Source of the DNA: Labilithrix sp.
GTDB taxonomy: Bacteria; Myxococcota_A; Polyangia; Polyangiales; Polyangiaceae
DNA length: 64,000 nt
Assembly: GCA_019637105.1 (NCBI GenBank)
Contig: JAHBWF010000003.1
Span: 1 to 64,000, forward strand
Direction of reading: 5' to 3'
Part shown: piece by piece, positions 1 through 64,000 of the stretch
How the letters are laid out: every line of letters begins with the position of its first letter
Position numbering within the stretch: the first letter of the stretch is position 1
Position numbers and translations under genes: made by a program
The notes under the pieces: model-generated
Seen by the model: the letters and a program-made list of their open reading frames with translations, nothing else
What the model was told of the DNA's origin: nothing
Databases searched by the model: none

Positions 1-410
1 GCCATCGACTTCGTCGGATCCTTCTTCGACGGCGCCTCGAGGTCGTCGTAGTCGAGCAGCGGCGGCGGGTCGTCGCTGCCGTGGCAGGCGATGCAGCGGT
101 TCTCGAGGATCCCCTGCACGTCGCACGGGAGGCCGGTCGCGAGCCCGGTCCCCGCGGGCCCCGCGGGCTCGGGCTCCGAGCCCGGCGGGACGACGCTCGA
201 TCCGGCGTCGTCGCGCGTGACGTCCTCCGGGGCCGGCGAAGGATCGGCGCCGCAAGCGATCGCGACGACGGCCACGGCCAACGAGGAGGCGGTCAGCAGG
301 AGGCAGGCTCGGCGCACGGGGCGGCTCCAGGCTTCGTCTCGGAGCCACCGGTCGGGAGCTCGAGCGATGGCTCCATGTTGCTCCGAGCTGAGCCGATCCG
401 CCAAGGACAT
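1..410 (-). CDS. Partial lipoprotein with a c-type haem-binding motif
   Basis: Reading the minus strand from 410 gives an open frame that runs off the left edge, so the C-terminus is missing. After a 31-residue N-terminal stretch comes a lipoprotein signal (RRACLLL...AVAVVAIAC, lipobox before the Cys), then an Asp/Pro-rich linker. Next is a segment with C..........C..CH (ENRCIACHGSDDPP), the covalent haem-attachment CxxCH of cytochrome c domains. An alternative GTG start at 317 would begin directly at the signal peptide and is perhaps the better start. By family it would be an outer-membrane-anchored electron carrier or a cytochrome c domain fused to a larger protein; which one cannot be told here. 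Confidence 0.7.
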   Translation of the reverse strand, partial: MSLADRLSSEQHGAIARAPDRWLRDEAWSRPVRRACLLLTASSLAVAVVAIACGADPSPAPEDVTRDDAGSSVVPPGSEPEPAGPAGTGLATGLPCDVQGILENRCIACHGSDDPPPLLDYDDLEAPSKKDPTKSM

Positions 411-558
411 CGTGCAACCTACACGCAGCCCGCGCGCCGCTCCCGCGGCGGCGGCCGACGCCGCGCAGCACGATCGGAATCGTCCTCCGCGGCTGTCCGG
501 AGCTGCGACCCGTCCGCCTATCGACGCCGAGCCAGGCGCGATCCACCGCGCCGGCGGA

Positions 559-975
559 TCACGCGGCGCGCCGCATCGGCGCGCTGCCCGGAGGCGGGAC
601 CGTCGGCGGGGTCGACCGCCGGACGATCCGAAGGAGCTTGCCGCTTCGATGCGCTGGCGCGCGGACGGTCGGTCGCTGCGAGTCGTGAGCGGCGTCCGTG
701 ACGAGCGAGAGCGAGCGGAGCCGCGGGAGCCAGGCCGGCACGCTGCGCCACCCGTCGAGCGCGGTCGGGAGCTTCGGCGGAGCCGGCAGCACCGTGGGGA
801 GCGCGTGCGCGTCGACCTCGACGAGGACCGTCGGCACGGAGGTCGGCCCGTCGTCGACGCCGTCGACCGCCGGGAACCTCAGGGAAGCGACCACGGACTC
901 GCGGTCACCGTCATCGTTCGCGGCGCTCTGGACTTCGACCATCGGGATCTCACTGGACCATCGAGAGGAATGCAT
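559..975 (-). CDS. Hypothetical protein (138 aa)
   Basis: This frame has strong G/C preference at third positions (GTC, CTC, GAC, CCG codons) and no stops, unlike the overlapping plus-strand frames, which are Arg-rich. The ATG at 975 is preceded by GGGAG at about 5 bp; longer readings start at 1041. The product is Val/Pro-rich with no signal peptide, membrane segment or motif that I recognise. It stands alone between the haem-motif lipoprotein and the glycosyltransferase, with about 270 bp upstream that hold nothing I can support. Function unknown. Confidence 0.4.
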   Translation of the reverse strand: MHSSRWSSEIPMVEVQSAANDDGDRESVVASLRFPAVDGVDDGPTSVPTVLVEVDAHALPTVLPAPPKLPTALDGWRSVPAWLPRLRSLSLVTDAAHDSQRPTVRAPAHRSGKLLRIVRRSTPPTVPPPGSAPMRRAA

Positions 976-1243
976 CGCGTCTCCCACCGGCGCCTTCGGG
1001 AGCGCCTGGGACGAGGTAGTGCAGCAACCTTGCCATGACAAACATGTGCGATTATCGACGATTGCGAACGGTCATGGACATGGCAGGGTCGTCAGCACCT
1101 TGGCGTGGCCGTCAATTCGATGGGCTCCACGCCGCAGCGGCGGTGGCCGGACGCGTCGACGATCGCCCGACGACGAGAGCCGCCGGGGCTCACGCCCTCG
1201 GCGGCTCGATCGCCCCCACGCGCTCGGTCGGGCCCGCGCTCGG

Positions 1244-3346
1244 TCAGGCCGCGCTTCGAAGCGGGGGCGGAGACGCGGGCGGCGGCTTCGAATGACGAGG
1301 CGCGCGCGCGGGGTCGATCCGCTTCACGGACGCCACGCCGACGACGCGCCGCTCCGGCGACGCCGACACCCGCGCACCGGGCATCAACGACACCCGCGCG
1401 CCGGGCATCAACGACACCCGCGCGCCGGGCGCCACCGACACCCGCGCGCCGGGCATCAACGACACCCGCGCGCCGGGCGCCACCGACACCCGCGCGCCGG
1501 GCACCAACGACAGGCGCGCCTTCGTCGGCCCGGTCGCCCCGGCGAACGCGACCGCCGCCACGACGACGGGCGCGGGCGCGACCGCCGCGGGCGCGACCGC
1601 CGCCGCGGGCGCGACCTCACGCGGCTTCAGCACGCGACGCTTCCCGGTCGTCCAACCCTCGAAGCCGCTCGGCGTCCACTTCGTCTCGTGCCACCCGAGC
1701 CAGAACCACCCGAGCGGCACGTCGTTGTGAACGACGGCGCGGACGGCGAGCGCGAACGCCCGGCGGAGCCGGTACGCGATCGCCACGCGCCCGAGCCGGC
1801 TCTTGATGTGCGTCTGCTCGGGGGAGAACCCCGTGTTGACGCCGAACAGGAAGACGTCCTGCACGTACCCCCAGAACGTCGTCACCTTGTTGAAGAGGAA
1901 GTGGTACGGCACCGACAGCACGAGGCCGAGCAGCTTGTGCCCGTGCTTCTTGAAGCCGCCGTCGAGCGCGACGCCGAACGCGGTCGCCGCGACGCGCAGC
2001 CCGGAGTAGACGACGAACGCGCAGCAGAAGTGGACGAAGAACCCCTTCGACACCGACAGCGGCAACAGGAGGAGCGAGACCGCCTCCATCGAGTTGAAGT
2101 ACACGATGAGGATCGTCGATACGACCGTCGGAAAGAGGAGCGTCCAGTGGAACGGGAGCGCGGGGCTCCATCGCTGCGAGAGCTCGACGCGCGAGGTGTT
2201 CCAGCGGACGCGCTGCTTGAAGAGCGCCTTGATGGTGGTGGGCGTCTTCGTCTCCACCACGGCGGCGGGCTCGTACTGCAGCGCGCGCAAGAACCACCCG
2301 CGGACGAGGTAGTAGAACGCGTGCGCCGGCGTCCGCGGCAGCTCGAGCGTGAGGTCCTCGCCCTCCCAGCGGGCGCAGTACGCCAGCCACGTCACCCAGG
2401 TGTCGTCGCCCGGCCCGGTCATCGCCTCGGGCAGCTCGCCCGCGCTCGAGCGGGCGAACGACGGCGGCGCCGCGCCGGCCCACCAGCGGAGCGCGTCGCG
2501 CAGGGTCAAGGTCTGCATGAACGCCGCCCAGCGCGGCGCCTGGAGATGGAGCTTCGACCACGTGCAGTAGAGCGCGCCCGACGCGCCCGGGACGAGATGG
2601 AGCTTGAGGTTGTGCTTGCCGAGCATCGCGACGACGAACTCGGCCGCGACGTGGACCGAGAGCTGTCCGCGCACGGTGAAGAACGCGCGCCAGCCGCGCC
2701 AGTACTCCGAGCGCGCGATCGACACGTTCGAGGTCACGATGTTCGGGTACTGGCTCGACCCCGCGTAGCGGGTCGTCAGGCGGTCGACCAGGCGAACGAG
2801 CGCGTGCTCGCCGAGCGCGCTGTCGGCGTCCATGTTGAAGAAGATCGGCGGGAACTCGGGCAGGTAGCCCTCGGCGATCTTGCGCCTCAAGAACGCGACG
2901 CCGTTGTCGATGGCGACCGCCTTGCCGGTGCGCTGCTCCGTGCAGGTGGCGAGCACCCGGACGCGCGGCGGGGCCGCGAAGCTCGCCGCCCACGCCTCGA
3001 GGTCGGCGAAGAGCGCGGGCTTCGAGCGCCCGTCGTCGATCGCCGCGACGATCGTGAGGTCGCCGGGGTAGCCGTTGGTCGCGGCGCTGGTGATCGCCTT
3101 CTTCAACCCGTCGAGCTCGTCGGCCGTCCGGAGGAGCGTCGGCATCACCAGCACGGCGGCCGGCCGCTCGCCCGGCCGCGGAGGCGGCGCGTTCACCCCG
3201 TGGCGGACGTAGCGCACGAGGCACTGCGCGAGGACGACGACGTAGTGGATCTGGTAGAGGCCGAACGCGATCAGCACCGGCAGCACGTAGGGCGAGACGA
3301 GCTCGAAGGACGAGTGGACGCGGAGGTACCAGATCAGCTCTTGCAT
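1244..3346 (-). CDS. Processive family 2 glycosyltransferase (cellulose/alginate/hyaluronan synthase-like)
   Basis: The 700-aa membrane protein has an N-terminal membrane segment (about residues 17-42) and a GT-A catalytic domain with DDG (104-106), DAD (173-175), a GDD acid-base position (313-315, where many synthases have TED/GDD) and QRVRW (378-382). Several transmembrane helices follow (about 395-480). This motif set is that of GT2 synthases that polymerise a polysaccharide at the inner membrane and pass it across. About 64 bp upstream lies the HlyD-like gene and before it the TolC-like gene, so synthesis and export are probably coupled. The C-terminal ~130 residues are not part of the family: they are Ala/Pro-rich and include six 8-residue repeats of the type PGARVSLM/PGARVSVA. 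The sugar substrate cannot be read from the sequence. Confidence 0.85.
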   Translation of the reverse strand: MQELIWYLRVHSSFELVSPYVLPVLIAFGLYQIHYVVVLAQCLVRYVRHGVNAPPPRPGERPAAVLVMPTLLRTADELDGLKKAITSAATNGYPGDLTIVAAIDDGRSKPALFADLEAWAASFAAPPRVRVLATCTEQRTGKAVAIDNGVAFLRRKIAEGYLPEFPPIFFNMDADSALGEHALVRLVDRLTTRYAGSSQYPNIVTSNVSIARSEYWRGWRAFFTVRGQLSVHVAAEFVVAMLGKHNLKLHLVPGASGALYCTWSKLHLQAPRWAAFMQTLTLRDALRWWAGAAPPSFARSSAGELPEAMTGPGDDTWVTWLAYCARWEGEDLTLELPRTPAHAFYYLVRGWFLRALQYEPAAVVETKTPTTIKALFKQRVRWNTSRVELSQRWSPALPFHWTLLFPTVVSTILIVYFNSMEAVSLLLLPLSVSKGFFVHFCCAFVVYSGLRVAATAFGVALDGGFKKHGHKLLGLVLSVPYHFLFNKVTTFWGYVQDVFLFGVNTGFSPEQTHIKSRLGRVAIAYRLRRAFALAVRAVVHNDVPLGWFWLGWHETKWTPSGFEGWTTGKRRVLKPREVAPAAAVAPAAVAPAPVVVAAVAFAGATGPTKARLSLVPGARVSVAPGARVSLMPGARVSVAPGARVSLMPGARVSLMPGARVSASPERRVVGVASVKRIDPARAPRHSKPPPASPPPLRSAA
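1365..1508 (-). repeat. Six tandem 24-bp repeats inside the glycosyltransferase gene
   Basis: Six consecutive 24-bp units begin at 1365, 1389, 1413, 1437, 1461 and 1485. They differ in only a few bases (atcaac versus gccacc at the end of each unit). They are in frame and encode an 8-residue repeat PGARVS plus LM, VA or AS near the C-terminus of the GT2 protein, so copy number can change without breaking the frame. Confidence 0.95.
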
Positions 3347-3410
3347 GTGGGGTCTCGAGCGGGCGTGGAGAGACGGCGAGCGTGGTGCGGGGACGCGACG
3401 CGAGCGGAGC

Positions 3411-4511
3411 TCAACGCGCCTTGCGCGTGCGGAGGACCTTCTCCTTCACCGAGTCGTGCGAGCTCAGATCGAGGATCACGTACTGCCCGCGGGCGAGCTG
3501 CGACCAGGGGTCCTGCGCCGCGACCTCGCCCGGGAGGATCTCGGCGATCCGCCCGACGGTCCGGCAGCGGAACAGGAGCCACTTGCACGTCACGACCGGG
3601 GCGCCGACCTCGACGTCGTCGAGCTGCGAGTAGGGGACGAACGCGATGTCGGTGTTCGCTTCGACGGCGCGGTAGAGCGGCCGCGCCTTGAGCTGCTTCA
3701 GGATGTCGTCCATGCGCCCGAGGCTGTCGACAGAGATCGTGCGCTGCGCGACGAGGGCGCGCCTCTCGGACTCGAGCCGGATCAGCTCGAGCGCGAGCCG
3801 CGCGTCGCGCTCCTGCCCCATCGCCATCTCGGCGGGGAGCCCGTGCGCGCCGCGCGACGGCCCGCCGCCGAGCGCGGCGTTCATCGCGAGGAGCTGCGCG
3901 CGCTGCGCCTTCGACTCCATCAGCTCGCGGGTGTTCTGGACGCGCCCGAGCTCGAGCTGGTCGAGGATCTGCTGCTCCCGCTCCTGCTCCTGCTTCGACA
4001 GGAGCCCGGCCTCCGTGCTCTTGCGCGCGCTCGACGCGATCGTCTGCTGCCGCGCGAACATGCCGTCGAGCAGGCGCTGCTGGCCCTCGAGCGCGCGGAC
4101 GCGATCCGAGACCGCCGACGACTGCGCCTTCGCCGTGAACGCCGTCCAGCGGAGCGACTCGTGCGCGCCGTCCTCGATCTCGCGCAGCCGCGCGACCGCC
4201 TGATCGATGCCGCGCACGTCCGCGTCGATGCGCTCGATGTCGATGCGCATCTTCTCGCGCTGGACGAGCTGCTCGTTCAGCTTGACGTTGATCTGGAGGA
4301 CCTGGTCGTTGTCGGCCGACAGCGTGATCGGCGCCATCCACGCGTCGGTCGTGGCGAAGTAGACGCCGCGACCGAGCCACGACACGCCGAGCGCGAGCGC
4401 GGTCAGCGCGACGAGCGCGACGAGCCGGGCGCGGACGCCGCCCTTGGCCTCCTTGCCCGTCGCCTCGCTCGACGCCGGGTTCACGGCGGACATCTCCACG
4501 TTCGAGCTCAC
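3411..4511 (-). CDS. HlyD/Alg44-like membrane-fusion (adaptor) protein
   Basis: The start is the GTG at 4511, with GGAGGT 5 bp upstream. It overlaps the TGA of the preceding gene by GTGA, so translational coupling is likely. The 366-aa product has one N-terminal membrane helix (LVALVALTALALGVSWL). A beta segment of the biotinyl-lipoyl type (DAWMAPITLSADNDQVLQIN) follows, then a long coiled-coil region (about 60-230) and a C-terminal beta-rich part. This is the layout of periplasmic adaptor proteins of type I secretion and of Alg44-like polysaccharide export. With the TolC-like protein upstream and the GT2 synthase downstream it likely bridges the inner-membrane synthase to an outer-membrane channel. 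Confidence 0.75.
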   Translation of the reverse strand: MSSNVEMSAVNPASSEATGKEAKGGVRARLVALVALTALALGVSWLGRGVYFATTDAWMAPITLSADNDQVLQINVKLNEQLVQREKMRIDIERIDADVRGIDQAVARLREIEDGAHESLRWTAFTAKAQSSAVSDRVRALEGQQRLLDGMFARQQTIASSARKSTEAGLLSKQEQEREQQILDQLELGRVQNTRELMESKAQRAQLLAMNAALGGGPSRGAHGLPAEMAMGQERDARLALELIRLESERRALVAQRTISVDSLGRMDDILKQLKARPLYRAVEANTDIAFVPYSQLDDVEVGAPVVTCKWLLFRCRTVGRIAEILPGEVAAQDPWSQLARGQYVILDLSSHDSVKEKVLRTRKAR

Positions 4512-5638
4512 TGTCGACCTCCAATCGCGCTCTGCCGATCGGCGAGCGTGTTCAAGAACACTCGCTCCGCCTCCAGGTCGATGACCTGGAGCGAGAGCAT
4601 CGCGAGCACGTGCGGCTTGTTCGGCGCGTCGGTCGGCTCGATGGCCGCGCGCGCGCTCGAGAGACGCGTCGTCTCCTCCTCGATCTTCTGCGCCTGCCGC
4701 CGGAGGATGCCCGCTTGCGTGCGCAGCTCGCGGCGCAGCGCCTCGACCTGCTGGCGCATCTCGTAGCGGGCGTTCTTCGTCTCCGCGCTCCGCGCCTCGA
4801 CGGCGCGCGCCTCGGCGGAGCCCTGGAAGAGCCCGCCGATGTTGTAGGTGAGCTCGACGAAGCCGAAGTAGTCCACGTCGGGGTGCGCCGTCGCGCCGCC
4901 CGTGACGTTGAACTTCCAGGGCGAGAGGTTCCGGAGGTGCTCCACGCTCTTCTCGTAGGCGACGGAGCGCGACTCGTACTGCGCGAGGAGGTCTTCGATG
5001 GACTCGTCGGGCGCGACGAAGCCGCGCGTCGTCATCGCGGCCAGCGCCCGCTCCGACTCGGCGGCGCGCGTGCTGCTCTCGAGCACCCGGCGACGGATCT
5101 CGTTCACCTCGATGAGCGTGCCGGAGCCCGCGGCGAAGCGCGCCTCCGCCTGCTCGACCGCCGCCTGCAGCTCGGGCTCGTGAGCCTTGAGGTACTCGAG
5201 CTTCTTGGTCAGCGCCGCCCGCAGCCCCGCGTCGTTGCGCTGCGCGAGCATCTCGCGCAGCGTCGTGGTCGCCTCGTGACGAAGGCAGTCCTTCTTCGCG
5301 ACGTCGCGGACCCCGAGGCCCTTGTAGATGTCGACGAGGCCGATGCTCATCGCGGCGCGCGGCTGCAAGCCGCGACCCGACTGCAGCCCGGTCGTGTCGG
5401 CGTAGCCGTTCGACGGGAACCGGACGACCTGCGCGTGGACGGTGGGCGCGAAGAGCAGCGCCGAGTCCGCCTCGGCGCGAGCGGTGATCGCGCGGCAGTA
5501 GTCGGAGCCGGGCTCCTCGGCGCGCGCCTCGGACGGCGCGAAGCCGAGGGCGCCGAGCGCGGCGAAGAGGGCGACGGAGCATGCACGCCGCCGGCGCACT
5601 GGACGGGACGCGAGAGTCGGCCGTTTGACGGTCATCAT
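4508..5638 (-). CDS. TolC-like outer-membrane efflux/export protein
   Basis: The 376-aa protein has a cleavable signal peptide (VRRRRACSVALFAALGALGFAPSEARA). It then has long heptad-like helical stretches (about 105-215 and 270-345) separated by short beta stretches (WKFNVTGGATAHPDVDYFGFVELTYNIGG). This is the half-repeat pattern of the TolC/OEP family, although it is shorter than the usual 420-480 aa. It is first in a three-gene minus-strand unit with the adaptor and the GT2 synthase. Start codons ATG at 5638 and 5635 are both possible; no clear ribosome site is seen. The start codon overlaps that of the divergent gene at 5637, so the promoters of each must lie within the other's coding region. 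Confidence 0.7.
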   Translation of the reverse strand: MMTVKRPTLASRPVRRRRACSVALFAALGALGFAPSEARAEEPGSDYCRAITARAEADSALLFAPTVHAQVVRFPSNGYADTTGLQSGRGLQPRAAMSIGLVDIYKGLGVRDVAKKDCLRHEATTTLREMLAQRNDAGLRAALTKKLEYLKAHEPELQAAVEQAEARFAAGSGTLIEVNEIRRRVLESSTRAAESERALAAMTTRGFVAPDESIEDLLAQYESRSVAYEKSVEHLRNLSPWKFNVTGGATAHPDVDYFGFVELTYNIGGLFQGSAEARAVEARSAETKNARYEMRQQVEALRRELRTQAGILRRQAQKIEEETTRLSSARAAIEPTDAPNKPHVLAMLSLQVIDLEAERVFLNTLADRQSAIGGRQ

Positions 5639-6602
5639 GCGAGTGTCGGTCGCTCATTCAGTTCTCGTGCCTGTCATGGCGATGACGGCGGCGCTGTTCG
5701 CTCCCGCTTGCCACGGCGCGCGGCCGGCGCGGGAGAGCGCCGGGCCGCGCGTGAGCGTCGCCGCCGCGGAGCCCGCGGAGCCCGCCGCGCCGGAGCGCGC
5801 CGCCGAGCGCGAGCTCCCGATCCCGACGGGCGCGCGAGGGATGTGGGTGTGGGCGACCAAGCGCAGGCTCGACGACCCGCGGGGCGCGAGCTCGCTCCTC
5901 GAGACGATCCGGATGGCCGGCCTCGACGAGGTGTACCTGTCGATGAGCGACGGCGTCCTCGACGATCCGCGCCTGCCCGCGCTCCTCGACGCGATCGCCG
6001 CGCGAGGCGTCCGGATCGAGGCGCTCGCGGGCGACGCGACGTGGAGCCGGCCCGACGCGCTCCCCACGGTCCTCGCCGTCGTGGACGCGGTCGCGACCTA
6101 CAACGCCGGCCACGCCACCCGCTTCGCCGGGGTCCACTTCGACATCGAGCCCCACCAGCTCCCGGAGAACCGGGGCGACCACGCGTTCGTCCCCGCCCTC
6201 GCCGCCGCCCTGCGCGCCGCCCGGGAGCGCGCCGACGCCGCGGGCCTCGGCACCAGCGCGGACCTCCCGCGCTTCGCGCTCGAAGAGCACGGGCCGCTCT
6301 TCGCCCAGGCCGTCCAGCGTCCCTTCGTGATGCTCTACCAGCTCCGGGACCCGAGCCCGGCGTGGCTCGTCCAGCAGAGCCGGCGGGTCCTCGACGACAC
6401 GTACCGCGCCGTCGACCCCACGCTCCGAGGGCGCCTCGTCGTGGGCGTTCGGATGGAAGATTACCCCACGACCGTCGAGACGATGGTCCGCGCCCTCGAC
6501 GCCGCGCACGGCGCTGACGCCCGTTACGGGGGCTGGGCGGTGCACGACGAGGCGAAGTACCGCGCCTTCACGACGAGCCGCGCCGTCACGACGGATCGAT
6601 GA
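5637..6602 (+). CDS. Secreted TIM-barrel glycoside-hydrolase-like lipoprotein
   Basis: The ATG at 5637 gives a lipoprotein signal with one Arg, a hydrophobic core and lipobox FAPAC. After a Glu/Pro/Ala linker (about 27-60) the mature part has TIM-barrel features. It opens with [15 protein letters not shown], and strand 4 reads [16 protein letters not shown], resembling the catalytic DxE strand of GH18-like enzymes. [13 protein letters not shown] and a closing [13 protein letters not shown] follow. It is divergent from the export operon with overlapping start codons. A role in trimming or releasing the exported polysaccharide is an inference from position; the family assignment is by pattern only. 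Confidence 0.55.
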
Positions 6603-6795
6603 CGCGGGCGTCAGCGCCCTGACGCGCCGAGCCCCCTGCTCCTGTCGCACTTGTGCGCCGCTTCCCTACGCGACGCGCGTCCCGGCGACGTCCGCCGTGG
6701 CGTCCGACGGCCCGCGCGGCCCCGCCGAGGGCACCAGGCCGAGACGCCAGGGCTTGACGGCCCGCTGGGGTAGCGGCAAATGCCCTCCACACGCC

Positions 6796-7716
6796 ATGCT
6801 CTCCGACACCGTCAAGACGCAGCTCGACGAGCTCATCAAGAAGAACAAGGTCCTCCTCTTCATGAAGGGCAACAAGCACTTCCCTCAGTGCGGGTTCTCC
6901 GCGCAGGTCGTGCAGATCCTGAAGGAGACCGGGGTGAAGTTCGAGACGGTGAACGTCCTTCAGGATCCCGCCGTCCGCGACGGCATCAAGGAGTACTCGA
7001 GCTGGCCGACCATCCCGCAGCTCTACGTCGACGGCGAGTTCATCGGCGGATGCGACATCGTGAAGGAGATGTACGCCGCGGGCGACCTCCAGAAGAAGCT
7101 CGGCGTGGAGGACAAGCCCGTCGCGCCGCCGAAGATCACGCTGGACGAGGGCGCGGTGAAGGCGATCAAGGGCGCGGACGAGGGCAGCGGCGACGTCCTC
7201 CGCCTCGAGATCGGACCGCAGTTCCAGTACGACCTCTACTTCGGGCCGAAGAAGCCGGGCGACGTCGAGGTCGTGGCCGGCGGCGTCACCGTCTGCTTCG
7301 ACAAGCAGAGCGCGAAGAAGGCCGACGGCCTCTCCGTCTCGTGGGTCGAGACGCCGGACGGCGGCGCCTTCCGCATCGACAACCCGAACGAGCCCGCGCG
7401 GGTGAAGAGCCTCTCGGCGCCCGAGCTGAAGAAGTGGATGGACGAGGGCAAGGCGTTCGAGCTCTTCGACGTCCGCACCGACGAGGAGCGCGCCATCGCC
7501 AAGGTCGACCGCGCGCGCGCGCTCGACGGCGAGGGCGAGGAGGCCCTGCTCGCCCTCGCCAAAGACACGCCGCTCGTCTTCATGTGCCACCACGGCATGC
7601 GGAGCCGGAACGCGGCCGAGCGGATCCTCCGCGAGGGGTTCAAGCAGGTCTACAACCTCGAGGGCGGCATCGACGCCTGGTCCCAGAAGGTCGACGCGGC
7701 CGTGCCCCGCTACTGA
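6796..7716 (+). CDS. Monothiol glutaredoxin (CGFS) fused to HesB-like and rhodanese domains
   Basis: The ATG at 6796 starts a 306-aa three-domain protein. Residues 1-105 are a Grx4-type monothiol glutaredoxin with the CGFS active site (Cys32), WPTIPQLY and GGCDI motifs; such proteins bind a 2Fe-2S cluster with glutathione or BolA. Residues about 112-205 resemble an A-type carrier (IscA/HesB fold: [13 protein letters not shown] ... [10 protein letters not shown]) but lack the C-terminal Cys-x-Cys, so cluster binding there is doubtful. Residues 210-306 form a rhodanese domain with FMCHHGMRS (Cys264). bolA follows 15 bp downstream, in keeping with the known Grx4-BolA complex. Likely a cytoplasmic Fe-S trafficking or iron-sensing protein. 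Confidence 0.9.
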
Positions 7717-7731
7717 TCGGCGCGAGACACC

Positions 7732-7968
7732 ATGAGCGACACCAAGGAATCCATCCGCGCCGCCATCCTCGAGAAGATCCCGGACGCGGACGTCGTCGTC
7801 GACGCCGGCAGCGGCGGCCACTTCACCATCCAGGTGGTCTCGCCCGTGTTCTCGGGCAAGAACATGGTCGAGAGCCAGCGCCTGGTCTACGGCGCCATCG
7901 CTCACCTGATGAAGGGCGACGGCGCGCCGGTCCACGCGGTCGACAAGCTGACGACCAAGACGCCCTAG
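7732..7968 (+). CDS. bolA: BolA family protein
   Basis: The 78-aa product is a complete BolA/IbaG-like domain: an N-terminal helix (ESIRAAILEKIPDADVVV), the strand FTIQVVSPVFSGKNMVESQRLVY and the C-terminal helix ending VHAVDKLTTKTP. BolA proteins bind a shared 2Fe-2S cluster with CGFS glutaredoxins. Here the glutaredoxin fusion ends 15 bp upstream, so the two are almost certainly co-transcribed. Confidence 0.9.
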   Translation: MSDTKESIRAAILEKIPDADVVVDAGSGGHFTIQVVSPVFSGKNMVESQRLVYGAIAHLMKGDGAPVHAVDKLTTKTP

Positions 7969-7993
7969 AGCGCTCGGGGCGGCGCCCTCCCCG

Positions 7994-8725
7994 TCACTCG
8001 CCGTCTTCGACGGTCGGGCCGCCCACGCGCGCGGGCGGCGACGGCGAACGCGCGGGGATCCTCCCCATGACCCGCGACGGCCGATCGTCGCGATCGCCCT
8101 GGAGCCACTCACCCGCGGTCGGCGAGGGAGGCGGCGGAGCGGGCGGCTCGACGCTCGCCTCGCCCATCGTCACCTCCACCGGGGCGACGGCGCCCTGCGT
8201 CGCGGTGCACGTGCTGCGCGTGAGCATCGACGTCGCCGCGAACGCCATCGCGCCGGCGCCGGCGACGGCGAGCGCGATCTTCTTCCGGCGCTTCTTCTTC
8301 ACGCCCACGGGGCAGTCCTCGGTGAGGATCGTGCCGTCCGCGCGCTGGTAGAAGCGGACGCAGAGCTCGGCGCCCGCGCGCTCGCGCAGGAGGCGCTCCG
8401 CGTCCTCGCGCGGCATCGCCGAGAGGTTGTAGACGTTCTTCGAGCAGCTCAGGCAGAACCGCACGCGCTCGTCGCCGAGCATCTCGTCCCAGCTCGCGGT
8501 GCACGGGCTCGCCACGCGGACCTGATCGAGCATCGGCAGCGAGCGCCGGGCGTCGCGCGCGCCGAGCCTCTGGGCGACCGCCTGAAGCTCGCGCTCGAGC
8601 TCCTGCTCCCGGGAGCGGAGGCTGTCGAGGTGGGAGGTCTCCGCCTTGAGCTGCGCGATCTCGCGCTCGAGGGCTTCCTTGCGTTCGCGCAGCGCGTCGG
8701 TCTCGTTCCGGTAGGGCGACGTCAC
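7994..8725 (-). CDS. Membrane-anchored Cys-rich domain protein (myxobacterial family)
   Basis: The likely start is GTG 8725 (243 aa); longer readings add Arg-rich sequence. An N-terminal coiled coil (about 5-55) precedes a compact domain, CTASWDEMLGDERVRFC..C.KNVYNLSAM ... CVRFYQRADGTILTEDCP, whose five Cys and the RADGT/T.DCP ending I recognise as a recurrent myxobacterial unit of unknown function. The KKKRRKK-IALAVAGAGAMAFAATS segment is a C-terminal membrane anchor with the Cys domain cytoplasmic, followed by a Pro-rich extracytoplasmic tail. The Cys pattern suggests metal binding; this is inference. It converges with bolA. Confidence 0.6.
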   Translation of the reverse strand: MTSPYRNETDALRERKEALEREIAQLKAETSHLDSLRSREQELERELQAVAQRLGARDARRSLPMLDQVRVASPCTASWDEMLGDERVRFCLSCSKNVYNLSAMPREDAERLLRERAGAELCVRFYQRADGTILTEDCPVGVKKKRRKKIALAVAGAGAMAFAATSMLTRSTCTATQGAVAPVEVTMGEASVEPPAPPPPSPTAGEWLQGDRDDRPSRVMGRIPARSPSPPARVGGPTVEDGE

Positions 8726-9011
8726 GGTCCCAAGAGACGGATCCGCCCGCGAAACGATCTGCCCCGCCTCGACGATCCTCGACGTGCGCGCGATCCCGTT
8801 GAAAGCACGACGGATCCGGCGCAGCCTCGACGCCGCCGGCGGCCGAGATCGCCGACGCGGACGTCCCACCCGGGCTCCGAGCTCCGGTCATCATGTAGAG
8901 GACGCCGGCCCGGACCTCCGCGAGCACGGACCGGTGAACGGGGGCGGGATCGCGCCGATCGCGAGGAGCTCGCCGCGCCGACGCGCGGCGCGCGAGGTCG
9001 CGACGCCGTCG

Positions 9012-10823
9012 TCACGGCGAGGCGGAGAGCTCCGCGGTCACCTCCGCGTACATCGACTCGATCTCGACCTTGTACTTCTCGTTCACGACCTTGCGCTTCA
9101 CCTTCATCGTGGGCGTGAGCTCACCGCCGTCGATCGAGAACTCGGTCGGCACGACGACGAACTTCTTGATCGTCTGGACGCGCGCCAGCTTCCCGTTGAG
9201 CTCGTCGATCTGCTTCTGCAGGTGCTTGCGGAACGTGTTGCACTTCGCGGCCTCGGCGATGGTCTTCGCCGGGCTGCCCGCCGCCTCGGCCTCCGTCCGA
9301 ACGCGCTCGGGATCGAGCGAGACGAGCGCGGCGAGGTACTTCTTCCGATCGCCGACGACGACCGCCTGGCCGACGACCGGGATCGACTTGAGGTGCCCCT
9401 CGAGCACCTGCGGCGCGATGTTCTCTCCGCCCGCGGTGATGAGCAGGTCCTTCTTCCGATCGGTGATCTGGAGGAAGCCGTCCTCGTCGAGCGTCCCGAT
9501 GTCGCCGGAGTGCAGCCACCCGTCGCCGTCGAGCGCGTTCTTCGTCGCCTCGGGATCCTTCAGGTACCCCTTGAAGACGTGCGCGCCGCGCATGCACACC
9601 TCGCCGTCCTCGGCGATCTTGAGCTCGGCGCCCGGGAGGACGACGCCGCACTTGCCGGTGCGGAAGTCGTCGGGGGGCGAGTAGGTCGCCGGCCCGGTGC
9701 ACTCGCTCATCCCGTAGACCTCGAGGATCGGGATGCCGAGCGAGAGGAAGAACTCGAGCGTGTCCTTCGAGATCGGCGCGGCGCTCGTCACGCAGACCCG
9801 CGCGCGATCGAGGCCGAGGCGCTGCCGCACCTTGTCGAAGACGACCTTCTTCGCGACGGGGTAGAGGAGCGGACGCGCCTCGCCCCGCTGCTCGGCGTAA
9901 CCGGCCTGGAGCCCCACCTTGCGCGCCCACGCGGCGATCTTCTTCCGGAGCGGCGGCGACGCCGCGCCGGCGGCGACCATCTTCGCCTGGATCTTCTCCC
10001 AGACGCGCGGGACGCCGAGGAACACGGTCGGACGGACCTCCTGCAGCGCCTCGCCGAGCTTCTCGAGGCTCTCGGCGAAGTAGAGGAGCGAGCCCATCGC
10101 CATCGGCCCGTGGATCGAGAGCATCTGCTCGGCGATGTGGCTGAGCGGCAGGTAGCTGATCGACACCTCGTTCGGCCCGAAGTCGAGGGCCTTCACGATC
10201 GCCTCGGCGGTCCACACCAGGTTCGTGTGCGAGATCATCACGGCCTTCGGATCGCCCGTGGTGCCCGACGTGTAGATGAGCGTGCAGACGTCGTCCGGCT
10301 TCTGCGCCGCGACGCGCGCGTCGAGCTCGCTCTCCGGCGTCGCGTCGCCGAGCTCGAGCAGCTCGTCCCACCCGAGCACGCGGAGCCGCCCGCGCTTGCC
10401 CTCGGCCGGGCGCCCGAGCATCTGCACGACGACCTCGAGGTGCGGCATGCGCTCTTGCTCGGCGACGAACTTGTCGACCTGCGCGGCGGTGTCCGCGAAC
10501 GCGACCTTCGCCTCGCAGTGATCGGTGATGTACCGCACCTGCTCGGGCGTGTTCGTCGTGTAGATGCCCGCCGGGACGGCGCCCGCGAGGATCGCGCCGA
10601 CGTCGGCGACGAGCCACTCGGGGCTGTTGTAGCCGATGATCGAGACGCCCTTGCCCGGCGCGGCGCCGAGCCCGACGAGCGCGCGGCCGACGCGCCGCGC
10701 GTCGCGCTGGTAGGCGCTCCAGGTCGTCGTGCGCCAACCGCCGTCGCGCTTCACGCGGAGCGCCGGCCGGTCTCCGTAGCGCTTCGCCGTCTCCCCCAGG
10801 ACCTCGTGGACCATCGTCGCCAT
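9012..10823 (-). CDS. Long-chain acyl-CoA synthetase (AMP-forming)
   Basis: The 603-aa protein carries all ANL-superfamily motifs: the P-loop-like YTSGTTGDPKAV (about 175-186), YLPLSHIAEQ, the adenine-binding YGMSECTGP, WLHSGDIGTLDEDGFLQITDRKKDLL and a C-terminal catalytic-Lys region (TPTMKVKRK). It is closest by pattern to FadD15/ACSL-type long-chain enzymes with a GENIAPQ linker. It activates fatty acids to acyl-CoA in the cytoplasm or at the membrane. ATG 10823 was chosen because upstream sequence has no family similarity. It is monocistronic here; a second synthetase is at 46336. Confidence 0.9.
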   Translation of the reverse strand: MATMVHEVLGETAKRYGDRPALRVKRDGGWRTTTWSAYQRDARRVGRALVGLGAAPGKGVSIIGYNSPEWLVADVGAILAGAVPAGIYTTNTPEQVRYITDHCEAKVAFADTAAQVDKFVAEQERMPHLEVVVQMLGRPAEGKRGRLRVLGWDELLELGDATPESELDARVAAQKPDDVCTLIYTSGTTGDPKAVMISHTNLVWTAEAIVKALDFGPNEVSISYLPLSHIAEQMLSIHGPMAMGSLLYFAESLEKLGEALQEVRPTVFLGVPRVWEKIQAKMVAAGAASPPLRKKIAAWARKVGLQAGYAEQRGEARPLLYPVAKKVVFDKVRQRLGLDRARVCVTSAAPISKDTLEFFLSLGIPILEVYGMSECTGPATYSPPDDFRTGKCGVVLPGAELKIAEDGEVCMRGAHVFKGYLKDPEATKNALDGDGWLHSGDIGTLDEDGFLQITDRKKDLLITAGGENIAPQVLEGHLKSIPVVGQAVVVGDRKKYLAALVSLDPERVRTEAEAAGSPAKTIAEAAKCNTFRKHLQKQIDELNGKLARVQTIKKFVVVPTEFSIDGGELTPTMKVKRKVVNEKYKVEIESMYAEVTAELSASP

Positions 10824-11029
10824 GGCGACGAAGTATAGGCGCCAGGATCGGGTCGAGCCCGCCCAAACGTCGCGCGGCGCGAGGGCGTGACGCCCCGCGT
10901 CGTCGGGCGGCTTCCACGCGTCCGTTCGGCGGGCGCCCGCACGTCCGTTCGGTGAGCGCCCTGAGCTCCGGCTCCTCGCGATCCGGCGCCGTGCCCTTCG
11001 TTCCCGGATCGGCGCGACCGAGGTGCGCC

Positions 11030-11836
11030 TCAGTCGGACGGGAGACGCGCGGCCTCGTCGGCGCCGAAGCGCGCGTCGAGCCGGACCTCGAGCGCGCGCG
11101 CGTCCTCGAGCACCAGCTCGACGGCGGCGGCGAGCTGCGTGACCGCCGCGTCGACCCCGCGGTCGCGCGACTCCAGCGCGGCCAGGCTGATCGCGATCTC
11201 CGCTTCGAGCTCGTCGAAGTGGAAGTTCTTCGCCTCCTCGACGCGCCACCGGTACGTGGCCCAGTCCGGCTCCTTCGCGCGGAGCCCGAGCGCGAGGTGC
11301 TCGAGGGCGCGCACCACGGCGAACAGCCACGCGTACGCGCCGCGGAGGTACTCCGCGAGCGGAGCGTCCGGCAAGAACGCGGGCTGGACGCTGCGAGACA
11401 CCGCGGCGAGGTGCAGCACGGCGAGGGCTTCGCGGACGTCCCCGAGCTCGCGGACGCGGGCCTCGAGGCTCCGGATCACGCCGACGGCGCGCGCGGAGTG
11501 GGGCGGCGCCCCGGCGCGCGCGCCTTCACGCGCCAGGTCGAACGTCGTGCGCTCGAGGCACGCCAGCTTCATCGTGAGCGTCGCCTGGTCTTCGCACAGC
11601 TCGTCGAGGAGGTCCTGCGCCTCGAGCCACTCGACGTTCCCCGCGAGCTTCGACGGCGCGACGTCGACGGCGCGGAGGCGGACGTGCGAGTCGCTCCTTC
11701 GGCGCGTCGCGTCATCCGGCCGAGCTTTCGCGTCCCGTGTCCCGGGCGCGAAGGAGAGCGTCTTCGGGCTCGCGAAGAGCAAGGGCTGAAACCCGTGACG
11801 TTTCGCCGATCCTTGCGTTGCGCGCTCGTCTTGCAT
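11030..11836 (-). CDS. Hypothetical helical protein
   Basis: The 268-aa frame has high third-position GC and a normal amino-acid mix. It is largely helical, with several Glu/Arg/Leu-rich segments (VEWLEAQDLLDELCEDQATL, WRVEEAKNFHFDELEAEIAI) and no signal peptide or membrane segment. I do not recognise a family. It diverges from the FGE-like gene at 11974, so the ~140 bp between them should hold promoters for both. Confidence 0.6.
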   Translation of the reverse strand: MQDERATQGSAKRHGFQPLLFASPKTLSFAPGTRDAKARPDDATRRRSDSHVRLRAVDVAPSKLAGNVEWLEAQDLLDELCEDQATLTMKLACLERTTFDLAREGARAGAPPHSARAVGVIRSLEARVRELGDVREALAVLHLAAVSRSVQPAFLPDAPLAEYLRGAYAWLFAVVRALEHLALGLRAKEPDWATYRWRVEEAKNFHFDELEAEIAISLAALESRDRGVDAAVTQLAAAVELVLEDARALEVRLDARFGADEAARLPSD

Positions 11837-11973
11837 CGAACCTCCGGCCCCTCTCTCGCTCTCGGGTGTCCGCGGTTCCTACGCGCCGGGGTACGACCTT
11901 CTCCCCTCGATTCGCCCGGGCGAGGTGGCCGTTTCCCGGCGCGGCTGCACAATGTGATGTGGAGGGTGAAGTC

Positions 11974-12816
11974 TTGGACCTCCAGCATTCGATCACCAAA
12001 GCATTTTCAGTCGCAGCGTTCTTTGGTCTGACCCTCGCCCCACAGAACGGATCGCGCGGAGCGGGGGCGGCGGCCGGCGCGCTGCCCGCCGCGGCGTCGC
12101 AGGCGCGGACCGCGTCGGTCAGCGCCGCCCAACCGAAGGTCGCCCCGCCCGCCGGGCCGTGCGGAGAGGGCATGATCCTCGTCGAGGGCGACTACTGCCC
12201 CTCCGCCGAGCAGGTCTGCTTGAAATGGCTCGATCCGCCGCCGTACCAGAACCTCCGCTGCGGTGAGTACGCCAAGCCCGCCAAGTGCAAGGTGCCGCGC
12301 GTCCACCGGCGCTTCTGCGTCGATCGCGAGGAGTTCGCCGAGCCGGCGTCGACCGGCAGCGACGAGGTGATGCCGCTCGTGAACAAGAGCTGGGGCGAGG
12401 CGAAGGCGCTCTGCGAAGCGCGCGGCGCGCGCCTCTGCAAAGAAGCCGAGTGGGAGTTCGCGTGCGAGGGCCCCGAGATGAGCCCGTACCCGTACGGCTG
12501 GAAGCGCGACTCCGAGATCTGCAACTTCGACAAGAAGAGCCTCGGCGGTCCGATGTCGAAGCTGAAGGACCTCCGCGCGCCCGAGAGCGCGTACCCCGAC
12601 TGCCTCAGCCCGTTCGGCGTCCACAACATGGTCGGCAACGTCGACGAGTGGGTCGAGCGCGAGGGGATGTCGCCTCCGAACCGCTCGGCGCTCCGCGGCG
12701 GCTGGTGGCTGCCGGGCCGCAACCGCTGCCGCGCCGCGACGCTCGCGCACGGCGAGGACTACTCCGCCAAGCAGGTCGGCTTCCGCTGCTGCAAGGACGC
12801 GCCGGCGGCGCGCTGA
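11974..12816 (+). CDS. Secreted FGE-sulfatase (SUMF1-like) domain protein
   Basis: I place the start at TTG 11974 with GGAGG about 8 bp upstream, giving a 280-aa protein with a signal-like N-terminus (ITKAFSVAAFFGLTLA). The mature part shows the formylglycine-generating-enzyme-like fold: MILVEGDYCP, FCVDREEF, SWGEAKALCEARGARLCKEAEWEFACEG, GNVDEWVE, LRGGWWLPGRNRCRAAT and the terminal VGFRCC. Several extra Cys suggest disulfides. Members outside true FGE enzymes often act as binding or structural modules, so catalytic activity is not claimed. In-frame starts further upstream exist but add atypical sequence. Confidence 0.75.
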   Translation: MDLQHSITKAFSVAAFFGLTLAPQNGSRGAGAAAGALPAAASQARTASVSAAQPKVAPPAGPCGEGMILVEGDYCPSAEQVCLKWLDPPPYQNLRCGEYAKPAKCKVPRVHRRFCVDREEFAEPASTGSDEVMPLVNKSWGEAKALCEARGARLCKEAEWEFACEGPEMSPYPYGWKRDSEICNFDKKSLGGPMSKLKDLRAPESAYPDCLSPFGVHNMVGNVDEWVEREGMSPPNRSALRGGWWLPGRNRCRAATLAHGEDYSAKQVGFRCCKDAPAAR

Positions 12817-12878
12817 CGCTCCGCCACGGCACGAACGGCGACACGAACGAACCGCGCCGTCCGACGACGCGCGGAAGA

Positions 12879-13850
12879 CTACGCGCGGAACTCGCTGAGC
12901 GGCGCCGGGGCCTTCACGAGCGCGTCGATGCGCTCGGCCTCCGCGTCGCGCCCCAGCTCGCGCATCGTCTGCGAATAGCGACTCAGGTCCTCGGAGCCGA
13001 TCACGCGCCGCTCGCGCTCCACGACGTCCATGACCTCGGACCACGCGCCTTCCCGGAGGAGGGCGACCACGTAGATGCGCAGCCCGACCTGCCGCAGCTC
13101 GGGAGAAGCCGACGTCGCGAGCGCCGGCTTGAGGAGCCGGACCGCCTCCTTGGGCTCGCGCCGATCGAGCGCGGCGTACCCCTTCTCGATCGCGTCGGCG
13201 AGCGTCTGGTCGACGCGGAGCTGCCCCGCCTGGCGGAACGCCTGCACGTTCTGGAAGCCGTAGAGGACGCCGAGGTAGAGCACCCACCACTGCTTGTACT
13301 GCACCGCGAGGAGCGCGATGCCGGCCGCGACGGCGATCGAGAGCCCCCGCGCGATCTTCTCGCCGTGACGCGGGGTGACGGCGCGGATGATCGAGCGGAG
13401 GACGTTTCCGCCGTCGAGCGGGAGCATCGGGAGCAGGTTGAAGACGCCCCAGCCGACGTTCACCCAGAGCAGCAGCCGCACCGCCTCGCGAGCGAGCGGG
13501 TGGATCGGCTGCAAGCCCGCGAGCTGCGCCGCGACGACGGCGAACGCGAACGCGAAGCCCGCGAACGGACCGGCGAGGCTGATCGCGACGCTCTTGCCCG
13601 TGGAGATCTCGGCGCGGCCGCCGTTGAAGAACGTCAGCCCGCCCATGCCGTGCAGCTCGATGCGCGGCGAGAGCCCGAACGCCTTGCCCGTCAGCGCGTG
13701 CCCGAGCTCGTGGATGACCACCGAGACGAGGACGATCGCCACCCAGAGCGCGAGCTTCGCGGGCTCCCGCTCGTTGAGCCCGAGCAGGAGCGCCATGAGG
13801 AAGAAGCTCCCCTGGATCCGGAGCGGAATGGATCCGAGCTTCAGCTCCAT
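12879..13850 (-). CDS. M50-family (site-2-protease-like) membrane metalloprotease
   Basis: Numbered from ATG 13850 (GTG 13859 is an alternative), the 323-aa protein has HELGH (His47, Glu48, His51) within a membrane helix and NLLPMLPLDGGNVL (Asp146) in another. These are the zinc-binding pair of S2P/M50 proteases. SLAGPFAGFAFAFAVV is the conserved AGP helix. About four to five membrane segments are followed by a soluble C-terminal helical/TPR-like part (about 220-323). Such enzymes cut membrane-anchored regulators or, in the Rv-type subgroup, have unknown substrates. A MITE-like element ends 20 bp upstream of the start. Confidence 0.85.
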   Translation of the reverse strand: MELKLGSIPLRIQGSFFLMALLLGLNEREPAKLALWVAIVLVSVVIHELGHALTGKAFGLSPRIELHGMGGLTFFNGGRAEISTGKSVAISLAGPFAGFAFAFAVVAAQLAGLQPIHPLAREAVRLLLWVNVGWGVFNLLPMLPLDGGNVLRSIIRAVTPRHGEKIARGLSIAVAAGIALLAVQYKQWWVLYLGVLYGFQNVQAFRQAGQLRVDQTLADAIEKGYAALDRREPKEAVRLLKPALATSASPELRQVGLRIYVVALLREGAWSEVMDVVERERRVIGSEDLSRYSQTMRELGRDAEAERIDALVKAPAPLSEFRA

Positions 13851-13869
13851 CGCGGCCACGACGTGCGCC

Positions 13870-14021
13870 TAGTGTCCTGAGTCCATGGTCCGTCGGGGAA
13901 TCGCGAGGCCCGCTTCGCCCGTGAGGGCCTCGCGATTCCCCGACAAAGCCGAACGTCTGACTCGGGACACGTCACTTTTTCTCATTTCCCGTGCCCGAGT
14001 CCTCGCGGACTCGGGACACTA
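13870..14021. mobile_element. MITE-like element with TA-flanked terminal inverted repeats
   Basis: The ends TAGTGTCCTGAGTCC (13870-13884) and GGACTCGGGACACTA (14007-14021) are inverted repeats with one mismatch in 15. Each end carries TA, as expected for the TA target duplication of Tc1/mariner-IS630 elements. Inside lie a perfect 20-bp inverted repeat (13892-13911 with 13925-13944, 13-nt loop), an internal copy of the end motif (13959-13970) and a small hairpin next to the right end (9-bp arms around TCGC). There is no room for a transposase, so it would move in trans. Its right edge supplies the TAG stop of the receiver gene. Confidence 0.6.
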
Positions 14022-14561
14022 AAGGACAATCTTCCTGATCTTATCGACGATTTGCGCGACCGGCGTGGTCTTCGGCAAGAACTGGCTGACGCCGATGACG
14101 AGCGCCTGCGTGACGTGCTGCGGGCTGTGCTGCGCCGACACGAACATGATCGGCACGCGCCTCATCACGGGGTTGTTGCGGAGGATCTTCGCGAGCGTGA
14201 AGCCGTCGACGCGCGGCATCACCGTGTCGCAGACGATCATCGCGGGGGCCTGGATGCTGCTGGTCATCTCGACCGCCTCCATGCCGTCCTTGGCTTCGAT
14301 GACGTCGTAGTGGAGCTCGAGCAGCGCGCGGAGGCGGGCGCGGAGGCTCGCGTCCGGGTCGACGAGCAGGATCGTCTTTTTGCCCGCGTTCCGCGCCGCC
14401 GTCGCCGACGGACGGGCTACGGCGCCGCCGCCGAGGGCGTGAGCCTCCGCCGCGGCCTCGCGGATGTTCGCGGGGCGCGCCGAGGGTGTCCCGGCCGGCG
14501 CGGTCGAAGGTCGCGTCGCGGGGTATCCGGCGCCCGAGGGGCGTTTGGGCTGAAAAGTCAT
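14019..14561 (-). CDS. Single-domain response regulator (CheY-like receiver) with N-terminal extension
   Basis: The 180-aa product has a ~60-residue disordered, Ala/Pro-rich N-terminus and a receiver domain (62-180). The acidic pair is Asp68/Asp70, the phospho-acceptor Asp112 (MIVCDTVMP), Ser142 and Lys164 (LPKTT). There is no output domain, so it probably acts by protein-protein contact in a phosphorelay or in motility control. No histidine kinase is adjacent. The stop codon (14021-14019) lies exactly in the terminal repeat of the MITE-like element, so the last residue or two may reflect that insertion. Confidence 0.85.
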   Translation of the reverse strand: MTFQPKRPSGAGYPATRPSTAPAGTPSARPANIREAAAEAHALGGGAVARPSATAARNAGKKTILLVDPDASLRARLRALLELHYDVIEAKDGMEAVEMTSSIQAPAMIVCDTVMPRVDGFTLAKILRNNPVMRRVPIMFVSAQHSPQHVTQALVIGVSQFLPKTTPVAQIVDKIRKIVL

Positions 14562-14762
14562 GGTGTACGAACGCGAAGCGATCGCCGATAAGGACCCCTC
14601 CGACCTCTTCGTTATAGCACCGCCGACCGTGAAGGAAACGGCCGCGGGCGGCGCGCGCCGCGAGGCGACCTCGGACGCGCCGGGCGCGAAGGCGCGACCG
14701 TCCGACGCAGGACAACTGAGTCGTTCGGGCATCACCCGACGGCCCGAGCGGACGGCGCGGCG

Positions 14763-15662
14763 CTACCGCTTGCGCTTGTCGCGCTTGCGCCGGTTGCGGT
14801 CCTTGCGCCGCGCCTCCGGATCGAGCCGGCGCGCGATCCCCTCGGCGACGTCGAGGCGGCCACCGCGGAGATCAGCGACGAGCTCGGCGAGGACGGCGTC
14901 GTAGCCGACCGCGGCCTCTTCGCTGAGCCGCGTGTGCGGGAGGACCTTGTCTCCCGCGAGCCACCGCTCGTCCAGCTCGGCGTCGAGGACGGCCGGGAGC
15001 GCCGCGGCGAGGTCGTAGGGGCCGACGTCGAGGCCCTCGCTCGCGCACGCCGTCATCATCCCGAAGGCGTGCGCGTGCGCGATCTTGAAGCGCGGCGGAT
15101 CGATCGGCAACACGGGGTTCGCCTCTCCGGCGTCGTGCGCCTGCTTGCACGCGTCGGCGCTCCCGGAGTGGTACGCGCGGCACGAGATCGGCCGGACGTC
15201 GTAGACCGTGCACCGGCCCGTCTCGACGTCGAGGAGCGGGCACGGGATCTTCGCGCGCGCGCGACCCGTGAGGTCGAGCGAGGCGATCTCCTCGGCGACC
15301 GCGCCCGCGCGCTCCTTCAGCGCGGCGAGCTCCTCCGTCGACCGGTTCTCCTTCAGCCAGGAGCCGATGCGAAGGATCTCCGGGGCCGACGCGTGGACGG
15401 TCGACGAGTAGCAGCAGTAGGAGCAGCCCGCCGAGCAGGCGAGCGGCAGACGCCGTCCGCCCGAGAGCCGCTCGGACATCGTCTCCGCGGCGCGCTCGGC
15501 GTCCTCCTGCACGAGCGCGGCGACCTCGGCGGCGACGGCGCGCGCCCTCTCGCCCGCGGCCTTCGCGTCGGCGACCACCTCGCGGATGATCTTGGCCTCG
15601 ACCTCGATGAACGGCCGGAGCATCGGATCCCGATGGTCGAGGCCGACCCTGCGCTCGGTCAT
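14763..15662 (-). CDS. YkgJ-family Cys-cluster (Fe-S/zinc) protein
   Basis: The ATG at 15662 overlaps the stop of the upstream hydrolase as ATGA, giving 299 aa. The conserved core is LACSAGCSYCC (first Cys cluster), then PCPLLDVETGRCTVYDVRPISCRAYHS, typical of the YkgJ/CxxCxxCC family thought to bind a metal or Fe-S centre. The tail is Arg/Lys-rich (RRKDRNRRKRDKRKR). Biochemical function is not established for the family. Coupling to the alpha/beta hydrolase suggests a shared operon. Confidence 0.8.
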   Translation of the reverse strand: MTERRVGLDHRDPMLRPFIEVEAKIIREVVADAKAAGERARAVAAEVAALVQEDAERAAETMSERLSGGRRLPLACSAGCSYCCYSSTVHASAPEILRIGSWLKENRSTEELAALKERAGAVAEEIASLDLTGRARAKIPCPLLDVETGRCTVYDVRPISCRAYHSGSADACKQAHDAGEANPVLPIDPPRFKIAHAHAFGMMTACASEGLDVGPYDLAAALPAVLDAELDERWLAGDKVLPHTRLSEEAAVGYDAVLAELVADLRGGRLDVAEGIARRLDPEARRKDRNRRKRDKRKR

Positions 15663-16426
15663 CGCTTCCTCTCGTTCATCGTCGCTCCTCGTTGGCCGCC
15701 CGCGCGCGCGGCCTGCTTCACGCTCGCCTTCTTCCTGGCCCGCGGCTTCGCGCGCGGCGCGGCGACGAACGCGGCGATCGCGGCGGCCGCGGCGTCGAGC
15801 GCGCGCTCCTGGCGCTCGGCGCCCTCTCGCTTCAGGAGCGAGAGCGAGTGATCGCCCCCCTCGACCGCGTGGACGCGCGCGCGCGGCGAGCCCGCGAGGA
15901 GCTTCTTCAGCTCGGCGGCGGCGCCGAGCTCGTCGCGCGTTCCCTGGACGACGAGCATCGGCACGCGCACCGCCAGGATCTCGTCGCGCACGACGCGCGG
16001 TTTGCCGATCGGGTGCAGCGGATACCCGAGGAGGACGACCCCCGCCAGCACGATGCCCTCGTTCGCCGCGGCGATGTGGGTCGCGATCCGGCCGCCCATC
16101 GACTTGCCGCCGATGAAGAGGCGCTCCTTCGACAGCCCGCCGCGCGCGCGCACCGTCGCGATGGCCGCGCGCCACGTCGCCTCGAGGAGCTCCACCCGAT
16201 CGGGCATCCTCCGGCCCGCCTCGGCGTAGAGGAAATTGAACGTGACGACGTCGACGCCCTTCTTCGCGATCCGCCCCGCCATCGACGTCATGAACGGGTG
16301 CGTCCGCGGCGCGCCCGCGCCGTGCGCGAGGACGAGGGTGGCCTGCGCGATCGGATCGGCGGCGCGGAAGAGCGCTCCGGTCACCTTCCCGTGCGTGCCT
16401 ACGTCGAAGGAGAACGCTGACGCCAC
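15659..16426 (-). CDS. Alpha/beta hydrolase (KANL3/Tex30-like)
   Basis: The 255-aa product has the oxyanion region VLAHGAGAPRTHPFM, nucleophile elbow GGKSMGGR, acid GTRDELG and His in GGDHSL, which form the full catalytic triad of dienelactone-hydrolase-like enzymes. The C-terminal ~35 residues are Ala/Arg/Lys-rich. The start is GTG 16426. Substrate is unknown. It overlaps the YkgJ-like gene downstream by 4 bp. Confidence 0.85.
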   Translation of the reverse strand: MASAFSFDVGTHGKVTGALFRAADPIAQATLVLAHGAGAPRTHPFMTSMAGRIAKKGVDVVTFNFLYAEAGRRMPDRVELLEATWRAAIATVRARGGLSKERLFIGGKSMGGRIATHIAAANEGIVLAGVVLLGYPLHPIGKPRVVRDEILAVRVPMLVVQGTRDELGAAAELKKLLAGSPRARVHAVEGGDHSLSLLKREGAERQERALDAAAAAIAAFVAAPRAKPRARKKASVKQAARAGGQRGATMNERKR

Positions 16427-16502
16427 GCGACCAGGATAGCGCGTTCCCCTCGCGCCGAGCTCACGACCGCGCCCCGCCGGGACGCGGGGCCCCGCGACGG
16501 CG

Positions 16503-17507
16503 TCAGAGCGCGAGCGCCCACTTCGACCACGCCGCGTGCGCCTCGGCCGGCGTGAGGCCGACGACCTCCGTGAAGGACCTCTCGCCGGTCGGATCGTCCG
16601 CGACGTTGTCGCGCCACCGCTGGTAGAAGGGCCAGAGCTTGCCGCGCGCGTCGAGCCACTGGCACACGTAGCGCGCCATCGCGTAGTGGAGGTCCTCGCC
16701 GTCGCCGCGGAACGTCTCGTCGGACATCCCGAAGAGCCGGTCGAGCCGCGCCTTGTCGCGCTCGGCGGTCGTGAGCGCGCGCTTGAGGCGCGGGTGGCGC
16801 CAGTTCTTGCCGCCGTGGATCTCGCCCGGCCTCGGGATCTGCGGCTGCTCGAAGACGGACGCGATGCCCTCGTTGAGCCACGTCGGCGCTCGCGGGAAGT
16901 CGGCCTCCACGAGCGGGTGGACGATCTCGTGGGTGAGCGTCCCGAGCCCGAGCCCGATGTTCATCACCATGTAGCGATCGCTCGGCTGGTAGAAGCCGAA
17001 GTGCGCGATGCACGGCGCCGCGTACTTCTGCGTGCAGAAGGCCTCGTAGGTCGCGGCGTTCGGGAAGAGGTAGACGCTGATCGCCTCGCTCGGCTTCTTG
17101 CCGAAGCGGCCGTTCATGAACCCGGCCATCGCGCTCTTCATCAAGGCGACGCTCTGGTCGTATTGCCCGCCCTGCCACCCCGGCGGGCCGATGACGACGA
17201 ACACGCCCGACACCACCGTCGACATCGCCTTCGGGCCGAGCTCCTCCCGCGCCGCCCGCGCGCGGCGCTCGCGGTCGGCCGCGATGTCGTAGGGAGGATC
17301 GCTCGGCGCGCCCTCCGGCGCCGACTCGACGGCGTCGCTCGCCCCCGACGGCGCGGGCGCCGCCTCCGCCGGGGCGCTCGGCCGCGCGGTCCCTACCGCG
17401 CCGACGGCGGGCGACCGCGGCGGCGGCGGCGCCGACTCACGGCCCTCGCCCGCGCACGCGGCGAGGGCGAGGACGAGCGCTGTGGAGAGCTGACGGGAGA
17501 GGCGCAT
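16503..17507 (-). CDS. Lipoprotein with a gluzincin (HExxH) peptidase-like domain
   Basis: The 334-aa protein starts with a lipoprotein signal (LVLALAACAG, Cys18) and a Pro/Ala-rich linker (20-75). The domain contains LTHEIVHPLVEADFPRAPTWLNEGIAS: His193, Glu194 and His197 form HExxH, and Glu213 sits in the WLNEG helix where MA-clan peptidases have their third zinc ligand. It is therefore a plausible active, surface or periplasmic metallopeptidase. Neighbours are unrelated. Confidence 0.75.
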   Translation of the reverse strand: MRLSRQLSTALVLALAACAGEGRESAPPPPRSPAVGAVGTARPSAPAEAAPAPSGASDAVESAPEGAPSDPPYDIAADRERRARAAREELGPKAMSTVVSGVFVVIGPPGWQGGQYDQSVALMKSAMAGFMNGRFGKKPSEAISVYLFPNAATYEAFCTQKYAAPCIAHFGFYQPSDRYMVMNIGLGLGTLTHEIVHPLVEADFPRAPTWLNEGIASVFEQPQIPRPGEIHGGKNWRHPRLKRALTTAERDKARLDRLFGMSDETFRGDGEDLHYAMARYVCQWLDARGKLWPFYQRWRDNVADDPTGERSFTEVVGLTPAEAHAAWSKWALAL

Positions 17508-17560
17508 GACCGGACGTCTCCGCTCGGACGGAGATTGTGACACGAGCCTTGGGTTTCCTC

Positions 17561-18751
17561 TCACGCCGCGAGGTTCGCCAGGCTCCTCGGCAGCGGAAAC
17601 TCGTAGGTCGCCCCCTGGAGCCCGATCTCGACGACCCGGTCCCAGTAGTGCGTCCCCACGGCGATCGCGCTCCGCTCGCCGAACGGGACGGCGCGGGTGA
17701 CGCGCGAGGCCGCCGTGATGAGGCGCTTCATCATCGGCATCGCGTAGCGGATCGGCTGGCGCGGGACGTCGAGCTTGTCGGCGAGCTCGTCGCCGATGAG
17801 CTCGCGGCAGACGAGCCGCCCGAACATGACGTTGCGCTCTGCCTCGCGGATCTTCCGCTTCGTGTCGCAGCCGTCGAAGGCGGCTTCGAAGAGGGCGCGC
17901 GTGAGGTCGCGCGAGTCCTGGTCGGGCTCGCCCATCGTGAGCTCGATCAGATCGGCGAGGCGCATCGCCTCGGGCTCGGACGCAGGGAGGATGTCCGAGT
18001 GGACGCCGATGGTCCTCCCGACCCAGCGCCAGAGGTGGATGTAGCTGTCGGCGTCCTCCGAGGGGATCGGCATCCCGAGCTTCCGGAGGCCGTCGATGAT
18101 CGCCGCCGAGAAGAGCAGCGTCGTCCCCGCGAGATCGTGCTGGTTCGCCGGCAGCCCCCACGCCTCGGTGTTCCAGCGGCCGCTCGCGAGGATCATCTTG
18201 CGGACCTGCGCGTGGATGAGGCGCACCTTCAGCGTGATCTGCCAGCCCTCGGCGAACGGGCGCATCCCCGCCGGGCGGCAGACCGCCTGGACGAAGCGCG
18301 CGGTCTCGTTGAGCCGGCGCGCGGCCTGCTCCTTCAAGCGGCCGGAGAAGACGAGCGGCTTGTTGCCGCCGGGCGACGCGTAGCCGAGCACGAGCGACCG
18401 CGCGCCGAGCACGGCGCCCCCCAACGCGCCTGCGCGCATGAGGAGCGCGCCGCCGCGATCGGCCACGCCCCAGTCGACCCACGCGGGCACGTACGCCGCC
18501 TCCTCGAGGAGCTCGCGCATCGCGGGAGGAGACTCGGGGATCGGCTCGCCGCGGAGGCCGCGCTCGAAGACACGCCAGCCCTCGCCCTTCTCCATGTCGT
18601 CCATCGCGGCGATGACGCGGTCCGCCTGGACGTCGCTGTCCCAGAGGTGGCGGCCGAGCCGATCGACGCGATCTCCGAAGCGCCGGCGCGCGGGCTCGAG
18701 GTTGACGTAGCGCGCCGGGAACATCGGCCGCGGGGCGACGGTGGCGGTCAC
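17561..18751 (-). CDS. MpaB/Lcp-type (DUF2236) haem oxygenase-like protein
   Basis: The 396-aa protein shows the oxygenase-MpaB/latex-clearing-protein pattern: KPLVFSGRLKEQAARRLNETARFV, VRLIHAQVRKMI (the conserved R..H..vR helix that bears the haem-ligand region), NQHDLAGTTLLFSA, and a closing segment of small helices. Family members use a b-type haem with O2 to cleave or modify hydrophobic substrates. There is no signal peptide, unlike secreted Lcp, so a cytoplasmic role is likely. The start GTG 18751 fits the family N-terminus. Confidence 0.75.
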   Translation of the reverse strand: MTATVAPRPMFPARYVNLEPARRRFGDRVDRLGRHLWDSDVQADRVIAAMDDMEKGEGWRVFERGLRGEPIPESPPAMRELLEEAAYVPAWVDWGVADRGGALLMRAGALGGAVLGARSLVLGYASPGGNKPLVFSGRLKEQAARRLNETARFVQAVCRPAGMRPFAEGWQITLKVRLIHAQVRKMILASGRWNTEAWGLPANQHDLAGTTLLFSAAIIDGLRKLGMPIPSEDADSYIHLWRWVGRTIGVHSDILPASEPEAMRLADLIELTMGEPDQDSRDLTRALFEAAFDGCDTKRKIREAERNVMFGRLVCRELIGDELADKLDVPRQPIRYAMPMMKRLITAASRVTRAVPFGERSAIAVGTHYWDRVVEIGLQGATYEFPLPRSLANLAA

Positions 18752-18769
18752 GCTCGAAGGATAAGCCTC

Positions 18770-19465
18770 TCAGAAGCCGAGCGCGAGGATCGGCCCGACG
18801 CCGAAGCCTTTGAATCGTGTCCCTGTGATCACCTGGTACGAGGCCTCGACGCCGATCGCGATTGGGCGGAAATGGATCATGAAGCCGCCGCCGCCCATCA
18901 GCGCCGCGCCGGTCGCGGAGCCTGCGGCGGCGTCGCCCTCGACGTGGCCGGCGCCCACGCCGCCCTCGACGAAGGGCGCGAAGCGATCGATCGGGAGCAC
19001 GATCTTGAACGTCGGCATGCCGAGGTAGACGTTCGGGTCGACGAAGTAGCCCGCGAGGCGCACGCCGGGGACGAGGATCACCGAGTCGAGATCGAAGCCG
19101 TATCCGAAGCGGAGCCCGAGCGCGAAGCCCGCCTTGCCGCGCGAGAAGACGACGCCGGGCGCGATGCCCCACTGGAAGCCCGAGTTGTAGAGCGACACGA
19201 GCGTACGCCCCTCGGACATCGGCTCGGGGATGTCCTCCGGCCGGAGCGTCACCGGCGCGACCTCGGGCGGCGGCGGCTCGACCGCGACCGGCGGCGGGGG
19301 CGGAGGCGCCTCGGGCTCGGGGGTCGGCTCGGGCGGCGCTTCGGCGGGCGGTTCGGGCGGGGCCTCCGGCGCGGAAGGCTCGGGCTCGGGCTGAGCGCGC
19401 GCGACGAGCGGCGCGGTGAAGACGAGAGCAGCGACGAGCGACGAGACGAGCGACGGCGACCTCAC
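18770..19465 (-). CDS. Outer-membrane beta-barrel protein with Pro/Glu-rich linker
   Basis: The 231-aa protein has a signal peptide (SLVSSLVAALVFTAPLVARA), a ~50-residue Pro/Glu/Ala linker, then about eight amphipathic beta strands (VVFSRGKAGFALGLRFGYGFD, FAPFVEGGVGAGHVEG, GVEASYQVITGTRFKGFGVGP) and a C-terminal Phe. This fits a small 8-strand outer-membrane barrel. Only 18 bp separate it from the downstream oxygenase gene, so co-transcription is likely. Confidence 0.65.
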   Translation of the reverse strand: MRSPSLVSSLVAALVFTAPLVARAQPEPEPSAPEAPPEPPAEAPPEPTPEPEAPPPPPPVAVEPPPPEVAPVTLRPEDIPEPMSEGRTLVSLYNSGFQWGIAPGVVFSRGKAGFALGLRFGYGFDLDSVILVPGVRLAGYFVDPNVYLGMPTFKIVLPIDRFAPFVEGGVGAGHVEGDAAAGSATGAALMGGGGFMIHFRPIAIGVEASYQVITGTRFKGFGVGPILALGF

Positions 19466-19504
19466 GGTCGGTATCCTAACCCGCGTTCCGGCCGGAGCGG
19501 ATCT

Positions 19505-20347
19505 CTACCTCGCCGCGCGGCGACGCTTCTCCTCGTACATGGCGCGATCGGCGCGCTCGATCAGGTCGTCGGCGGTGGACGCGTCGTCCGCGACCGCGAT
19601 GCCCGCGGAGAACGACGTGGCCAGCGGCGCCGTGAGCTCCTCGAAGCGCGCGCGCAGGCGCGTGACGGCGGCGCGCGACTCCTCGATCGACGCGTCGACG
19701 AGCATCAGGGCGAACTCGTCGCCGCCGAGGCGCGCCACGACGTCGCCGCGACGGAGCACCGAGCGCGCCGCCTCCGCCATCGTGCGCAGGACCTCGTCGC
19801 CGCGCGCGTGCCCGTGGACGTCGTTGACGAGCTTGAAGCCGTCGAGGTCGACGTACACGACCGTCACGCGACGCCGGCGCTGCCGCAGCTCGTGCTGGAG
19901 CAGGTTCATGAAGTGACCGGCGCGCGGGAGACCGGTGACGGCGTCGGCGCTGGCCTCCTCGAGCGCGCGCTCGAGCAGCGCGGGCGCGACCATGATCGGG
20001 CGGCTCTCGCGCGGGTTCCGCCGGGTCGCCGGGCGGCTCGTGAGCAGGTCGAGGGCGGCCACCCGCACGTGGACGGGGCGGCCGAGGACGCGCGCCATCT
20101 CCCGGCGGTGCGCGACGACGCGCGCGTAGAGGGCCCGCGCCTCGACCTCGCAGAGGCTCATCCCGAGCATCAACCGGACGAGCTCGGCGTGCGGCTCCTC
20201 GCTCGTGAGCGCGCGCTCCGCGAGCAGACGCTCGAGCTCCGCGTCGTCGCAGAGGCGCTCGAAGATGTCCTCGCGGATGAGCTGCCAGGCGGCCTCACTC
20301 TCCGTGCGCCCGCTGCTGCTCGGTGGAGCGGTGGTCGTCATCGACAT
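19505..20347 (-). CDS. GGDEF diguanylate cyclase
   Basis: From ATG 20347 the 280-aa protein has an N-terminal helical region (about 1-110) without a recognised sensor domain and a GGDEF domain (about 115-280). The active site is intact (ARLGGDEFAL), and RRGD five residues before it forms an inhibitory I-site (RxxD). It should make cyclic di-GMP with product inhibition, in the cytoplasm. The signal it senses is not evident. Confidence 0.85.
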   Translation of the reverse strand: MSMTTTAPPSSSGRTESEAAWQLIREDIFERLCDDAELERLLAERALTSEEPHAELVRLMLGMSLCEVEARALYARVVAHRREMARVLGRPVHVRVAALDLLTSRPATRRNPRESRPIMVAPALLERALEEASADAVTGLPRAGHFMNLLQHELRQRRRRVTVVYVDLDGFKLVNDVHGHARGDEVLRTMAEAARSVLRRGDVVARLGGDEFALMLVDASIEESRAAVTRLRARFEELTAPLATSFSAGIAVADDASTADDLIERADRAMYEEKRRRAAR

Positions 20348-20611
20348 CGGACGACGAGGAACATGCTCACGACGCGTCGCCTGCGCCAGAGCAGGAGCGC
20401 GTTGAGAGGAGGGACCCGAGCGTGAGGAAGCAGCGGCGCGATAGACCAAGGTATGACGGCACAACCCCCACACCGCCGTCGCGCTTCCCGGTCGCGCTTC
20501 GAATCGATGTGTGCATGTCACACATCGACCTCGCGGCGCTCTCGAGCGGAGCCCGCGGCGACCGGCGAGAGGCCGGAGCGCGCGCGAGACGTCGTCGCGG
20601 GCGCTCGGGGC

Positions 20612-21784
20612 TCAGGACGCGCGGGCGACCAGCTCGATCTCGGTGATCTCCGCCGGAGCGCCGACGCGCATCGGCGGGCCCCAGTAGCCGGTGCCCCGGC
20701 TCACGTAGATCTGCGCGCGCGCGAGCTTGTGGAGCCCCGCGACGAACGGCTGCTGCAGCCGCACGGCGAGGTTCCACGGGAACATCTGCCCGCCGTGCGT
20801 GTGCCCCGAGAGCTGGAGATCGACGCCGAGCCGGTCGGCGAGCTCGACGCCGCGCGGCTGGTGCGCGAGCAGGACGCACGCGCGCGCGTCGTCGCGCCCC
20901 GCGAGCGCCTTCTCGAGGTCCGAGCCGTGACCGTTGCCGTAGCCGCCGGAGGAGTGATCGTCGATGCCCGCGAGGTCGAAGCCGTGCTCGCCGCCGATGC
21001 GCACGCGCTCGTTGCGGAGCACCTTCACGCCCAGCTTGCCCAGGTGCGCGATCCACTCGTCGACGCCGGAGTAGTACTCGTGGTTGCCGGTCACGAAGAA
21101 GACGCCGTGCTTGGCTTGGAGCTTCGCCAGCGGCGCGACGTGCTCGGCGAGCTCCGCGACCGAGCCGTCGACGAGGTCGCCCGTGATCGCGATCACGTCG
21201 GGCTCGAGCGCGTTCACGCGAGCGACGACGTCCTCGATGAAGCCCTTGCCGATCGTCGGGCCGACGTGGACGTCGGTGAGCTGCACGATCCGCGTCCCCG
21301 ACGCCGATTTCGACAGCCGATCGAGCGCCACGCGGACGCGCTTCACCGACACCGCGGAGAGCGCGCTCACCAACCCGGCCGAGCTCGCGCCGAGGCCGAG
21401 CAGCGCGGCGCCGCCGGCGAAGAGGCGCGAGATCGCGCGGCGGCGCTCGGGATCGTCGAGCACGCCGGCGCCGCCCGCCTGGAGGCGGAGGGTGACCACG
21501 CGCGCGAGATCGCTCACGGCGAGCGCCATGACGAGGAAGAAGACGACGCCGAGCCAGGTGTAGCCGAGCCACATGTACGGCGACGCCACCGAGCGCGGCA
21601 AGAACCGGAACGCGACGAACCCGGTCATCAGGATGACGAAGAGGACGACGATCACCACGGTCGCCGCCCGCGCCCACGGCGACGGGAGCGCCGCGTCCCG
21701 GACGAGCCGAGCCCAGATGTAACGGTGCGCGCTGCCCATCACGAGCGACGCGAGGACGAAGAACACGACGTAGCGCGCCGCCAT
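20612..21784 (-). CDS. Membrane metallophosphoesterase (YkuE/calcineurin-like)
   Basis: The 390-aa protein begins with four membrane helices (about 1-130). A calcineurin-like phosphoesterase domain follows, with all metal motifs: LTDVHVGP, GDLVDG, GNHEYY, LAHQP and SGHTHGGQ. Related YkuE-type proteins act on membrane or nucleotide phosphoesters; the substrate is not predictable. ATG 21784 was chosen because sequence upstream is Arg-rich and not membrane-like. Confidence 0.85.
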   Translation of the reverse strand: MAARYVVFFVLASLVMGSAHRYIWARLVRDAALPSPWARAATVVIVVLFVILMTGFVAFRFLPRSVASPYMWLGYTWLGVVFFLVMALAVSDLARVVTLRLQAGGAGVLDDPERRRAISRLFAGGAALLGLGASSAGLVSALSAVSVKRVRVALDRLSKSASGTRIVQLTDVHVGPTIGKGFIEDVVARVNALEPDVIAITGDLVDGSVAELAEHVAPLAKLQAKHGVFFVTGNHEYYSGVDEWIAHLGKLGVKVLRNERVRIGGEHGFDLAGIDDHSSGGYGNGHGSDLEKALAGRDDARACVLLAHQPRGVELADRLGVDLQLSGHTHGGQMFPWNLAVRLQQPFVAGLHKLARAQIYVSRGTGYWGPPMRVGAPAEITEIELVARAS

Positions 21785-22405
21785 GAGGATCCATCGTACG
21801 ATGATTCCGAACCGGCCGTCGTTGCGGGCCGCGCCCCCCGCCGCCGCCCGCACGAAGCGGGTCGCCGCGCGCACGGGAGCGTCCGCGCCGTCGTCCCGAC
21901 GATCCACGAGCGAGCGCCGCCGTCGCTCGCCCGGCGCGCGGGGCGGCTCCCGGCGGCTCCGGCGCGCGCCTCCCGGCGCCTCACGGAGCGGCCTCCGGCG
22001 CGTCGCGTTTCGCGGCGGCGCCGTCGCGTTCTCCTGCGGGGCACTTTCGTCGGCCCTGTGGCGCAAACGTCGCGACGGCGCGCGCGATCGTTCGCGAGCG
22101 AGAACAATCCGGACGCCCGATCGGCACTAGTCTTCGCCGCGTGGGGCCCTACGTCTCGATGAGGCGGAGCAAGCCGTGCGGCCGAAAGGACGAGCTCACC
22201 GAACCATCCGAGCGTACGACGCGGGGACGAACCGCGACGTGAAGCGACCACACGACACGTTCGACGGGGGCGATCCCTCCTCGGCGGCACGCCGCTGGCA
22301 AGGCCGACGCCGCTCGCGTCTCGCGACCACCTCACGTCGGGCCAGGCGGGGCGCCGGCCCAGCGCTCGCGGAGACGCCGGCGCGTCGCGTTGGTGAGGAG
22401 AAAGG
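21785..22405. other. Intergenic region, no supported gene
   Basis: This divergent intergenic stretch of about 620 bp should carry promoters for the phosphoesterase (left) and antiporter (right). Open frames here are Arg/Pro-rich shadows. I see no clear -35/-10, repeat or RNA gene. The antiporter's ribosome site (AGGAG at 22396-22400) lies at its right end. Confidence 0.5.
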
Positions 22406-24100
22406 ATGACCGAGCTCAACGTCTTGATGACCTTCACGGGCGGCCTGGCCGCGGCCCTCGTCCTGGGCTTCCTCGCGAAGCGCCTGCGCCTCTCGCCCAT
22501 CGTCGGCTACCTGATCGCGGGGATCGCCGTCGGCCCGTTCACCCCGGGCTACGTCGCGGACCATCACGTCGCCGAGCAGTTCGCCGAGATCGGCGTCATC
22601 CTGCTGCTCTTCGGCATCGGGCTGCGGTTCCACCTGCGGGAGCTGCTCGCGGTGTGGCGCGTCGCCCTCCCAGGGGCGCTCTTCCAGAGCGCCATCTCCA
22701 CGATGGCGCTCGCCGCGCTCCTCCGCCTGATCGGCTACGACTGGCAATCCGGCATCGTCCTCGGGATCGCGATCTCCGTGGCGAGCACCGTGGTGATGGC
22801 GCTCGTCCTCGCCGAGCGGCGCGACCTGCACGCCCCGATCGGGCACATCGCGATCGGCTGGACCGTCGTCGAGGATCTCCTCACGGTGACCGCGCTGCTG
22901 CTGCTCCCGATGTTCCTCGGCGAGGGCGCGAGCGGCGCGGACGGGGTCGGGGCCGCGCTCGGAGAGGCGGCGCTCAAGATCGGCGCGCTCGTGGCGCTCG
23001 TCGTCGTGCTGGGCAAGTGGGTGATCCCCTGGTCGCTCGAGCACGTCGCGGCCGCTCGTTCGCGCGAGCTGTTCACGCTCTCGGTGCTGGTGATCGCCCT
23101 CGGCATCGCCGTCGGCTCGGCCAAGCTCTTCGGGGTGTCGATGGCGCTCGGGGCCTTCCTCGCCGGGCTGGCGGTCGGTCGCTCGGAGTTCGCGGCGCGC
23201 GCGGCCAACGACGCGCTGCCGATGCAGGACGCGTTCGCCGTCCTCTTCTTCGTCTCCGTCGGCATGCTGTGCGATCCGCGCAGCCTCGTGAGCTCGCCGC
23301 TCCTCATCGCCCTGGTGCTGGTCGTGGTCCTCCTGGGCAAGCCGCTCGCCGCGATGCTCGTCGTCCGCGTGCTGGGCAAGCCGATGCCCACGGCGGTCGC
23401 GGTCGGGGCCGCGCTCTCCCAGGTGGGCGAGTTCAGCTTCATCCTCGGCTCCACGGCCAAGGGGCTGGGCGTGATCGACGACAACGGCTGGAACGCGCTC
23501 ATCGGCGCCTCGATCCTGTCGATCGCGCTCAACCCGACGATCTACCGGCTCGCCCGCAGGGCGTTCGGCGGCGCCGCCGCGCTCGCTCCGCCGACCGGCG
23601 AGCGGCCGCCGGTCGACCCGCGACGCTGCGTGCTCGTCGGCCACGGGCCGGTCGGCAGCACGGTGCGCCGGATCCTCGCCGAGCACGACACGGACGTCAC
23701 GGTGGTCGAGCTCAACCTCGACACCGTCCGGAGCCTCCGCGCCCAGGGTCAGCGGGCGCTCTACGGAGACGTGCTCCGCCCCGGCACGCTCGAGGAGGCC
23801 GGCATCGCCACGGCAGGAAGCTTGATCCTCAGCGTGGAGATCGAGGACGCCGCCGAGCTGATCCGCCAGGCGCGCGCCGCGAACCCCTCGCTCCGCGTCC
23901 TCGCGCGCTGTGCGCACCTCCGGGAGGCCGCCGCGCTCCGCGACGCGGGCGCGACGGTCGTCGCCGGGGAGGCCGAGGTCGCGATCGCGCTCGCCGAGGT
24001 GCTGAGGCCCGACGAGGGCGACGACGACGCGGGCGCGACCCGCGACCGGCGCATCGAAGCCACGCGCAGGCGCCTCTACGAACGCCACGCGAGCGGCTGA
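22406..24100 (+). CDS. Kef/YbaL-type monovalent cation:proton antiporter (CPA2) with RCK_N domain
   Basis: The 564-aa protein has about 12 membrane segments with CPA2 features (LSPIVGYLIAGIAVGPFTPGYV, AEIGVILLLFGIGLRF, GAALSQVGEFSFILGS). A cytosolic Rossmann domain follows from about residue 405 (RCVLVGHGPVGSTVRRIL, VVELNLDTVRSLR), the RCK_N/TrkA-N nucleotide-binding module. No RCK_C is evident, as in YbaL. AGGAGAAAGG directly precedes the ATG. Role: K+/H+ or Na+/H+ exchange, probably gated by NAD(H) or another nucleotide. Confidence 0.9.
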   Translation: MTELNVLMTFTGGLAAALVLGFLAKRLRLSPIVGYLIAGIAVGPFTPGYVADHHVAEQFAEIGVILLLFGIGLRFHLRELLAVWRVALPGALFQSAISTMALAALLRLIGYDWQSGIVLGIAISVASTVVMALVLAERRDLHAPIGHIAIGWTVVEDLLTVTALLLLPMFLGEGASGADGVGAALGEAALKIGALVALVVVLGKWVIPWSLEHVAAARSRELFTLSVLVIALGIAVGSAKLFGVSMALGAFLAGLAVGRSEFAARAANDALPMQDAFAVLFFVSVGMLCDPRSLVSSPLLIALVLVVVLLGKPLAAMLVVRVLGKPMPTAVAVGAALSQVGEFSFILGSTAKGLGVIDDNGWNALIGASILSIALNPTIYRLARRAFGGAAALAPPTGERPPVDPRRCVLVGHGPVGSTVRRILAEHDTDVTVVELNLDTVRSLRAQGQRALYGDVLRPGTLEEAGIATAGSLILSVEIEDAAELIRQARAANPSLRVLARCAHLREAAALRDAGATVVAGEAEVAIALAEVLRPDEGDDDAGATRDRRIEATRRRLYERHASG

Positions 24101-24147
24101 CGGCGGCCGCCGGCGCGCCCGCGAGCCGAGCGCGGACGCGCTCAGAC

Positions 24148-25338
24148 TCAGAAGAAGTCGCGCGTCGTCGGGTAGGCGCCCGCGAACCAGGCGTCGAGGA
24201 GCGCGCGCGCGTCGTCGTCGGCCTCGAGCCAACCCGCGTCGGCGAGGACGTGACTCGCCGCGTGGCCGGTGTAGAGCGCGGCGAGGCCCCGCTCGCCGAT
24301 CGTCGCGCGCGGCGCGCCGGCGAGCGCCCGACCGGCGACGACCTTCGCCGCGCCGTCCTCGAGGGAGATCGCGTAGCGGCCGCTGTTCTCGGGCATCGAC
24401 GCGTCGTCCACCTCGAGCGTGAGCGCTCCGCCCGCGCCGCGCGGCCAGCCGCGCGACGAGAGGGCGCGCGCGACGTCGACGACCCGCACCATGAACCAAT
24501 CGGTGAGCGTGACGGTGTGGTGCCGCTCCGGCAGGAGGTTCGTGAAGAGGTCCGACGCGCCGCCGTGCCACTTCACCGAGCTCGCCAGCGAGCGGTACTC
24601 CACCAGCAGCCGAAGGATCGCGCGGGCGGCGCGGGACGTCGTCGCCGCGAGGTCCGTGACGAGGACGCTCGAGTCCGCGGCCCCCATCGCGTGCGAGAGC
24701 ACCACGTAGCCCTCGAGCGCGCCGGCGTGCGAGACGGTGAACGTCTTCGTCGAGCGGCCGCGCGGCCTCGACACGCGGGCCCAGACGTAGGGTCCGCGAT
24801 CGACGTACCCCGGGCACCTTCGGGCCGTCGCGTCGTACAGCGCGACGACGTCCTCGGGCGTGCCGCTCACCTCGGCCAGGGTCGCCTCGGGGACGCGGGG
24901 GACCTCGCAGGTGCGCGGATCGAGCTCGATCGCGAAGCGAGCTCCCGCGCGCTCGTAGCCCGCGCTGCGGTAGAGGGTGACCGACGCCGGATAGAGCGTC
25001 GACAGCGCGAACCCACGCGCGCGCGCCTCGCGCAGCATCGACAGCATCAGGTGCTTGGCGACGCCGCGCCCGCGCTCCTCCGGGACGACGCCGACTCCGG
25101 CGACGCCCATGGTCGAGACCGAGCGGCCGCCGAACCACTGCCCCATCGGGATCTCGACGAGCCCCCCGCGGACGTCTCCTCCTCGCTTGAGGACGCGGAG
25201 GTTCTCGATCCCCGCCCGCTCGAACCAGATCTTCGCCTCGTCCGGGGGGAAGCCGAACGCGTGGGAGAGGACGTCGCCGAGTCGAGCGACGTCGGGTTCG
25301 AGGACCGAGGACAGCTCGAGGTCGCGATGAGGAGCCAT
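24148..25338 (-). CDS. Eis-like GNAT N-acetyltransferase
   Basis: The 396-aa protein has the GNAT acetyl-CoA motif VAGVGVVPEERGRGVAKHLM, then LYPASVTLYRSAGYE. A second acetyltransferase-like half and a C-terminal SCP2-like domain follow, ending in an aromatic carboxylate (TTRDFF), as in Eis, where the C-terminal Phe carboxylate takes part in catalysis. Eis enzymes multi-acetylate amines such as aminoglycosides. ATG 25338 is preferred over 25359, which would only add MVMVRRP. Confidence 0.85.
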   Translation of the reverse strand: MAPHRDLELSSVLEPDVARLGDVLSHAFGFPPDEAKIWFERAGIENLRVLKRGGDVRGGLVEIPMGQWFGGRSVSTMGVAGVGVVPEERGRGVAKHLMLSMLREARARGFALSTLYPASVTLYRSAGYERAGARFAIELDPRTCEVPRVPEATLAEVSGTPEDVVALYDATARRCPGYVDRGPYVWARVSRPRGRSTKTFTVSHAGALEGYVVLSHAMGAADSSVLVTDLAATTSRAARAILRLLVEYRSLASSVKWHGGASDLFTNLLPERHHTVTLTDWFMVRVVDVARALSSRGWPRGAGGALTLEVDDASMPENSGRYAISLEDGAAKVVAGRALAGAPRATIGERGLAALYTGHAASHVLADAGWLEADDDARALLDAWFAGAYPTTRDFF

Positions 25339-25477
25339 GGGACGCCGGACCATAACCACCGCGGGCGGAGCGCGCCACGCCCACGCGCGACGCTCCCGCC
25401 TCCGCGCGCCGTTTTCGCGCGTCCGCGGCGGCGGCCCCTCCCCCGCGCTCCCCGCCGGGTGCTAGCGTCCGATCTCG

Positions 25478-26290
25478 ATGGGTCGCGAGGTCCTCCCTCG
25501 GCTCTGCGCCCGCGCGCGCAAGGAGAGGCCCGAGCTCGGGAGCGTGAGCGAGGCCGAGCTCGAGGCCTTCATCGTGGCGCGCGTGCCCGACGAGCGGCTC
25601 GACGACGCCGTCCGCGTCGAGGACCTCTTGCTCGCCTGCGCCTGCGCGAAGGGAGCCCGCGCCGCGCACGACGCCCTGCAGGCGCTGTCGCAGCCGGACA
25701 TCGACCGAGCCCACGCGCGCATCCATCCCCCGGTCACCTTGCCTCAGGCCCGCGAGCTCGTCTGGCGCCACCTGCTGCACGTGCCCGACGGCGGCGCCGC
25801 GCGCGTCGCGCTCTACAAGGGCGAGACGGAGCTGCTCGGCTGGGTGCGGGCGCTCGCGAACCGCCTGCTCCTCGCCCTTGTCAGCGGCGCGAAGCCCGCC
25901 CCCGCGTCGCTCGAGGACGCCATCCTGCAGCACTCGGCGGGCAACGCGGCGCTCGCCCTCGAGCCCGAGCTCGAACGCGTCAAGCAGGCGTACCTCCCGG
26001 GCCTCCGCGCGACGCTCGGCTACACGCTGACGTCGCTCGACGCGCGCGAGCGCGCGCTGCTCAAGGACGCGATCGTCGAGCGCCACGATCTCGACGCGCT
26101 CGCGCTGATGTACGCGGGCCCGCGCGGCGCGATCGCCGCGGCGATCGCGGCGGCGCGCGACAAGCTCCAGTACCGCCTGAAGAACCGCCTCGCGGAGCGG
26201 ATGAAGGTCTCCGACCGCGACCACGCGAGCCTCGTGAGCTGCGTCGCCGTCCAGCTCGACGCCGCGCTGTCGCGGACCCTGGACAGCTGA
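25478..26290 (+). CDS. Sigma-70-like transcription factor (myxobacterial ECF-like group)
   Basis: The 270-aa protein has a helix-rich middle (YKGETELLGWVRALANRLLLAL) like sigma region 2. A C-terminal region-4-like helix-turn-helix follows: YTLTSLDARERALLKDAIVERHDLDALALMYAGPRGAIAAAIAAARDKLQ has the shape of the L..RER.ll......g.s..eiA......V...l..ar..L pattern. This matches sigma-like regulators expanded in Sorangium-type myxobacteria. No anti-sigma factor gene is adjacent. Confidence 0.6.
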   Translation: MGREVLPRLCARARKERPELGSVSEAELEAFIVARVPDERLDDAVRVEDLLLACACAKGARAAHDALQALSQPDIDRAHARIHPPVTLPQARELVWRHLLHVPDGGAARVALYKGETELLGWVRALANRLLLALVSGAKPAPASLEDAILQHSAGNAALALEPELERVKQAYLPGLRATLGYTLTSLDARERALLKDAIVERHDLDALALMYAGPRGAIAAAIAAARDKLQYRLKNRLAERMKVSDRDHASLVSCVAVQLDAALSRTLDS

Positions 26291-26320
26291 CCGCCCGGAG
26301 GTCCGGCGCCCGCGCCTCGC

Positions 26321-26767
26321 TCAGAGCGTCGTCTCGGCGAGCTTCAAGACGGCCGCGAGCTCGGCGTCGGTCACCGGCGTCACGGAGATGCGGCCTCGCT
26401 TCACGAGCGCCATCTTCGCGAGGAGCGGGTGCGCCTTGAGCGCGGCCAGCGTGACCGGCCTCCGGAGCCGCTTCACGGGCGCGACCTCGACCGAGCTCCA
26501 GTCGCCGTCGGTCGTCGGGTCCTGGTAGGCCTCCTTGGTGACGCGGGCGACGCCGACGATCTCCTTGCCCTCGTTCGAGTGGTAGAAGAGGAGCGTGTCG
26601 CCCTTCTTCATCGCGCGCAGCGTGTTGCGCGCCTCGAAGTTGCGCACGCCGTCCCACGACGTCTTCTTGTCTTCGAGGAGCTGATCGAACGAGTAGACGA
26701 ACGGCTCGCTCTTCACGACGTAGCAGCGGCCCGGACGTTTCGAGGGAGAAGTCTTCGCGGAGGGCAT
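26321..26767 (-). CDS. EVE domain protein (THYN1-like)
   Basis: The 148-aa protein is a full EVE domain: YVVKSEPFVYSFDQL, WDGVRNFEARNTLRAMKKGDTLLFYHS, IVGVARVTKEAYQDPT and SVEVAPVKRLRRPVTL. EVE domains are PUA-like and bind modified bases in DNA or RNA. It diverges from the deoxynucleoside kinase with only ~28 bp between start codons. Confidence 0.9.
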   Translation of the reverse strand: MPSAKTSPSKRPGRCYVVKSEPFVYSFDQLLEDKKTSWDGVRNFEARNTLRAMKKGDTLLFYHSNEGKEIVGVARVTKEAYQDPTTDGDWSSVEVAPVKRLRRPVTLAALKAHPLLAKMALVKRGRISVTPVTDAELAAVLKLAETTL

Positions 26768-26795
26768 CCGGCCGGCAGTGTAGAGTCGGTGGTGC

Positions 26796-27407
26796 GTGAA
26801 GCGCTACGTCGCCGTCGCAGGCACCATCGGATCCGGAAAGACGTCCCTCGTGACGTGGCTCGTCAAGCGGTACGGCCTCGTGCCGTACTACGAGCCGAAC
26901 GACGCGAACCCGTACCTCGCGGACTTCTACCGCGACATGAAGAGCTGGGCGTTCCACTCGCAGCTCTTCTTCCTGTCGCACAAGCTCGAGCTGCACCAGT
27001 CGCTGCTCGCCTCGAAGGCGCCGGCCGTGATCGACCGGACGATCTACGAGGACGCCGAGATCTTCGCGCGGAACGCGAAGAGCCAGCGCTTCATCTCGGC
27101 GCGCGACTGGGCCGTCTACCAGCGGCTCTACGAGGGCATCAAGCGCACCCTGCCTCCCCCGGACGTGCTGGTCGCGGTCACCTGCAGCCTCGCCGCGACC
27201 AAGAAGCGGATCGCGCGGCGCGGCCGCGAGATGGAGCAGGCGATCCCCGACGCCTACCTGCGCAGGCTGCATCGGCTCTACGCGTCGTGGTTCGAGCGCT
27301 ACGACCTCGGGCCGATCGTGCGCATCGACACGACGAACCTCGACTACGTCGAGAACCTCGTCGACCTCATCGAGCTCCAGGAGAAGCTCGACGAGGTGCT
27401 GCGCTGA
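26796..27407 (+). CDS. Deoxynucleoside kinase (dGK/dCK/dNK family)
   Basis: The 203-aa protein has the P-loop VAVAGTIGSGKTSL (about 5-18), the substrate-site YYEPNDANPYL, DRTIYEDAEIFA (the DRS/E motif) and the lid RIARRGREMEQ. This is the bacterial dNK family, which phosphorylates salvaged deoxynucleosides to dNMP. The start is GTG 26796. Confidence 0.9.
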   Translation: MKRYVAVAGTIGSGKTSLVTWLVKRYGLVPYYEPNDANPYLADFYRDMKSWAFHSQLFFLSHKLELHQSLLASKAPAVIDRTIYEDAEIFARNAKSQRFISARDWAVYQRLYEGIKRTLPPPDVLVAVTCSLAATKKRIARRGREMEQAIPDAYLRRLHRLYASWFERYDLGPIVRIDTTNLDYVENLVDLIELQEKLDEVLR

Positions 27408-27432
27408 GGGCCGGAGGGGCGCCGCGGCGCCT

Positions 27433-28665
27433 TCAGCGGATCTCCTTGCAGACGAACGACGTCGCCCCTCCGGAGGTCGCGAGCGCGATCGTCATGCCCC
27501 ATTGCGGTTCGCCGACGACGACGTACGTGACCTCGGCCTCGCCCTCGGCGCGCAGCGTCACCTCCGCTCCGCTCGAGTAGCTCGCCGTCCAGCTCCGGAA
27601 CGCGTACTCGATCGAGGCGCCCGCCGCGAGGCCGGCCGTCGACGCGTACTCGCCGAGCGCGGCGTCGACCGCGGGCGAGACGCTGCTCGGCGCTCCCGCG
27701 GCGTGCGTCCCGCTGCCCTCGCGGACGTCGGCGGCCCGGTAGCTCCGGTTGCCGAGCATCGCGCTCACGCAGTCCTCGTCGGGATCGACCGCGGCCACCG
27801 GTCCCTCGCCGCAGAACCACGCGAAGTCGGGGCTCTGGTTGTGCTGGTAGTAGAGGATGAGGCGCTGCTCTTCGTCGAAGACGTAGTCCATCCCGTCCTC
27901 GTCGCCTCCGATGTCGACGGTGACGACCGTGCCCTTGCCGGGGTGGTGCTCGACGTTCACGTTGAAATCGTCCTCGCCGACGTCGTCGAGCACGCCCATC
28001 CCGCCGAAGTAGTCCGCGTAGTACGCCTTGGCGGCCTCGGCGAGCGCGCCGCACGACGCCGGCGCCGTGCCGACCGGAGAGGTGAGGATCGCCGCGAGCT
28101 TGCCCGCGCACGACGCCGTGGCGTCGGAGGCCGCGGGCAGGTCGGGAGCCGGCGCGACGCACTCGCCCGACGACGTCGGGCAGCCTTGGCCGGTGCACTG
28201 ACCGAGCACGGCGAAATCGCCGCGGAGCGAGATGTGCCGCGCCTTCACGCGGAGCTGGTACTCCCCCGCGTCGAAGCGCCCCGCGATCCGCGAAGCGAGG
28301 GTGCCCCCGAAGTTGTCGTTGCTCGCGATGTTCTGCCCCCAGCCGCCGTCGCCCTTCTTGTAGAGGTAAGCGACGGTGTCGAGGTTCTGCGTACGCAGCT
28401 CGGTCGTGAGCGCGAGCTCGGCGGGCCCGGTGAGCTTGAACGTCCAGGCGTGAAAGCGCTGGGCGTCGGTGAACGAGGCCCCGTTGGGCACGCCGAAGAC
28501 GAGCTCGCCGTGGTTCGAGGGGTTGGCGAACGCGTCGACGTTCGACTCGTCGGCGCCGACGGGGGCGCCGTCGTCGGACGAGCAGCCCGCGGCGCCCGCG
28601 GCGGCGAGCGCTGCGGCGGAGACGAGGAGGAACGGGCGAACGAGGGCGAGTGCGTTGCGTGACAT
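27433..28665 (-). CDS. Lipoprotein, unknown
   Basis: The 410-aa protein has a lipoprotein signal (LVSAAALAAAGAAGC). An N-terminal beta domain (about 45-150) follows: FHAWTFKLTGPAELALTTELRTQ and GRFDAGEYQLRVKARH resemble pre-peptidase C-terminal-like or DVUA0089-type jelly rolls. Two more Cys-containing beta domains follow. AGGAG lies 9 bp before ATG 28665. Secreted or outer-membrane-bound; function not recognised. Confidence 0.65.
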   Translation of the reverse strand: MSRNALALVRPFLLVSAAALAAAGAAGCSSDDGAPVGADESNVDAFANPSNHGELVFGVPNGASFTDAQRFHAWTFKLTGPAELALTTELRTQNLDTVAYLYKKGDGGWGQNIASNDNFGGTLASRIAGRFDAGEYQLRVKARHISLRGDFAVLGQCTGQGCPTSSGECVAPAPDLPAASDATASCAGKLAAILTSPVGTAPASCGALAEAAKAYYADYFGGMGVLDDVGEDDFNVNVEHHPGKGTVVTVDIGGDEDGMDYVFDEEQRLILYYQHNQSPDFAWFCGEGPVAAVDPDEDCVSAMLGNRSYRAADVREGSGTHAAGAPSSVSPAVDAALGEYASTAGLAAGASIEYAFRSWTASYSSGAEVTLRAEGEAEVTYVVVGEPQWGMTIALATSGGATSFVCKEIR

Positions 28666-28913
28666 CGGCGTGGCTCCTGGTGGGGTGGCGCGGCCGACAG
28701 CGCCGCGGATGAGTCGGACAATGTGCGATAGTCGTGCCGCGGCCGCGGGCGGGCCGGAGGCCTCGATATCTCCGGGAGGTCGATCTCGGGGTCGACGCGC
28801 GCGACGTGGATCAGGCTCCGACGCTGGGGGACGGATGGCCCACCCGCGTCGTGGACGATTGCGGCGCGCAGGTGACGACCGAGCGACGCTTGGCCGGCGC
28901 CGCTTCGAGCGGC

Positions 28914-29744
28914 CTACTTGACGTTGCCCGGCGGCGCGACGGTCGTGGAGCCCGCGCCGCGGAAGGCGAGGCCGGGCGGCGCGTTCGGCACCGAGAGGAG
29001 CGAGGTCTCGAGCTCGTCGCCGGCGAGCTTCACGAGCACCACCTCCCCGCCCTCGGTGAAGGCGTAGAGCTCGCCGCCCCAGAACGCGAGGCCGTAGGCG
29101 TCGGCGTAGCCGAGCGGGCCCCAGTTCTTCACGAGCGCCCCCGTCTTCGGATCGAACTCGACGAGACAGTCGGCGCAGCCGGGGCCCTTCACCGTGAGGA
29201 ACGACTTGCCGTCCTTGACCGAGACGAGGTCGCCGCTCGACTCGAGCCCGCCGCCGAGCTCGCCGACCTGGCTCACCGCGCCCGTCTCGGGATCGATGCG
29301 CAGGTACGCGCCGCCCTGGTAGCCGACGAGCACCTCCTTGCCCGGCTCGAGCGTCCCCGCCGGGACGAACGAGAGCGAGTTCGGGAACGAGCCCACCGCG
29401 ATGCGCGTGCATCGACCGGTGGCGTTCTCGACGAGGTAGAGCTCGGCGCCGGTCGACGCGTAGATCGTCGACGACTCGTCGAGCGCGATGTCGACGACGT
29501 GCGTGCAGCCGCGGAACGCGCCGACCTCGCGGACCGCGTGCGTCCCCGTGTCGACCACGTACAGGTACGTGTCGCTGTGCCCGTAGACCTCGCCCGACGG
29601 CTCGGAGGTCGCCGGACCGGCGTCCGCGACGAAGCTGGGCTCGGGCTCCTTCTCGGGCTCGGTGAACCCGTCACGCGACGACGACGTCGCGCACGCGACG
29701 AGGCCGAGACACACCGCCGAGAGTCCGAGAGCTGCCCGCTTCAC
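28914..29744 (-). CDS. Beta-propeller-like lipoprotein
   Basis: GTG 29744 has GAGGT 6 bp upstream and gives a lipoprotein signal (LGLSAVCLGLVACA). After an acidic linker the protein has repeated four-strand units (YLYVVDTGTHAVREVG, TIYASTGAELYLVENATG, LRIDPETGAVSQVG, LVEFDPKTGALVKNWG), which fit a six- or seven-bladed propeller of the YVTN/SMP-30 type. Conserved catalytic residues are not obvious, so a binding role is as likely as an enzymatic one. Confidence 0.65.
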   Translation of the reverse strand: MKRAALGLSAVCLGLVACATSSSRDGFTEPEKEPEPSFVADAGPATSEPSGEVYGHSDTYLYVVDTGTHAVREVGAFRGCTHVVDIALDESSTIYASTGAELYLVENATGRCTRIAVGSFPNSLSFVPAGTLEPGKEVLVGYQGGAYLRIDPETGAVSQVGELGGGLESSGDLVSVKDGKSFLTVKGPGCADCLVEFDPKTGALVKNWGPLGYADAYGLAFWGGELYAFTEGGEVVLVKLAGDELETSLLSVPNAPPGLAFRGAGSTTVAPPGNVK

Positions 29745-30144
29745 GTCGTCACCTCGAGCGGCCATCTACCATGGTGGCCGACTTTGCCCAACGGCGCCGC
29801 CGGTCCATAATGCCCGCGGATGATCGATCCCTCCGCGAGCGCGACGCCCGAGGATCCCGAGATCGAGCGGTTGGCGCGCGCGCGCCGCCAGGCCCGCGGC
29901 CTCCGCACCGCCGCGCGACGCGCCCTCGTCCTCGCCCGCCGCTACCGCCGCGAAGAGGGGGCCCCGCGGCGCGCGCGGGGCCGCGTGCGTGAATCAGGCG
30001 CTCGCCTGGCGGAGCGCCGCCCGCGAGCTCGGCGCGACCGCCGCGTCAGGCGGCCCCGGCCTCGCGCGCGCGTCCGCTCCGCCGAGCGCCGCGGGGCGCC
30101 GCGCCGGATAGACGCGGGCCGACGGGACGGACGCGGGGCGGCGC
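29745..30144. other. Intergenic region with a GC hairpin and a doubtful small ORF
   Basis: Between the propeller lipoprotein and the end of ku lies a hairpin with 9-bp arms (29960-29968 and 29974-29982, 5-nt loop) but no T-run on either strand. An open frame starts at ATG 29820. Its first ~50 codons look coding (MIDPSASATPEDPEIERLAR...), but it then becomes Arg-rich and runs through the hairpin into the antisense of ku, so at most a short or decayed gene is present. Confidence 0.3.
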
Positions 30145-31029
30145 TCAGCCGCTCTTCTTCTTCCGCGCCTTCGCCGGCGCCGGCTCCGCGCGCGGCTCGG
30201 CCTTCTTCGGCCCCTTCTTGATCGACGGCGGCGGCGCCTCGGCGTTGGCGGCGGTGGCCTCGGTGGCCGCGACCGAACGCTTGAGCGCCTCGAGCAGATC
30301 GATGATCTGCGCCTTCGGCGCCTCGGGCGCCGTCGTGATCTCCTCGCCAGCGACCTTCTTCTCGACCGCCTCCTTCACGCGCTCGGCCCACTCGTCGCGG
30401 AAGCGCCCCGGCTCGAAGCTCTCCTTCTCGAGCTGCCCGATCAGCTTGTCCGCGAGATCGAGCTCGATCGGCTTGAACTCGAACGAGCCACCGGTGTCGA
30501 CCTCGTCGAACGAGCGGACCTCGTCGGCGTAGTAGCACTCGTGCAAGATGAGCCCCTTCTTGTAAGGGCGCACGAGCACGAGGTTGTCCTTCCCTCGCTG
30601 CGAGAAGCGCCCGACGGCGAGCTTGTCGTTCCGCTCGAGCGCCTGCGACAAGAGCGAGTACGCGCGGTCGCCGCCCTTGTCGGGCCCGAGGAAGTACGTC
30701 TTCTCGATGTAGAGGAAGTCCACCGTGTCCGCCGGGACGAACTCGTGGAGCTCGAGCACGCCCGTGCGCGCGGCCTCCAGCGCCTTGAGCTCCTCGTCGG
30801 TGAACTTCACGTACTGATCGCGCGCGTACTCGAAGCCGCGGATCGTGTCGGCGCGCTCGACGACGACGTTTTCGACCGGGCAGAGGAGCTGCTGCTTCAG
30901 CCGGCTGCCGCACGCCTTGTGCAGCATGTTGAAGCTCACCGCCTTGGCCGACGTGGCCGTGAAGAGCTTGAAGGGGATCGAGACGAGCCCGAAGGAGAGG
31001 GTGCCGGAACCAATCGAACGAGCGGCCAT
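30145..31029 (-). CDS. ku: Ku protein (non-homologous end joining)
   Basis: The 294-aa protein is a full bacterial Ku core: SIGSGTLSFGLVSIPFKLFTAT at the N-terminus, LHKACGSRLKQQLLCP, KTYFLGPDKGGDRAYSLL, and GRFDEW-like PGRFRDEWAERV near residue 215. It ends in a Lys/Pro/Ala-rich basic tail (PKKAEPRAEPAPAKARKKKSG), as known for Ku C-termini that aid DNA binding. Ku dimers ring DNA ends and recruit LigD. No ligD lies in the window. Confidence 0.95.
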   Translation of the reverse strand: MAARSIGSGTLSFGLVSIPFKLFTATSAKAVSFNMLHKACGSRLKQQLLCPVENVVVERADTIRGFEYARDQYVKFTDEELKALEAARTGVLELHEFVPADTVDFLYIEKTYFLGPDKGGDRAYSLLSQALERNDKLAVGRFSQRGKDNLVLVRPYKKGLILHECYYADEVRSFDEVDTGGSFEFKPIELDLADKLIGQLEKESFEPGRFRDEWAERVKEAVEKKVAGEEITTAPEAPKAQIIDLLEALKRSVAATEATAANAEAPPPSIKKGPKKAEPRAEPAPAKARKKKSG

Positions 31030-31152
31030 GGGGATGGGCCGATCGTAGTGAATCCGCCGCTGGGCTGTCTAAAAACGCAGCCCAAGGAGGCATTTTTACG
31101 CATTGTTTTCGCCACTTGGAGCTGTCCCCGTGTCCCCCGAAAAAAATCCGCC

Positions 31153-31180
31153 TTGACGATAATGTGATCCGAGGTAGGAG
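31153..31180 (+). promoter_or_regulatory. Possible sigma70-like promoter upstream of a lipoprotein gene
   Basis: TTGACG (31153-31158) is followed after 16 bp by TAGGAG (31175-31180), about 55 bp before the lipoprotein ATG. The -35 is good and the -10 is weak. An AT-richer patch just upstream (TTTTTACGCATTGTTTTCG, 31093-31111) is unusual for this genome and fits a promoter region. A hairpin (TGGGCTG 31061-31067 with CAGCCCA 31078-31084) lies between it and the divergent ku start. Confidence 0.3.
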
Positions 31181-31235
31181 AACGGCGCCCACGATCTGAA
31201 AGGCTCAGGTTGGGGCGCGACGAGGGAGAACGGAC

Positions 31236-32030
31236 ATGAAGCTGGGGGTCGTGGCAGTGGCGGGCGCGGCGGTTCTGGTCCTGGCGGCGGGCTGCGCCGC
31301 GCCGACGCAGAAGGAAGCGCGCTCGACGGCGCTGCTCTCCGCCGCCATCTCCGCCCCGGTCGCCGCGTCCGCGGACGGCGCCCCGGCGCCGTCGCCCCTC
31401 GAGTCGCCGGTGAAGTCCGAGCCCGAGACGATCCCGACGGCGTGCGTCGGCGAGCAGTCGATCAAGAACGCGAAGGCGTGCCTCCCTCCCGGCGTCTTCG
31501 CGAAGAAGCTTTGCGGCGGCATCTACCCGGAGGTCGCGCTCGCGATGTTCGCGAAGGGCACCCCGTGGACGCGCGTCTGGCTCGCCGGCGACGTCGAGGC
31601 CTGGAACGCGTCGGGCGGCCTCACGCACCGCGCGAAGCTCGCGTTCGACGAGGAGGTCATCGTCCTCTCGCGCCACTCGGCGGGCGGAGGCGGCGGCATC
31701 GTCATGACCGGCGCGATGGCGAGCTTCGACGTCCTCCGCTGGGACGGCACGTGCGTCTCGGTGATGGAGGGTGAGCTCACGACGCGACGACCGCCGGCGC
31801 CGAAGCCCGCGGCCGTGCCGTGGAGCCGCCTCGAAGAGACGACGCGGCGCGCGCTCCTGACGTCGCCGAAGGTCAAGGCGACGCACGACTCGCTCGACAA
31901 GGCGTGCAGCTCGGTGTCGTCGCCGGCCGAGAAGAAGTCGTGCGACAAGGCGGACAAGGCGTTCACGAACGCCGTCGCCGACTTCGTCCGCGGCGGCGGC
32001 GCGCTGCCGACGCCCGCGCGCCGCCCCTGA
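31236..32030 (+). CDS. Lipoprotein, unknown
   Basis: The 264-aa protein has a lipoprotein signal (VVAVAGAAVLVLAAGC), a Ser/Pro/Ala linker, a Cys-containing domain (CVGEQSIKNAKACLPPGVFAKKLCGGIYPEVALAMF) and a beta-rich middle (TRVWLAGDVEAWNASGG, EVIVLSRHS). It ends in a helical part with Cys pairs (LDKACSSVSSPAEKKSCDKADKAF). I know similar proteins only as uncharacterised myxobacterial lipoproteins. Confidence 0.65.
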   Translation: MKLGVVAVAGAAVLVLAAGCAAPTQKEARSTALLSAAISAPVAASADGAPAPSPLESPVKSEPETIPTACVGEQSIKNAKACLPPGVFAKKLCGGIYPEVALAMFAKGTPWTRVWLAGDVEAWNASGGLTHRAKLAFDEEVIVLSRHSAGGGGGIVMTGAMASFDVLRWDGTCVSVMEGELTTRRPPAPKPAAVPWSRLEETTRRALLTSPKVKATHDSLDKACSSVSSPAEKKSCDKADKAFTNAVADFVRGGGALPTPARRP

Positions 32031-32211
32031 GCGCCTGGCTCCAGGGCCGGACGGATCGGGCGACGGAGACGACGCCCGCGGGCGCGCCCGCCGAACGCGA
32101 GCGCGGGCTGGCATCCGCCGTGCAGTCGAGCTCGAGCGCGCGTGAATTCCTTGTCGAGGGACACGCTCCCCTCGCGACATCGCGCGCGATCGGTCCTATG
32201 AACACGCAGCC

Positions 32212-33825
32212 ATGCTGACGGGCGCCACCACCCGGACGCAGTCGTTCCTCCGCGCTCCCATCACGAGCGAGAGCGAACGCGCACACTTCCAGCGGCGCCT
32301 GGCGTTCACACTCCTGCTCGTCTTCGTCCTGGCGTTCGGCTTCTGGCTCGTCAGCGTCGGCGTGCACCCGTTCATCCGGAACGGATCGATCCGCGTCTAC
32401 TTCACGAGCGCCGTGGCCGTCGCGCAGCTCGCGACCACGTTCACCGGGCTCGCCGGCTGGGCGATCGTGCGGGCGCGCAAGTGGAGCGCGGACTTCCTCG
32501 ACGCCGCCGACGTCGTCGGCACGCTGATGATCTGCTGGGGCTGGGAGTTCATGGCGACGTGCCAGGGCCCGCTCTGGCGCCCCGAGCTCGTCGGCGTGCT
32601 CGCCGTCTCGTACACGCTCGTCACGCGCACGGCGATCGTCCCCTCGACGACGCTGCGCACCGCGGCGATCGGCACCGCCAGCTTCCTCCCCCTCGCCCCC
32701 GCGACCTACGCGATGTACGCCGGCGCGGGGACGACGACGACGCCGCTCGAGCCCGCGGCGTACGTCGCGATCTGGTCGATGCTCGGCGTGGCCTGCACCA
32801 GCACCATCTCGTACGTCATGTACGGCCTCCGCCTCGAGGTGAGCAAGGCGATGCGCCTCGGGCAGTACCTCCTCGAGCACAAGATCGGCGAGGGCGGCAT
32901 GGGCGCGGTCTACCGGGCGAGCCACGCGATGTTGCGGCGCCCGACGGCGATCAAGCTGCTCACGGGGACGACCGACCGCGCGGCGCAGCGCTTCGAGCGC
33001 GAGGTGCAGCTGACGGCGAGGCTCACCCACCCGAACACCATCGCCGTCTTCGACTACGGGCGCACGCCGGACGGGGTCTTCTACTACGCGATGGAGTACC
33101 TCGAGGGGATCACGCTCGACGAGCTCGTCGAGGCGCACGGTCCGCAGCCCGCGGCGCGGGTCGTCCACCTCCTCGTCCAGATCTGCGGAGCGCTCGAGGA
33201 GGCCCACGCCGCCGGGCTCGTGCACCGCGACATCAAGCCGGCGAACGTCATGCTGACCGAGCGCGGCGGTCAGTTCGACGTGGTGAAGGTGCTCGACTTC
33301 GGGCTCGTCAAGGAGTCCGAGGCGTCGAGCGCGCTCTCGACCTCGAGCCTGAGCGCCGTGATGGGCACGCCGCACTTCATGGCGCCCGAGGCGATCCTCG
33401 ATCCGCAGAACGTCGACGGTCGCACGGACCTCTACGCGCTGGGGGCGACGGCGTATTTCCTCCTGACCGGCGAGCGCGTCTTCGACGGCGCGAACCTCGT
33501 CGAGATCTGCAGCGCGCACCTGCACCAGACGCCGATCGATCCCTCCGAGAGGCGGCCCGACGTGCCCAAGGAGCTCTCGGACGTGGTGGTGGCGTGCCTC
33601 GCGAAGAAGCCGGAGGACCGGCCGAAGTCCGCGGGCGAGCTCGCCGACCGGCTCGTCGCGTGCGGCCTGCCCCCGTGGTCGCGCTTCGACGCGCGCGCCT
33701 TCTGGGAGCGCGCCCGCGAGGCGCCCCCCAAGAAGCCGGAGCCCGCGAAGCGCAAGCGGCGGACCTCGGCGGGCATGCGCGGCGCCACGGTCACCGTCGC
33801 GCTCGACGACCGCGCGCCCGGCTGA
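32212..33825 (+). CDS. Membrane Ser/Thr protein kinase with N-terminal multi-helix domain
   Basis: The 537-aa protein has about six membrane helices in residues 25-210, then a Hanks-type kinase domain (about 218-490). Visible are the Gly loop GEGGMGAVY (after Lys224), AIKLL, HRDIKPANV (338-346), LDFGLVK, MGTPHFMAPEA and DLYALGATAYFLLTG, with all catalytic residues. This is the PknB-like type abundant in myxobacteria, but with the membrane domain in front of the kinase rather than a single anchor behind it. The tail is Lys/Arg-rich. A six-codon ORF (ATG 32199) overlaps the start and could be a leader, without further support. Confidence 0.9.
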   Translation: MLTGATTRTQSFLRAPITSESERAHFQRRLAFTLLLVFVLAFGFWLVSVGVHPFIRNGSIRVYFTSAVAVAQLATTFTGLAGWAIVRARKWSADFLDAADVVGTLMICWGWEFMATCQGPLWRPELVGVLAVSYTLVTRTAIVPSTTLRTAAIGTASFLPLAPATYAMYAGAGTTTTPLEPAAYVAIWSMLGVACTSTISYVMYGLRLEVSKAMRLGQYLLEHKIGEGGMGAVYRASHAMLRRPTAIKLLTGTTDRAAQRFEREVQLTARLTHPNTIAVFDYGRTPDGVFYYAMEYLEGITLDELVEAHGPQPAARVVHLLVQICGALEEAHAAGLVHRDIKPANVMLTERGGQFDVVKVLDFGLVKESEASSALSTSSLSAVMGTPHFMAPEAILDPQNVDGRTDLYALGATAYFLLTGERVFDGANLVEICSAHLHQTPIDPSERRPDVPKELSDVVVACLAKKPEDRPKSAGELADRLVACGLPPWSRFDARAFWERAREAPPKKPEPAKRKRRTSAGMRGATVTVALDDRAPG

Positions 33826-33843
33826 CTCGGCGCGCGCGGGACG

Positions 33844-34632
33844 TCAGTCGCACGGCTTCTGCGCGTAGCCCGGCGACGCGGGCATCGAGCAGAAGTCGGC
33901 GCGGTTGTCGTCGGTGTCCGGGGCGTCGGCCCTGCGCCCGAACGAGCGCGCGGGCTGCCCCGTGGTCTTGCGGATCGTCGGGACGGCCGCGACGGCGCCC
34001 TCGACGGTCGCCGTCGGCGGGGACGCGGGCGCCGGAGCCGCGCCGGCGTCGGGATCGGTCGACCATCCGACGACGTCGAGCAGCTCCGCGCCGCGGACGA
34101 GCTGCACCGCGCCGCGGCTCGTCTCGAGCCCCCAGTCGTTCAAGCCGATGACCTGATCGACGCGATCGACGACGCCGAGCCGGAAGGTCTGGTTGCCGCC
34201 CACGACCCAGAAGCCGGTGGCGCCGACCACGTCGCCGGGATCGCCGACGCTCACGACGTACCTGACGGTGCCGGCCGCGTTGATCAGGCGAAGCTTCAGA
34301 TCGTGGACGGGCGTCCCGGGCTCGGCGCGCAGCTCGACGAACTCGGCGCCGTCGCCGAAGCCGTCGATGTCGACGTAGATCTCGTTGATCGCGACGGGCG
34401 CGGGCGCGGAGGCCTCGACGTCGACGCGCGCGTCCTTTCCCGCGTCGGTCACCGGATCGGGCTCATCGTCGTCGTCGTCGTCGCTCGACGCGTCGCCGCC
34501 GCCGGCGCTCGCCTCGAGCGTCCCGGCCTCGCGGAGCTCGGGCGGGACCGCGGCGCCGTTGCCCGCGGAGCACGCGACGTGCGCCGCGAGCGGAGCGAGG
34601 GCGATCGCCAGGACGAGGAGATTGCGCGCCAT
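33844..34632 (-). CDS. Lipoprotein with lamin-tail (LTD) domain
   Basis: The 262-aa protein has a lipoprotein signal (VLAIALAPLAAHVAC) and a low-complexity Asp-rich linker with a run of Asp (about 50-57). The LTD domain starts at VAINEIYVDIDGFGDGAEFVELRA and ends near DTDDNRADFC. Bacterial LTD domains are surface beta-sandwiches, often tied to nucleases or adhesion; here there is no enzyme domain. Confidence 0.8.
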   Translation of the reverse strand: MARNLLVLAIALAPLAAHVACSAGNGAAVPPELREAGTLEASAGGGDASSDDDDDDEPDPVTDAGKDARVDVEASAPAPVAINEIYVDIDGFGDGAEFVELRAEPGTPVHDLKLRLINAAGTVRYVVSVGDPGDVVGATGFWVVGGNQTFRLGVVDRVDQVIGLNDWGLETSRGAVQLVRGAELLDVVGWSTDPDAGAAPAPASPPTATVEGAVAAVPTIRKTTGQPARSFGRRADAPDTDDNRADFCSMPASPGYAQKPCD

Positions 34633-34697
34633 GGATGCAGCCGTCCTTCGGGGGCTCTCAGGACGTCATACGTGACGCCGCTTTGCAACCCCCCTCC

Positions 34698-35378
34698 TCA
34701 GTATCGGTAGCTGAACTCGTACGGCAGGCACTTGTCGCCGTTGATCTGACGCACGCGGATGAAGAAATCGGCCGAGTCGTTGTCGGTGAAGCCGTCGCAG
34801 TCCCACTGCGGGACGGCGCGCCCCGGCGCGGCCGCGCAGCACCCGCGCATGCCGATGTCGTTGGGCGGCATGAAGACGCCCTGCGCGCAGCCGGTGACCG
34901 CGTTGCTCGTGGCGTTCTTGCAGCGCGCGTACACGCAGAGCTCGGTGCCGGCGGTCTTGCCCTCGAAGTCCGTGTCGAGCGAGCAGCCGAACTTGTCGGT
35001 CGCCGAGAGCTTGTAGAAATCGACGTCGACCGCGCCCTTCGCGACGCCCTTCACGGTCTTGTAGGAGTTGTCGCAGTCGTCCGTGTCGGGGAGGACCTTC
35101 GCGACGTTCTCGGAGGCGCCGGGATCGTCGTTGTCGATGCACTGATCGCCGTCGGGCGGCGTCGGATCTTCGTCCTCGTCCGGCGCGGGCGGATCGAACT
35201 CGGGCTCGAACGGCGGCTTGTCGTCGGTCGCCGGCTTCTTCGTGTTCGAGGGGGACTCCGTCGCGGGAACCTCTTCGGGATCGTCGACGTCACCGTTGTC
35301 GGTCGCGCAGCCGACGAGCACGAAGCCAACGACGGTCGCCGCGCACGCGAAGCGCCGCGATCCAAGCGAGAAGCGCAT
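34698..35378 (-). CDS. Cys-rich lipoprotein, unknown
   Basis: The 226-aa protein has a lipoprotein signal (FACAATVVGFVLVGC) and an acidic Pro/Asp/Glu linker. The Cys-rich domain has CIDNDDPGASENVAKVLPDTDDCDNSYK, CSLDTDFEGK, CVYARC and RGCCAAAPG. It is secreted and disulfide-stabilised. I do not recognise the family. The start is ATG 35378; a TTG at 35384 is possible. Confidence 0.65.
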   Translation of the reverse strand: MRFSLGSRRFACAATVVGFVLVGCATDNGDVDDPEEVPATESPSNTKKPATDDKPPFEPEFDPPAPDEDEDPTPPDGDQCIDNDDPGASENVAKVLPDTDDCDNSYKTVKGVAKGAVDVDFYKLSATDKFGCSLDTDFEGKTAGTELCVYARCKNATSNAVTGCAQGVFMPPNDIGMRGCCAAAPGRAVPQWDCDGFTDNDSADFFIRVRQINGDKCLPYEFSYRY

Positions 35379-35537
35379 GCGCAAATGCTGACTGAACGCG
35401 TGCGTGATGCAAGACGCAACCTACGAATTTGAATGGGCTATTCAGGATCCATCACGCGTCAAAGATGACGCGCCGCGTTCACGCGCGCGCGCGAATTCGT
35501 GAGCGACGGCGCGGGCTCGGCCGTCGCCGCGCAGGCT

Positions 35538-35909
35538 TCACCCGCCGAACGGCAGGAGGCGCTCGGCGACCCACGCCCTCACGTCGTCGTACGACGCCTC
35601 GCGCAACGCGACGCGATGGAGGACCGCCCCGAGCTCGGACGGTGTCGCGTCGAGCCGGAAGCCGAGCGTCTTGGTGTGCCAGTCGACGACGAGGACGCTC
35701 ATCGCGCGGAACGCGCCGAAGCAACGCGGGGTGCGGCCGAGCGCGAAGAGGAGCGCGCCGGGGACGTCGTAGACGTCGTCGGCGAGGTGATCGGCCTCGC
35801 GGAGCGCGATGCGGAGGGCGATCTCACTCGCGCGCGGATCGGTGCCGAGCTCGGGCGCGATGCGCGCGTAGGCCCGCACGAGGACGTCGGCGTCGACCAC
35901 CCACGTCAC
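35538..35909 (-). CDS. Doc/Fic-like fold protein without the Fic active site (possible toxin)
   Basis: GTG 35909 overlaps the stop of the upstream small gene as GTGA. The 123-aa protein follows the order of phage P1 Doc: a helix (ALRIALREADHLADDVYDVPGAL), then CFGAFRAMSVLVVDWHTKTLGFRLDATPSEL where Doc has HxFxDANKRTALNSALLFLRRNG, and a final helix (SYDDVRAWVAERL). The catalytic His and the N-K-R of the Fic motif are absent (RCFGAFRAMS). It is either a diverged toxin with another activity, an inactive remnant, or unrelated and only similar in shape. Size and coupling to a ~60-aa partner fit a toxin-antitoxin module. Confidence 0.4.
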   Translation of the reverse strand: MTWVVDADVLVRAYARIAPELGTDPRASEIALRIALREADHLADDVYDVPGALLFALGRTPRCFGAFRAMSVLVVDWHTKTLGFRLDATPSELGAVLHRVALREASYDDVRAWVAERLLPFGG

Positions 35910-36079
35910 GAGCCGCTCCCGGAGCGCTCCGGCGAGGGCGCGGGCGATCGCTGCTCGCGGAGCTCGGCCTCGACGTCTTCGCCGAAGCGCCGGTCGAGCG
36001 CCGCGAGCGCGTCGTAGTCGCGCCGCCGGGCCTTCGGCAGCGAGAGGAAGAATGCGACCACGTCTTCGTCCTGGCTCAC
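35906..36079 (-). CDS. Small partner of the Doc-like protein (possible antitoxin)
   Basis: The frame ends in TGA overlapping the GTG of the Doc-like gene. GTG 36079 gives 57 aa (SQDEDVVAFFLSLPKARRRDYDALAALDRRFGEDV...), rich in charge with one amphipathic helix and no clear DNA-binding motif. Longer readings start at GTG 36130 or ATG 36256, but the latter would place the palindrome at 36232-36254 against its start codon. Order (small gene first, overlap, then the toxin-like gene) is that of type II modules. Confidence 0.4.
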   Translation of the reverse strand: MSQDEDVVAFFLSLPKARRRDYDALAALDRRFGEDVEAELREQRSPAPSPERSGSGS

Positions 36080-36231
36080 GGGCTCCGTTCTCTCGTCGAC
36101 CTCGGGCGGATCGCGCCGACCTCGTGCCACCAAGGTAGCGAAGATCGCGCGCGACGACGCAAGGGAGTCGACGAGAGGCGACGGAGGCCGCGCCGATCCG
36201 GCTGGGGTCTCTCCGTGCGGCGGCGTAACAC

Positions 36232-36254
36232 GTCCCGTAACGACGTTACGGGAC
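36232..36254. promoter_or_regulatory. Perfect 23-bp palindrome, likely operator
   Basis: GTCCCGTAACG-A-CGTTACGGGAC is a perfect 11-bp inverted repeat around one A. Further CGTTACG copies follow to its right (near 36271 and 36279), and CGTAACAC lies just left of it. It lies upstream of the small toxin-antitoxin-like unit read leftward, the usual place for an autoregulatory operator. Confidence 0.6.
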
Positions 36255-36432
36255 ATCGAGAACGCCGCGTTACGCGCGTTACGGAACGCACCGCGAACGG
36301 CGGGATCCGGCGTGCCACTGGCACAGCGGCCGCGGCGCGACGATCAGGTACGATCTCGCGCCTCTTCGTGGCGATCCGGACCGCGCTCGCGCGCGCGGCG
36401 GAGCGGGCACCTCGCTTGCACACGGGCGCCGC

Positions 36433-36648
36433 ATGCACGCTCTTGAGGTCGAGGGGGAGCTGCTGAACGCGTGTCTCGGTCCGAACGATCGACCGACGAT
36501 CCCGGTGCCGCGCGAGTCCGGCGTCCGCCTCGGCGTCACGCGCGTCGTGCTCGCGGCCGCGACGGTCGACGTCGTGACGTGCGATCTCTCCGGCGATCCG
36601 CGGAGCGAGGACTTCGCCGTCGAGCGGACGGCGGACGCGGACGAGTGA
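36433..36648 (+). CDS. Small hypothetical protein (71 aa)
   Basis: The frame has good third-position GC and a regular mix of hydrophobic and charged residues (VRLGVTRVVLAAATVDVVTCDLSG), unlike competing frames, which are Arg/Pro-rich. There is no clear ribosome site and no recognised family. It is transcribed away from the palindrome. Downstream, 36660-36830 holds only GC-rich sequence with two copies of GGAGACCTCGCGCGCG, about 60 bp apart. Confidence 0.35.
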   Translation: MHALEVEGELLNACLGPNDRPTIPVPRESGVRLGVTRVVLAAATVDVVTCDLSGDPRSEDFAVERTADADE

Positions 36649-36833
36649 CGTCGCGCCCGTCCGTCGCGGCGCGCGCGCGCGAGGCCCCCGTGCCCGGAGA
36701 CCTCGCGCGCGGCGATCGCTGCGCTCCGTGACGTCCCGCGCCGCCGATCCGTCGTGCGGAGACCTCGCGCGCGACGCGCTGCGCCGCGTGAGGTCTCGGC
36801 TCGGAGATCGACCCGGCGCGGGCGTCTCGAAGA

Positions 36834-37580
36834 TCAGAACGAGAGGCCGCCGTCGACGTCGACGGTGCGGGCGTTGAAGTAGTCGCACTCGAGCGCGAAG
36901 CGGACGGCAACCCAGAGGTCCTCTGGCGTGCCGATGCGGCCGACGGGGATCGCCGCGACGACCGCGTCGCGCGCCTTCTGGTTCATGCCCTTGGTCATCG
37001 GGGTCTCGACCATCCCCGGCGCGATCGCCGCGACGCGGATCCCGTACGGAGCGAGCTCGCGCGCCCACGTCAGCGTGTTCGCCGCGAGCGCCGCCTTGGC
37101 GGCGACGTAGTTCGATTGGCCGCGGTTGCCGTGGCGCGAGATCGACGACATGTTCACGAACACGCCGGGCTTCACGCCGGTCTCGATCATCTTCGCCGCC
37201 ACCTCGCGGACCATGAGCGTGGCGCCGGTGAGGTTGACGCCGATGACCGCGTTCCAGTCCTCGATCGAGAGGCGCTTGACGGCCTTGGTCTCACGATCCT
37301 GCTTCACGAGCAGGCCGTCGCGGAGGATGCCGGCGTTGTTGACGAGGGCGTTGAGCCCGCCGAGCTCCTCGTGCGCCCACGCGACGAACGAGGCGACGTC
37401 CTCCTCCTTCGAGACGTCGAGCTTGCGGCGCGCGATGCCCGCCGGCAGCTCCGAGAGCAGGGACTCGTTGACGTCGCCCGCGGCGACCTTCGCTCCGCTC
37501 TCGTGGAGGCGGCGCGCGAAGTGAGCGCCCATGCCGGACGCGGCTCCCGTAACGATGATCTTCAGTTCGTCGAGCTTCAT
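36834..37580 (-). CDS. SDR-family 3-ketoacyl reductase (FabG/PhaB-like)
   Basis: The 248-aa protein has the NAD(P) motif TGAASGMGAHFA (about 11-22), NNAGILRDG, catalytic Ser in NMSSISRHG, YVAAK (Tyr-x-x-x-Lys) and PGMVETPM. It is a complete classical SDR. AGGAG is 7 bp before the ATG. It lies downstream of the phasin-like and PhaC-like genes on the same strand (137-bp gap), so a role as acetoacetyl-CoA reductase for PHA synthesis is plausible. FabG-type activity on acyl-ACP cannot be excluded. Confidence 0.85.
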   Translation of the reverse strand: MKLDELKIIVTGAASGMGAHFARRLHESGAKVAAGDVNESLLSELPAGIARRKLDVSKEEDVASFVAWAHEELGGLNALVNNAGILRDGLLVKQDRETKAVKRLSIEDWNAVIGVNLTGATLMVREVAAKMIETGVKPGVFVNMSSISRHGNRGQSNYVAAKAALAANTLTWARELAPYGIRVAAIAPGMVETPMTKGMNQKARDAVVAAIPVGRIGTPEDLWVAVRFALECDYFNARTVDVDGGLSF

Positions 37581-37717
37581 GGGTGTTCTCCTGGGCCGCT
37601 CGCCGCGCGCCGCCGGCGCTCCGAGGCGTTCGGACGCGGCGCTTCGCGACGGTCGTGGATGGTCTTCTCCGCCTCGGGGGCGGCGGCTCGGTCAGATGCC
37701 GAGCTTCATCTGGGTGG

Positions 37718-38722
37718 TCATAGGCGACTCTCCGGCGCTCGGGCGTTCGACAGGGTGCCGTGCGCCTCGAGCCACGATCGGATCCTCGGATAGAGCTCCT
37801 CGGCGGCGCGGCTCCCGACGACCGCGCTGATGTGTCCGCCCGGCACGGTGAGCACCTCCTTCACGCGGCTCGACGTGTGATCGTTGAGCGCGATCGCCGC
37901 CTTCGGCGGGCAGATGTTGTCGCGGTCGGCGACGACGGTCATCACCGGGCACGTGATCCGCGCGAGATCGACGCGCTCGCCTCGCACGTAGTGCTGACCG
38001 CGGACCAGGCGGTTCTCCTGGTAGAGCTCCTTGATGTACGTGACGAACGCCGCCGCCGGGAACGTGACCTTGTCGCTCACCCAGGTCTCGAGCGCCGCGA
38101 ACGCGGCGCGAGCGCCGGGGTCGTGGATCTCGTCGGCGAGGCCGACGAGGCGCGAGAGCGCTCCCGTCGGCGCGAGGGCCTGGAAGCCGCTCTGCAAGAG
38201 CGCGGGATCGAGGTTGCCCGCCGCGGTCAACGCCACGGGATCGAACCAGCGCGCGTCGGCCATGATCCCGAGACGCCCGGCCTCGGAGAAGTCGAAGGGC
38301 CCCGCCAGGTTCACGAGCGCGGCCACCTGCTCCGGGTGCAGCGCCGTGTGGATGCCGCTCAGCGTCGCGCCGAGCGAGTAGCCGACGAGCGCGACCTTCG
38401 GTGAGCCCGTGATGCGGAGGACGCGGCGCACGACGCGGTCGAGCCGTACGACGACGTCGTCCCAGGTCACGAAGCGGTCCTCGTCCTCGGGGACACCCCA
38501 GTCGAAGCAGAAGGTGTCCCACGGCGCCCCGGCGCTGAGGGCGGTCGCGAAGCTCGCGCCCTCCCGGAGATCGAGGACGTACCATCGATTGATCATCGAC
38601 GGTACGAGCAGCACGGGGACGTGCGAGCCCGCACGAGCGGAGCCTCGGAAGCGATACACGCTCCCTTTGCCGTCACGATGGACGGTGTCCTTCGGCGCCT
38701 GTGCGATGCGGGCTTCGAACAT
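37718..38722 (-). CDS. PhaC-like alpha/beta hydrolase with Ser nucleophile
   Basis: The 334-aa protein aligns along its length with class III PHA synthases (VPVLLVPSMINRWYVLDL, CFDWGVPEDEDRFVTWDD, TYIKELYQENRLVRG). The lipase-box nucleophile is Ser116 (GYSLGAT), not the Cys of synthases. Asp268 (ADRDNICP) and His297 (GGHISAVV) complete the triad. A Ser triad points to hydrolysis or another acyl transfer instead of polymerisation, for example a granule depolymerase or a synthase partner. It starts 8 bp after the phasin-like gene ends, clearly one operon. ATG 38722 was chosen by family length. Confidence 0.8.
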   Translation of the reverse strand: MFEARIAQAPKDTVHRDGKGSVYRFRGSARAGSHVPVLLVPSMINRWYVLDLREGASFATALSAGAPWDTFCFDWGVPEDEDRFVTWDDVVVRLDRVVRRVLRITGSPKVALVGYSLGATLSGIHTALHPEQVAALVNLAGPFDFSEAGRLGIMADARWFDPVALTAAGNLDPALLQSGFQALAPTGALSRLVGLADEIHDPGARAAFAALETWVSDKVTFPAAAFVTYIKELYQENRLVRGQHYVRGERVDLARITCPVMTVVADRDNICPPKAAIALNDHTSSRVKEVLTVPGGHISAVVGSRAAEELYPRIRSWLEAHGTLSNARAPESRL

Positions 38723-38730
38723 GGATGGTC

Positions 38731-39003
38731 TCAGGCGGCGTTGGAAGACGCGAGGGCCGTGACCTTCTGAACCGCCTCGAGCGACATCTTGCGGAAGTCG
38801 GCGCCGAGCTGGACGCCGTAGGCGAGGGTCTCGCGCTGGAGCTTCGCCATCTCCTCGATCGCGCTCTCGGCGCGCTCGACGCGCTTCGCCTCGGCCTTCT
38901 CGATCTCGGCGTAGAACGCGCTCGTCCGGGCGACCGCGTCGTCCGTCACCTTCTGCCACGTCTCGAAGACCTTGCCCCACTGCGCGAACGGATCGAACTT
39001 CAT
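38731..39003 (-). CDS. Phasin-like PHA granule-associated protein
   Basis: ATG 39003 has AGGAGG 7 bp upstream. The 90-aa product is almost wholly amphipathic helix (FAQWGKVFETWQKVTDDAVARTSAFYAEIEKAEAKRVERAESAIEEM in parts), with the phasin-like pattern of alternating small and charged residues and no signal peptide. It is first in an operon with the PhaC-like gene and is preceded by two TGC-N3-GCA palindromes. Phasins coat PHA granules and are classical PhaR targets. Confidence 0.7.
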   Translation of the reverse strand: MKFDPFAQWGKVFETWQKVTDDAVARTSAFYAEIEKAEAKRVERAESAIEEMAKLQRETLAYGVQLGADFRKMSLEAVQKVTALASSNAA

Positions 39004-39043
39004 CGGAAACCTCCTATGGATGGCGTCGATCGCGTCCGACGCA

Positions 39044-39058
39044 TGTTGCGTCGCAGCA
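39044..39058. promoter_or_regulatory. Predicted PhaR operator 1 (phasin promoter)
   Basis: TGTTGC-GTC-GCAGCA is a near-perfect TGC-N3-GCA palindrome, 41 bp upstream of the phasin-like start codon. Its centre is 65 bp from that of operator 2. Confidence 0.5.
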
Positions 39059-39108
39059 TCGACAGCTCGGACCTTAAGGGCCGGCGGTGAGGTCGTCAAG
39101 GAGCATTT

Positions 39109-39123
39109 TGTTGCAATGCAACA
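39109..39123. promoter_or_regulatory. Predicted PhaR operator 2 (phasin promoter)
   Basis: TGTTGC-AAT-GCAACA is a near-perfect TTGC-N3-GCAA palindrome (perfect as TGTTGCA-A-TGCAACA) in an AT-richer patch upstream of the phasin-like operon. The same element recurs at 40533. Confidence 0.6.
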
Positions 39124-39340
39124 TCATGTCATCACGAACGGACTCAACATCAAGTCACCACTTCATTTTTCGTCATGACGCGCTGCAACGATTCTGGCTC
39201 GTCGGACGCCCCTCGGGACCGCCCGGGGCCCGTGACCGTGACCGTGCTCCGCGTCGTTCATCGTCGACCGTCGCCCCGATGCGGCCGCTCGACGGGCGTA
39301 ATCTGGGGCCGGCGAGCGCCCGGGCGTTCCTGACGACGTC

Positions 39341-39640
39341 GGGCGGGGCGCTTCGCCTCTTCTTCCGATCAGGACGCGCTCGCGTCACGGGCTCGGGCGG
39401 CGAGCGCGCGGGCGCTTCTGGCGCGCCGTTGGGCGGGGCGCTTCGCTTCTTCTGATCAGGATGCGCTCGCGTCACGGGCTCGGGCGGCAAGCGCTTCTGG
39501 CGCGCCGTCGGGCGGGGCGCTTCGCTTCTTCTTTCTGATCAAGGATGCGCTCGCGTCACGGGCTCGGGCGGCGAGCGCGCGGCGCGGGACCGTGGAGCGT
39601 CAGGCGCGCCGGGCGGGGCGCTTCGTCTTCTTCTTCGGCC
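39341..39640. repeat. Direct repeats derived from the 3' end of phaR
   Basis: The core GGGCGGGGCGCTTCG starts at 39341, 39431, 39510 and 39611. The copies are followed by shared sequence (GATCAGGATGCGCTCGCG-type, then CACGGGCTCGGGCGGC) at spacings of 90, 79 and 101 bp. The copy at 39611 is within the end of phaR (Lys/Arg-rich C-terminus); the other three lie beyond its stop. They look like tandem duplications of the gene's 3' end and trailer. Confidence 0.8.
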
Positions 39641-40307
39641 TCGCGCGCGCGGGCGTGGTCGCGGCGCGCGGGCGCGACGCGCCCATCGACTCCTTCAGCG
39701 CTTCGATCTCGCGACGCAGGCGGAGCATCTCGTCGGCGACGTCCGCCGACGACGCCCGCGCGCCGGCGGCGCCCGCCGCGTCGCCTCCGAACGGCGGCGC
39801 GTCGACGACGTCGACGGGCGGCGGGGAAGGCTCGACAGGCAGCGGAGGCATCCCTTCGAGCGGCATCCCCTCGACCGGGGCCGCCGCCGCCGGGCTGCCG
39901 CCGCGGCCCCACTGCGCGGCGCCCAGGACGAGCCTCGCGAGCGCGTCCGTGGCGGCGAACGGCGCCGTGGCGAGCGGGTTGAGCGGGAGCAGAGCGCGCG
40001 CGCGATCCTTCGCCTGCACGTACATGTCGAGCGCCCAGCTCACGTAGCGCGTGAGGAACTCCCCGAGCGCGGCGTCGTCGAGGCGTATGAGCCGGAGCAG
40101 GAGCGTCGCCGGGAGAATGCGGCCGCCGCCGCGGTCGAGGATGATCTGCGTCAGCGTCTCCTGCGTGAGGTCGCGGCCGTCCTGCGCGTCCTGCACGGTG
40201 ACGTCCTCGCCGCCGCGGATCGTCTTCTCGAGGTCGTCGAGCGTGATGTAGCGGCTGTGCCTCGTGTCGTAGAGGCGGCGGTTCGGATACTTCTTCACGA
40301 GCAGCAT
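39600..40307 (-). CDS. phaR: PHA synthesis regulator PhaR
   Basis: The 235-aa protein begins with the PHB/PHA accumulation-regulator DNA-binding domain: VKKYPNRRLYDTRHSRYITLDDLEKTIR, then VTVQDAQDGRDLTQETLTQIILD (about 4-62). The second regulator domain follows (LIRLDDAALGEFLTRYVSWALDMYVQ), then a long Pro/Ala linker, a short coiled coil (ADEMLRLRREIEALK) and a Lys/Arg tail. PhaR is known to bind PHA and DNA and to repress phasin genes and its own. Its presence next to a phasin-like operon with matched palindromes makes the assignment firm. Confidence 0.9.
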   Translation of the reverse strand: MLLVKKYPNRRLYDTRHSRYITLDDLEKTIRGGEDVTVQDAQDGRDLTQETLTQIILDRGGGRILPATLLLRLIRLDDAALGEFLTRYVSWALDMYVQAKDRARALLPLNPLATAPFAATDALARLVLGAAQWGRGGSPAAAAPVEGMPLEGMPPLPVEPSPPPVDVVDAPPFGGDAAGAAGARASSADVADEMLRLRREIEALKESMGASRPRAATTPARARPKKKTKRPARRA

Positions 40308-40532
40308 CGGCCCGCCAGTCTAGAACACCCAACGGTTCGCTCTCGTCGTCTTTCCGTCGATTTCGATGGGTCGAGGTACGACCACGACGAGATCGTCCCC
40401 CGACGCGAGGCCGCGCGAACGACGGACGCTCGTCCCGCCCCACGCGCGTCGTGGGTCGAACGAACCGATCGAGCACGTCGTGTCCGGGGATCGTGGGGCC
40501 CGCGCGCGATTCGAACTCCGGCCCGGGCGCTT

Positions 40533-40547
40533 TGTTGCATCGCAACA
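40533..40547. promoter_or_regulatory. Predicted PhaR operator 3
   Basis: TGTTGC-ATC-GCAACA matches operator 2 outside the 3-bp spacer. It lies 7 bp upstream of a -35 element at 40554 and about 230 bp upstream of phaR, so it may control both directions. A weaker TGC-GGC-GCA (40599-40607) lies 17 bp downstream of the -10. Confidence 0.6.
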
Positions 40548-40553
40548 TTCGAC

Positions 40554-40582
40554 TTGACGAGCTCGAGCTCGCGGCGTACCTA
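40554..40582 (+). promoter_or_regulatory. Predicted sigma70-type promoter flanked by PhaR-like sites
   Basis: TTGACG (40554-40559), 17-bp spacer, TACCTA (40577-40582). It reads toward the ATG at 40633, which has its own GGAGG ribosome site. PhaR-like palindromes lie just upstream and just downstream, a geometry expected for repression. Confidence 0.5.
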
Positions 40583-40632
40583 TCGCCCGTTGCAATTGTG
40601 CGGCGCAACACGTGCCGCGGACGGAGGGCGTC

Positions 40633-41163
40633 ATGACCGTCGCGGTGGCACGCGCACCCCAGATCGAGCGGGAGAACGCAGAGGCAGCTCCCTCCGCCGC
40701 GAGGTCCGGCGCGGCGGAGCCCCTCCTCCCGTCCGGGCGCGGCCCGGCGCGCGCCGCCTCGAGCGGAAGCGCCTCCCACGGCGGAGGCTCCTCCCACGGC
40801 GGAGGCTCCTCCTACGGCGGAGGCTCCTCCTACGGAGGCCTCTCCTCGACCGGAGGCCTCTCCGCGAGGCGCGCGGCGCGACGCCGTCCCTGCGAACGAC
40901 GCAACCATTCGGATTCAAAAGATATCTTGGCCCACGCCGCGCGCCTTGGCGCGCCGACGAGCTCACGCTCCGCCGGGGCGGGCTCCGAGCACGACGCGCG
41001 ACGCCGGGCCGGCGCGCGAGCCGCCGGCGCCGCCCGCCCCCGCGGAGGTCGGACGCGCCTTGCTCGCGGTCGTTTCCGGTGCCATGGCAAAGCCCGCCCG
41101 CGCTGCGCTCCGCCGCTTCGTCTCCTCGTCGCCGTCCCCTCCTCGGGCCCGAACACTCGCTGA
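40633..41163 (+). CDS. Putative PhaR-regulated gene of unknown product (possibly decayed 3' half)
   Basis: The ATG has GGAGG 5 bp upstream and a promoter with PhaR-like sites, so the start is credible. The first ~75 codons look coding (TVAVARAPQIERENAEAAPS...) and end in Gly/Ser repeats (SHGGGSSHGGGSSYGGG) made by 18-bp tandem repeats. After about residue 80 the frame turns Arg-rich with poor codon choice, so the 3' half may be frameshifted or untranslated. No family is recognised. Confidence 0.35.
   Translation: MTVAVARAPQIERENAEAAPSAARSGAAEPLLPSGRGPARAASSGSASHGGGSSHGGGSSYGGGSSYGGLSSTGGLSARRAARRRPCERRNHSDSKDILAHAARLGAPTSSRSAGAGSEHDARRRAGARAAGAARPRGGRTRLARGRFRCHGKARPRCAPPLRLLVAVPSSGPNTR
40771..40860. 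repeat. 18-bp tandem repeats
   Basis: Units of the form CCTCC(C/T)ACGGCGGAGGCT occur about four times in a row, followed by a more diverged fifth. In the plus frame from 40633 they encode a Ser-Ser-(His/Tyr)-Gly-Gly-Gly repeat. Confidence 0.85.
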
Positions 41164-41178
41164 ACGCTGAGGTACCCC

Positions 41179-42213
41179 GTGCGCAACGCTTCATCACGCT
41201 CCCGAGCGGTCTCTGCCGCCTCCGCCTCCGACGTGGTCCGCTCGAGGGTCGCCCTCCCGGCCGGCAGCCTCTTCGCGGTCGGGCTCGCCGCGAGCACCGT
41301 CCTGACCGCCATCGCCTGCGGCGACAGCGAGCCGCGGGCCTGCCGCGTGGGAGCGGACTGCACGTCGGGCGTCTGCGGCGAGGACGGGCGCTGCGTCGAC
41401 GGGCCGGCGGCGTCGTCCGGCTCGAGCGGATCGGGCGACGCCGACGCCGCGAGCGACGCGGGCGACGGCGGCGCGCTCCCCCCCGACGACGGCGGCAACC
41501 TCGCGCTCCCCGGCTGCACGCCGAACAACGACGGCGTCATCACGCGCGAGGAGGTCCCGATCCAGGCCGGCCTCCGCGCGACCTTCCGCGTCGCCGAGAA
41601 CGTCGACGTCTCGACGTCCGGCTCGCCGCTCCCGAACGGCCGCCGGCGCTGGGACCTCTCGGGCCCGCTCACCAACGACGCCAGCATCCTCGTCGAGACG
41701 CTCCCGCTCACCGACAAGTGGTACGCGCCGAAGTACACCAGCGCGACGTACGCGACGCAGCTGCGCAAGGCGTCGGACCTCCTGGGCGTCTTCGAGACCA
41801 ACGCCGACGCGCTGCGCCTGAACGGCGTCGTCTCCCCGAGCGACGGCCTCACCAAGACGCAGCTCACCAACGATCCGCCCGTGACGATGCTCCAGTTCCC
41901 GCTCTCCGTCGGCGTGAAGTGGACCAGCGACACGAGCGTGAGCGGCACCGCGCAGGGCTTCATCGTGGCCTACAGCGAGAAGTACGACGCGGAGGTCGAC
42001 CTCGCCGGCGAGCTGGTCACGCCGCTCGGCACGTTCGAGGTGCTCCGCGTGCGCATCGATCTCACCCGCACCGTCGGCTTCTCCACGACGACCGCGAAGA
42101 GCTACGCGTTCATCACCGAGTGCTACGGCAACGTGGCCAGCATCGCCTCGCGAGACAACGAGAATGACGCCGACTTCTCGCGCGCCGTCGAGGTGCGGAG
42201 GATCGCGCCTTGA
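41179..42213 (+). CDS. Lipoprotein, paralogue of the gene at 44969
   Basis: GTG 41179 has GAGGT upstream. The 344-aa protein has a long N-region and lipobox LTAIAC, a Cys-rich segment (CRVGADCTSGVCGEDGRC, like myxobacterial adhesion or surface repeats) and an Asp/Ser/Gly linker. Its main domain starts GCTPNNDGVITREEVPIQAGLRATF and ends ESRD-like NENDADFSRAVEVRRIAP. The domain matches the lipoprotein at 44969 (PNLDGKIEASEL ... DEPDEDFTTATELRRLG). It heads a plus-strand gene series with the hydrolase, the porin-like protein and that paralogue. Confidence 0.75.
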   Translation: MRNASSRSRAVSAASASDVVRSRVALPAGSLFAVGLAASTVLTAIACGDSEPRACRVGADCTSGVCGEDGRCVDGPAASSGSSGSGDADAASDAGDGGALPPDDGGNLALPGCTPNNDGVITREEVPIQAGLRATFRVAENVDVSTSGSPLPNGRRRWDLSGPLTNDASILVETLPLTDKWYAPKYTSATYATQLRKASDLLGVFETNADALRLNGVVSPSDGLTKTQLTNDPPVTMLQFPLSVGVKWTSDTSVSGTAQGFIVAYSEKYDAEVDLAGELVTPLGTFEVLRVRIDLTRTVGFSTTTAKSYAFITECYGNVASIASRDNENDADFSRAVEVRRIAP

Positions 42214-42260
42214 GCGCGCGGCGCGACGCACGCTCAGGCGCCCGCGCGGGAGCGAGCCGC

Positions 42261-42395
42261 GGCGACAGCGAAGGCCGGCACCTGAGCGGCGACAGCGAAG
42301 GCCGGCACCTGAGCCGGGAGCGCGCCGCACGGCACCTGAGCGGCAACAGCGAAGGCCGGCACCTGAGCCGGGAGCGCGCCGCACGGCACCCGAGC
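42261..42395. repeat. 27-bp repeats in A-A-B-A-B order
   Basis: Five 27-bp units: A (GGCGACAGCGAAGG...) at 42261, 42288 and 42342, and B (CGGGAGCGCGCCGC...) at 42315 and 42369. All end in CACCTGAGC or nearly so. They fill the gap between the lipoprotein stop and the hydrolase start. A frame opens at TTG 42210 overlapping the lipoprotein stop (TTGA). It runs through them in phase as 9-residue repeats (GDSEGRHLS, RERAARHLS) to 42413; whether it is translated is unknown. Confidence 0.9.
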
Positions 42396-42402
42396 GTCGT
42401 CG

Positions 42403-43377
42403 ATGCTACGTGACCTCTGGACGCTGGTCGTCCTCCTCCCGATGCTGGTCGGCTGCCTCTCGTTCCACAAGGGGCCGATGCCCGGCGAGCCGCGGGACGC
42501 GCGCTTCGCCGACGTCGACGGCGTGCGCGTCCGCTACCTCGACACCGAAGGCGGCGAGCCCGGCGCCCGGCCGGCCGCCGCGCCGAGGAGCGAAGGCGAG
42601 GAGCCCGCGCCCGCGCCGGAGAAGCCCACGGTCGTCCTCGTCCACGGCTTCGCGTCCGCCATCGAGGCGTGGGCGCCCGTCATCCCGGCGCTGTCGAGGA
42701 CGCACAGGGTCGTGGCCCTCGACCTCAAGGGCTTCGGCTGGACCGATCGTCCGGAGGGCGACTACTCGCCCGAGGCGCAAGCGCGGATCGTCCTCAAGCT
42801 CCTCGAGCTCCGCGGCGTCCAGAAGACCGCGCTGGTCGCCCACTCGTGGGGCAGCTCGGTCGCGCTCGCGGCGACCCTCGCCGCGCCGGAGCGCTTCACG
42901 AAGCTCGCGCTCTACGACGCGTGGGTCTACGAGGACCAGCTCCCGACGTTCTTCCACTGGTCGCGCGCCGACGGCGTCGGAGAGGTGCTCTTCGGCCTGT
43001 ACTACAAGGAGCGCGCGGACGAGCGCATGGCGCTCGCCTTCTTCGACAAGCGCTTCGTCACCGAGCGCCTGGTCGAGGAGGTCGACGACGCCCTCGACCG
43101 CCCCGGGACGCTCGCCGCGGCCCTGGCGGCCGTGCGCGGGCAGCGCTACGCCGACGTCGAGGCGAAGTACCGGACGATCGACAAGCCGACCTTGCTGCTC
43201 TGGGGCCGCGAGGACCTCGTCACGCCGCTCAAGTACGGCGAGCGCCTCGCGCGCGAGCTCCCGAACTCGAAGCTCGTCGTCTACCCGCGCTGCGGCCACT
43301 TCCCGATGATCGAGGCGCTCGACGCCTCGACGCGCGATCTCGTCGCGTTCCTCGACGCCAAGGACGGGGCGCCGTGA
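42403..43377 (+). CDS. Alpha/beta hydrolase lipoprotein
   Basis: The 324-aa protein has a lipoprotein signal (LWTLVVLLPMLVGC) and a full hydrolase fold: VVLVHGFASAIEAW, nucleophile VAHSWGSS, acid LLWGREDLVTP and CGHFPMIEA for the His. It is thus a membrane-anchored, extracytoplasmic esterase or lipase-like enzyme. Its stop overlaps the GTG of the next gene. Confidence 0.85.
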   Translation: MLRDLWTLVVLLPMLVGCLSFHKGPMPGEPRDARFADVDGVRVRYLDTEGGEPGARPAAAPRSEGEEPAPAPEKPTVVLVHGFASAIEAWAPVIPALSRTHRVVALDLKGFGWTDRPEGDYSPEAQARIVLKLLELRGVQKTALVAHSWGSSVALAATLAAPERFTKLALYDAWVYEDQLPTFFHWSRADGVGEVLFGLYYKERADERMALAFFDKRFVTERLVEEVDDALDRPGTLAAALAAVRGQRYADVEAKYRTIDKPTLLLWGREDLVTPLKYGERLARELPNSKLVVYPRCGHFPMIEALDASTRDLVAFLDAKDGAP

Positions 43378-44963
43378 CGCGAGCCCGCCGCGCATGGTGC
43401 GCCGCAGCATTCGCCGCGGCGCTGCTCGCCGCGCCGCGCGCGAGCGCGACCGGCTTCCACGAGATCGGCCAGGACTACCGCCCGCGCGACAAGACCGACG
43501 TCGAGCTCTCCGGCTACTTCCGGACGCGCGGCGAGGCCCTCTACAACCTCGACCTGGACCGCGGCCTCACGCCGTCCGGTCAGCCGCTCTTCCCGGTCTC
43601 GCAGGTCGATCCGCGCGCGCAGACGCTGACCCACTGGGACATGCGGCTCCGCACCGACGTCGCGCTCTACGCGCCCGGCTCGATGGTCGGCGTGAAGGCG
43701 CGCTTCGACGTGCTCGACAACCTCGCGCTCGGCAGCCTGCCCGACGGCGTGCCCTCCGCGGTCGCGACGCAGCGCTCGCCGGCCGACGTCCTCCGCGTCC
43801 GCCGCGCGTGGGGCGAGCTGCTCCTGCCCTTCGGGTTCCTCACCGCCGGCCGCATGGGCACGCACTGGGGGCTCGGCATGGTCGCGAACGGCGGCGACTG
43901 CCTCGACTGCGACAGCGCCGACGCCTCCGACCGCGTCGCGCTCATCACGCCGCTCGCCGGCCACATCTGGGCGCTCGCCTACGACTTCAGCGCCACCGGC
44001 CCCGTCGGCCAGCGCGCGCTCCAGAACCGCACGATCGATCTCGAGCGCACCACCAACGTGCGCACCGTGACGTTCGCCTGGCTCAACTGGAAGAGCGACG
44101 AGGTCCGCGCCCGCCGGATGAAGGCCGACAAGGCGACGGTCGAGTACGGCAGCTACATCACGCACCGCTGGCAGACGGACGACGTGCCGGGGACCTACCT
44201 ACCGGCGGCGCAGCCGCTCGATCCCTTCGCGAACGGCGGCGCCGGCGTCATGACGCGCGGCTTCCGCGCGAGCGCGCTCGACGGCTGGCTCAAGCTCACC
44301 TTCCCGTGGGCGCGGATCGAGGCCGAGGCCGCGCTCCTCACCGCGAGCATCGATCAGGGATCGCTCGTCCCCGGCGTCCTCCTGCGCGATCCGATCAAGA
44401 GCCGGCAGATCGGCGCGGTGCTCCAGAGCGACTTCGGCGCGCCCGAGGGCCGCTTCTCCGCCGGCCTCGACGCCGGCTACGCGAGCGGCGATCCGGCGCC
44501 CGGCTTCGGCGTCGTCCAGCGCCCCGGCGCCGCGGCCACGCAGCCGGGCGATCTCGACGGGCCGCAGGCGAACCCACGGCGCGACAACCGCATCGACAAC
44601 TTCCGCTTCCACTCCGACTACCGCATCGACCGCATCCTCTTCCGCGAGATCCTCGGCGCGGTGACCGACGCGGTCTACGCGCGACCGCACGCCCGAGTGA
44701 CGATCGCCTCGGCGAAGAGCGCGCAGCTCTCCGCCCACACCGCCGTCATCGCGTCGACCGCCGTGGAGAGCGCGTCCACGCCGTCCGGAAAGGCCCCGCT
44801 CGGCGTCGAGATCGACCCCTCGCTCGTCTTCCAGACCAAGGCGTTTCTCGCCGCGCTCGACTACGCCGTACTCTTCCCCCTCGCGGGCTTCGACAACGCC
44901 GTCTCCAACCTCTCGGCCAAGCCGGCGCAGCTCGTCCGTCTCCGGCTCAACTACCTCTTCTGA
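43374..44963 (+). CDS. TIGR04551-like outer-membrane protein
   Basis: GTG 43374 overlaps the previous stop as GTGA. The 529-aa protein has a signal peptide (WCAAAFAAALLAAPRASA) and many amphipathic beta strands (DVELSGYFRTRGEALYNLDLDRG, LRTDVALYAPGSMVGVKARFDVLDN, LPFGFLTAGRMGTHWGLGMVANGGDCLDCDSADASDRV), ending LVRLRLNYLF with the C-terminal Phe of outer-membrane barrels. The GRMGTHWGLGM..NGGDCLDCD segment is characteristic of the myxobacterial family TIGR04551. A large barrel or porin; substrate unknown. Confidence 0.8.
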   Translation: MTRARRAWCAAAFAAALLAAPRASATGFHEIGQDYRPRDKTDVELSGYFRTRGEALYNLDLDRGLTPSGQPLFPVSQVDPRAQTLTHWDMRLRTDVALYAPGSMVGVKARFDVLDNLALGSLPDGVPSAVATQRSPADVLRVRRAWGELLLPFGFLTAGRMGTHWGLGMVANGGDCLDCDSADASDRVALITPLAGHIWALAYDFSATGPVGQRALQNRTIDLERTTNVRTVTFAWLNWKSDEVRARRMKADKATVEYGSYITHRWQTDDVPGTYLPAAQPLDPFANGGAGVMTRGFRASALDGWLKLTFPWARIEAEAALLTASIDQGSLVPGVLLRDPIKSRQIGAVLQSDFGAPEGRFSAGLDAGYASGDPAPGFGVVQRPGAAATQPGDLDGPQANPRRDNRIDNFRFHSDYRIDRILFREILGAVTDAVYARPHARVTIASAKSAQLSAHTAVIASTAVESASTPSGKAPLGVEIDPSLVFQTKAFLAALDYAVLFPLAGFDNAVSNLSAKPAQLVRLRLNYLF

Positions 44964-44968
44964 CCCCC

Positions 44969-45817
44969 ATGCGCCTCCTCTCCCTCACCCTGATCGGCTC
45001 CGGCCTCGTCGTCGCGGCCTGCGGCGAAAACGAGACGCCCCTCCCCGCGAAGAGCCCGTACGTGTCGGCGGAGCCCGAGGCGCTGCCCTGCGTTCCCAAC
45101 CTCGACGGGAAGATCGAGGCGAGCGAGCTCTCGCCGCAGCTCGGCGTCGCCGCGACCTACCTCGTCTCGCCCGCCGGCGCGGAGCGCGCGGTCGATCTCG
45201 TCGGGACCGAGCGCGACGGCAAGCGCTCGTGGAGCCTCGGCCTCGACTTCGCGGACGATCAGGTCGCGCGGATCTCCGCGCAGAAGCTCGAGGGCAAGTG
45301 GTACGCCGCGGAGTTCGCGGGGCTCACGGACGCGATCGTCACGCCGATCGACGCCGGCGGCCTCACCGAGGGCATCTACACCCACGACGAGACCGCGTTC
45401 TCGCTCCACGGCGTCGCGTCCGCCTCGCCGGACGGCCCGAACAAGACGCTGCTCCGGTACGACCAGCCGATCGCCCTCTATCGCTTCCCGCTCGCGCCGG
45501 GCGTCGAATACTCGACGACGGGCGAGGTGAAGAACGGCACGTTCCGCGGGCTGCCGTACGCCGGTCGAGACACCTACGAGGTGAAGGTCGACGCCGCGGG
45601 CGAGCTCACGCTGCCCGACTTCACGGTCACGCAGGCGCTGCGCGTGAGGACGAAGGTGACCGTCTCGCCGGCCGCGGGTCAGGTGACGACGCAGCGTCAG
45701 ACGAGCTTCCTGTTCGAGTGCCTGGGGGAGCTCGCGCGCGCGACGAGCAAGCTCGACGAACCCGACGAAGATTTCACCACGGCGACCGAGCTCCGGAGGC
45801 TCGGCCTCGCCCCCTGA
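44969..45817 (+). CDS. Lipoprotein, paralogue of the gene at 41179
   Basis: The 282-aa protein has lipobox VVAAC and a beta-rich domain beginning LPCVPNLDGKIEASELSPQLGVAATYLV and ending LDEPDEDFTTATELRRLGLAP, co-linear with the lipoprotein at 41179. It starts 5 bp after the porin-like gene, so porin and lipoprotein likely form one functional pair at the outer membrane. Confidence 0.75.
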   Translation: MRLLSLTLIGSGLVVAACGENETPLPAKSPYVSAEPEALPCVPNLDGKIEASELSPQLGVAATYLVSPAGAERAVDLVGTERDGKRSWSLGLDFADDQVARISAQKLEGKWYAAEFAGLTDAIVTPIDAGGLTEGIYTHDETAFSLHGVASASPDGPNKTLLRYDQPIALYRFPLAPGVEYSTTGEVKNGTFRGLPYAGRDTYEVKVDAAGELTLPDFTVTQALRVRTKVTVSPAAGQVTTQRQTSFLFECLGELARATSKLDEPDEDFTTATELRRLGLAP

Positions 45818-45911
45818 CCCCGAGCCGCCGCCCGCCGAGCGCGGGCCGCCCGGACCGCTCCGGGCACGTACGAAGAGGCCCTGACGGCCGCACCGAAAGC
45901 GAGGAGACCCG

Positions 45912-46211
45912 ATGATCTGGGACCTGTGGAAGAAGGCCTTTTACGCGTGGGAAGACACGACCGCCAAGTACCTCGAGACCTGGATGAAGAGCCCGCTCTT
46001 GCTCGGACCGAGCGGCCTGATGCTCGGCGGCGCGATGAAGGCGAAGGCGGCCTACGACAAGGCCGCGTCGAACTGGGTCGGCAACCTCGGCCTCGCGACG
46101 AAGCGCGACCAGGAGCGCGCCCTCCACGTCCTCAACCAGCTCGAGAGCCGCATGATCGACCTCGAGGAGCGGCTCGCCGAGCTGAAGAGGAAGGACGACG
46201 GACGGACCTGA
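45912..46211 (+). CDS. PhaE/phasin-like small protein
   Basis: GAGGAG precedes ATG 45912. The 99-aa protein ([26 protein letters not shown], then [32 protein letters not shown]) resembles the C-terminal part of PhaE, the partner of class III PHA synthases, and of phasin-like proteins: amphipathic, no signal peptide, coiled-coil end. A Cys-type PhaC is encoded two genes downstream. It is much shorter than classical PhaE (~350 aa), so a phasin role is equally possible. Confidence 0.65.
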
Positions 46212-46335
46212 ACGAAGACGACAGGCACGACGACGCGCCGGCGGCGGCGCGCGAGCGGCCCCGCGCGCGGGGTCGTCGATCGGGGGCCCTCATGGCTCGC
46301 AACCACGACCACGAAGGATTACGCAGGAGCATCAC

Positions 46336-48120
46336 ATGGACGTCACGCCTTACCTGGAGCTGAAGATCGCACCGCGCGCCGTGTTCGACGCGCTCGCCGA
46401 ACGCAAGACGCGCGTTCGCTTCATGGTGCCGGTCCCCGGGACGAACGACTGGCGCGGCGTCACCTGGGGCGCGTTCGCGGACGAGATCCGCGAGCTCGCG
46501 CTGTTCTTGACGACCGTGACGAAGAGCGGCGACCGCGCCGCGGTCTACGCGCCGAACCGCGTCGAGTGGGCGAGCGCCTCGCTCGCGATCCAGGCGGCCG
46601 GCGGCGTGATGGTGCCGATCTATCCGGCGTCGACGGCCGAGCAGCTCGCGTACGTCGCGTCGCACTCGGACGCGAAGGTGATCTTCGTCGACACGCCGGC
46701 GCTCCTCGGGCGCGTGCTCGAGGCGTGGTCGGCGCTCGGCGCGGTCCAGCGCGTCGTCCTCCTCGACGACGGGCTCGACGCCGCGCGCGTCCACGAGTCG
46801 CTCCGCAAGAAGGGCGTCGCCGTGCCCTCCTTCGAGGAGGTCGCGAAGAAGGTCGTCACGATCGCCGCCGCCCGCGAGATCGGCGCCGCCAAGGACCGCG
46901 AGGATCCGAAGGCGTTCGAGCGCACGATGAGCGCGGTGTCGATGGACCAGTTCGGCGTCATGCTCTACACGAGCGGCACCTCGGGCAACCCGAAGGGCGT
47001 CCCGCTGACGCACAAGAACGTCGCCTCGAACGGGAGCGACTGGCTCAAGTGCCTCGCGCCGCTGCTCGACGAGGGCGCGGTCGACATCCTGTGGCTCCCG
47101 ATGAGCCACATCTTCGGCTTCGGCGAGATGTGCATCGGCAACGCCCTCGGCTGGACGACCTACCTCTCCGATCCGGCGACCTGCCTCAGCCGCCTGCCCG
47201 AGGTGAAGCCGACGGTCTTCTTCAGCGTGCCGTCGCACTGGGAGAAGCTCGCGATCCAGTCGATGCACGAGCCCTCGCCCGAGGCGAGGCTCGAGAAATA
47301 CAAGGCCACCACGGGCGGGCGCCTCCGCTTCTGCCTCTCGGGCGGCGCGGGCCTGAAGCGCGAGGTGAAGGACTTCTTCTACGCGTGCGGCCTCCTCCTG
47401 GTCGAGGGCTACGGGCTGACCGAGACCTCGCCCACGCTGACGATGAACCGACCGGAAGCCTTCCGCTTCGACTCGGTCGGCAAGCCGTTCCCCTCGGTCG
47501 AGCTCCGCCTCGCCGAGGACGGCGAGATCCTCGCGCGGGGTCCGAACGTCTTCTCCGGCTACCACAAGGATCCGGACGCGACGCGCGAGGCCTTCACCGA
47601 CGACGGCTGGTTCAAGACCGGCGACGTCGGCCGCTTCACCGAGGACGGCTTCCTCCAGATCATCGACCGCAAGAAGGACATCCTCGTCACCGCCGGCGGC
47701 AAGAACGTCCCGCCGGCGAACATCGAGCTCCGCTTCCGGGACGACCCGTTCATCTCGAACGTCGTCGTCTACGGCGAGGCGAAGAAGTTCCTCGTCGCCG
47801 GCGTGTGGCTCAACGAGGAGGCCGTCGCCGCGCAGGTCGCCGACGTCGCCGCGGAGGGCCGCGACGCCGCGAAGCGTGCGCTCGTCCAGAAGCGCATCGA
47901 TCAGGTGAACACCCAGCTCGCGAGCTACGAGACGATCAAGAAATTCGCGATCATCGGCGACCCGCTCACGGTCGAGGCCGAGCTCCTCACGCCGTCGCTC
48001 AAGATCCGGCGGAAGAAGGTCTACGATCGCTTCCACGACCTCTTCGAGGCCCTCTACGAGGACACGCGCGGAGCGGCGGCCGAAGGCGGGAGAGGCGGGG
48101 CGCCGGCGGCGGGGGCCTGA
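46336..48120 (+). CDS. Long-chain acyl-CoA synthetase (AMP-forming)
   Basis: The 594-aa protein has the ANL motifs [81 protein letters not shown] and a C-terminal [16 protein letters not shown] is just upstream of the ATG. Placed between the PhaE-like gene and phaC, it may supply acyl-CoA to PHA synthesis or reuse released hydroxy acids; this is inference. Confidence 0.9.
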
Positions 48121-48173
48121 GGCGCCCCGCTGGGCTATCCTCACCTCCGCTCCACCTCGAGACCGGTCGACCC

Positions 48174-49304
48174 ATGAAGCGTCTCAAGAACCTCGCATCC
48201 CTCCTCACGCGGCCGCGCCCGCCCGTCGGCACCACGCCGGCGGACGTCGTGCACCGCGAGAACAAGTGGCGCCTGCTTCGCTACCGGCCGGACCCCGGCC
48301 GGGCGCAGAAGCTCCAGACGCCCGTCTTGCTCGTCCCGTCGCTGATCAACCGGCACTACGTGATGGACCTGCTCCCCGGGAAGAGCATGGCCCAGGATCT
48401 CGTCGCCGCGGGCCACGACGTCTATTGCATCGACTGGGGCACGCCGGGAGACGAGGACCGCTTCGTCGACTTCGACGAGGTCTGCGACAGGTACCTCGGC
48501 CGCGCGATCCGCCACGTGGCGCGGACCTCACCGAGGAACAAGACCCACGTCCTCGGCTACTGCCTCGGCGGGACGCTCGCGACGATCCACACGGCCGCCC
48601 GGCCGGAGCACGTCGCGTCGCTCTTCCTCCTCGCGGCGCCGGTGTCCTTCACGGACGAGGGGGCGCTCGCCGCCTGGACGCGGAGCCCGCAGTTCAACGT
48701 CGGCTCGATCGTCCAGGGCTTCGGCAACGTCCCGTGGCAGCTCATGCAGAGCGCGTTTCACATGCTCCGCCCCACGCTCACGATGGCGAAGGCCGTCGGC
48801 GTGATCGATCGCGCCGCCAACGACGAGTTCCTCGACGGCTTCCTCGCGCTCGAGACGTGGGGCAACGACAACGTCGCGTTCCCCGGCGAGTGCTACCGGC
48901 AGTACATCGAGCAGCTCTACCGCGGCGACGCGCTCATGCAGGGGACGTTCTCGCTCTCCGGGATCCCGGCGCGGCTCGAGAACATCGAGTGCCCCGTCAC
49001 GTCGGTCGTCTTCGAGCACGACAACATCGTGCCCTGGCAGAGCGCCGCGGCGCTCGTCGACCGCGTCTCCTCGAAGGACAAGGTGCTGCTCAAGCTGCCG
49101 GGCGGGCACGTCGGCGCGGTGGTCTCGAAGGCGGCGCAGAAGAACCTGTGGCCGAAGATGAGCGCGTTCTGGGCCGAGCGCGACGACGCCGCGCCCGAGC
49201 CGAAGCGCGCTCCTCCGCCGGCTCCGTCGGCGCCGCGCCAGAAGCGGCCCGCGCGCGCGGCCAAGCCGTCGCGCCCGAAGTCGAAGGCCTCGGCCACCGG
49301 CTGA
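48174..49304 (+). CDS. phaC: Class III-type PHA synthase PhaC
   Basis: The 376-aa protein has the synthase lipase box GYCLGGT with nucleophile Cys130, Asp283 (EHDNIVPW) and His312 (GGHVGAV). YCIDWGTPGDEDRFVDFDEV and FPGECYRQYIEQLYRGD are also visible. Length fits class III PhaC (~355 aa) plus a Lys/Pro/Ala tail. It polymerises hydroxyacyl-CoA at the granule surface. It lies 53 bp after the acyl-CoA synthetase and is the catalytically canonical counterpart of the Ser-type homologue at 37718. Confidence 0.9.
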   Translation: MKRLKNLASLLTRPRPPVGTTPADVVHRENKWRLLRYRPDPGRAQKLQTPVLLVPSLINRHYVMDLLPGKSMAQDLVAAGHDVYCIDWGTPGDEDRFVDFDEVCDRYLGRAIRHVARTSPRNKTHVLGYCLGGTLATIHTAARPEHVASLFLLAAPVSFTDEGALAAWTRSPQFNVGSIVQGFGNVPWQLMQSAFHMLRPTLTMAKAVGVIDRAANDEFLDGFLALETWGNDNVAFPGECYRQYIEQLYRGDALMQGTFSLSGIPARLENIECPVTSVVFEHDNIVPWQSAAALVDRVSSKDKVLLKLPGGHVGAVVSKAAQKNLWPKMSAFWAERDDAAPEPKRAPPPAPSAPRQKRPARAAKPSRPKSKASATG

Positions 49305-49326
49305 CGCCCCGCCGCGCGAGCCGCGC

Positions 49327-49854
49327 TCACTGAGCGCAGGCGCGCAAGGGCTCGCACTCCGGCGCGCTCAAGATCGCGAGCGCGCACGGGTCCTTGGCGT
49401 CGAGCTTGAGGCAGGCCTCGACCTCGGCGATCGTCGCCGCGCACGAAGGCAGGTTCATGCGCTGAACGCAGGCGGCCTGGTCCTTCGGCGTCGACACGCT
49501 GACGCCGTCGTCGCACTTCGTCGTCTTGCCGTAGCCGCCGCTGACGTCGGCCTGCCAGTCGCAGAGCTGCTTCTTCTCGGAGGCCGAGAGCTCGCCGACG
49601 GTCTTGTCGGGATCGACGCCCGACGTCGCGGCGGGCGTCGACGGCGTCTTGTCGTCCTCGTCCGCGTCCGCGTCGCCGTCCGACGGATCGTCCGGCGACG
49701 ACGACGGCGGGGGCAGCGACGGATTGCCCGTCTTTTCCGCGTCTTCCGTGCCGTCCCGCGTCGCGGGCGGGTTCGGGTATTCCTCCGTGGTGCAGGCCGC
49801 GAGGACGCAGGCGAACGACAAGCAAGACAGGCAGGCGAGGACGGACAGGCGCAT
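49327..49854 (-). CDS. Cys-containing lipoprotein, unknown
   Basis: From ATG 49854 the 175-aa protein has a lipoprotein signal (CLSCLSFACVLAAC), an Asp/Ser/Pro-rich linker and a small domain with regularly spaced Cys (KKQLCDWQADVSGGYGKTTKC, AACVQRMNLPSC, VEACLKLDAKDPC, PECEPLRAC). I know this pattern from uncharacterised myxobacterial lipoproteins. It converges with phaC. Confidence 0.65.
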   Translation of the reverse strand: MRLSVLACLSCLSFACVLAACTTEEYPNPPATRDGTEDAEKTGNPSLPPPSSSPDDPSDGDADADEDDKTPSTPAATSGVDPDKTVGELSASEKKQLCDWQADVSGGYGKTTKCDDGVSVSTPKDQAACVQRMNLPSCAATIAEVEACLKLDAKDPCALAILSAPECEPLRACAQ

Positions 49855-50289
49855 CGAAGACCTCTCGGGCGAAGCGGCGCGCCACGTGCGCGCGAGCAAG
49901 GCCTTGGACGACGCGGCTCCGGAGAGATTCACGATCGCGCGCGATCGTCGTGTTCGTTTTCCGGGCGTCCCCCCCCGCGGCTGCGCGATCGCAGGCGATC
50001 GCTCCGCACGATCCGAGCCGCGGCCCGCGAGCGCCGCGGTCGCACGCGACCGCCGAGGCCACATACATGCATTGCGCATTCATTTCGACGCTGGCGAGCG
50101 ATCGCGCATCGCGCGGCTTCGAGGTTCGGGCTGCAGGAACGCCTCAACCCCTCCTCGATCGTGGCGAGATCGAGCGTCGGAGCGCCCTCCGTCGTCCTGT
50201 CGTCGATGACTTGGACGGGGCGCGCCGGGTGCAGGGGCGCGCCCCGCGAAACCTGTCACTCACGTGGCAGGAACTCCTCGGAGGACACG
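49855..50289. other. Divergent intergenic region with an 18-bp palindrome
   Basis: No supported gene. ACGATCGCGC-GCGATCGT-type palindrome (18 bp, perfect) at 49931-49948, with several more GATCGC words on either side. It should contain the promoters of the lipoprotein (left) and the CsbD gene (right), but no clear -35/-10 pair is visible. Confidence 0.4.
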
Positions 50290-50514
50290 ATGAACTGGGA
50301 ACGCGTCGAAGGTCAGTGGCATCAGCTGAAGGGCGAGCTCAAGTCGAAGTGGGCGAAGCTCACGGACGACGATCTCAAACACGTGGGCGGCAAGAAGGAG
50401 CAGCTGATCGGCAAGCTTCAGGAGCGCTACGGCGTCATGAAGGAGGAGGCCGAGCGGCAGGTCAACGAGTGGGTCGCCAAGCTCGACGCCCGCAACCCGA
50501 ACCGCTCTCACTGA
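50290..50514 (+). CDS. CsbD family stress protein
   Basis: GGAGG is 6 bp before the ATG. The 74-aa protein (MNWERVEGQWHQLKGELKSKWAKLTDDDL, GKKEQLIGKLQERYGVMKEEAERQVNEW) is a complete CsbD/YjbJ domain, a hydrophilic helical protein often induced by general stress. Its molecular function is not established. Confidence 0.9.
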   Translation: MNWERVEGQWHQLKGELKSKWAKLTDDDLKHVGGKKEQLIGKLQERYGVMKEEAERQVNEWVAKLDARNPNRSH

Positions 50515-50796
50515 CGCAGGTGTGATTGACGAGGCCGGCGGCTCATCGAACCGCCGCGCCTCGACAGTCTTTCACGTCGCGCAGCGCGCAGGCGCGCAGC
50601 GCGAACGTCGCGAACGCGCACGACGCGCGCGAGCGAGGGCGACGGCTCGAGGGCGCGGCGCCGCGACGAGGCGAGCGCGCGACGATCGCTGGAGCATCGG
50701 AGCGCTGCGATCGCCTCGCGCGATGCGTGAGCGGATCACGGCCGCGATCGCGCCGTCGTCCTCCGTTTCGGGTGAGCGCGCGAAGCTCCGGTGCAC

Positions 50797-50897
50797 GCGC
50801 CGCTCGTCGAGCGGCGTGGGCGGGGACGCGCTCCGATCCGGCTCATCGCGCCGCTCGTCGAGCGGCGTGGGCGGGGACGCGCCCGATCCGGCGCATC
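50797..50897. repeat. Two direct repeats of about 51 bp with internal hairpins
   Basis: Copies begin at 50797 and 50848 and share nearly all 49-51 positions. Each holds an inverted repeat CGCCGCT-CGTCG-AGCGGCG. They lie in the otherwise empty 50515-50945 gap upstream of a lipoprotein gene. Confidence 0.85.
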
Positions 50898-50945
50898 GCA
50901 CCGCAGCCGAGGCTCGTGAACGATCCGCGCTAAGATGCGCGGTCG

Positions 50946-51542
50946 ATGGCCCCCTCGCGACTCGCGGTCCTCCCGCTCCTCGTCCTGTTCTCCCTCGCCG
51001 CGCTCGACGGCTGCTCGGACGATCCCACGTCGGCGGACGGCGCGGACGCCGGCGCGGGCGACGCCGCGTCCACGAGGGACGGCGGCGGGGGCACGGACAC
51101 CGATCCGCCCGACGAGGACTCCGGCGACGGCCGGGACCGCCGCGACGGCGGCGAGGAGGGAGGCGTGGAGGACAGCGGGGCGTGCACCGGCCCGATCGTC
51201 ACCACGCCGGGCGAGACGTGCGTAGGCTTCGGCGCCAAGGCCCAGACCTGCGATCCGGCCTGCGGTCAGCCGTACGGCTACGTCTGCTTCGAGGGCGCGC
51301 CGCCGGGCTTCGCGGGCTGCCGCCGCGTGAGCGACTCGGCCCTCGGCCAGACCTACTGCTGCCCGAACAACGCGTGCGTCGCCCAGCCGGACCAGGACGC
51401 GATGTGCAACGGAACGGCCGGCAAGCCGCATCGCTTCCAGTGCCCGCCGAACGGCAGCGGCGGCAACGTCGCTCCGCCCGCGGGCTGCGCCGAGGTGGGC
51501 TCGGGCGAATCCGAGGTCGAGAAGTTCTACTGCTGCCCCTGA
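50946..51542 (+). CDS. Cys-rich lipoprotein, unknown
   Basis: The 198-aa protein has lipobox LDGC, a ~50-residue Asp/Gly/Thr linker and a domain with about 14 Cys (CTGPIVTTPGETCVGFGAKAQTCDPACG, YCCPNNACV, and a terminal FYCCP). It is secreted and likely disulfide-bonded. Family not recognised. Confidence 0.65.
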   Translation: MAPSRLAVLPLLVLFSLAALDGCSDDPTSADGADAGAGDAASTRDGGGGTDTDPPDEDSGDGRDRRDGGEEGGVEDSGACTGPIVTTPGETCVGFGAKAQTCDPACGQPYGYVCFEGAPPGFAGCRRVSDSALGQTYCCPNNACVAQPDQDAMCNGTAGKPHRFQCPPNGSGGNVAPPAGCAEVGSGESEVEKFYCCP

Positions 51543-51614
51543 GGCCGCGCGCCCACGCGCGACGAGCCGCTCACGCTTCGCCCACGCGCGGGCGATCGCG
51601 CTCCACCCGACGGG

Positions 51615-52757
51615 CTACTTCGGGCCGACGCCCTTGCAGCCGACGAGCGCTTCGATCTTCGTCCCCTGCGCCGCGTTCGCGGTGTCGCAGACCGCCTTGC
51701 AGAGGATGATCTTCGCCGGCTTGGCCGGGTCGTCGTAGTACCAACCCGTCGGGTTCGCCGCGCACTTCGACTCGTCGGTCACCTGGACGAGCGTCTCCGC
51801 CGCCTTGCCCGCGGGCGTCATGCGGACCTGGACCTTCGTCGGATCGGCGGCTTCGGCCGTGGGGTAGCCGAGCTCGCAGGCGAGGCGGTCGACGATGCCC
51901 TTGCCGATGTTGTCGAGCACGCTCGAATAGTCCGGCTTGCAGACCGACTCGATGAGGCCGCCGGTGAGGAGCGCGAGCTTCTGGTACCCGACCCCGGGCC
52001 CGTCCGCCGTGTTGCACCGGGTCGTCGACGGCGCCGTCGTCCCCTCCGTCCAGCCGCAGATCCCGTGGAAGACGTAGTTGCGCTTCGCCGCCGTCCCGAA
52101 CTGCCCGGCGCCCTTGGCGATGAGGCTCGCGTCGAACGCCACGTCGTTGGTCTCGCTGCGCCCGTCGTCGGACAGGCCGATCACGACCTTGAAGGCGTCG
52201 TCACGGAGGTCGTCGCCCCACGCGAGGCTCGCGTTGTTGCTGTCGTACGTGGAGAGGATCGAATTGAAGATGTCGCTGCTCCCGACGCTCCGATCGATGT
52301 GACGGAAGATCGGGGGGTTGTCGGCGCAGCCCGGCTTGGCGAGCGGCTCCGGCACGCAGATCTTGTTGCCGCCGCCGGTCTTCCTGACGATGAGGATGAC
52401 GTGGTAGTCGAGCCCGCTGCCGCCGAGCTTCGCGACGAAGTTGTTGATGTTCGTCTGAACGCCGGCCATCTCCTGGTTCATGCTGCCGGAGTTGTCGATG
52501 GCGAAGATGATGTCGACCTTCGGCTTCGTCGTCTGAGCGACGCTGCCGGCGCAGGTCGCGCCGTCACCGTCGCCGTCGCCGTCTCCGTCGTTGCCGCTGG
52601 AGCCGAAGCCGCTCGACGAGCCCTTCCCTTCGCCGTCGTCACCTCCGGTGACGTCGTCCGGAAACGTCGTCGACGAGTCGCTGCCGCAGGCGGCGAGGAG
52701 GAGACAACCCGAGACGGTGAGCGAGGCGAGGACACGTGCGACGATCATCGTCGACAT
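51615..52757 (-). CDS. VWA-domain lipoprotein
   Basis: From ATG 52757 the 380-aa protein has lipobox LLAAC and a Gly/Ser/Asp linker with a DGDGDGDG run. A VWA domain starts at KVDIIFAIDNSGSMNQEM (intact MIDAS DxSxS) and contains VVIGLSDDGRSETND. A C-terminal Cys-containing region (CELGYPT, CAANPTGWYYDD, ILCKAVCDTANAAQG) follows. Such myxobacterial proteins are surface VWA lipoproteins, probably for metal-dependent protein contacts. Confidence 0.85.
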   Translation of the reverse strand: MSTMIVARVLASLTVSGCLLLAACGSDSSTTFPDDVTGGDDGEGKGSSSGFGSSGNDGDGDGDGDGATCAGSVAQTTKPKVDIIFAIDNSGSMNQEMAGVQTNINNFVAKLGGSGLDYHVILIVRKTGGGNKICVPEPLAKPGCADNPPIFRHIDRSVGSSDIFNSILSTYDSNNASLAWGDDLRDDAFKVVIGLSDDGRSETNDVAFDASLIAKGAGQFGTAAKRNYVFHGICGWTEGTTAPSTTRCNTADGPGVGYQKLALLTGGLIESVCKPDYSSVLDNIGKGIVDRLACELGYPTAEAADPTKVQVRMTPAGKAAETLVQVTDESKCAANPTGWYYDDPAKPAKIILCKAVCDTANAAQGTKIEALVGCKGVGPK

Positions 52758-52924
52758 GATGACAAGACCTCGACCGTGAGACCGGAGAAAATTGCGTCTC
52801 AACTCAAACAGCTGCGCGCTCCTGCGCACAAAACCGACACGGCCCCTGAGCCGCGAAGACCTCGGTCTCCGGAGCACCACCCAGGTCGCCCGACGAGGAG
52901 GCGAAGAGCGCGCCGCGGTCCTGC

Positions 52925-54478
52925 TCAGACGTCCATGTTCTTCCACCGCTTGCTCACCTGGGAAAACACGATCATCCCGACGAGCGAGCAGAGGCCGACG
53001 AGCGCGAACGGGTACCAGACCTGGTACGGCCGGTACGTGTTCCAGAGCAGCTCGTTCACGACGTTCGGGTCCTGCCCGAGCTCCTTCACGAGCGTCGCGA
53101 AGGCGGCCTTGCGCTCGACGCCGGCGACCGCCTCGAGCGACGCGACGTCGCCGTCCCACGCGCGGCCCTGGACGAAGCTCGTCTTCTCGACGAGGTAGCG
53201 GAGCGAGAGCGTCGCCTTCTCGCCGTACGTCCCGTAGAGCGCGCCGACGATCTTCGCGCCGAGCGCCGGGCCGATGGCGACCGGGATGTTCACGTACCCC
53301 AGGTAGAGCGCCTTCTTCCCCGGCGGCGCGATCAGCGCGAAGTACTCCGTCTTCTTCGGCCCCGTGAGCATCTCGCCGAGCGAGAAGAGGAGGATGCCGA
53401 GGAACACGGTGTAGACGCTCGGAGAGGTGCCGTAGACGAGCGTGCCGATCGTCGCGATGAGGATGCCGATCGTCATCGAGCGGAGCACGGGCAGCTTGCG
53501 GACGAGGAACGACATCGGGACGACGAAGAGGACGATCAGGACGGCGTTCAGGTTGAGCGCGTTCTCCTGCTTGAGCTGCACCCCGCGCGCGGTCTCTTGC
53601 ACCCACGCCGCGGGCAGCCAGCCGTTCGACGCGACGAAGCGGCTCGAGTCGACCCAGTCGGCGTAGAAGTTCGGCATGAAGTCCCACAGCTGGTAGAGCA
53701 TCATCCAGAAGCCGCTGAAGATCGCGATCACCGCGAAGAGCTTCGGGTCGAAGAAGTTGACCAGCGTGTCCTTCGCCACCTTCAGGGCGTTCGACGTCTT
53801 GTCCGCGCCCGACTCGACGCTCGGGTACGTCAGGAGCATCAGGTAGTTCAGCGACGTGATGGCCGCCGAGCCGTAGAAGACGTACTTCCACCCCATCATG
53901 TGCATGAAGCCCGCGAACGGCGGGCCGATCGCCGCGCCGACGTTCACGAGCCAGTAGAAGAGCCCCCAGCCCACGCTCGAGTTCTTCTTCGACATCGACT
54001 GCGCGAGCGTGCCCTGCAGCCCCGGCTTGAAGAGCGCGGTCCCGAGCGCGAGGAGCATGACGGCGAAGAAGAAGCCCCAGAAGCTCCTCATGTTCGCCAT
54101 CAGCGTGAACGCGAGGATGTTGATCGTCACCGACAGCGCGATCGTCTTCTTGTAGCCGTAGCGATCGGCGAAGCCGCCGCTGAGCACCGGGACGCCGGAT
54201 CCGACGATGAACCACCACGCGTAGATCGTCCCCTTGTCGGCCTGGCTGAAGTGCAGGCCGCCGGGCTCGTCCGCCTGCGCGATGTAGATCGGCATCACGA
54301 CGCGGACGCCGTAGTACGCGAGGCGCTCCCACATCTCGATGACGCAGCCCATCCAGAAGGAGCGGGGGAACGTCTTCACCGTCTGGAGGAACCCGAGCTT
54401 CGGCTCCGTGCCCTCGGGCGGCGGCGTGTTGCCGGACGAGCTCTTCGACGCGGGGTCCGAGGTGGCGACGGCGGTCAT
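52925..54478 (-). CDS. POT-family (proton-dependent peptide) MFS transporter
   Basis: The 517-aa protein has about 12-14 membrane segments. The first helix carries IEMWERLAYYGVR, close to the ExxERFxYYG proton-coupling signature of POT/PTR transporters. GGFADRYGYKKTI is the MFS motif A between helices 2 and 3. The family imports di- and tripeptides with protons. ATG 54478 gives an N-terminal soluble tail of about 30 residues. Confidence 0.8.
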   Translation of the reverse strand: MTAVATSDPASKSSSGNTPPPEGTEPKLGFLQTVKTFPRSFWMGCVIEMWERLAYYGVRVVMPIYIAQADEPGGLHFSQADKGTIYAWWFIVGSGVPVLSGGFADRYGYKKTIALSVTINILAFTLMANMRSFWGFFFAVMLLALGTALFKPGLQGTLAQSMSKKNSSVGWGLFYWLVNVGAAIGPPFAGFMHMMGWKYVFYGSAAITSLNYLMLLTYPSVESGADKTSNALKVAKDTLVNFFDPKLFAVIAIFSGFWMMLYQLWDFMPNFYADWVDSSRFVASNGWLPAAWVQETARGVQLKQENALNLNAVLIVLFVVPMSFLVRKLPVLRSMTIGILIATIGTLVYGTSPSVYTVFLGILLFSLGEMLTGPKKTEYFALIAPPGKKALYLGYVNIPVAIGPALGAKIVGALYGTYGEKATLSLRYLVEKTSFVQGRAWDGDVASLEAVAGVERKAAFATLVKELGQDPNVVNELLWNTYRPYQVWYPFALVGLCSLVGMIVFSQVSKRWKNMDV

Positions 54479-54574
54479 GGGGGCTCGCGGTCTAGCATCG
54501 CGGTCGGCGGGCGACGAGCGCGACGCGCCCCCCGCTTTGTTGGCCCTTTTCTCTCGGTCGTGCACGTTCCGGCC

Positions 54575-56248
54575 ATGCGGCCCACCCATCTCTGCCTCCT
54601 CGTGGCTCTCGGCGCGCTCACGGGGAGCGCCGGGTGCAAGAAGGGCGAGGATCCGCCCGCCGCGGCGAGGATCGCGTCGGCGACCCTCGCGAACGAGGCG
54701 CCCGCGGTCACGATCTCGAAGACGGCGAAGATCGCCGCCATCGGCATGCACACGGGCGTCTACGCCCAGCCGAACACGACGAAGAAGATCGGCTACCTCC
54801 GGCTCGGCGCGATCGTGCCCCGCTCGGACGCCCCGGTCGGCACCGACGGCTGCCCCGGCGGCTGGTACGGGGTGGCGCCGCAGGGCTTCGTCTGCAACGG
54901 CAAGTACGCGACGCTCGAGCTCGACGCCCCCATCGTCCGCGCGGCGAACGTGCGCCCCGACACGAACAAGCCGCTCCCCTACGCGTACGGCTTCATGCGC
55001 TCGGTCTCTCCGCTCTACCTGCGCGTCCCGTCGCGCGCGGAGCAGGAGCGCCAGGAGTACAAGCTCGCGAACCACTTCCGCTGGTTCGAAAACCACATCG
55101 ACGAGCAGAAGGTCGACAAGGGCGCCAACGACTTCGCGCGGGAGCTCGTCCCCGACGCCGCGGCGGTGCCGCCCTCGGACCAGACGCCCGACGGCGTCCT
55201 CCTCGGCGGCAAGACGAACAACGACCCGCCGCCGTTCTGGATCGAGAACGGCAACCGCTCGATCCCGAACGTCACCGGCTTCGAGATCCAGCCGCAGTCG
55301 TTCTTCGCCAACCGCATCAAGCGCCACACCGGCGTCGCCTTCATCGGCGCGTTCGACGCGGGGCCGAGCCTCGACAACCGGCGCTTCGCCGTGACCGTCG
55401 ACATGCGTCTCTTGCCGATCGACAAGGTGAAGCCGGAGGTCGCCTCGCCCTTCCACGGGGTCGAGCTCACGGAGGACATGAAGCTCCCCGTCGCCTTCGC
55501 GCGGCCGTGCGACCCGAAGAAGCGCGGCGCCCCGCTCAAGGACTGCCGCCCCGTCTTCCACCTGGAGGACGGGCGGATGCGGCGCGACGAGAACGTGCTG
55601 CCGTCGCGCGCGTTCCTCCAGCTGACGGGCGTGCGCAAGGTCGTGAACGAGATCCCTTACCTCGAGACGAAGCCCGGCTACTGGGTCCGCGCGAAGGACG
55701 TCGGCGTCGCCATCACCCCGCACCGCTGGCCGGGCGCCGCCGAGCGCGGCGAGAGGTGGATCGACGTGGCGATCGAGGACGAGACGCTCACGCTCTGGGA
55801 AGGAAAGAAGCCGGTCTTCGTCACGCTCGTCTCCGCCGGGCAGGACGGGCTCAAGGACCCGAAGACGACGAAGGCGACCGTCCGCGGGTTCTTCCGCCTG
55901 AAGAGCAAGCACATCACCGCGACGATGGACTCGAGCGAGCGCTCGAGCCAGTCGGGGGGCGCCGCGCCCAACCCGTCGGCGGGCGAGTCGCAGGACCCCG
56001 ACGACAAGCACGACACGTCGTTCGAGCTCCGCGACGTCCCCTACGTGCAGTATTTCCACGAGGGCTACGCCATCCACGCCGCCTACTGGCACGATCGCTT
56101 CGGCATCCAGCGGAGCCACGGCTGCATCAACCTCGCGCCGATCGACGCGATGCGCGTCTTCCGCTTCACCGATCCGCCCGTGCCGGAGGGCTGGCACGGG
56201 ATCCAGATCGAGCCCAACAAGGGCACCGTCGTCGTCGTGCACCCGTAG
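54575..56248 (+). CDS. Lipoprotein L,D-transpeptidase (YkuD-like)
   Basis: The 557-aa protein has lipobox GSAGC and a large N-terminal region with an SH3-like part (GYLRLGAIVPRSD ... GGWYGVAPQGFVCNGKYATLEL). A C-terminal catalytic domain has YAIHAAYWHDRFGIQRSHGCINLAPIDAMRVF, the HxxxxxxxxxSHGC signature with catalytic Cys. It would cross-link peptidoglycan or attach proteins to it in the periplasm. It diverges from the POT gene with ~96 bp between starts. Confidence 0.85.
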   Translation: MRPTHLCLLVALGALTGSAGCKKGEDPPAAARIASATLANEAPAVTISKTAKIAAIGMHTGVYAQPNTTKKIGYLRLGAIVPRSDAPVGTDGCPGGWYGVAPQGFVCNGKYATLELDAPIVRAANVRPDTNKPLPYAYGFMRSVSPLYLRVPSRAEQERQEYKLANHFRWFENHIDEQKVDKGANDFARELVPDAAAVPPSDQTPDGVLLGGKTNNDPPPFWIENGNRSIPNVTGFEIQPQSFFANRIKRHTGVAFIGAFDAGPSLDNRRFAVTVDMRLLPIDKVKPEVASPFHGVELTEDMKLPVAFARPCDPKKRGAPLKDCRPVFHLEDGRMRRDENVLPSRAFLQLTGVRKVVNEIPYLETKPGYWVRAKDVGVAITPHRWPGAAERGERWIDVAIEDETLTLWEGKKPVFVTLVSAGQDGLKDPKTTKATVRGFFRLKSKHITATMDSSERSSQSGGAAPNPSAGESQDPDDKHDTSFELRDVPYVQYFHEGYAIHAAYWHDRFGIQRSHGCINLAPIDAMRVFRFTDPPVPEGWHGIQIEPNKGTVVVVHP

Positions 56249-56490
56249 CGCGGGCGGCCGCGCGGGCGGCGCGATGGCCCGGGCCTTCACTTCGGCGCCG
56301 TGAAGTGCAGCGCGCGGTGCGCTCGAAGTGCATCGCGTTGCACTCGTGCGCCGAAGCCCGCCACAAATCGTCGTGATCTTCAGCCGCCGGTCGTTGGCCC
56401 GCGCGCTGCAATACCGGTCGTCCACGAGGCCGCGAGTCGCTCTCTCCAGTCCCACCGACACGGGACCGAGAGCGAGGCCTCGAAAAGCTT

Positions 56491-56790
56491 GGCGCGATCG
56501 GTTTCTTGCAGGCGCCCGATCGCGTCAGGGGACCGCGACGAATGGTTCGTCGCGGTCACGATCTTCCGAGTGCCCTGGCGCAGCGCGCCGGGCGCTCCAG
56601 GCTTGGCGCGATCGGTTTCTTGCAGGCGCCCGATCGCGTCAGGGGGACCGCGACGAATGGTTCGTCGCGGTCACGATCTTCCGAGCGCCCTGGCGCGACG
56701 CGCCGGGCGCTCCCGTCTTGTCGCGATCGGTTTCTTGCAGGCGCCCGATCGCGCCGAGGGGCTGCGGCGAATCGGTTCGTCGCGGCCCTA
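56491..56790. repeat. Structured tandem repeats with 114-115-bp period
   Basis: Copies start at 56491, 56605 and 56720; the third is partial and diverges after about 70 bp. Each copy has two hairpins: CGCGATCGG...CCGATCGCG around TTTCTTGCAGGCG-like sequence, and CCGCGACGAA-TGG-TTCGTCGCGG. The block lies in the 760-bp gap between the L,D-transpeptidase and the TonB-C-like gene, which otherwise shows nothing coding. Confidence 0.85.
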
Positions 56791-57012
56791 CTTTTTTTGT
56801 CCACGCGGGTCGGCCGGGTGGCGCCCGCCTGCCAGGGGTTGCGTTGCGCGCAACCGGATCCTCGGAGCCCCAACCCCTCGCTCCGATCGCGCCGGCTCGC
56901 CGGACGACCAGCGAGGTTTTCACGGCGAATTTCGGACCGAGAGGCCACCCGGCGGGATCCCCGCCGATCCAGGGAGAGAACGGCGCGCCGCTTGCACCAT
57001 GACTCCGTCGTC

Positions 57013-57531
57013 ATGAGCTTCACGAGCGACTACAGCCGTGACCGGACCTCGGAAGCCCCGCTCTCGATGGACCTGTCCGACCCGATGGGCCTCCCGCCCC
57101 CGCCGCGCGGCGGGCTCGCCGGCCTCGCGGACCTCGCCCAGAAGCTCGGGATCCCGCGGTCGTGGGTCGGGATGAGCGGATACCTCGTCCCCGGCATCTT
57201 CCTCGGGCTCGTCCTCATCCTCGCGCTCAGCATCGGACGGAGCAGTGAAGCCGCGGCCGCGACCGGCCCGAACGCCGTGACCGACAACGTGGTGCGCCTG
57301 CACGCGCAGGAGATCGGCGAGTCCTGCTGGCAGGGCTACGACAAGCTCGGTCCGGCGCGGCTCACGGTCGCTCTCGAGGTCGGCATCGACGGGAAGATCC
57401 GCTACGCGGCGGCGTCCGGAGAGACCGCCGCGATGCGCAGCTGCGTCGAGCAGCACGTCAACGCGTGGGAGTTCCTCCCGCAGCAGCAGGCGCAGACGAT
57501 GGCGCTCCCGTTCGAGGTCGACCGGCGCTGA
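57013..57531 (+). CDS. Membrane-anchored TonB-C/AgmX-like protein
   Basis: The 172-aa protein has one membrane helix (MSGYLVPGIFLGLVLILALSIG) after a ~55-residue cytoplasmic part, and a periplasmic domain. ESCWQGYDKLGPARLTVALEVGIDGKIRYAAASGETAAMRSCVEQHVNAWEFLP is the pattern of the myxobacterial AgmX/PglI C-terminal (TonB-like) domain, with two Cys that probably pair. A role in envelope-spanning machinery is likely by family; the partner is unknown. Confidence 0.65.
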   Translation: MSFTSDYSRDRTSEAPLSMDLSDPMGLPPPPRGGLAGLADLAQKLGIPRSWVGMSGYLVPGIFLGLVLILALSIGRSSEAAAATGPNAVTDNVVRLHAQEIGESCWQGYDKLGPARLTVALEVGIDGKIRYAAASGETAAMRSCVEQHVNAWEFLPQQQAQTMALPFEVDRR

Positions 57532-57639
57532 GCGAGCGCGAGCGTCAGCCGAAGGTCACGCTCGACGACGCGCCGTGAGCCGGCCGGCGCCGTCCGTGGC
57601 CCTTCCCATCGCCCGGCGCGTTGGGTAGCTTCCCCGGCC

Positions 57640-58158
57640 ATGCCGAACCCCACTGCGCTCCTCGAGACGTCGCTCGGTAACATCACCATCGAGCTCTTCG
57701 CCGACAAGATGCCCATCACCGCGGGCAACTTCGTGAAGCTCGCGAAGAGCGGCTTCTACGACGGACTCCACTTCCACCGCGTCATCAACGGCTTCATGCT
57801 CCAGTTCGGCTGTCCTCACAGCAAGGACCCGAACAGCCGCCGCGCCGGCACGGGCGACGGCCCCGACGGACCGATCAAGGACGAGCACCCGCCGGACGCG
57901 AAGCTCTCGAACGAGCCCGGGACCCTCTCGATGGCGAACACCGGTCAGCCGAACAGCGGCTCGTGCCAGTTCTTCATCAACACGGTGCACAACTCCTACC
58001 TCGACTGGTTCACCCCCGGGAACTCGAAGCACCCGGTCTTCGGGAAGGTCATCGACGGCATGGACGTCGTGCACAAGATCGAGAAGACGAAGACCGATCC
58101 GAACGACCGCCCGGTCACGCCCGTCCGGATGAACAAGGTCACCGTCACCGAGACCTGA
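57640..58158 (+). CDS. Peptidyl-prolyl cis-trans isomerase, cyclophilin type
   Basis: The 172-aa protein is a complete cyclophilin: [70 protein letters not shown] and [11 protein letters not shown], with the catalytic Arg in FHRVI. It lacks a signal peptide, so it acts in the cytoplasm. Confidence 0.95.
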
Positions 58159-58379
58159 GCGACGGGCGCCTCCGCGAACGACGAGGCCGACATCGATCAC
58201 GCCGCCCCGACGCGGCGCGTTCGGCGTCGGCCTCTCGCCGTTTGTCGTCGCGCGCGCGACGGGAAGCCTGGACAACGTGAATCGGGCGCCTCATCTTGCC
58301 GTCCATCTCGCGTTCGTGACCGGGTCGGGAGCCTGCGGAACGAATCGTCGTGAACACGGCGCCCCGGCGCCGCGGACGG

Positions 58380-58426
58380 CCGGAGGCCGGCGCCGCGGGA
58401 CCAACCGGAGGCCGGCGCCGTGGGAC
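58380..58426. repeat. Two 22-bp GC-rich direct repeats before the TROVE/VWA gene
   Basis: CCGGAGGCCGGCGCCG(C/T)GGGAC occurs at 58380-58401 and 58405-58426, just upstream of the ribosome site of the VWA gene. Further GGCGCC words at 58348-58362 allow stable stems, so the leader may be structured. Confidence 0.6.
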
Positions 58427-58446
58427 ACCTCGACGAGGGACACCCC

Positions 58447-60225
58447 ATGACCAACACCACGACCCCGCATCCCTCCCTCCTCGCCGAGGCGCAGAAGGGG
58501 CCGGCCGAGAAGCTGCTCGACCTGGTCCTCGGCTCGTCGGCGCACCTCTGGCACAACCGGCCCGGGCTCGACGTCGGCGGCATCTGGCACGCGAAGCGCG
58601 GCGCCAAGAAGGACGTCGCCGCGCGCGCGACGCCGGTGAAGCCCGGGCTCTTCGTCCCGGCCGCCGAGCGGCTGTACGCGCAGCTGCTCGACATCTACGA
58701 GCTGAACGCCGAGCTCATGGCGCGCTTCGCGAGCTACGCGCTGACGCAGACCGAGTGGCGCGACCTCAAGGTCGCGTGCGCGGCGCTGATGCTCGTGCAG
58801 CCGCACGCCGGACAGCCGATCAAGGACGAGGGCGGCTCCGTCGCCTTCCACGACGACGACTACCGCGCCGTCGGCGAGGCGATGGCGCTCTTCTACGAGA
58901 AGAAGAGCACCAAGATGCTCACGCCGAAGGCGGTCCTCCGCATCGCGGAGCTCCTCGAGGCCCCGGCGATCGCCGAGCTGAACCGCGTCGCCGGCTTCTC
59001 GGACCCCGGCTCGAAGAAGCCGCAGCTCGGCCGCTGGAAGCGCGCCGCGACGCGGTGGCTCGCGCTGCGCGAGGAGAACCTGCCGATGCTCCAGGGCCTC
59101 GTGAAGGCGGGGTACAAGGAGACCATCAAGAACATCGCGCGCAAGGCCGGCTACAAGCCGGAGAGCCCGGCGTTCTTCGAGATCCTCGGCTGGAAGCAGA
59201 AGCAGGCCGCCGGCGGCCACCGGCAGGTCGGTCTGTCCAACCTCACGCTGCAGAAGCGCGAGCGCTTCGACGGCCTGTCCGAGGCGGAGATCTGCGAGGC
59301 GATCGTCACGCAGAAGCTCTCGCACAAGGACGTCGTCGGCCGGCTGCCGAAGGACGTGGGGCTCACGCCGGCCATCATGGTGGCGCTGCTCCCCTCGCTC
59401 TCCGACCGTGACCTCCGCATGCTGACGCCCACGCTCGAGGAGCTGGGGCTCATGACCGAGCCCGAGATCCGCCGGCGCTGGGAGAAGGCGATCGCCGAGG
59501 CCACCGACCAGCGCGCGCTCAACATCGCGAAGAACGTCCGGAGCAAGGAGCTCCGGACGAAGCTCGAAGAGGCGAGCGACAACGCCGCGAAGAAGGCCGT
59601 GGCGGAGGCGGCGGCCGAGCGGCCCGTCGACGTCATGTTCCTCATCGACAAGTCCGGCTCGATGGAAGGCGCGATCGACAAGTCGAAGGAGGCGCTGTCG
59701 CGCATCCTCGCGGGCTTCCCCGCGGAGCACGTGCACATCGCGAGCTTCGACACGACCGGGACGGTCCTCAAGCCCAAGGCGCCCACCCGCGCGGCCGTGC
59801 AGCACATGCTCGGCGGCATCAAGGCGGGAGGCGGCACCGTCCACGCCGCGGCGCTCCGCGCCCTCCACCAGGCGGGCGTGCGCGTCGCGGCGACGCACGC
59901 GCTGATCGTCATCGTCGTCGGCGACGAAGCCGGCGAGGACGGCGGACAGCTCGCGCGCGCGTTCAAGGACTACGGCTACGACGTCGCGGCGATCGCGATG
60001 CTCGTGAACGTCTCGACCACGCGCGGAACGACCGTCCAGTCGTGCGCGCGCGCGCTCGGCGTGCCGTACAGCGAAGTGCAGATCGACCAGTTCGAGGACC
60101 CCTACCAGGTGCCTCGCGTTCTCCGCGCGCTGCTCGAAGCCCCGAAGCTGGGGCCCGGCGTCGCCGCGCAGAGCGGCTGGCTCGAGCGCGTCCTCGCGAC
60201 GCCGATCCTCACGCTGCCTTCGTAG
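58447..60225 (+). CDS. TROVE/Ro60-like VWA protein
   Basis: ATG 58447 follows GAGGGA. The 592-aa protein has a helical-repeat N-terminal part (about 1-385) and a C-terminal VWA domain with intact MIDAS (LIDKSGSM; Asp401, Ser403, Ser405). The segment LTPAIMVALLPSLSDRDLRMLTPTLEELGLMTEPEIRRR just before the VWA matches in order the Ro60 pattern (P.taLLRNL..m......... L.d...l). In Ro60 a HEAT-like TROVE ring binds misfolded and Y RNAs and packs against a VWA domain. The match is remote. It heads a plus-strand series with JAMM, Ubl-like and E1-like genes. Confidence 0.7.
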   Translation: MTNTTTPHPSLLAEAQKGPAEKLLDLVLGSSAHLWHNRPGLDVGGIWHAKRGAKKDVAARATPVKPGLFVPAAERLYAQLLDIYELNAELMARFASYALTQTEWRDLKVACAALMLVQPHAGQPIKDEGGSVAFHDDDYRAVGEAMALFYEKKSTKMLTPKAVLRIAELLEAPAIAELNRVAGFSDPGSKKPQLGRWKRAATRWLALREENLPMLQGLVKAGYKETIKNIARKAGYKPESPAFFEILGWKQKQAAGGHRQVGLSNLTLQKRERFDGLSEAEICEAIVTQKLSHKDVVGRLPKDVGLTPAIMVALLPSLSDRDLRMLTPTLEELGLMTEPEIRRRWEKAIAEATDQRALNIAKNVRSKELRTKLEEASDNAAKKAVAEAAAERPVDVMFLIDKSGSMEGAIDKSKEALSRILAGFPAEHVHIASFDTTGTVLKPKAPTRAAVQHMLGGIKAGGGTVHAAALRALHQAGVRVAATHALIVIVVGDEAGEDGGQLARAFKDYGYDVAAIAMLVNVSTTRGTTVQSCARALGVPYSEVQIDQFEDPYQVPRVLRALLEAPKLGPGVAAQSGWLERVLATPILTLPS

Positions 60226-60256
60226 ACCACCACCCCAACCCCGAGGGCTCCGGTTC

Positions 60257-61276
60257 ATGGACTACACGAAGTTCCTCGGGAAGAAGGAAGAGGCCGTCCT
60301 CGCGTACCTCGGGGGTCCCTTCGCCTACGGCAGGGACCGCCGGCTCCGCGTGGGCGAGCCTCGGCCTTCGCTCGGCTTCCATCGGTTCGAGATCGAAGGC
60401 CGCGCGGCCCGCGCGATCGGCCCCGCGGAGTCGCCCGACACGGGCGGCCTCCCGCGCGTGCGCGGGCATCACGTGCGCGGTTGGATCACGTGCGCGAGCG
60501 GCGCGAGCCCGGGACGCGCCGCGAGCCCGCGTCACGGCCGCCGCGAGGGCGACCCCGCGGCGCGGTCGCGCGTCGAGATCGTCCGGCTCCTGCCGGACGA
60601 GCAGCCGGCGCCGTTTTCGATCGTCCGCGCGCGTCGCTGGCACTCGGGCGATCTCGTCTTCGAGTCGCTCGACTTCGACGGCGAGGTCGAGGAGGCCGCG
60701 CGCCTCCGGCTCGAGAAGCTCGAGCCCCTCGGCGAGATGAAGGGCGTCCCCGCCTCGCTCCGCCTGGCGTACGGCGTGGCGCTCACGACGGCGATCGCCG
60801 CTCGGATGGGCGTCGCGCTCTCCGTTCGTGAAGCGGCCGCGGCCGGGCCGCGCGTCGCCGACGAGGGCGAGGACGCGGCGCGCGCGTTCGTCGGCGCCCT
60901 CGCCGCCCGGCGCGCCGAGGACGCGGAGCAGGCGCGCTCGCGCGCCCTCGCCCTCGATCGGGGCGCGCGCGAGCCCGTCGCCGCGCGCCGCCGCGGCGCC
61001 CCGACGCTCGACGACGCGCACCTCCGCGCCGCGCTCGCGCTCGACGGCGTCGACGCCCGGCTGCTCTCGTCGCGCCAGCTCGGCGGCGGCAACCTCGAGG
61101 TCGCGTGGGAGTTCATGGGAGAGCGCTTCATCAGCGTGATCGACGCCCTCACGCTCCAGGTCTTCGACTCGGGCGTCTGCCTCGCCGGCGCCGACGAGCT
61201 CGTCACGCTCGACAGCCTGCCCGGCGTCATCCGCGAGGCGATCCAGACCGACGCGCTCGTCATCACGCGTCGCTGA
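60257..61276 (+). CDS. Unknown protein of the Ub-like cluster (possible E2-like)
   Basis: The 339-aa protein starts 31 bp after the VWA gene. It has an N-terminal domain (about 1-150, GKKEEAVLAYLGGPFAYGRDRRLRV), an Ala/Arg-rich middle and a C-terminal alpha/beta piece: GGNLEVAWEFMGERFISVIDALTLQVFDSGVCLAGADELVTLDSLPGVIREAI. The single Cys308 in GVCL followed by a helix recalls the GxvCL...active-site region of E2 enzymes, but there is no HPN motif and the similarity may be chance. I do not recognise the family. Confidence 0.6.
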   Translation: MDYTKFLGKKEEAVLAYLGGPFAYGRDRRLRVGEPRPSLGFHRFEIEGRAARAIGPAESPDTGGLPRVRGHHVRGWITCASGASPGRAASPRHGRREGDPAARSRVEIVRLLPDEQPAPFSIVRARRWHSGDLVFESLDFDGEVEEAARLRLEKLEPLGEMKGVPASLRLAYGVALTTAIAARMGVALSVREAAAAGPRVADEGEDAARAFVGALAARRAEDAEQARSRALALDRGAREPVAARRRGAPTLDDAHLRAALALDGVDARLLSSRQLGGGNLEVAWEFMGERFISVIDALTLQVFDSGVCLAGADELVTLDSLPGVIREAIQTDALVITRR

Positions 61277-61406
61277 GGGCCGACCCCGGGGAGCGCCGCG
61301 TCGGGACGGCCGGCGCGACGATCGCGCGCGGTCCCCCTGGACAGCGCGCGTCCCGATGACGAGGTTCTCGCGACTGCGCGCTCGAGCGCGTCGCGCGGAG
61401 GCGACC

Positions 61407-61862
61407 ATGGGATCTCACCTGCGCGAAGTCTTCTTCCTCGTCGGCGAAGGCGACGTCGTCCTCTGGTCGGACGCGTCGGAGAGCCCGGTGCGCCTGCCCG
61501 ACACGCGAGCGCGCTGGGAGGCGATCTGGTCGCGCCGCGAGCGGATCGTCGAGATCGCGCACTCGCATCCGATCGGCCCGATCGCGTTCTCGCGCGAGGA
61601 CGAGACGACGATGCGCGCGCTCGTGACGGCGCTCGGTCGGCCGGTGCTCTTCTCGGTGGTCGCGCCGGACGGGATGATCCGCCGCGTCGAGCCGGTCGAC
61701 GAGCCCGGCGCCGGTGAAGATCGGCGCGCTCGGCTCGTCGAAGACGAGCCCTGGTGGACGCGCCTCCTCCGGCTCGCGTCGGGGATGCAGGAGACGTCAC
61801 GGACCACGGACCTCGCTCGCGCGGTGGCGGCGCCGAGCGAGATCGCAACGAAGGAGCAATGA
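61407..61862 (+). CDS. JAMM/JAB (Mov34/MPN) metalloprotease-like protein
   Basis: GGAGG is 5 bp before ATG 61407. The 151-aa protein has the exact JAMM signature HSHPIGPIAFSRED: His52, His54, Ser62 and Asp65 in H-x-H-x7-S-x2-D, with a candidate Glu in the first strand (LREVFFLVGEGDVVLW). These residues bind zinc in deubiquitinases such as RPN11 and in bacterial homologues next to E1- and Ubl-like genes. Its stop codon overlaps the next start (ATGA), which ties it to the small beta-grasp candidate. Confidence 0.85.
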   Translation: MGSHLREVFFLVGEGDVVLWSDASESPVRLPDTRARWEAIWSRRERIVEIAHSHPIGPIAFSREDETTMRALVTALGRPVLFSVVAPDGMIRRVEPVDEPGAGEDRRARLVEDEPWWTRLLRLASGMQETSRTTDLARAVAAPSEIATKEQ

Positions 61863-62113
61863 ACATGGCAGTCCTCAACATCACCTACAACGGTCTGTCC
61901 GCCGACTACCCGCTGGACGTCGACCGCGCGCTGAGCGACCGCGACGTCCGTCGCATCGCCGTCGAGGTCGTCCGCTCGGGCGGCCTGCGCGGCCTGGCCG
62001 CGGCGAACCTCGGCGATCGCGCGTTCGACGACTACGTCGTCGACCGGTTCCACACGCCGCAGGGCGAGCGTCGCATCTACCTGCGCCCGAAGGTCCCCTT
62101 CGGCTGCTCGTAA
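61859..62113 (+). CDS. Small beta-grasp / ubiquitin-like candidate
   Basis: ATG 61859 overlaps the JAMM stop (ATGA); ATG 61865 is 8 bp after AAGGAG and may be used. The ~84-aa protein reads as strand-strand-helix-...-strand: VLNITYNGLSADYPLDVD, a helix (SDRDVRRIAVEVVRSG), GDRAFDDYVVDRF and a final strand RRIYLRPKVPFGCS. The order and the N-terminal YNG resemble the ubiquitin-like PRTRC protein C. It ends in Gly-Cys-Ser, not Gly-Gly, so processing or a different linkage chemistry would be needed. Fold call is from pattern only. Confidence 0.55.
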   Translation: MNMAVLNITYNGLSADYPLDVDRALSDRDVRRIAVEVVRSGGLRGLAAANLGDRAFDDYVVDRFHTPQGERRIYLRPKVPFGCS

Positions 62114-62188
62114 CCACGAAGGCGTGGAGGGCGTACCTTCGCCCTCCCCCTTCCTCCTCCTCTCACCGTCGTCCCTCGAGGTGCCTTG

Positions 62189-62770
62189 ATGAAGCGTGTC
62201 GTCTTCTGTGGCGTGGGCGCGCTCGGGTCGAACGCGGTCGTCGCGTGCCGAAACCTCGACGCCGCGCTCGTCCTGATCGACTTCGACCGCGTCGAGTCGA
62301 AAAACTGCCTCTCGCAGGCCTTCGTCAAGCCGTCGGTCGGGAAGAACAAGGCCGACGCGTTGAAGCTCCAGCTTTCGAACTTCTGGGGCGTCAAGGCGGA
62401 GGCGTTCGGCGTCCGCGTCGACGAGTCCAACGTCGCGACGCTCTGCGGATCGGCGGACCTCGTCGTCGACGCGTTCGACAACGCGAAGAGCCGCCGGCTG
62501 CTCTCGGCCTGGGCGGAGAGCGCCGGCAAGCCGCTCGTCCACGCCGCGGTCTCGGCGGACGGGACGTTCGGCCTCGTCCGCTGGGACGCGCGCTTCGTCG
62601 CCGACGAGGAGCCCGCGGCGGGGGCGGCGACCTGCGAGGGCGGCGAGCACCTCCCGCTGCTCGCCGTCGTCGCCGCGACGCTCGCGCGCGCCGTGCAGGA
62701 CTTCGTCGCGCGCGGCGTGCGTCGCGACGCCATGATCGCCCTCTCGGGCGTGACCACCACCTCGGAGTAG
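62189..62770 (+). CDS. Short E1/ThiF/MoeB-like adenylating enzyme
   Basis: ATG 62189 follows GAGG at 7 bp and TTG. The 193-aa protein is a ThiF Rossmann domain: GVGALGSN (8-15), LIDFDRVESKNCLSQ (D.D.V...N; the usual Arg before Gln is Ser), GKNKADA (51-57) and LVVDAFDNAKSRR. It lacks the CxxC zinc pairs and the separate catalytic-Cys domain; Cys149 (TCEGGEHLPLL) lies where E1-like proteins often have a Cys. Size matches PRTRC ThiF-like and other minimal E1 proteins of bacterial Ubl operons. Likely activates the small beta-grasp partner. Confidence 0.8.
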   Translation: MKRVVFCGVGALGSNAVVACRNLDAALVLIDFDRVESKNCLSQAFVKPSVGKNKADALKLQLSNFWGVKAEAFGVRVDESNVATLCGSADLVVDAFDNAKSRRLLSAWAESAGKPLVHAAVSADGTFGLVRWDARFVADEEPAAGAATCEGGEHLPLLAVVAATLARAVQDFVARGVRRDAMIALSGVTTTSE

Positions 62771-62909
62771 CGGGGCGCCCGGCCGCCCCGCCGCTTCGAC
62801 GGCGGCGCGCGGCTCCGGTGTGGGACGGTCCCCTCCGCCTCCTCGCGCCGCCGCTCCTCCGGCCGACCTTTCGAGGCCGGTCCCCCGTCCCGTCGCCCCG
62901 CCCGAGGAG

Positions 62910-62958
62910 CCCCTAAAGAGACCCCTAAAGAGACCCCCTAAAGAGACCCCTAAAGAAA
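62910..62958. repeat. 12-bp tandem repeats downstream of the E1-like gene
   Basis: CCCCTAAAGAGA at 62910, 62922 and (with one extra C) 62934, then CCCCTAAAGAAA at 62947. The repeats lie in the ~295-bp gap before the FHA-GGDEF gene, are AT-richer than their surroundings, and form no hairpin. Confidence 0.9.
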
Positions 62959-63065
62959 CCAAGAGCGGCGCGAACTACACGCAAAAGCGAGCCCGTGTAG
63001 CATCTCCGTGCCGGGCCCCCGGGATCCCTTGACCGTGTCGTGAAACCTCGGCAACCTTAGAGGCT

Positions 63066-64000
63066 ATGGCAAGTGATCCCCCTTACCGGGCGCGGCCGAG
63101 CATCCCGGCTGACGAAGGGGAAGCCACACGTATCACGAGCCTGTCGAGCCTCGAGTCCGAGCTCCGAGCGCGACGCCAGCAGGTCGCCGCGTACCTCGTC
63201 GTCCTTCAGGGGACCAACGTCGGCGAGATGCACAAGATCGACGGCCCCGAGGTGGTCATCGGGCGCGCCGTCAGCGCGACGGTTCGCCTGAACGACGACG
63301 GCATCTCCCGCCGGCACTGCCGCGTGCTCTCGATCGGCGGGCAGGTCATCATCGAGGACCTCGGCAGCGCGAACGGCACGCTCGTCAACGGCGAGATGGT
63401 GCAGCAGCACGCGCTCAAGGAGGGCGACAAGATCCGCCTCGGCGCGACGACGACCCTCAAGTTCACGTACCAGGACAAGCTCGACGAGAGCTTCCAGCAG
63501 CAGATGATCGACGCCGCCCTGCGGGACGGCCTGACGCGCACGTACAACAAGAAATTCTTCCAGGATCGCCTCGAGACCGAGTTCGCCTACGCGAAGCGTC
63601 ACAAGACGATGCTCTCGCTGGTCATGTTCGACGTCGACTACTTCAAGCGCGTCAACGACAACTACGGCCACCTCGCCGGCGACGCCGTGCTCGTCCACCT
63701 GGCGCGCATCACGCAGGCGACCATCCGCACCGAGGACGTGCTCGCGCGCTATGGCGGCGAGGAGTTCGCCGTCATCTGCCGCGGCATCGCCCTCTTGAAC
63801 GCGGGCGTCCTCGGCGAGCGCCTCCGCGCGCGCGTGGAGCAGGAGAACTTCGACTACCAGGGGACGCGCCTGCCCGTGACGATCAGCGTCGGCGTCGCCG
63901 CGCTGCCGGAGGCGAACGTCGCGCTGGCGTCCGAGCTCGTCCGCGACGCCGACAGCGCGCTCTACGAGGCGAAGCGCTCCGGCCGCAACCGCGTCTGCCT
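63066..64000 (+). CDS. FHA-GGDEF diguanylate cyclase (3' end outside window)
   Basis: The frame starts at ATG 63066 and runs off the right edge. An FHA domain (about 38-135) shows VVIGRAVSATVRLNDDGISRRHCRV and IEDLGSANGTLVNGE, with the Gly-Arg, Ser and His-Arg of phosphothreonine binding. A GGDEF domain (about 145 onward) has FDVDYFKRVNDNYGH, ARYGGEEFAV and RTED five residues earlier as an I-site. Both active and inhibitory sites are intact. FHA links it to Ser/Thr kinase signalling. The ribosome site is weak. Confidence 0.9.
   Translation, partial: MASDPPYRARPSIPADEGEATRITSLSSLESELRARRQQVAAYLVVLQGTNVGEMHKIDGPEVVIGRAVSATVRLNDDGISRRHCRVLSIGGQVIIEDLGSANGTLVNGEMVQQHALKEGDKIRLGATTTLKFTYQDKLDESFQQQMIDAALRDGLTRTYNKKFFQDRLETEFAYAKRHKTMLSLVMFDVDYFKRVNDNYGHLAGDAVLVHLARITQATIRTEDVLARYGGEEFAVICRGIALLNAGVLGERLRARVEQENFDYQGTRLPVTISVGVAALPEANVALASELVRDADSALYEAKRSGRNRVC

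Follow-up and report, generated by a model that had tools for sequence, protein, structure and literature searches.

Five adjacent genes on the plus strand (VWA, B, JAB, Ubl and E1, positions 58447-62770) in a window of 64,000 nucleotides from the myxobacterium Labilithrix raise the question of which pathway they encode and what it might act on. The initial annotation had seen in them a cassette with a JAMM peptidase, a ubiquitin-like protein (Ubl) and an E1, and its five genes and coordinates were correct (Table 1), as were the length of the small protein, the minimal ThiF/E1, the exact JAMM motif (HSHPIGPIAFSRED, which matches HxHx7SxxD) and the ATGA in which the end of JAB overlaps the beginning of the Ubl. 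The JAMM, Ubl and E1 core is also well supported, and its neighbours recur jointly in the phylum of the window, in a Terriglobia MAG and on viral contigs. Of the general features of bacterial Ubl operons, three were found here: a JAMM protein with its full set of catalytic residues, an E1 with a conserved cysteine and a small protein with an invariant C-terminal glycine. The best reading is that the cassette constitutes a new system for Ubl conjugation which is separate from PRTRC.

Table 1. Genes of the cassette in the Labilithrix window.
Feature	Position	Strand	Description
VWA protein	58447..60225	+	592 aa including Met; N-terminal part of ~390 aa, then C-terminal VWA domain
B protein	60257..61276	+	339 aa; AlphaFold-predicted OB-like folds, long helices and E2/RWD-like C-terminal domain
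JAMM/JAB metallopeptidase	61356..61862	+	168 aa; Pfam Prok-JAB 2.2e-6, above cut-off
Candidate Ubl	61859..62113	+	84 aa; C-terminus RPKVPFG-CS
Minimal ThiF/E1	62189..62770	+	193 aa; Pfam ThiF 3.8e-20

The catalytic residues of the JAB protein (E24, H69, H71, S79 and D82) are invariant in 71 of 71 rows, and, judged by the alignment of its family, the in-frame ATG at 61407 is the preferred start. The E1 contains GxGALGS, DxxDN and a catalytic-type cysteine, Cys149 in ATCEGG, which follows the ATP-binding core and is invariant in 63/63 rows; ThiF/MoeB models match this protein best. In the Ubl, F81 and G82 of the C-terminal PFG are invariant (69/69 rows). Near-duplicate viral rows were kept in all such residue counts (62, 63, 67, 69 and 71 rows). 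The number of residues after the Ubl glycine is 0-12 in 18 rows and, among the viral rows, mostly 0-10, with 32-61 in six. This glycine is predicted to be the mature C-terminus, with CS as a removable tail in the protein of the window. Scattered weak matches were all that a Pfam scan of 18 Ubl members returned (best 0.036), a PDB profile search with the Ubl gave nothing meaningful, and a search for the Ubl in plasmids gave no match.

The fate of this tail largely follows that of the JAB gene. In the five bacterial loci where the JAB gene is lost or broken, the Ubl ends exactly at the PFG glycine (5/5), whereas a tail is present in 25 of the 27 loci with an intact JAB gene (Fisher 1.0e-4 over the 32 loci, a value that ignores kinship and comes from few independent events). 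The 32 loci were required to have a VWA row as well as a Ubl, which leaves out loci such as G343, where JAB and tail are both present. Since the tail is absent where the JAB gene is lost and mostly present where it is kept, JAB probably matures the Ubl.

The second gene, which had been described as an unknown protein of 339 aa, is real, and a better reading of its product is an E2/RWD-like carrier preceded by OB-like folds. The AlphaFold model (mean pLDDT 85.4) predicts OB-like folds at residues ~8-141, long helices and a C-terminal domain at ~247-339, the latter with a helix (251-264), four strands (268-304), Cys308 and a further helix (321-331). This predicted arrangement of the C-terminal domain is E2/RWD-like, but the structure matches of the model, of RWD and OB type, were weak; E2/UBC chains proper were absent among the matches listed, and this was not weighed either way. 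Cys308 lies in GVCL, where G306, C308 and L309 are invariant in 67/67 rows (19 bacterial clade-1 and 48 viral, the bacterial rows of clade 2 lying outside this set). This unfiltered count is used for the cysteine because a 26-row alignment (A8) had been chosen by the GxCL motif. Among the 82 open frames of B obtained by HMM, a total that includes overlapping loci, 78 have the motif; of the four frames lacking it, two represent one short gene in a single MAG (G155) and two run past contig ends. In that MAG the VWA gene is kept and B has no C-terminal domain, and no Ubl or JAB was found. PDB sequence profiles of B and of its C-terminal domain returned nothing convincing, and a Pfam scan of 19 B members gave scattered weak matches only (best 0.022).

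All five genes occur together in Labilithrix, in a Polyangiaceae MAG and in a Terriglobia MAG. Among 329 genomes of the phylum of the window, the VWA gene was found in 14, the Ubl in 13 and both in 12. In Myxococcus and Archangium, the Ubl and E1 genes lie ~6-7 kb downstream, beyond unrelated genes, and their absence from these genera was thus ruled out.

The cassette was also detected at 52 viral loci, which were found via the Ubl, so that presence of this gene is by construction; 42 of them carry the full cassette in one order and on one strand, and 26 are on contigs larger than 200 kb. That the contigs are phage rests on their IMG/VR class, their tRNA content, a lack of 16S in 19/19 contigs (by a control that itself detected 16S in no more than 9 of 14 known genomes) and one named Caudoviricetes record, Rctr197k. 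Terminase (PF03237) had matches in three of the 19, two of them above cut-off. Among 50,697 phage records with names, a single one gave a match; in Rctr197k, the VWA match is annotated as misc_feature, not CDS, and another gene is annotated as ThiF-like. The viral cassette lies near tRNA genes in 13 of 19 contigs tested, against 1.65 expected by chance (with 150 listed of 758 tRNA matches). These 19 were taken from the 26 contigs larger than 200 kb, four near duplicates being left out and also L153, L157 and L170, without special reason; further analyses of the viral tRNA neighbourhood used 46 of the 52 loci, after removal of six near duplicates. The same five genes on very large viral contigs, often among tRNA genes, suggest an undescribed tagging system linked to RNA or translation, and exchange of the cassette between huge phages and Myxococcota is the best reading of its distribution.

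A role in RNA quality control or defence had been suggested for the cassette. A link to RNA is indirectly supported by the tRNA genes that tend to lie near the viral copies. No link to defence was found: in PADLOC, the E1 matched at domain level only, JAB had a weak match (0.039) and the VWA, B and Ubl proteins had none, and in Labilithrix-type genomes the cassette sits at a conserved place. Bil (BilA-D) and type II CBASS Cap2/Cap3 are bacterial Ubl-type conjugation systems with E1, E2 and JAMM parts, which the present cassette resembles. It differs from them in these PADLOC results and in that the cassette itself occurs on viral contigs.

We consider it fairly probable that the cassette encodes a complete and reversible Ubl conjugation pathway, exchanged between phages and Myxococcota, with a relay of JAB, E1 and B and a substrate in tRNA biology or translation. 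To judge from the patterns of gene loss, JAB would trim the Ubl to the PFG glycine where a tail is present. The ThiF-type E1 would adenylate this glycine and, from what is known of the family, may carry the Ubl on Cys149, after which the C-terminal domain of B, acting as an E2-like carrier, could accept it at Cys308, as the invariance of this residue and the predicted topology suggest. Going only by gene order, the OB-like part of B and the VWA protein might hold or choose the substrate, from which JAB could also remove the tag. Since viral contigs retain the cassette in the company of tRNA genes, a protein or RNP that serves tRNA biology or translation is the most likely substrate, its identity being a guess. 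More tentatively, and with more doubt than confidence in the scheme as a whole, huge phages and some bacteria may share an undescribed Ubl system whose VWA platform and OB-fold E2-like carrier act jointly to tag a target related to tRNA or translation; phages would keep the cassette beside their tRNA genes so that translation is protected or retooled while they infect, and uptake by Myxococcota would have occurred repeatedly. If true, very large phages and named strains of myxobacteria (Myxococcus, Archangium) have a complete Ubl cascade, which includes two families without notable Pfam match, B and the Ubl. Reversible protein tagging by phages and the origin of E2-type carriers would become directly testable in a laboratory organism, and the joint loss of JAB and tail is a ready genetic prediction.

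Alternatively, the E1, which is closest to ThiF/MoeB models, and the small protein might work as a sulfur-carrier pathway like ThiF-ThiS or MoeB-MoaD, in which a thiocarboxylate on the glycine would pass sulfur to an acceptor such as tRNA and JAB would open the carrier from its precursor. The tRNA genes surrounding the viral copies agree with this, and the Ubl-type carrier Urm1 is reported, in the available part of the source, to act in tRNA thiolation (PMC5349211). However, no rhodanese or sulfurtransferase match was found among the five genes of the cassette, and B, a protein without notable Pfam match, has its invariant cysteine in a predicted E2/RWD-like domain. Moreover, we know of no role for a VWA protein in known sulfur carriers, and we regard such a function as unlikely.

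The first gene had been taken for a TROVE/Ro60-like protein. Its only secure domain, from sequence comparison, is VWA: the Pfam matches are to VWA families only, the MIDAS pattern is intact (DKSGSM, T463, D492), and D400, S402, S404, T463 and D492 are invariant in 62/62 rows together with H32, H35 and R37 (numbered from the residue after Met). In Ro60/Rsr proteins, a long N-terminal part precedes a VWA domain with MIDAS at the C-terminus, and gene 1 is similar in this layout and in length. A Ro60-like particle for RNA quality control, with gene 1 as a diverged TROVE-VWA ring tagged or untagged by the Ubl, would fit this layout, the full-length profile alignment to TROVE, which is colinear (38% probability), and the tRNA genes beside viral copies and predicted OB-like folds of B, which fit RNA. 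However, such a particle seems very improbable to us, as homology to TROVE was not detectable in gene 1. In profile comparison, the N-terminal parts alone scored 21.9, below the best of 40 block shuffles (23.7), and 20.6 when viral rows were added, again below the best of 60 (25.8). A PDB sequence-profile search with the VWA protein gave nothing convincing beyond VWA domains, with no Ro60 among the matches; among 60 genomes sampled from the family, 16 had PF05731 (TROVE) genes, whereas this genome had none; and an Rfam scan of 50-64 kb gave nine matches, all under gathering scores, and no Y RNA. On the Pfam, PDB-profile and shuffle results, the TROVE identity of gene 1 was rejected as unsupported.

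Among known systems, PRTRC, which we take to be operon type 6d, is similar in its parts. In the available sections of Iyer, Burroughs and Aravind 2006 (PMC1779556), type 6d comprises a stand-alone Ubl with C-terminal glycine, a JAB, a ThiF-type E1 and an E2-like protein with a conserved cysteine but without the classical E2 histidine, the same functional set as here. That a PRTRC-type system lost ParB and gained the VWA protein is disfavoured and appears highly doubtful, since the match of the E1 (P0005) to PRTRC_ThiF is weak (2.9e-8 and 33 bits, with the cut-off at 144.75), none of the five proteins reaches any PRTRC model cut-off, the model scan gave no PRTRC ParB among the five (neighbouring genes being read by eye), and the gene set around ParB and ThiF differs in the reference plasmid L095 (one plasmid, with the other genes compared by eye). 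In addition, here the VWA protein leads and B has predicted OB-like folds in front. The FtsH ternary vWA-MoxR systems of multicellular bacteria also combine a vWA protein with Ubl, E2, E1 and JAB genes (Kaur et al. 2020, PMC7159879); they differ in the MoxR, FtsH, RING E3, EAD1 and effector genes given in the available part of that account, none of which was noticed by eye among the neighbour translations listed here.

The genes flanking the cassette were named by eye as PPIase, FHA-GGDEF and HNH.

Five consecutive plus-strand genes in the window, part of a genome of 8.45 Mb, encode in this order a VWA protein, protein B, a JAMM peptidase (JAB), a small ubiquitin-like protein (Ubl) and a ThiF protein, the putative E1 (table below). 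Pfam matches were obtained to VWA, Prok-JAB and ThiF, and the Pfam scan named no family for B or the small protein. The NCBIfam matches of the ThiF gene were of ThiF/MoeB type and below cut-off, with PRTRC_ThiF scoring 33 bits against a cut-off of 144.75, and a PADLOC scan of the cassette added nothing specific. The VWA MIDAS residues are unchanged in all 62 alignment rows. The ubiquitin-type set of five genes proposed in the initial annotation is real and well conserved, recurring in bacterial genomes and on viral contigs.

Lengths and arrangement of three of the cassette genes
Gene	Length	Strand	Arrangement
B	339 aa	+	second gene
Small protein (Ubl)	84 aa	+	start overlaps JAMM stop
ThiF	193 aa	+	last gene

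The same annotation placed a Ro60/TROVE-like protein at the head of the cassette, and this identity is unsupported. Of 60 genomes sampled from the window's family, 16 carry TROVE genes; in the window's own genome none was found. A full-length profile alignment of the VWA protein with the TROVE proteins of those family genomes was colinear, with a probability of only 38%. When the shared VWA domain was left out, the score was 21.9 against a best of 23.7 among 40 block-shuffled controls, and 20.6 against a best of 25.8 among 60 controls once viral rows had been added.

The complete order VWA-B-JAB-Ubl-ThiF recurs in Labilithrix, one Polyangiaceae MAG and one Terriglobia MAG, the last being the only one of 347 genomes of its phylum in which Ubl was found. 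Of 329 genomes of the window's phylum, 14 have a VWA match (E to 1e-20), 13 have a Ubl match (E to 1e-6) and 12 have both. Ubl was present in 13 of 17 genomes queried directly (not in G001, G017, G155 or G368), and it was not found in genome G384. The block is broken up in Myxococcus and Archangium, where unrelated genes separate VWA-B-JAB from Ubl-ThiF by ~6-7 kb. A search of 12 loci for relatives of the flanking PPIase and FHA-GGDEF genes (names assigned by eye) recovered them at the 5 that belong to the window's genus; thus, the cassette neighbourhood is stable in this genus. A second, divergent set of more variable composition exists in other genomes of the phylum: loci L084 and L087 have all five cassette genes in the order seen in the window, L080, L082 and L085 have no JAB, and in L081 (10109-10782, G344) the Ubl gene precedes the JAB gene, unlike in the other complete sets seen. 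Locus L126 (G343) carries JAB-Ubl-ThiF, with neither VWA nor B, after a gene judged by eye to be HNH-like; in a relative, L078, VWA and B lie in between, so L126 appears to have lost its first two genes by deletion. A second Ubl paralogue, divergent and ending in PFAGPRSA, is encoded in genome G740 (L125:1501-1752), and this 3.2-kb locus gave no E1 or JAB match. Two cyanobacterial plasmids, of Kovacikia and Dolichospermum (L096:5070-6567, L097:2671-4352), encode a B-like protein directly 5' of a ThiF gene; it contains the motif SSGICLSG, and VWA, JAB and Ubl were not noticed next to it.

A scan with the Ubl alignment found 52 loci in IMG/VR, on contigs that range from 5 to 536 kb and in 26 cases exceed 200 kb; 42 of the 52 have all five genes on one strand in the order VWA-B-JAB-Ubl-ThiF, and the cysteine motif is present in 49/49 B proteins detected. 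Of 19 contigs longer than 230 kb that were analysed further, none matched 16S and three carry a PF03237 terminase. The VWA of one viral locus had a sole match, Rctr197k, among 50,697 named phage records. In the VWA tree the window's group is a single starred branch, and clade-2 bacterial copies are interleaved with viral ones (L080 beside L144, for example), which points to repeated exchange.

The interest of the cassette is raised by its presence in the midst of tRNA genes on very large viral contigs. Such genes lie inside the fetched locus in 37 of 46 viral loci. Of the 36 with VWA to ThiF in view, 20 have a tRNA upstream of VWA, no more than 1204 bp away, 29 have one downstream of ThiF, at a distance of 40-1600 bp, and one has a tRNA within the span; distances were measured from stop-to-stop frames. 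Among the matches listed, 13 of the 19 contigs longer than 230 kb have a tRNA no more than 5.1 kb from the centre of the locus, where random placement expects 1.65 and none of 20,000 draws reached 13. In Rctr197k, 41 annotated tRNAs lie in the 25-kb stretch that holds its VWA match and a ThiF-like gene (L187:7216-24524). In two viral loci tmRNA genes also lie near the cassette (L138:8080-8458, L153:8564-8921).

The gene set and its order, the invariant residues, the loss patterns and the viral and tRNA setting were observed; their most economical reading is a Ubl conjugation relay, putative in all its chemical steps and its target. JAB would trim Ubl, E1 would activate the glycine of its near-C-terminal PFG motif, B would carry Ubl on Cys308, and VWA with the OB-like parts would select the target; JAB might also reverse conjugation. 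The main rival is that Ubl acts as a sulfur carrier instead. PFG is present in 18/18 Ubls first aligned, followed by 0 to 12 residues. Among 32 bacterial loci with known states, 25 have intact JAB and a tail, two intact JAB and no tail (G344, G251), five no tail with JAB absent (G007, G363, G315, G319) or internally deleted (G021), and none a tail without JAB (Fisher 1.0e-4, uncorrected for relatedness). JAB was absent genome-wide from G007, G363, G315 and G319 (completeness 83, 98, 95 and 65%). Under parsimony, JAB must have changed 5 times and the tail 4 times; of four independent pairs on starred branches, three are concordant and one shows no difference (p 0.25). However, of 51 viral Ubls with JAB, eight end exactly at the glycine and six extend 32-61 residues beyond it, and viral locus L135 has a one-residue tail with no JAB within the fetched locus. 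On this reading, JAB would mature the tail where there is one and have another role, presumably deconjugation. In G155, a MAG at 89% completeness, searches found no Ubl and no JAB, and the B downstream of the VWA gene ends before the C-terminal domain; this one case would divide B into a VWA-side and a Ubl-side part.

Operons of Ubl, JAB, E1 and E2-like genes were described by Iyer et al. 2006 (PMC1779556), whose type 6d is the nearest to the cassette; 'von Willebrand' does not occur in that text. The vWA-MoxR systems with Ubl conjugation of Kaur et al. 2020 (PMC7159879), as far as the available text goes, contain MoxR, FtsH, RING and effectors, unlike the cassette. A survey of jumbo phages mentions TROVE and MoxR-vWA pairs in them, and a term search of it turned up neither JAB nor Ubl nor ThiF (PMC7824862). 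Systems linked to tRNA arrays, some with nucleases, are also on record, ubiquitin being unnamed in the passages available (PMC10910872). Our literature search, with most subscription papers outside its reach, turned up no account of such a cassette; the initial annotation had likewise not seen the exact set described.

Upstream, ORF translations at 56380-57016 of the window carry a repeated peptide (ARSVSCRRPIASG and variants), therefore a short DNA repeat seems present there. Two further Prok-JAB matches lie on other contigs of the window's genome (L001, L003), one of them stronger than the cassette JAB.
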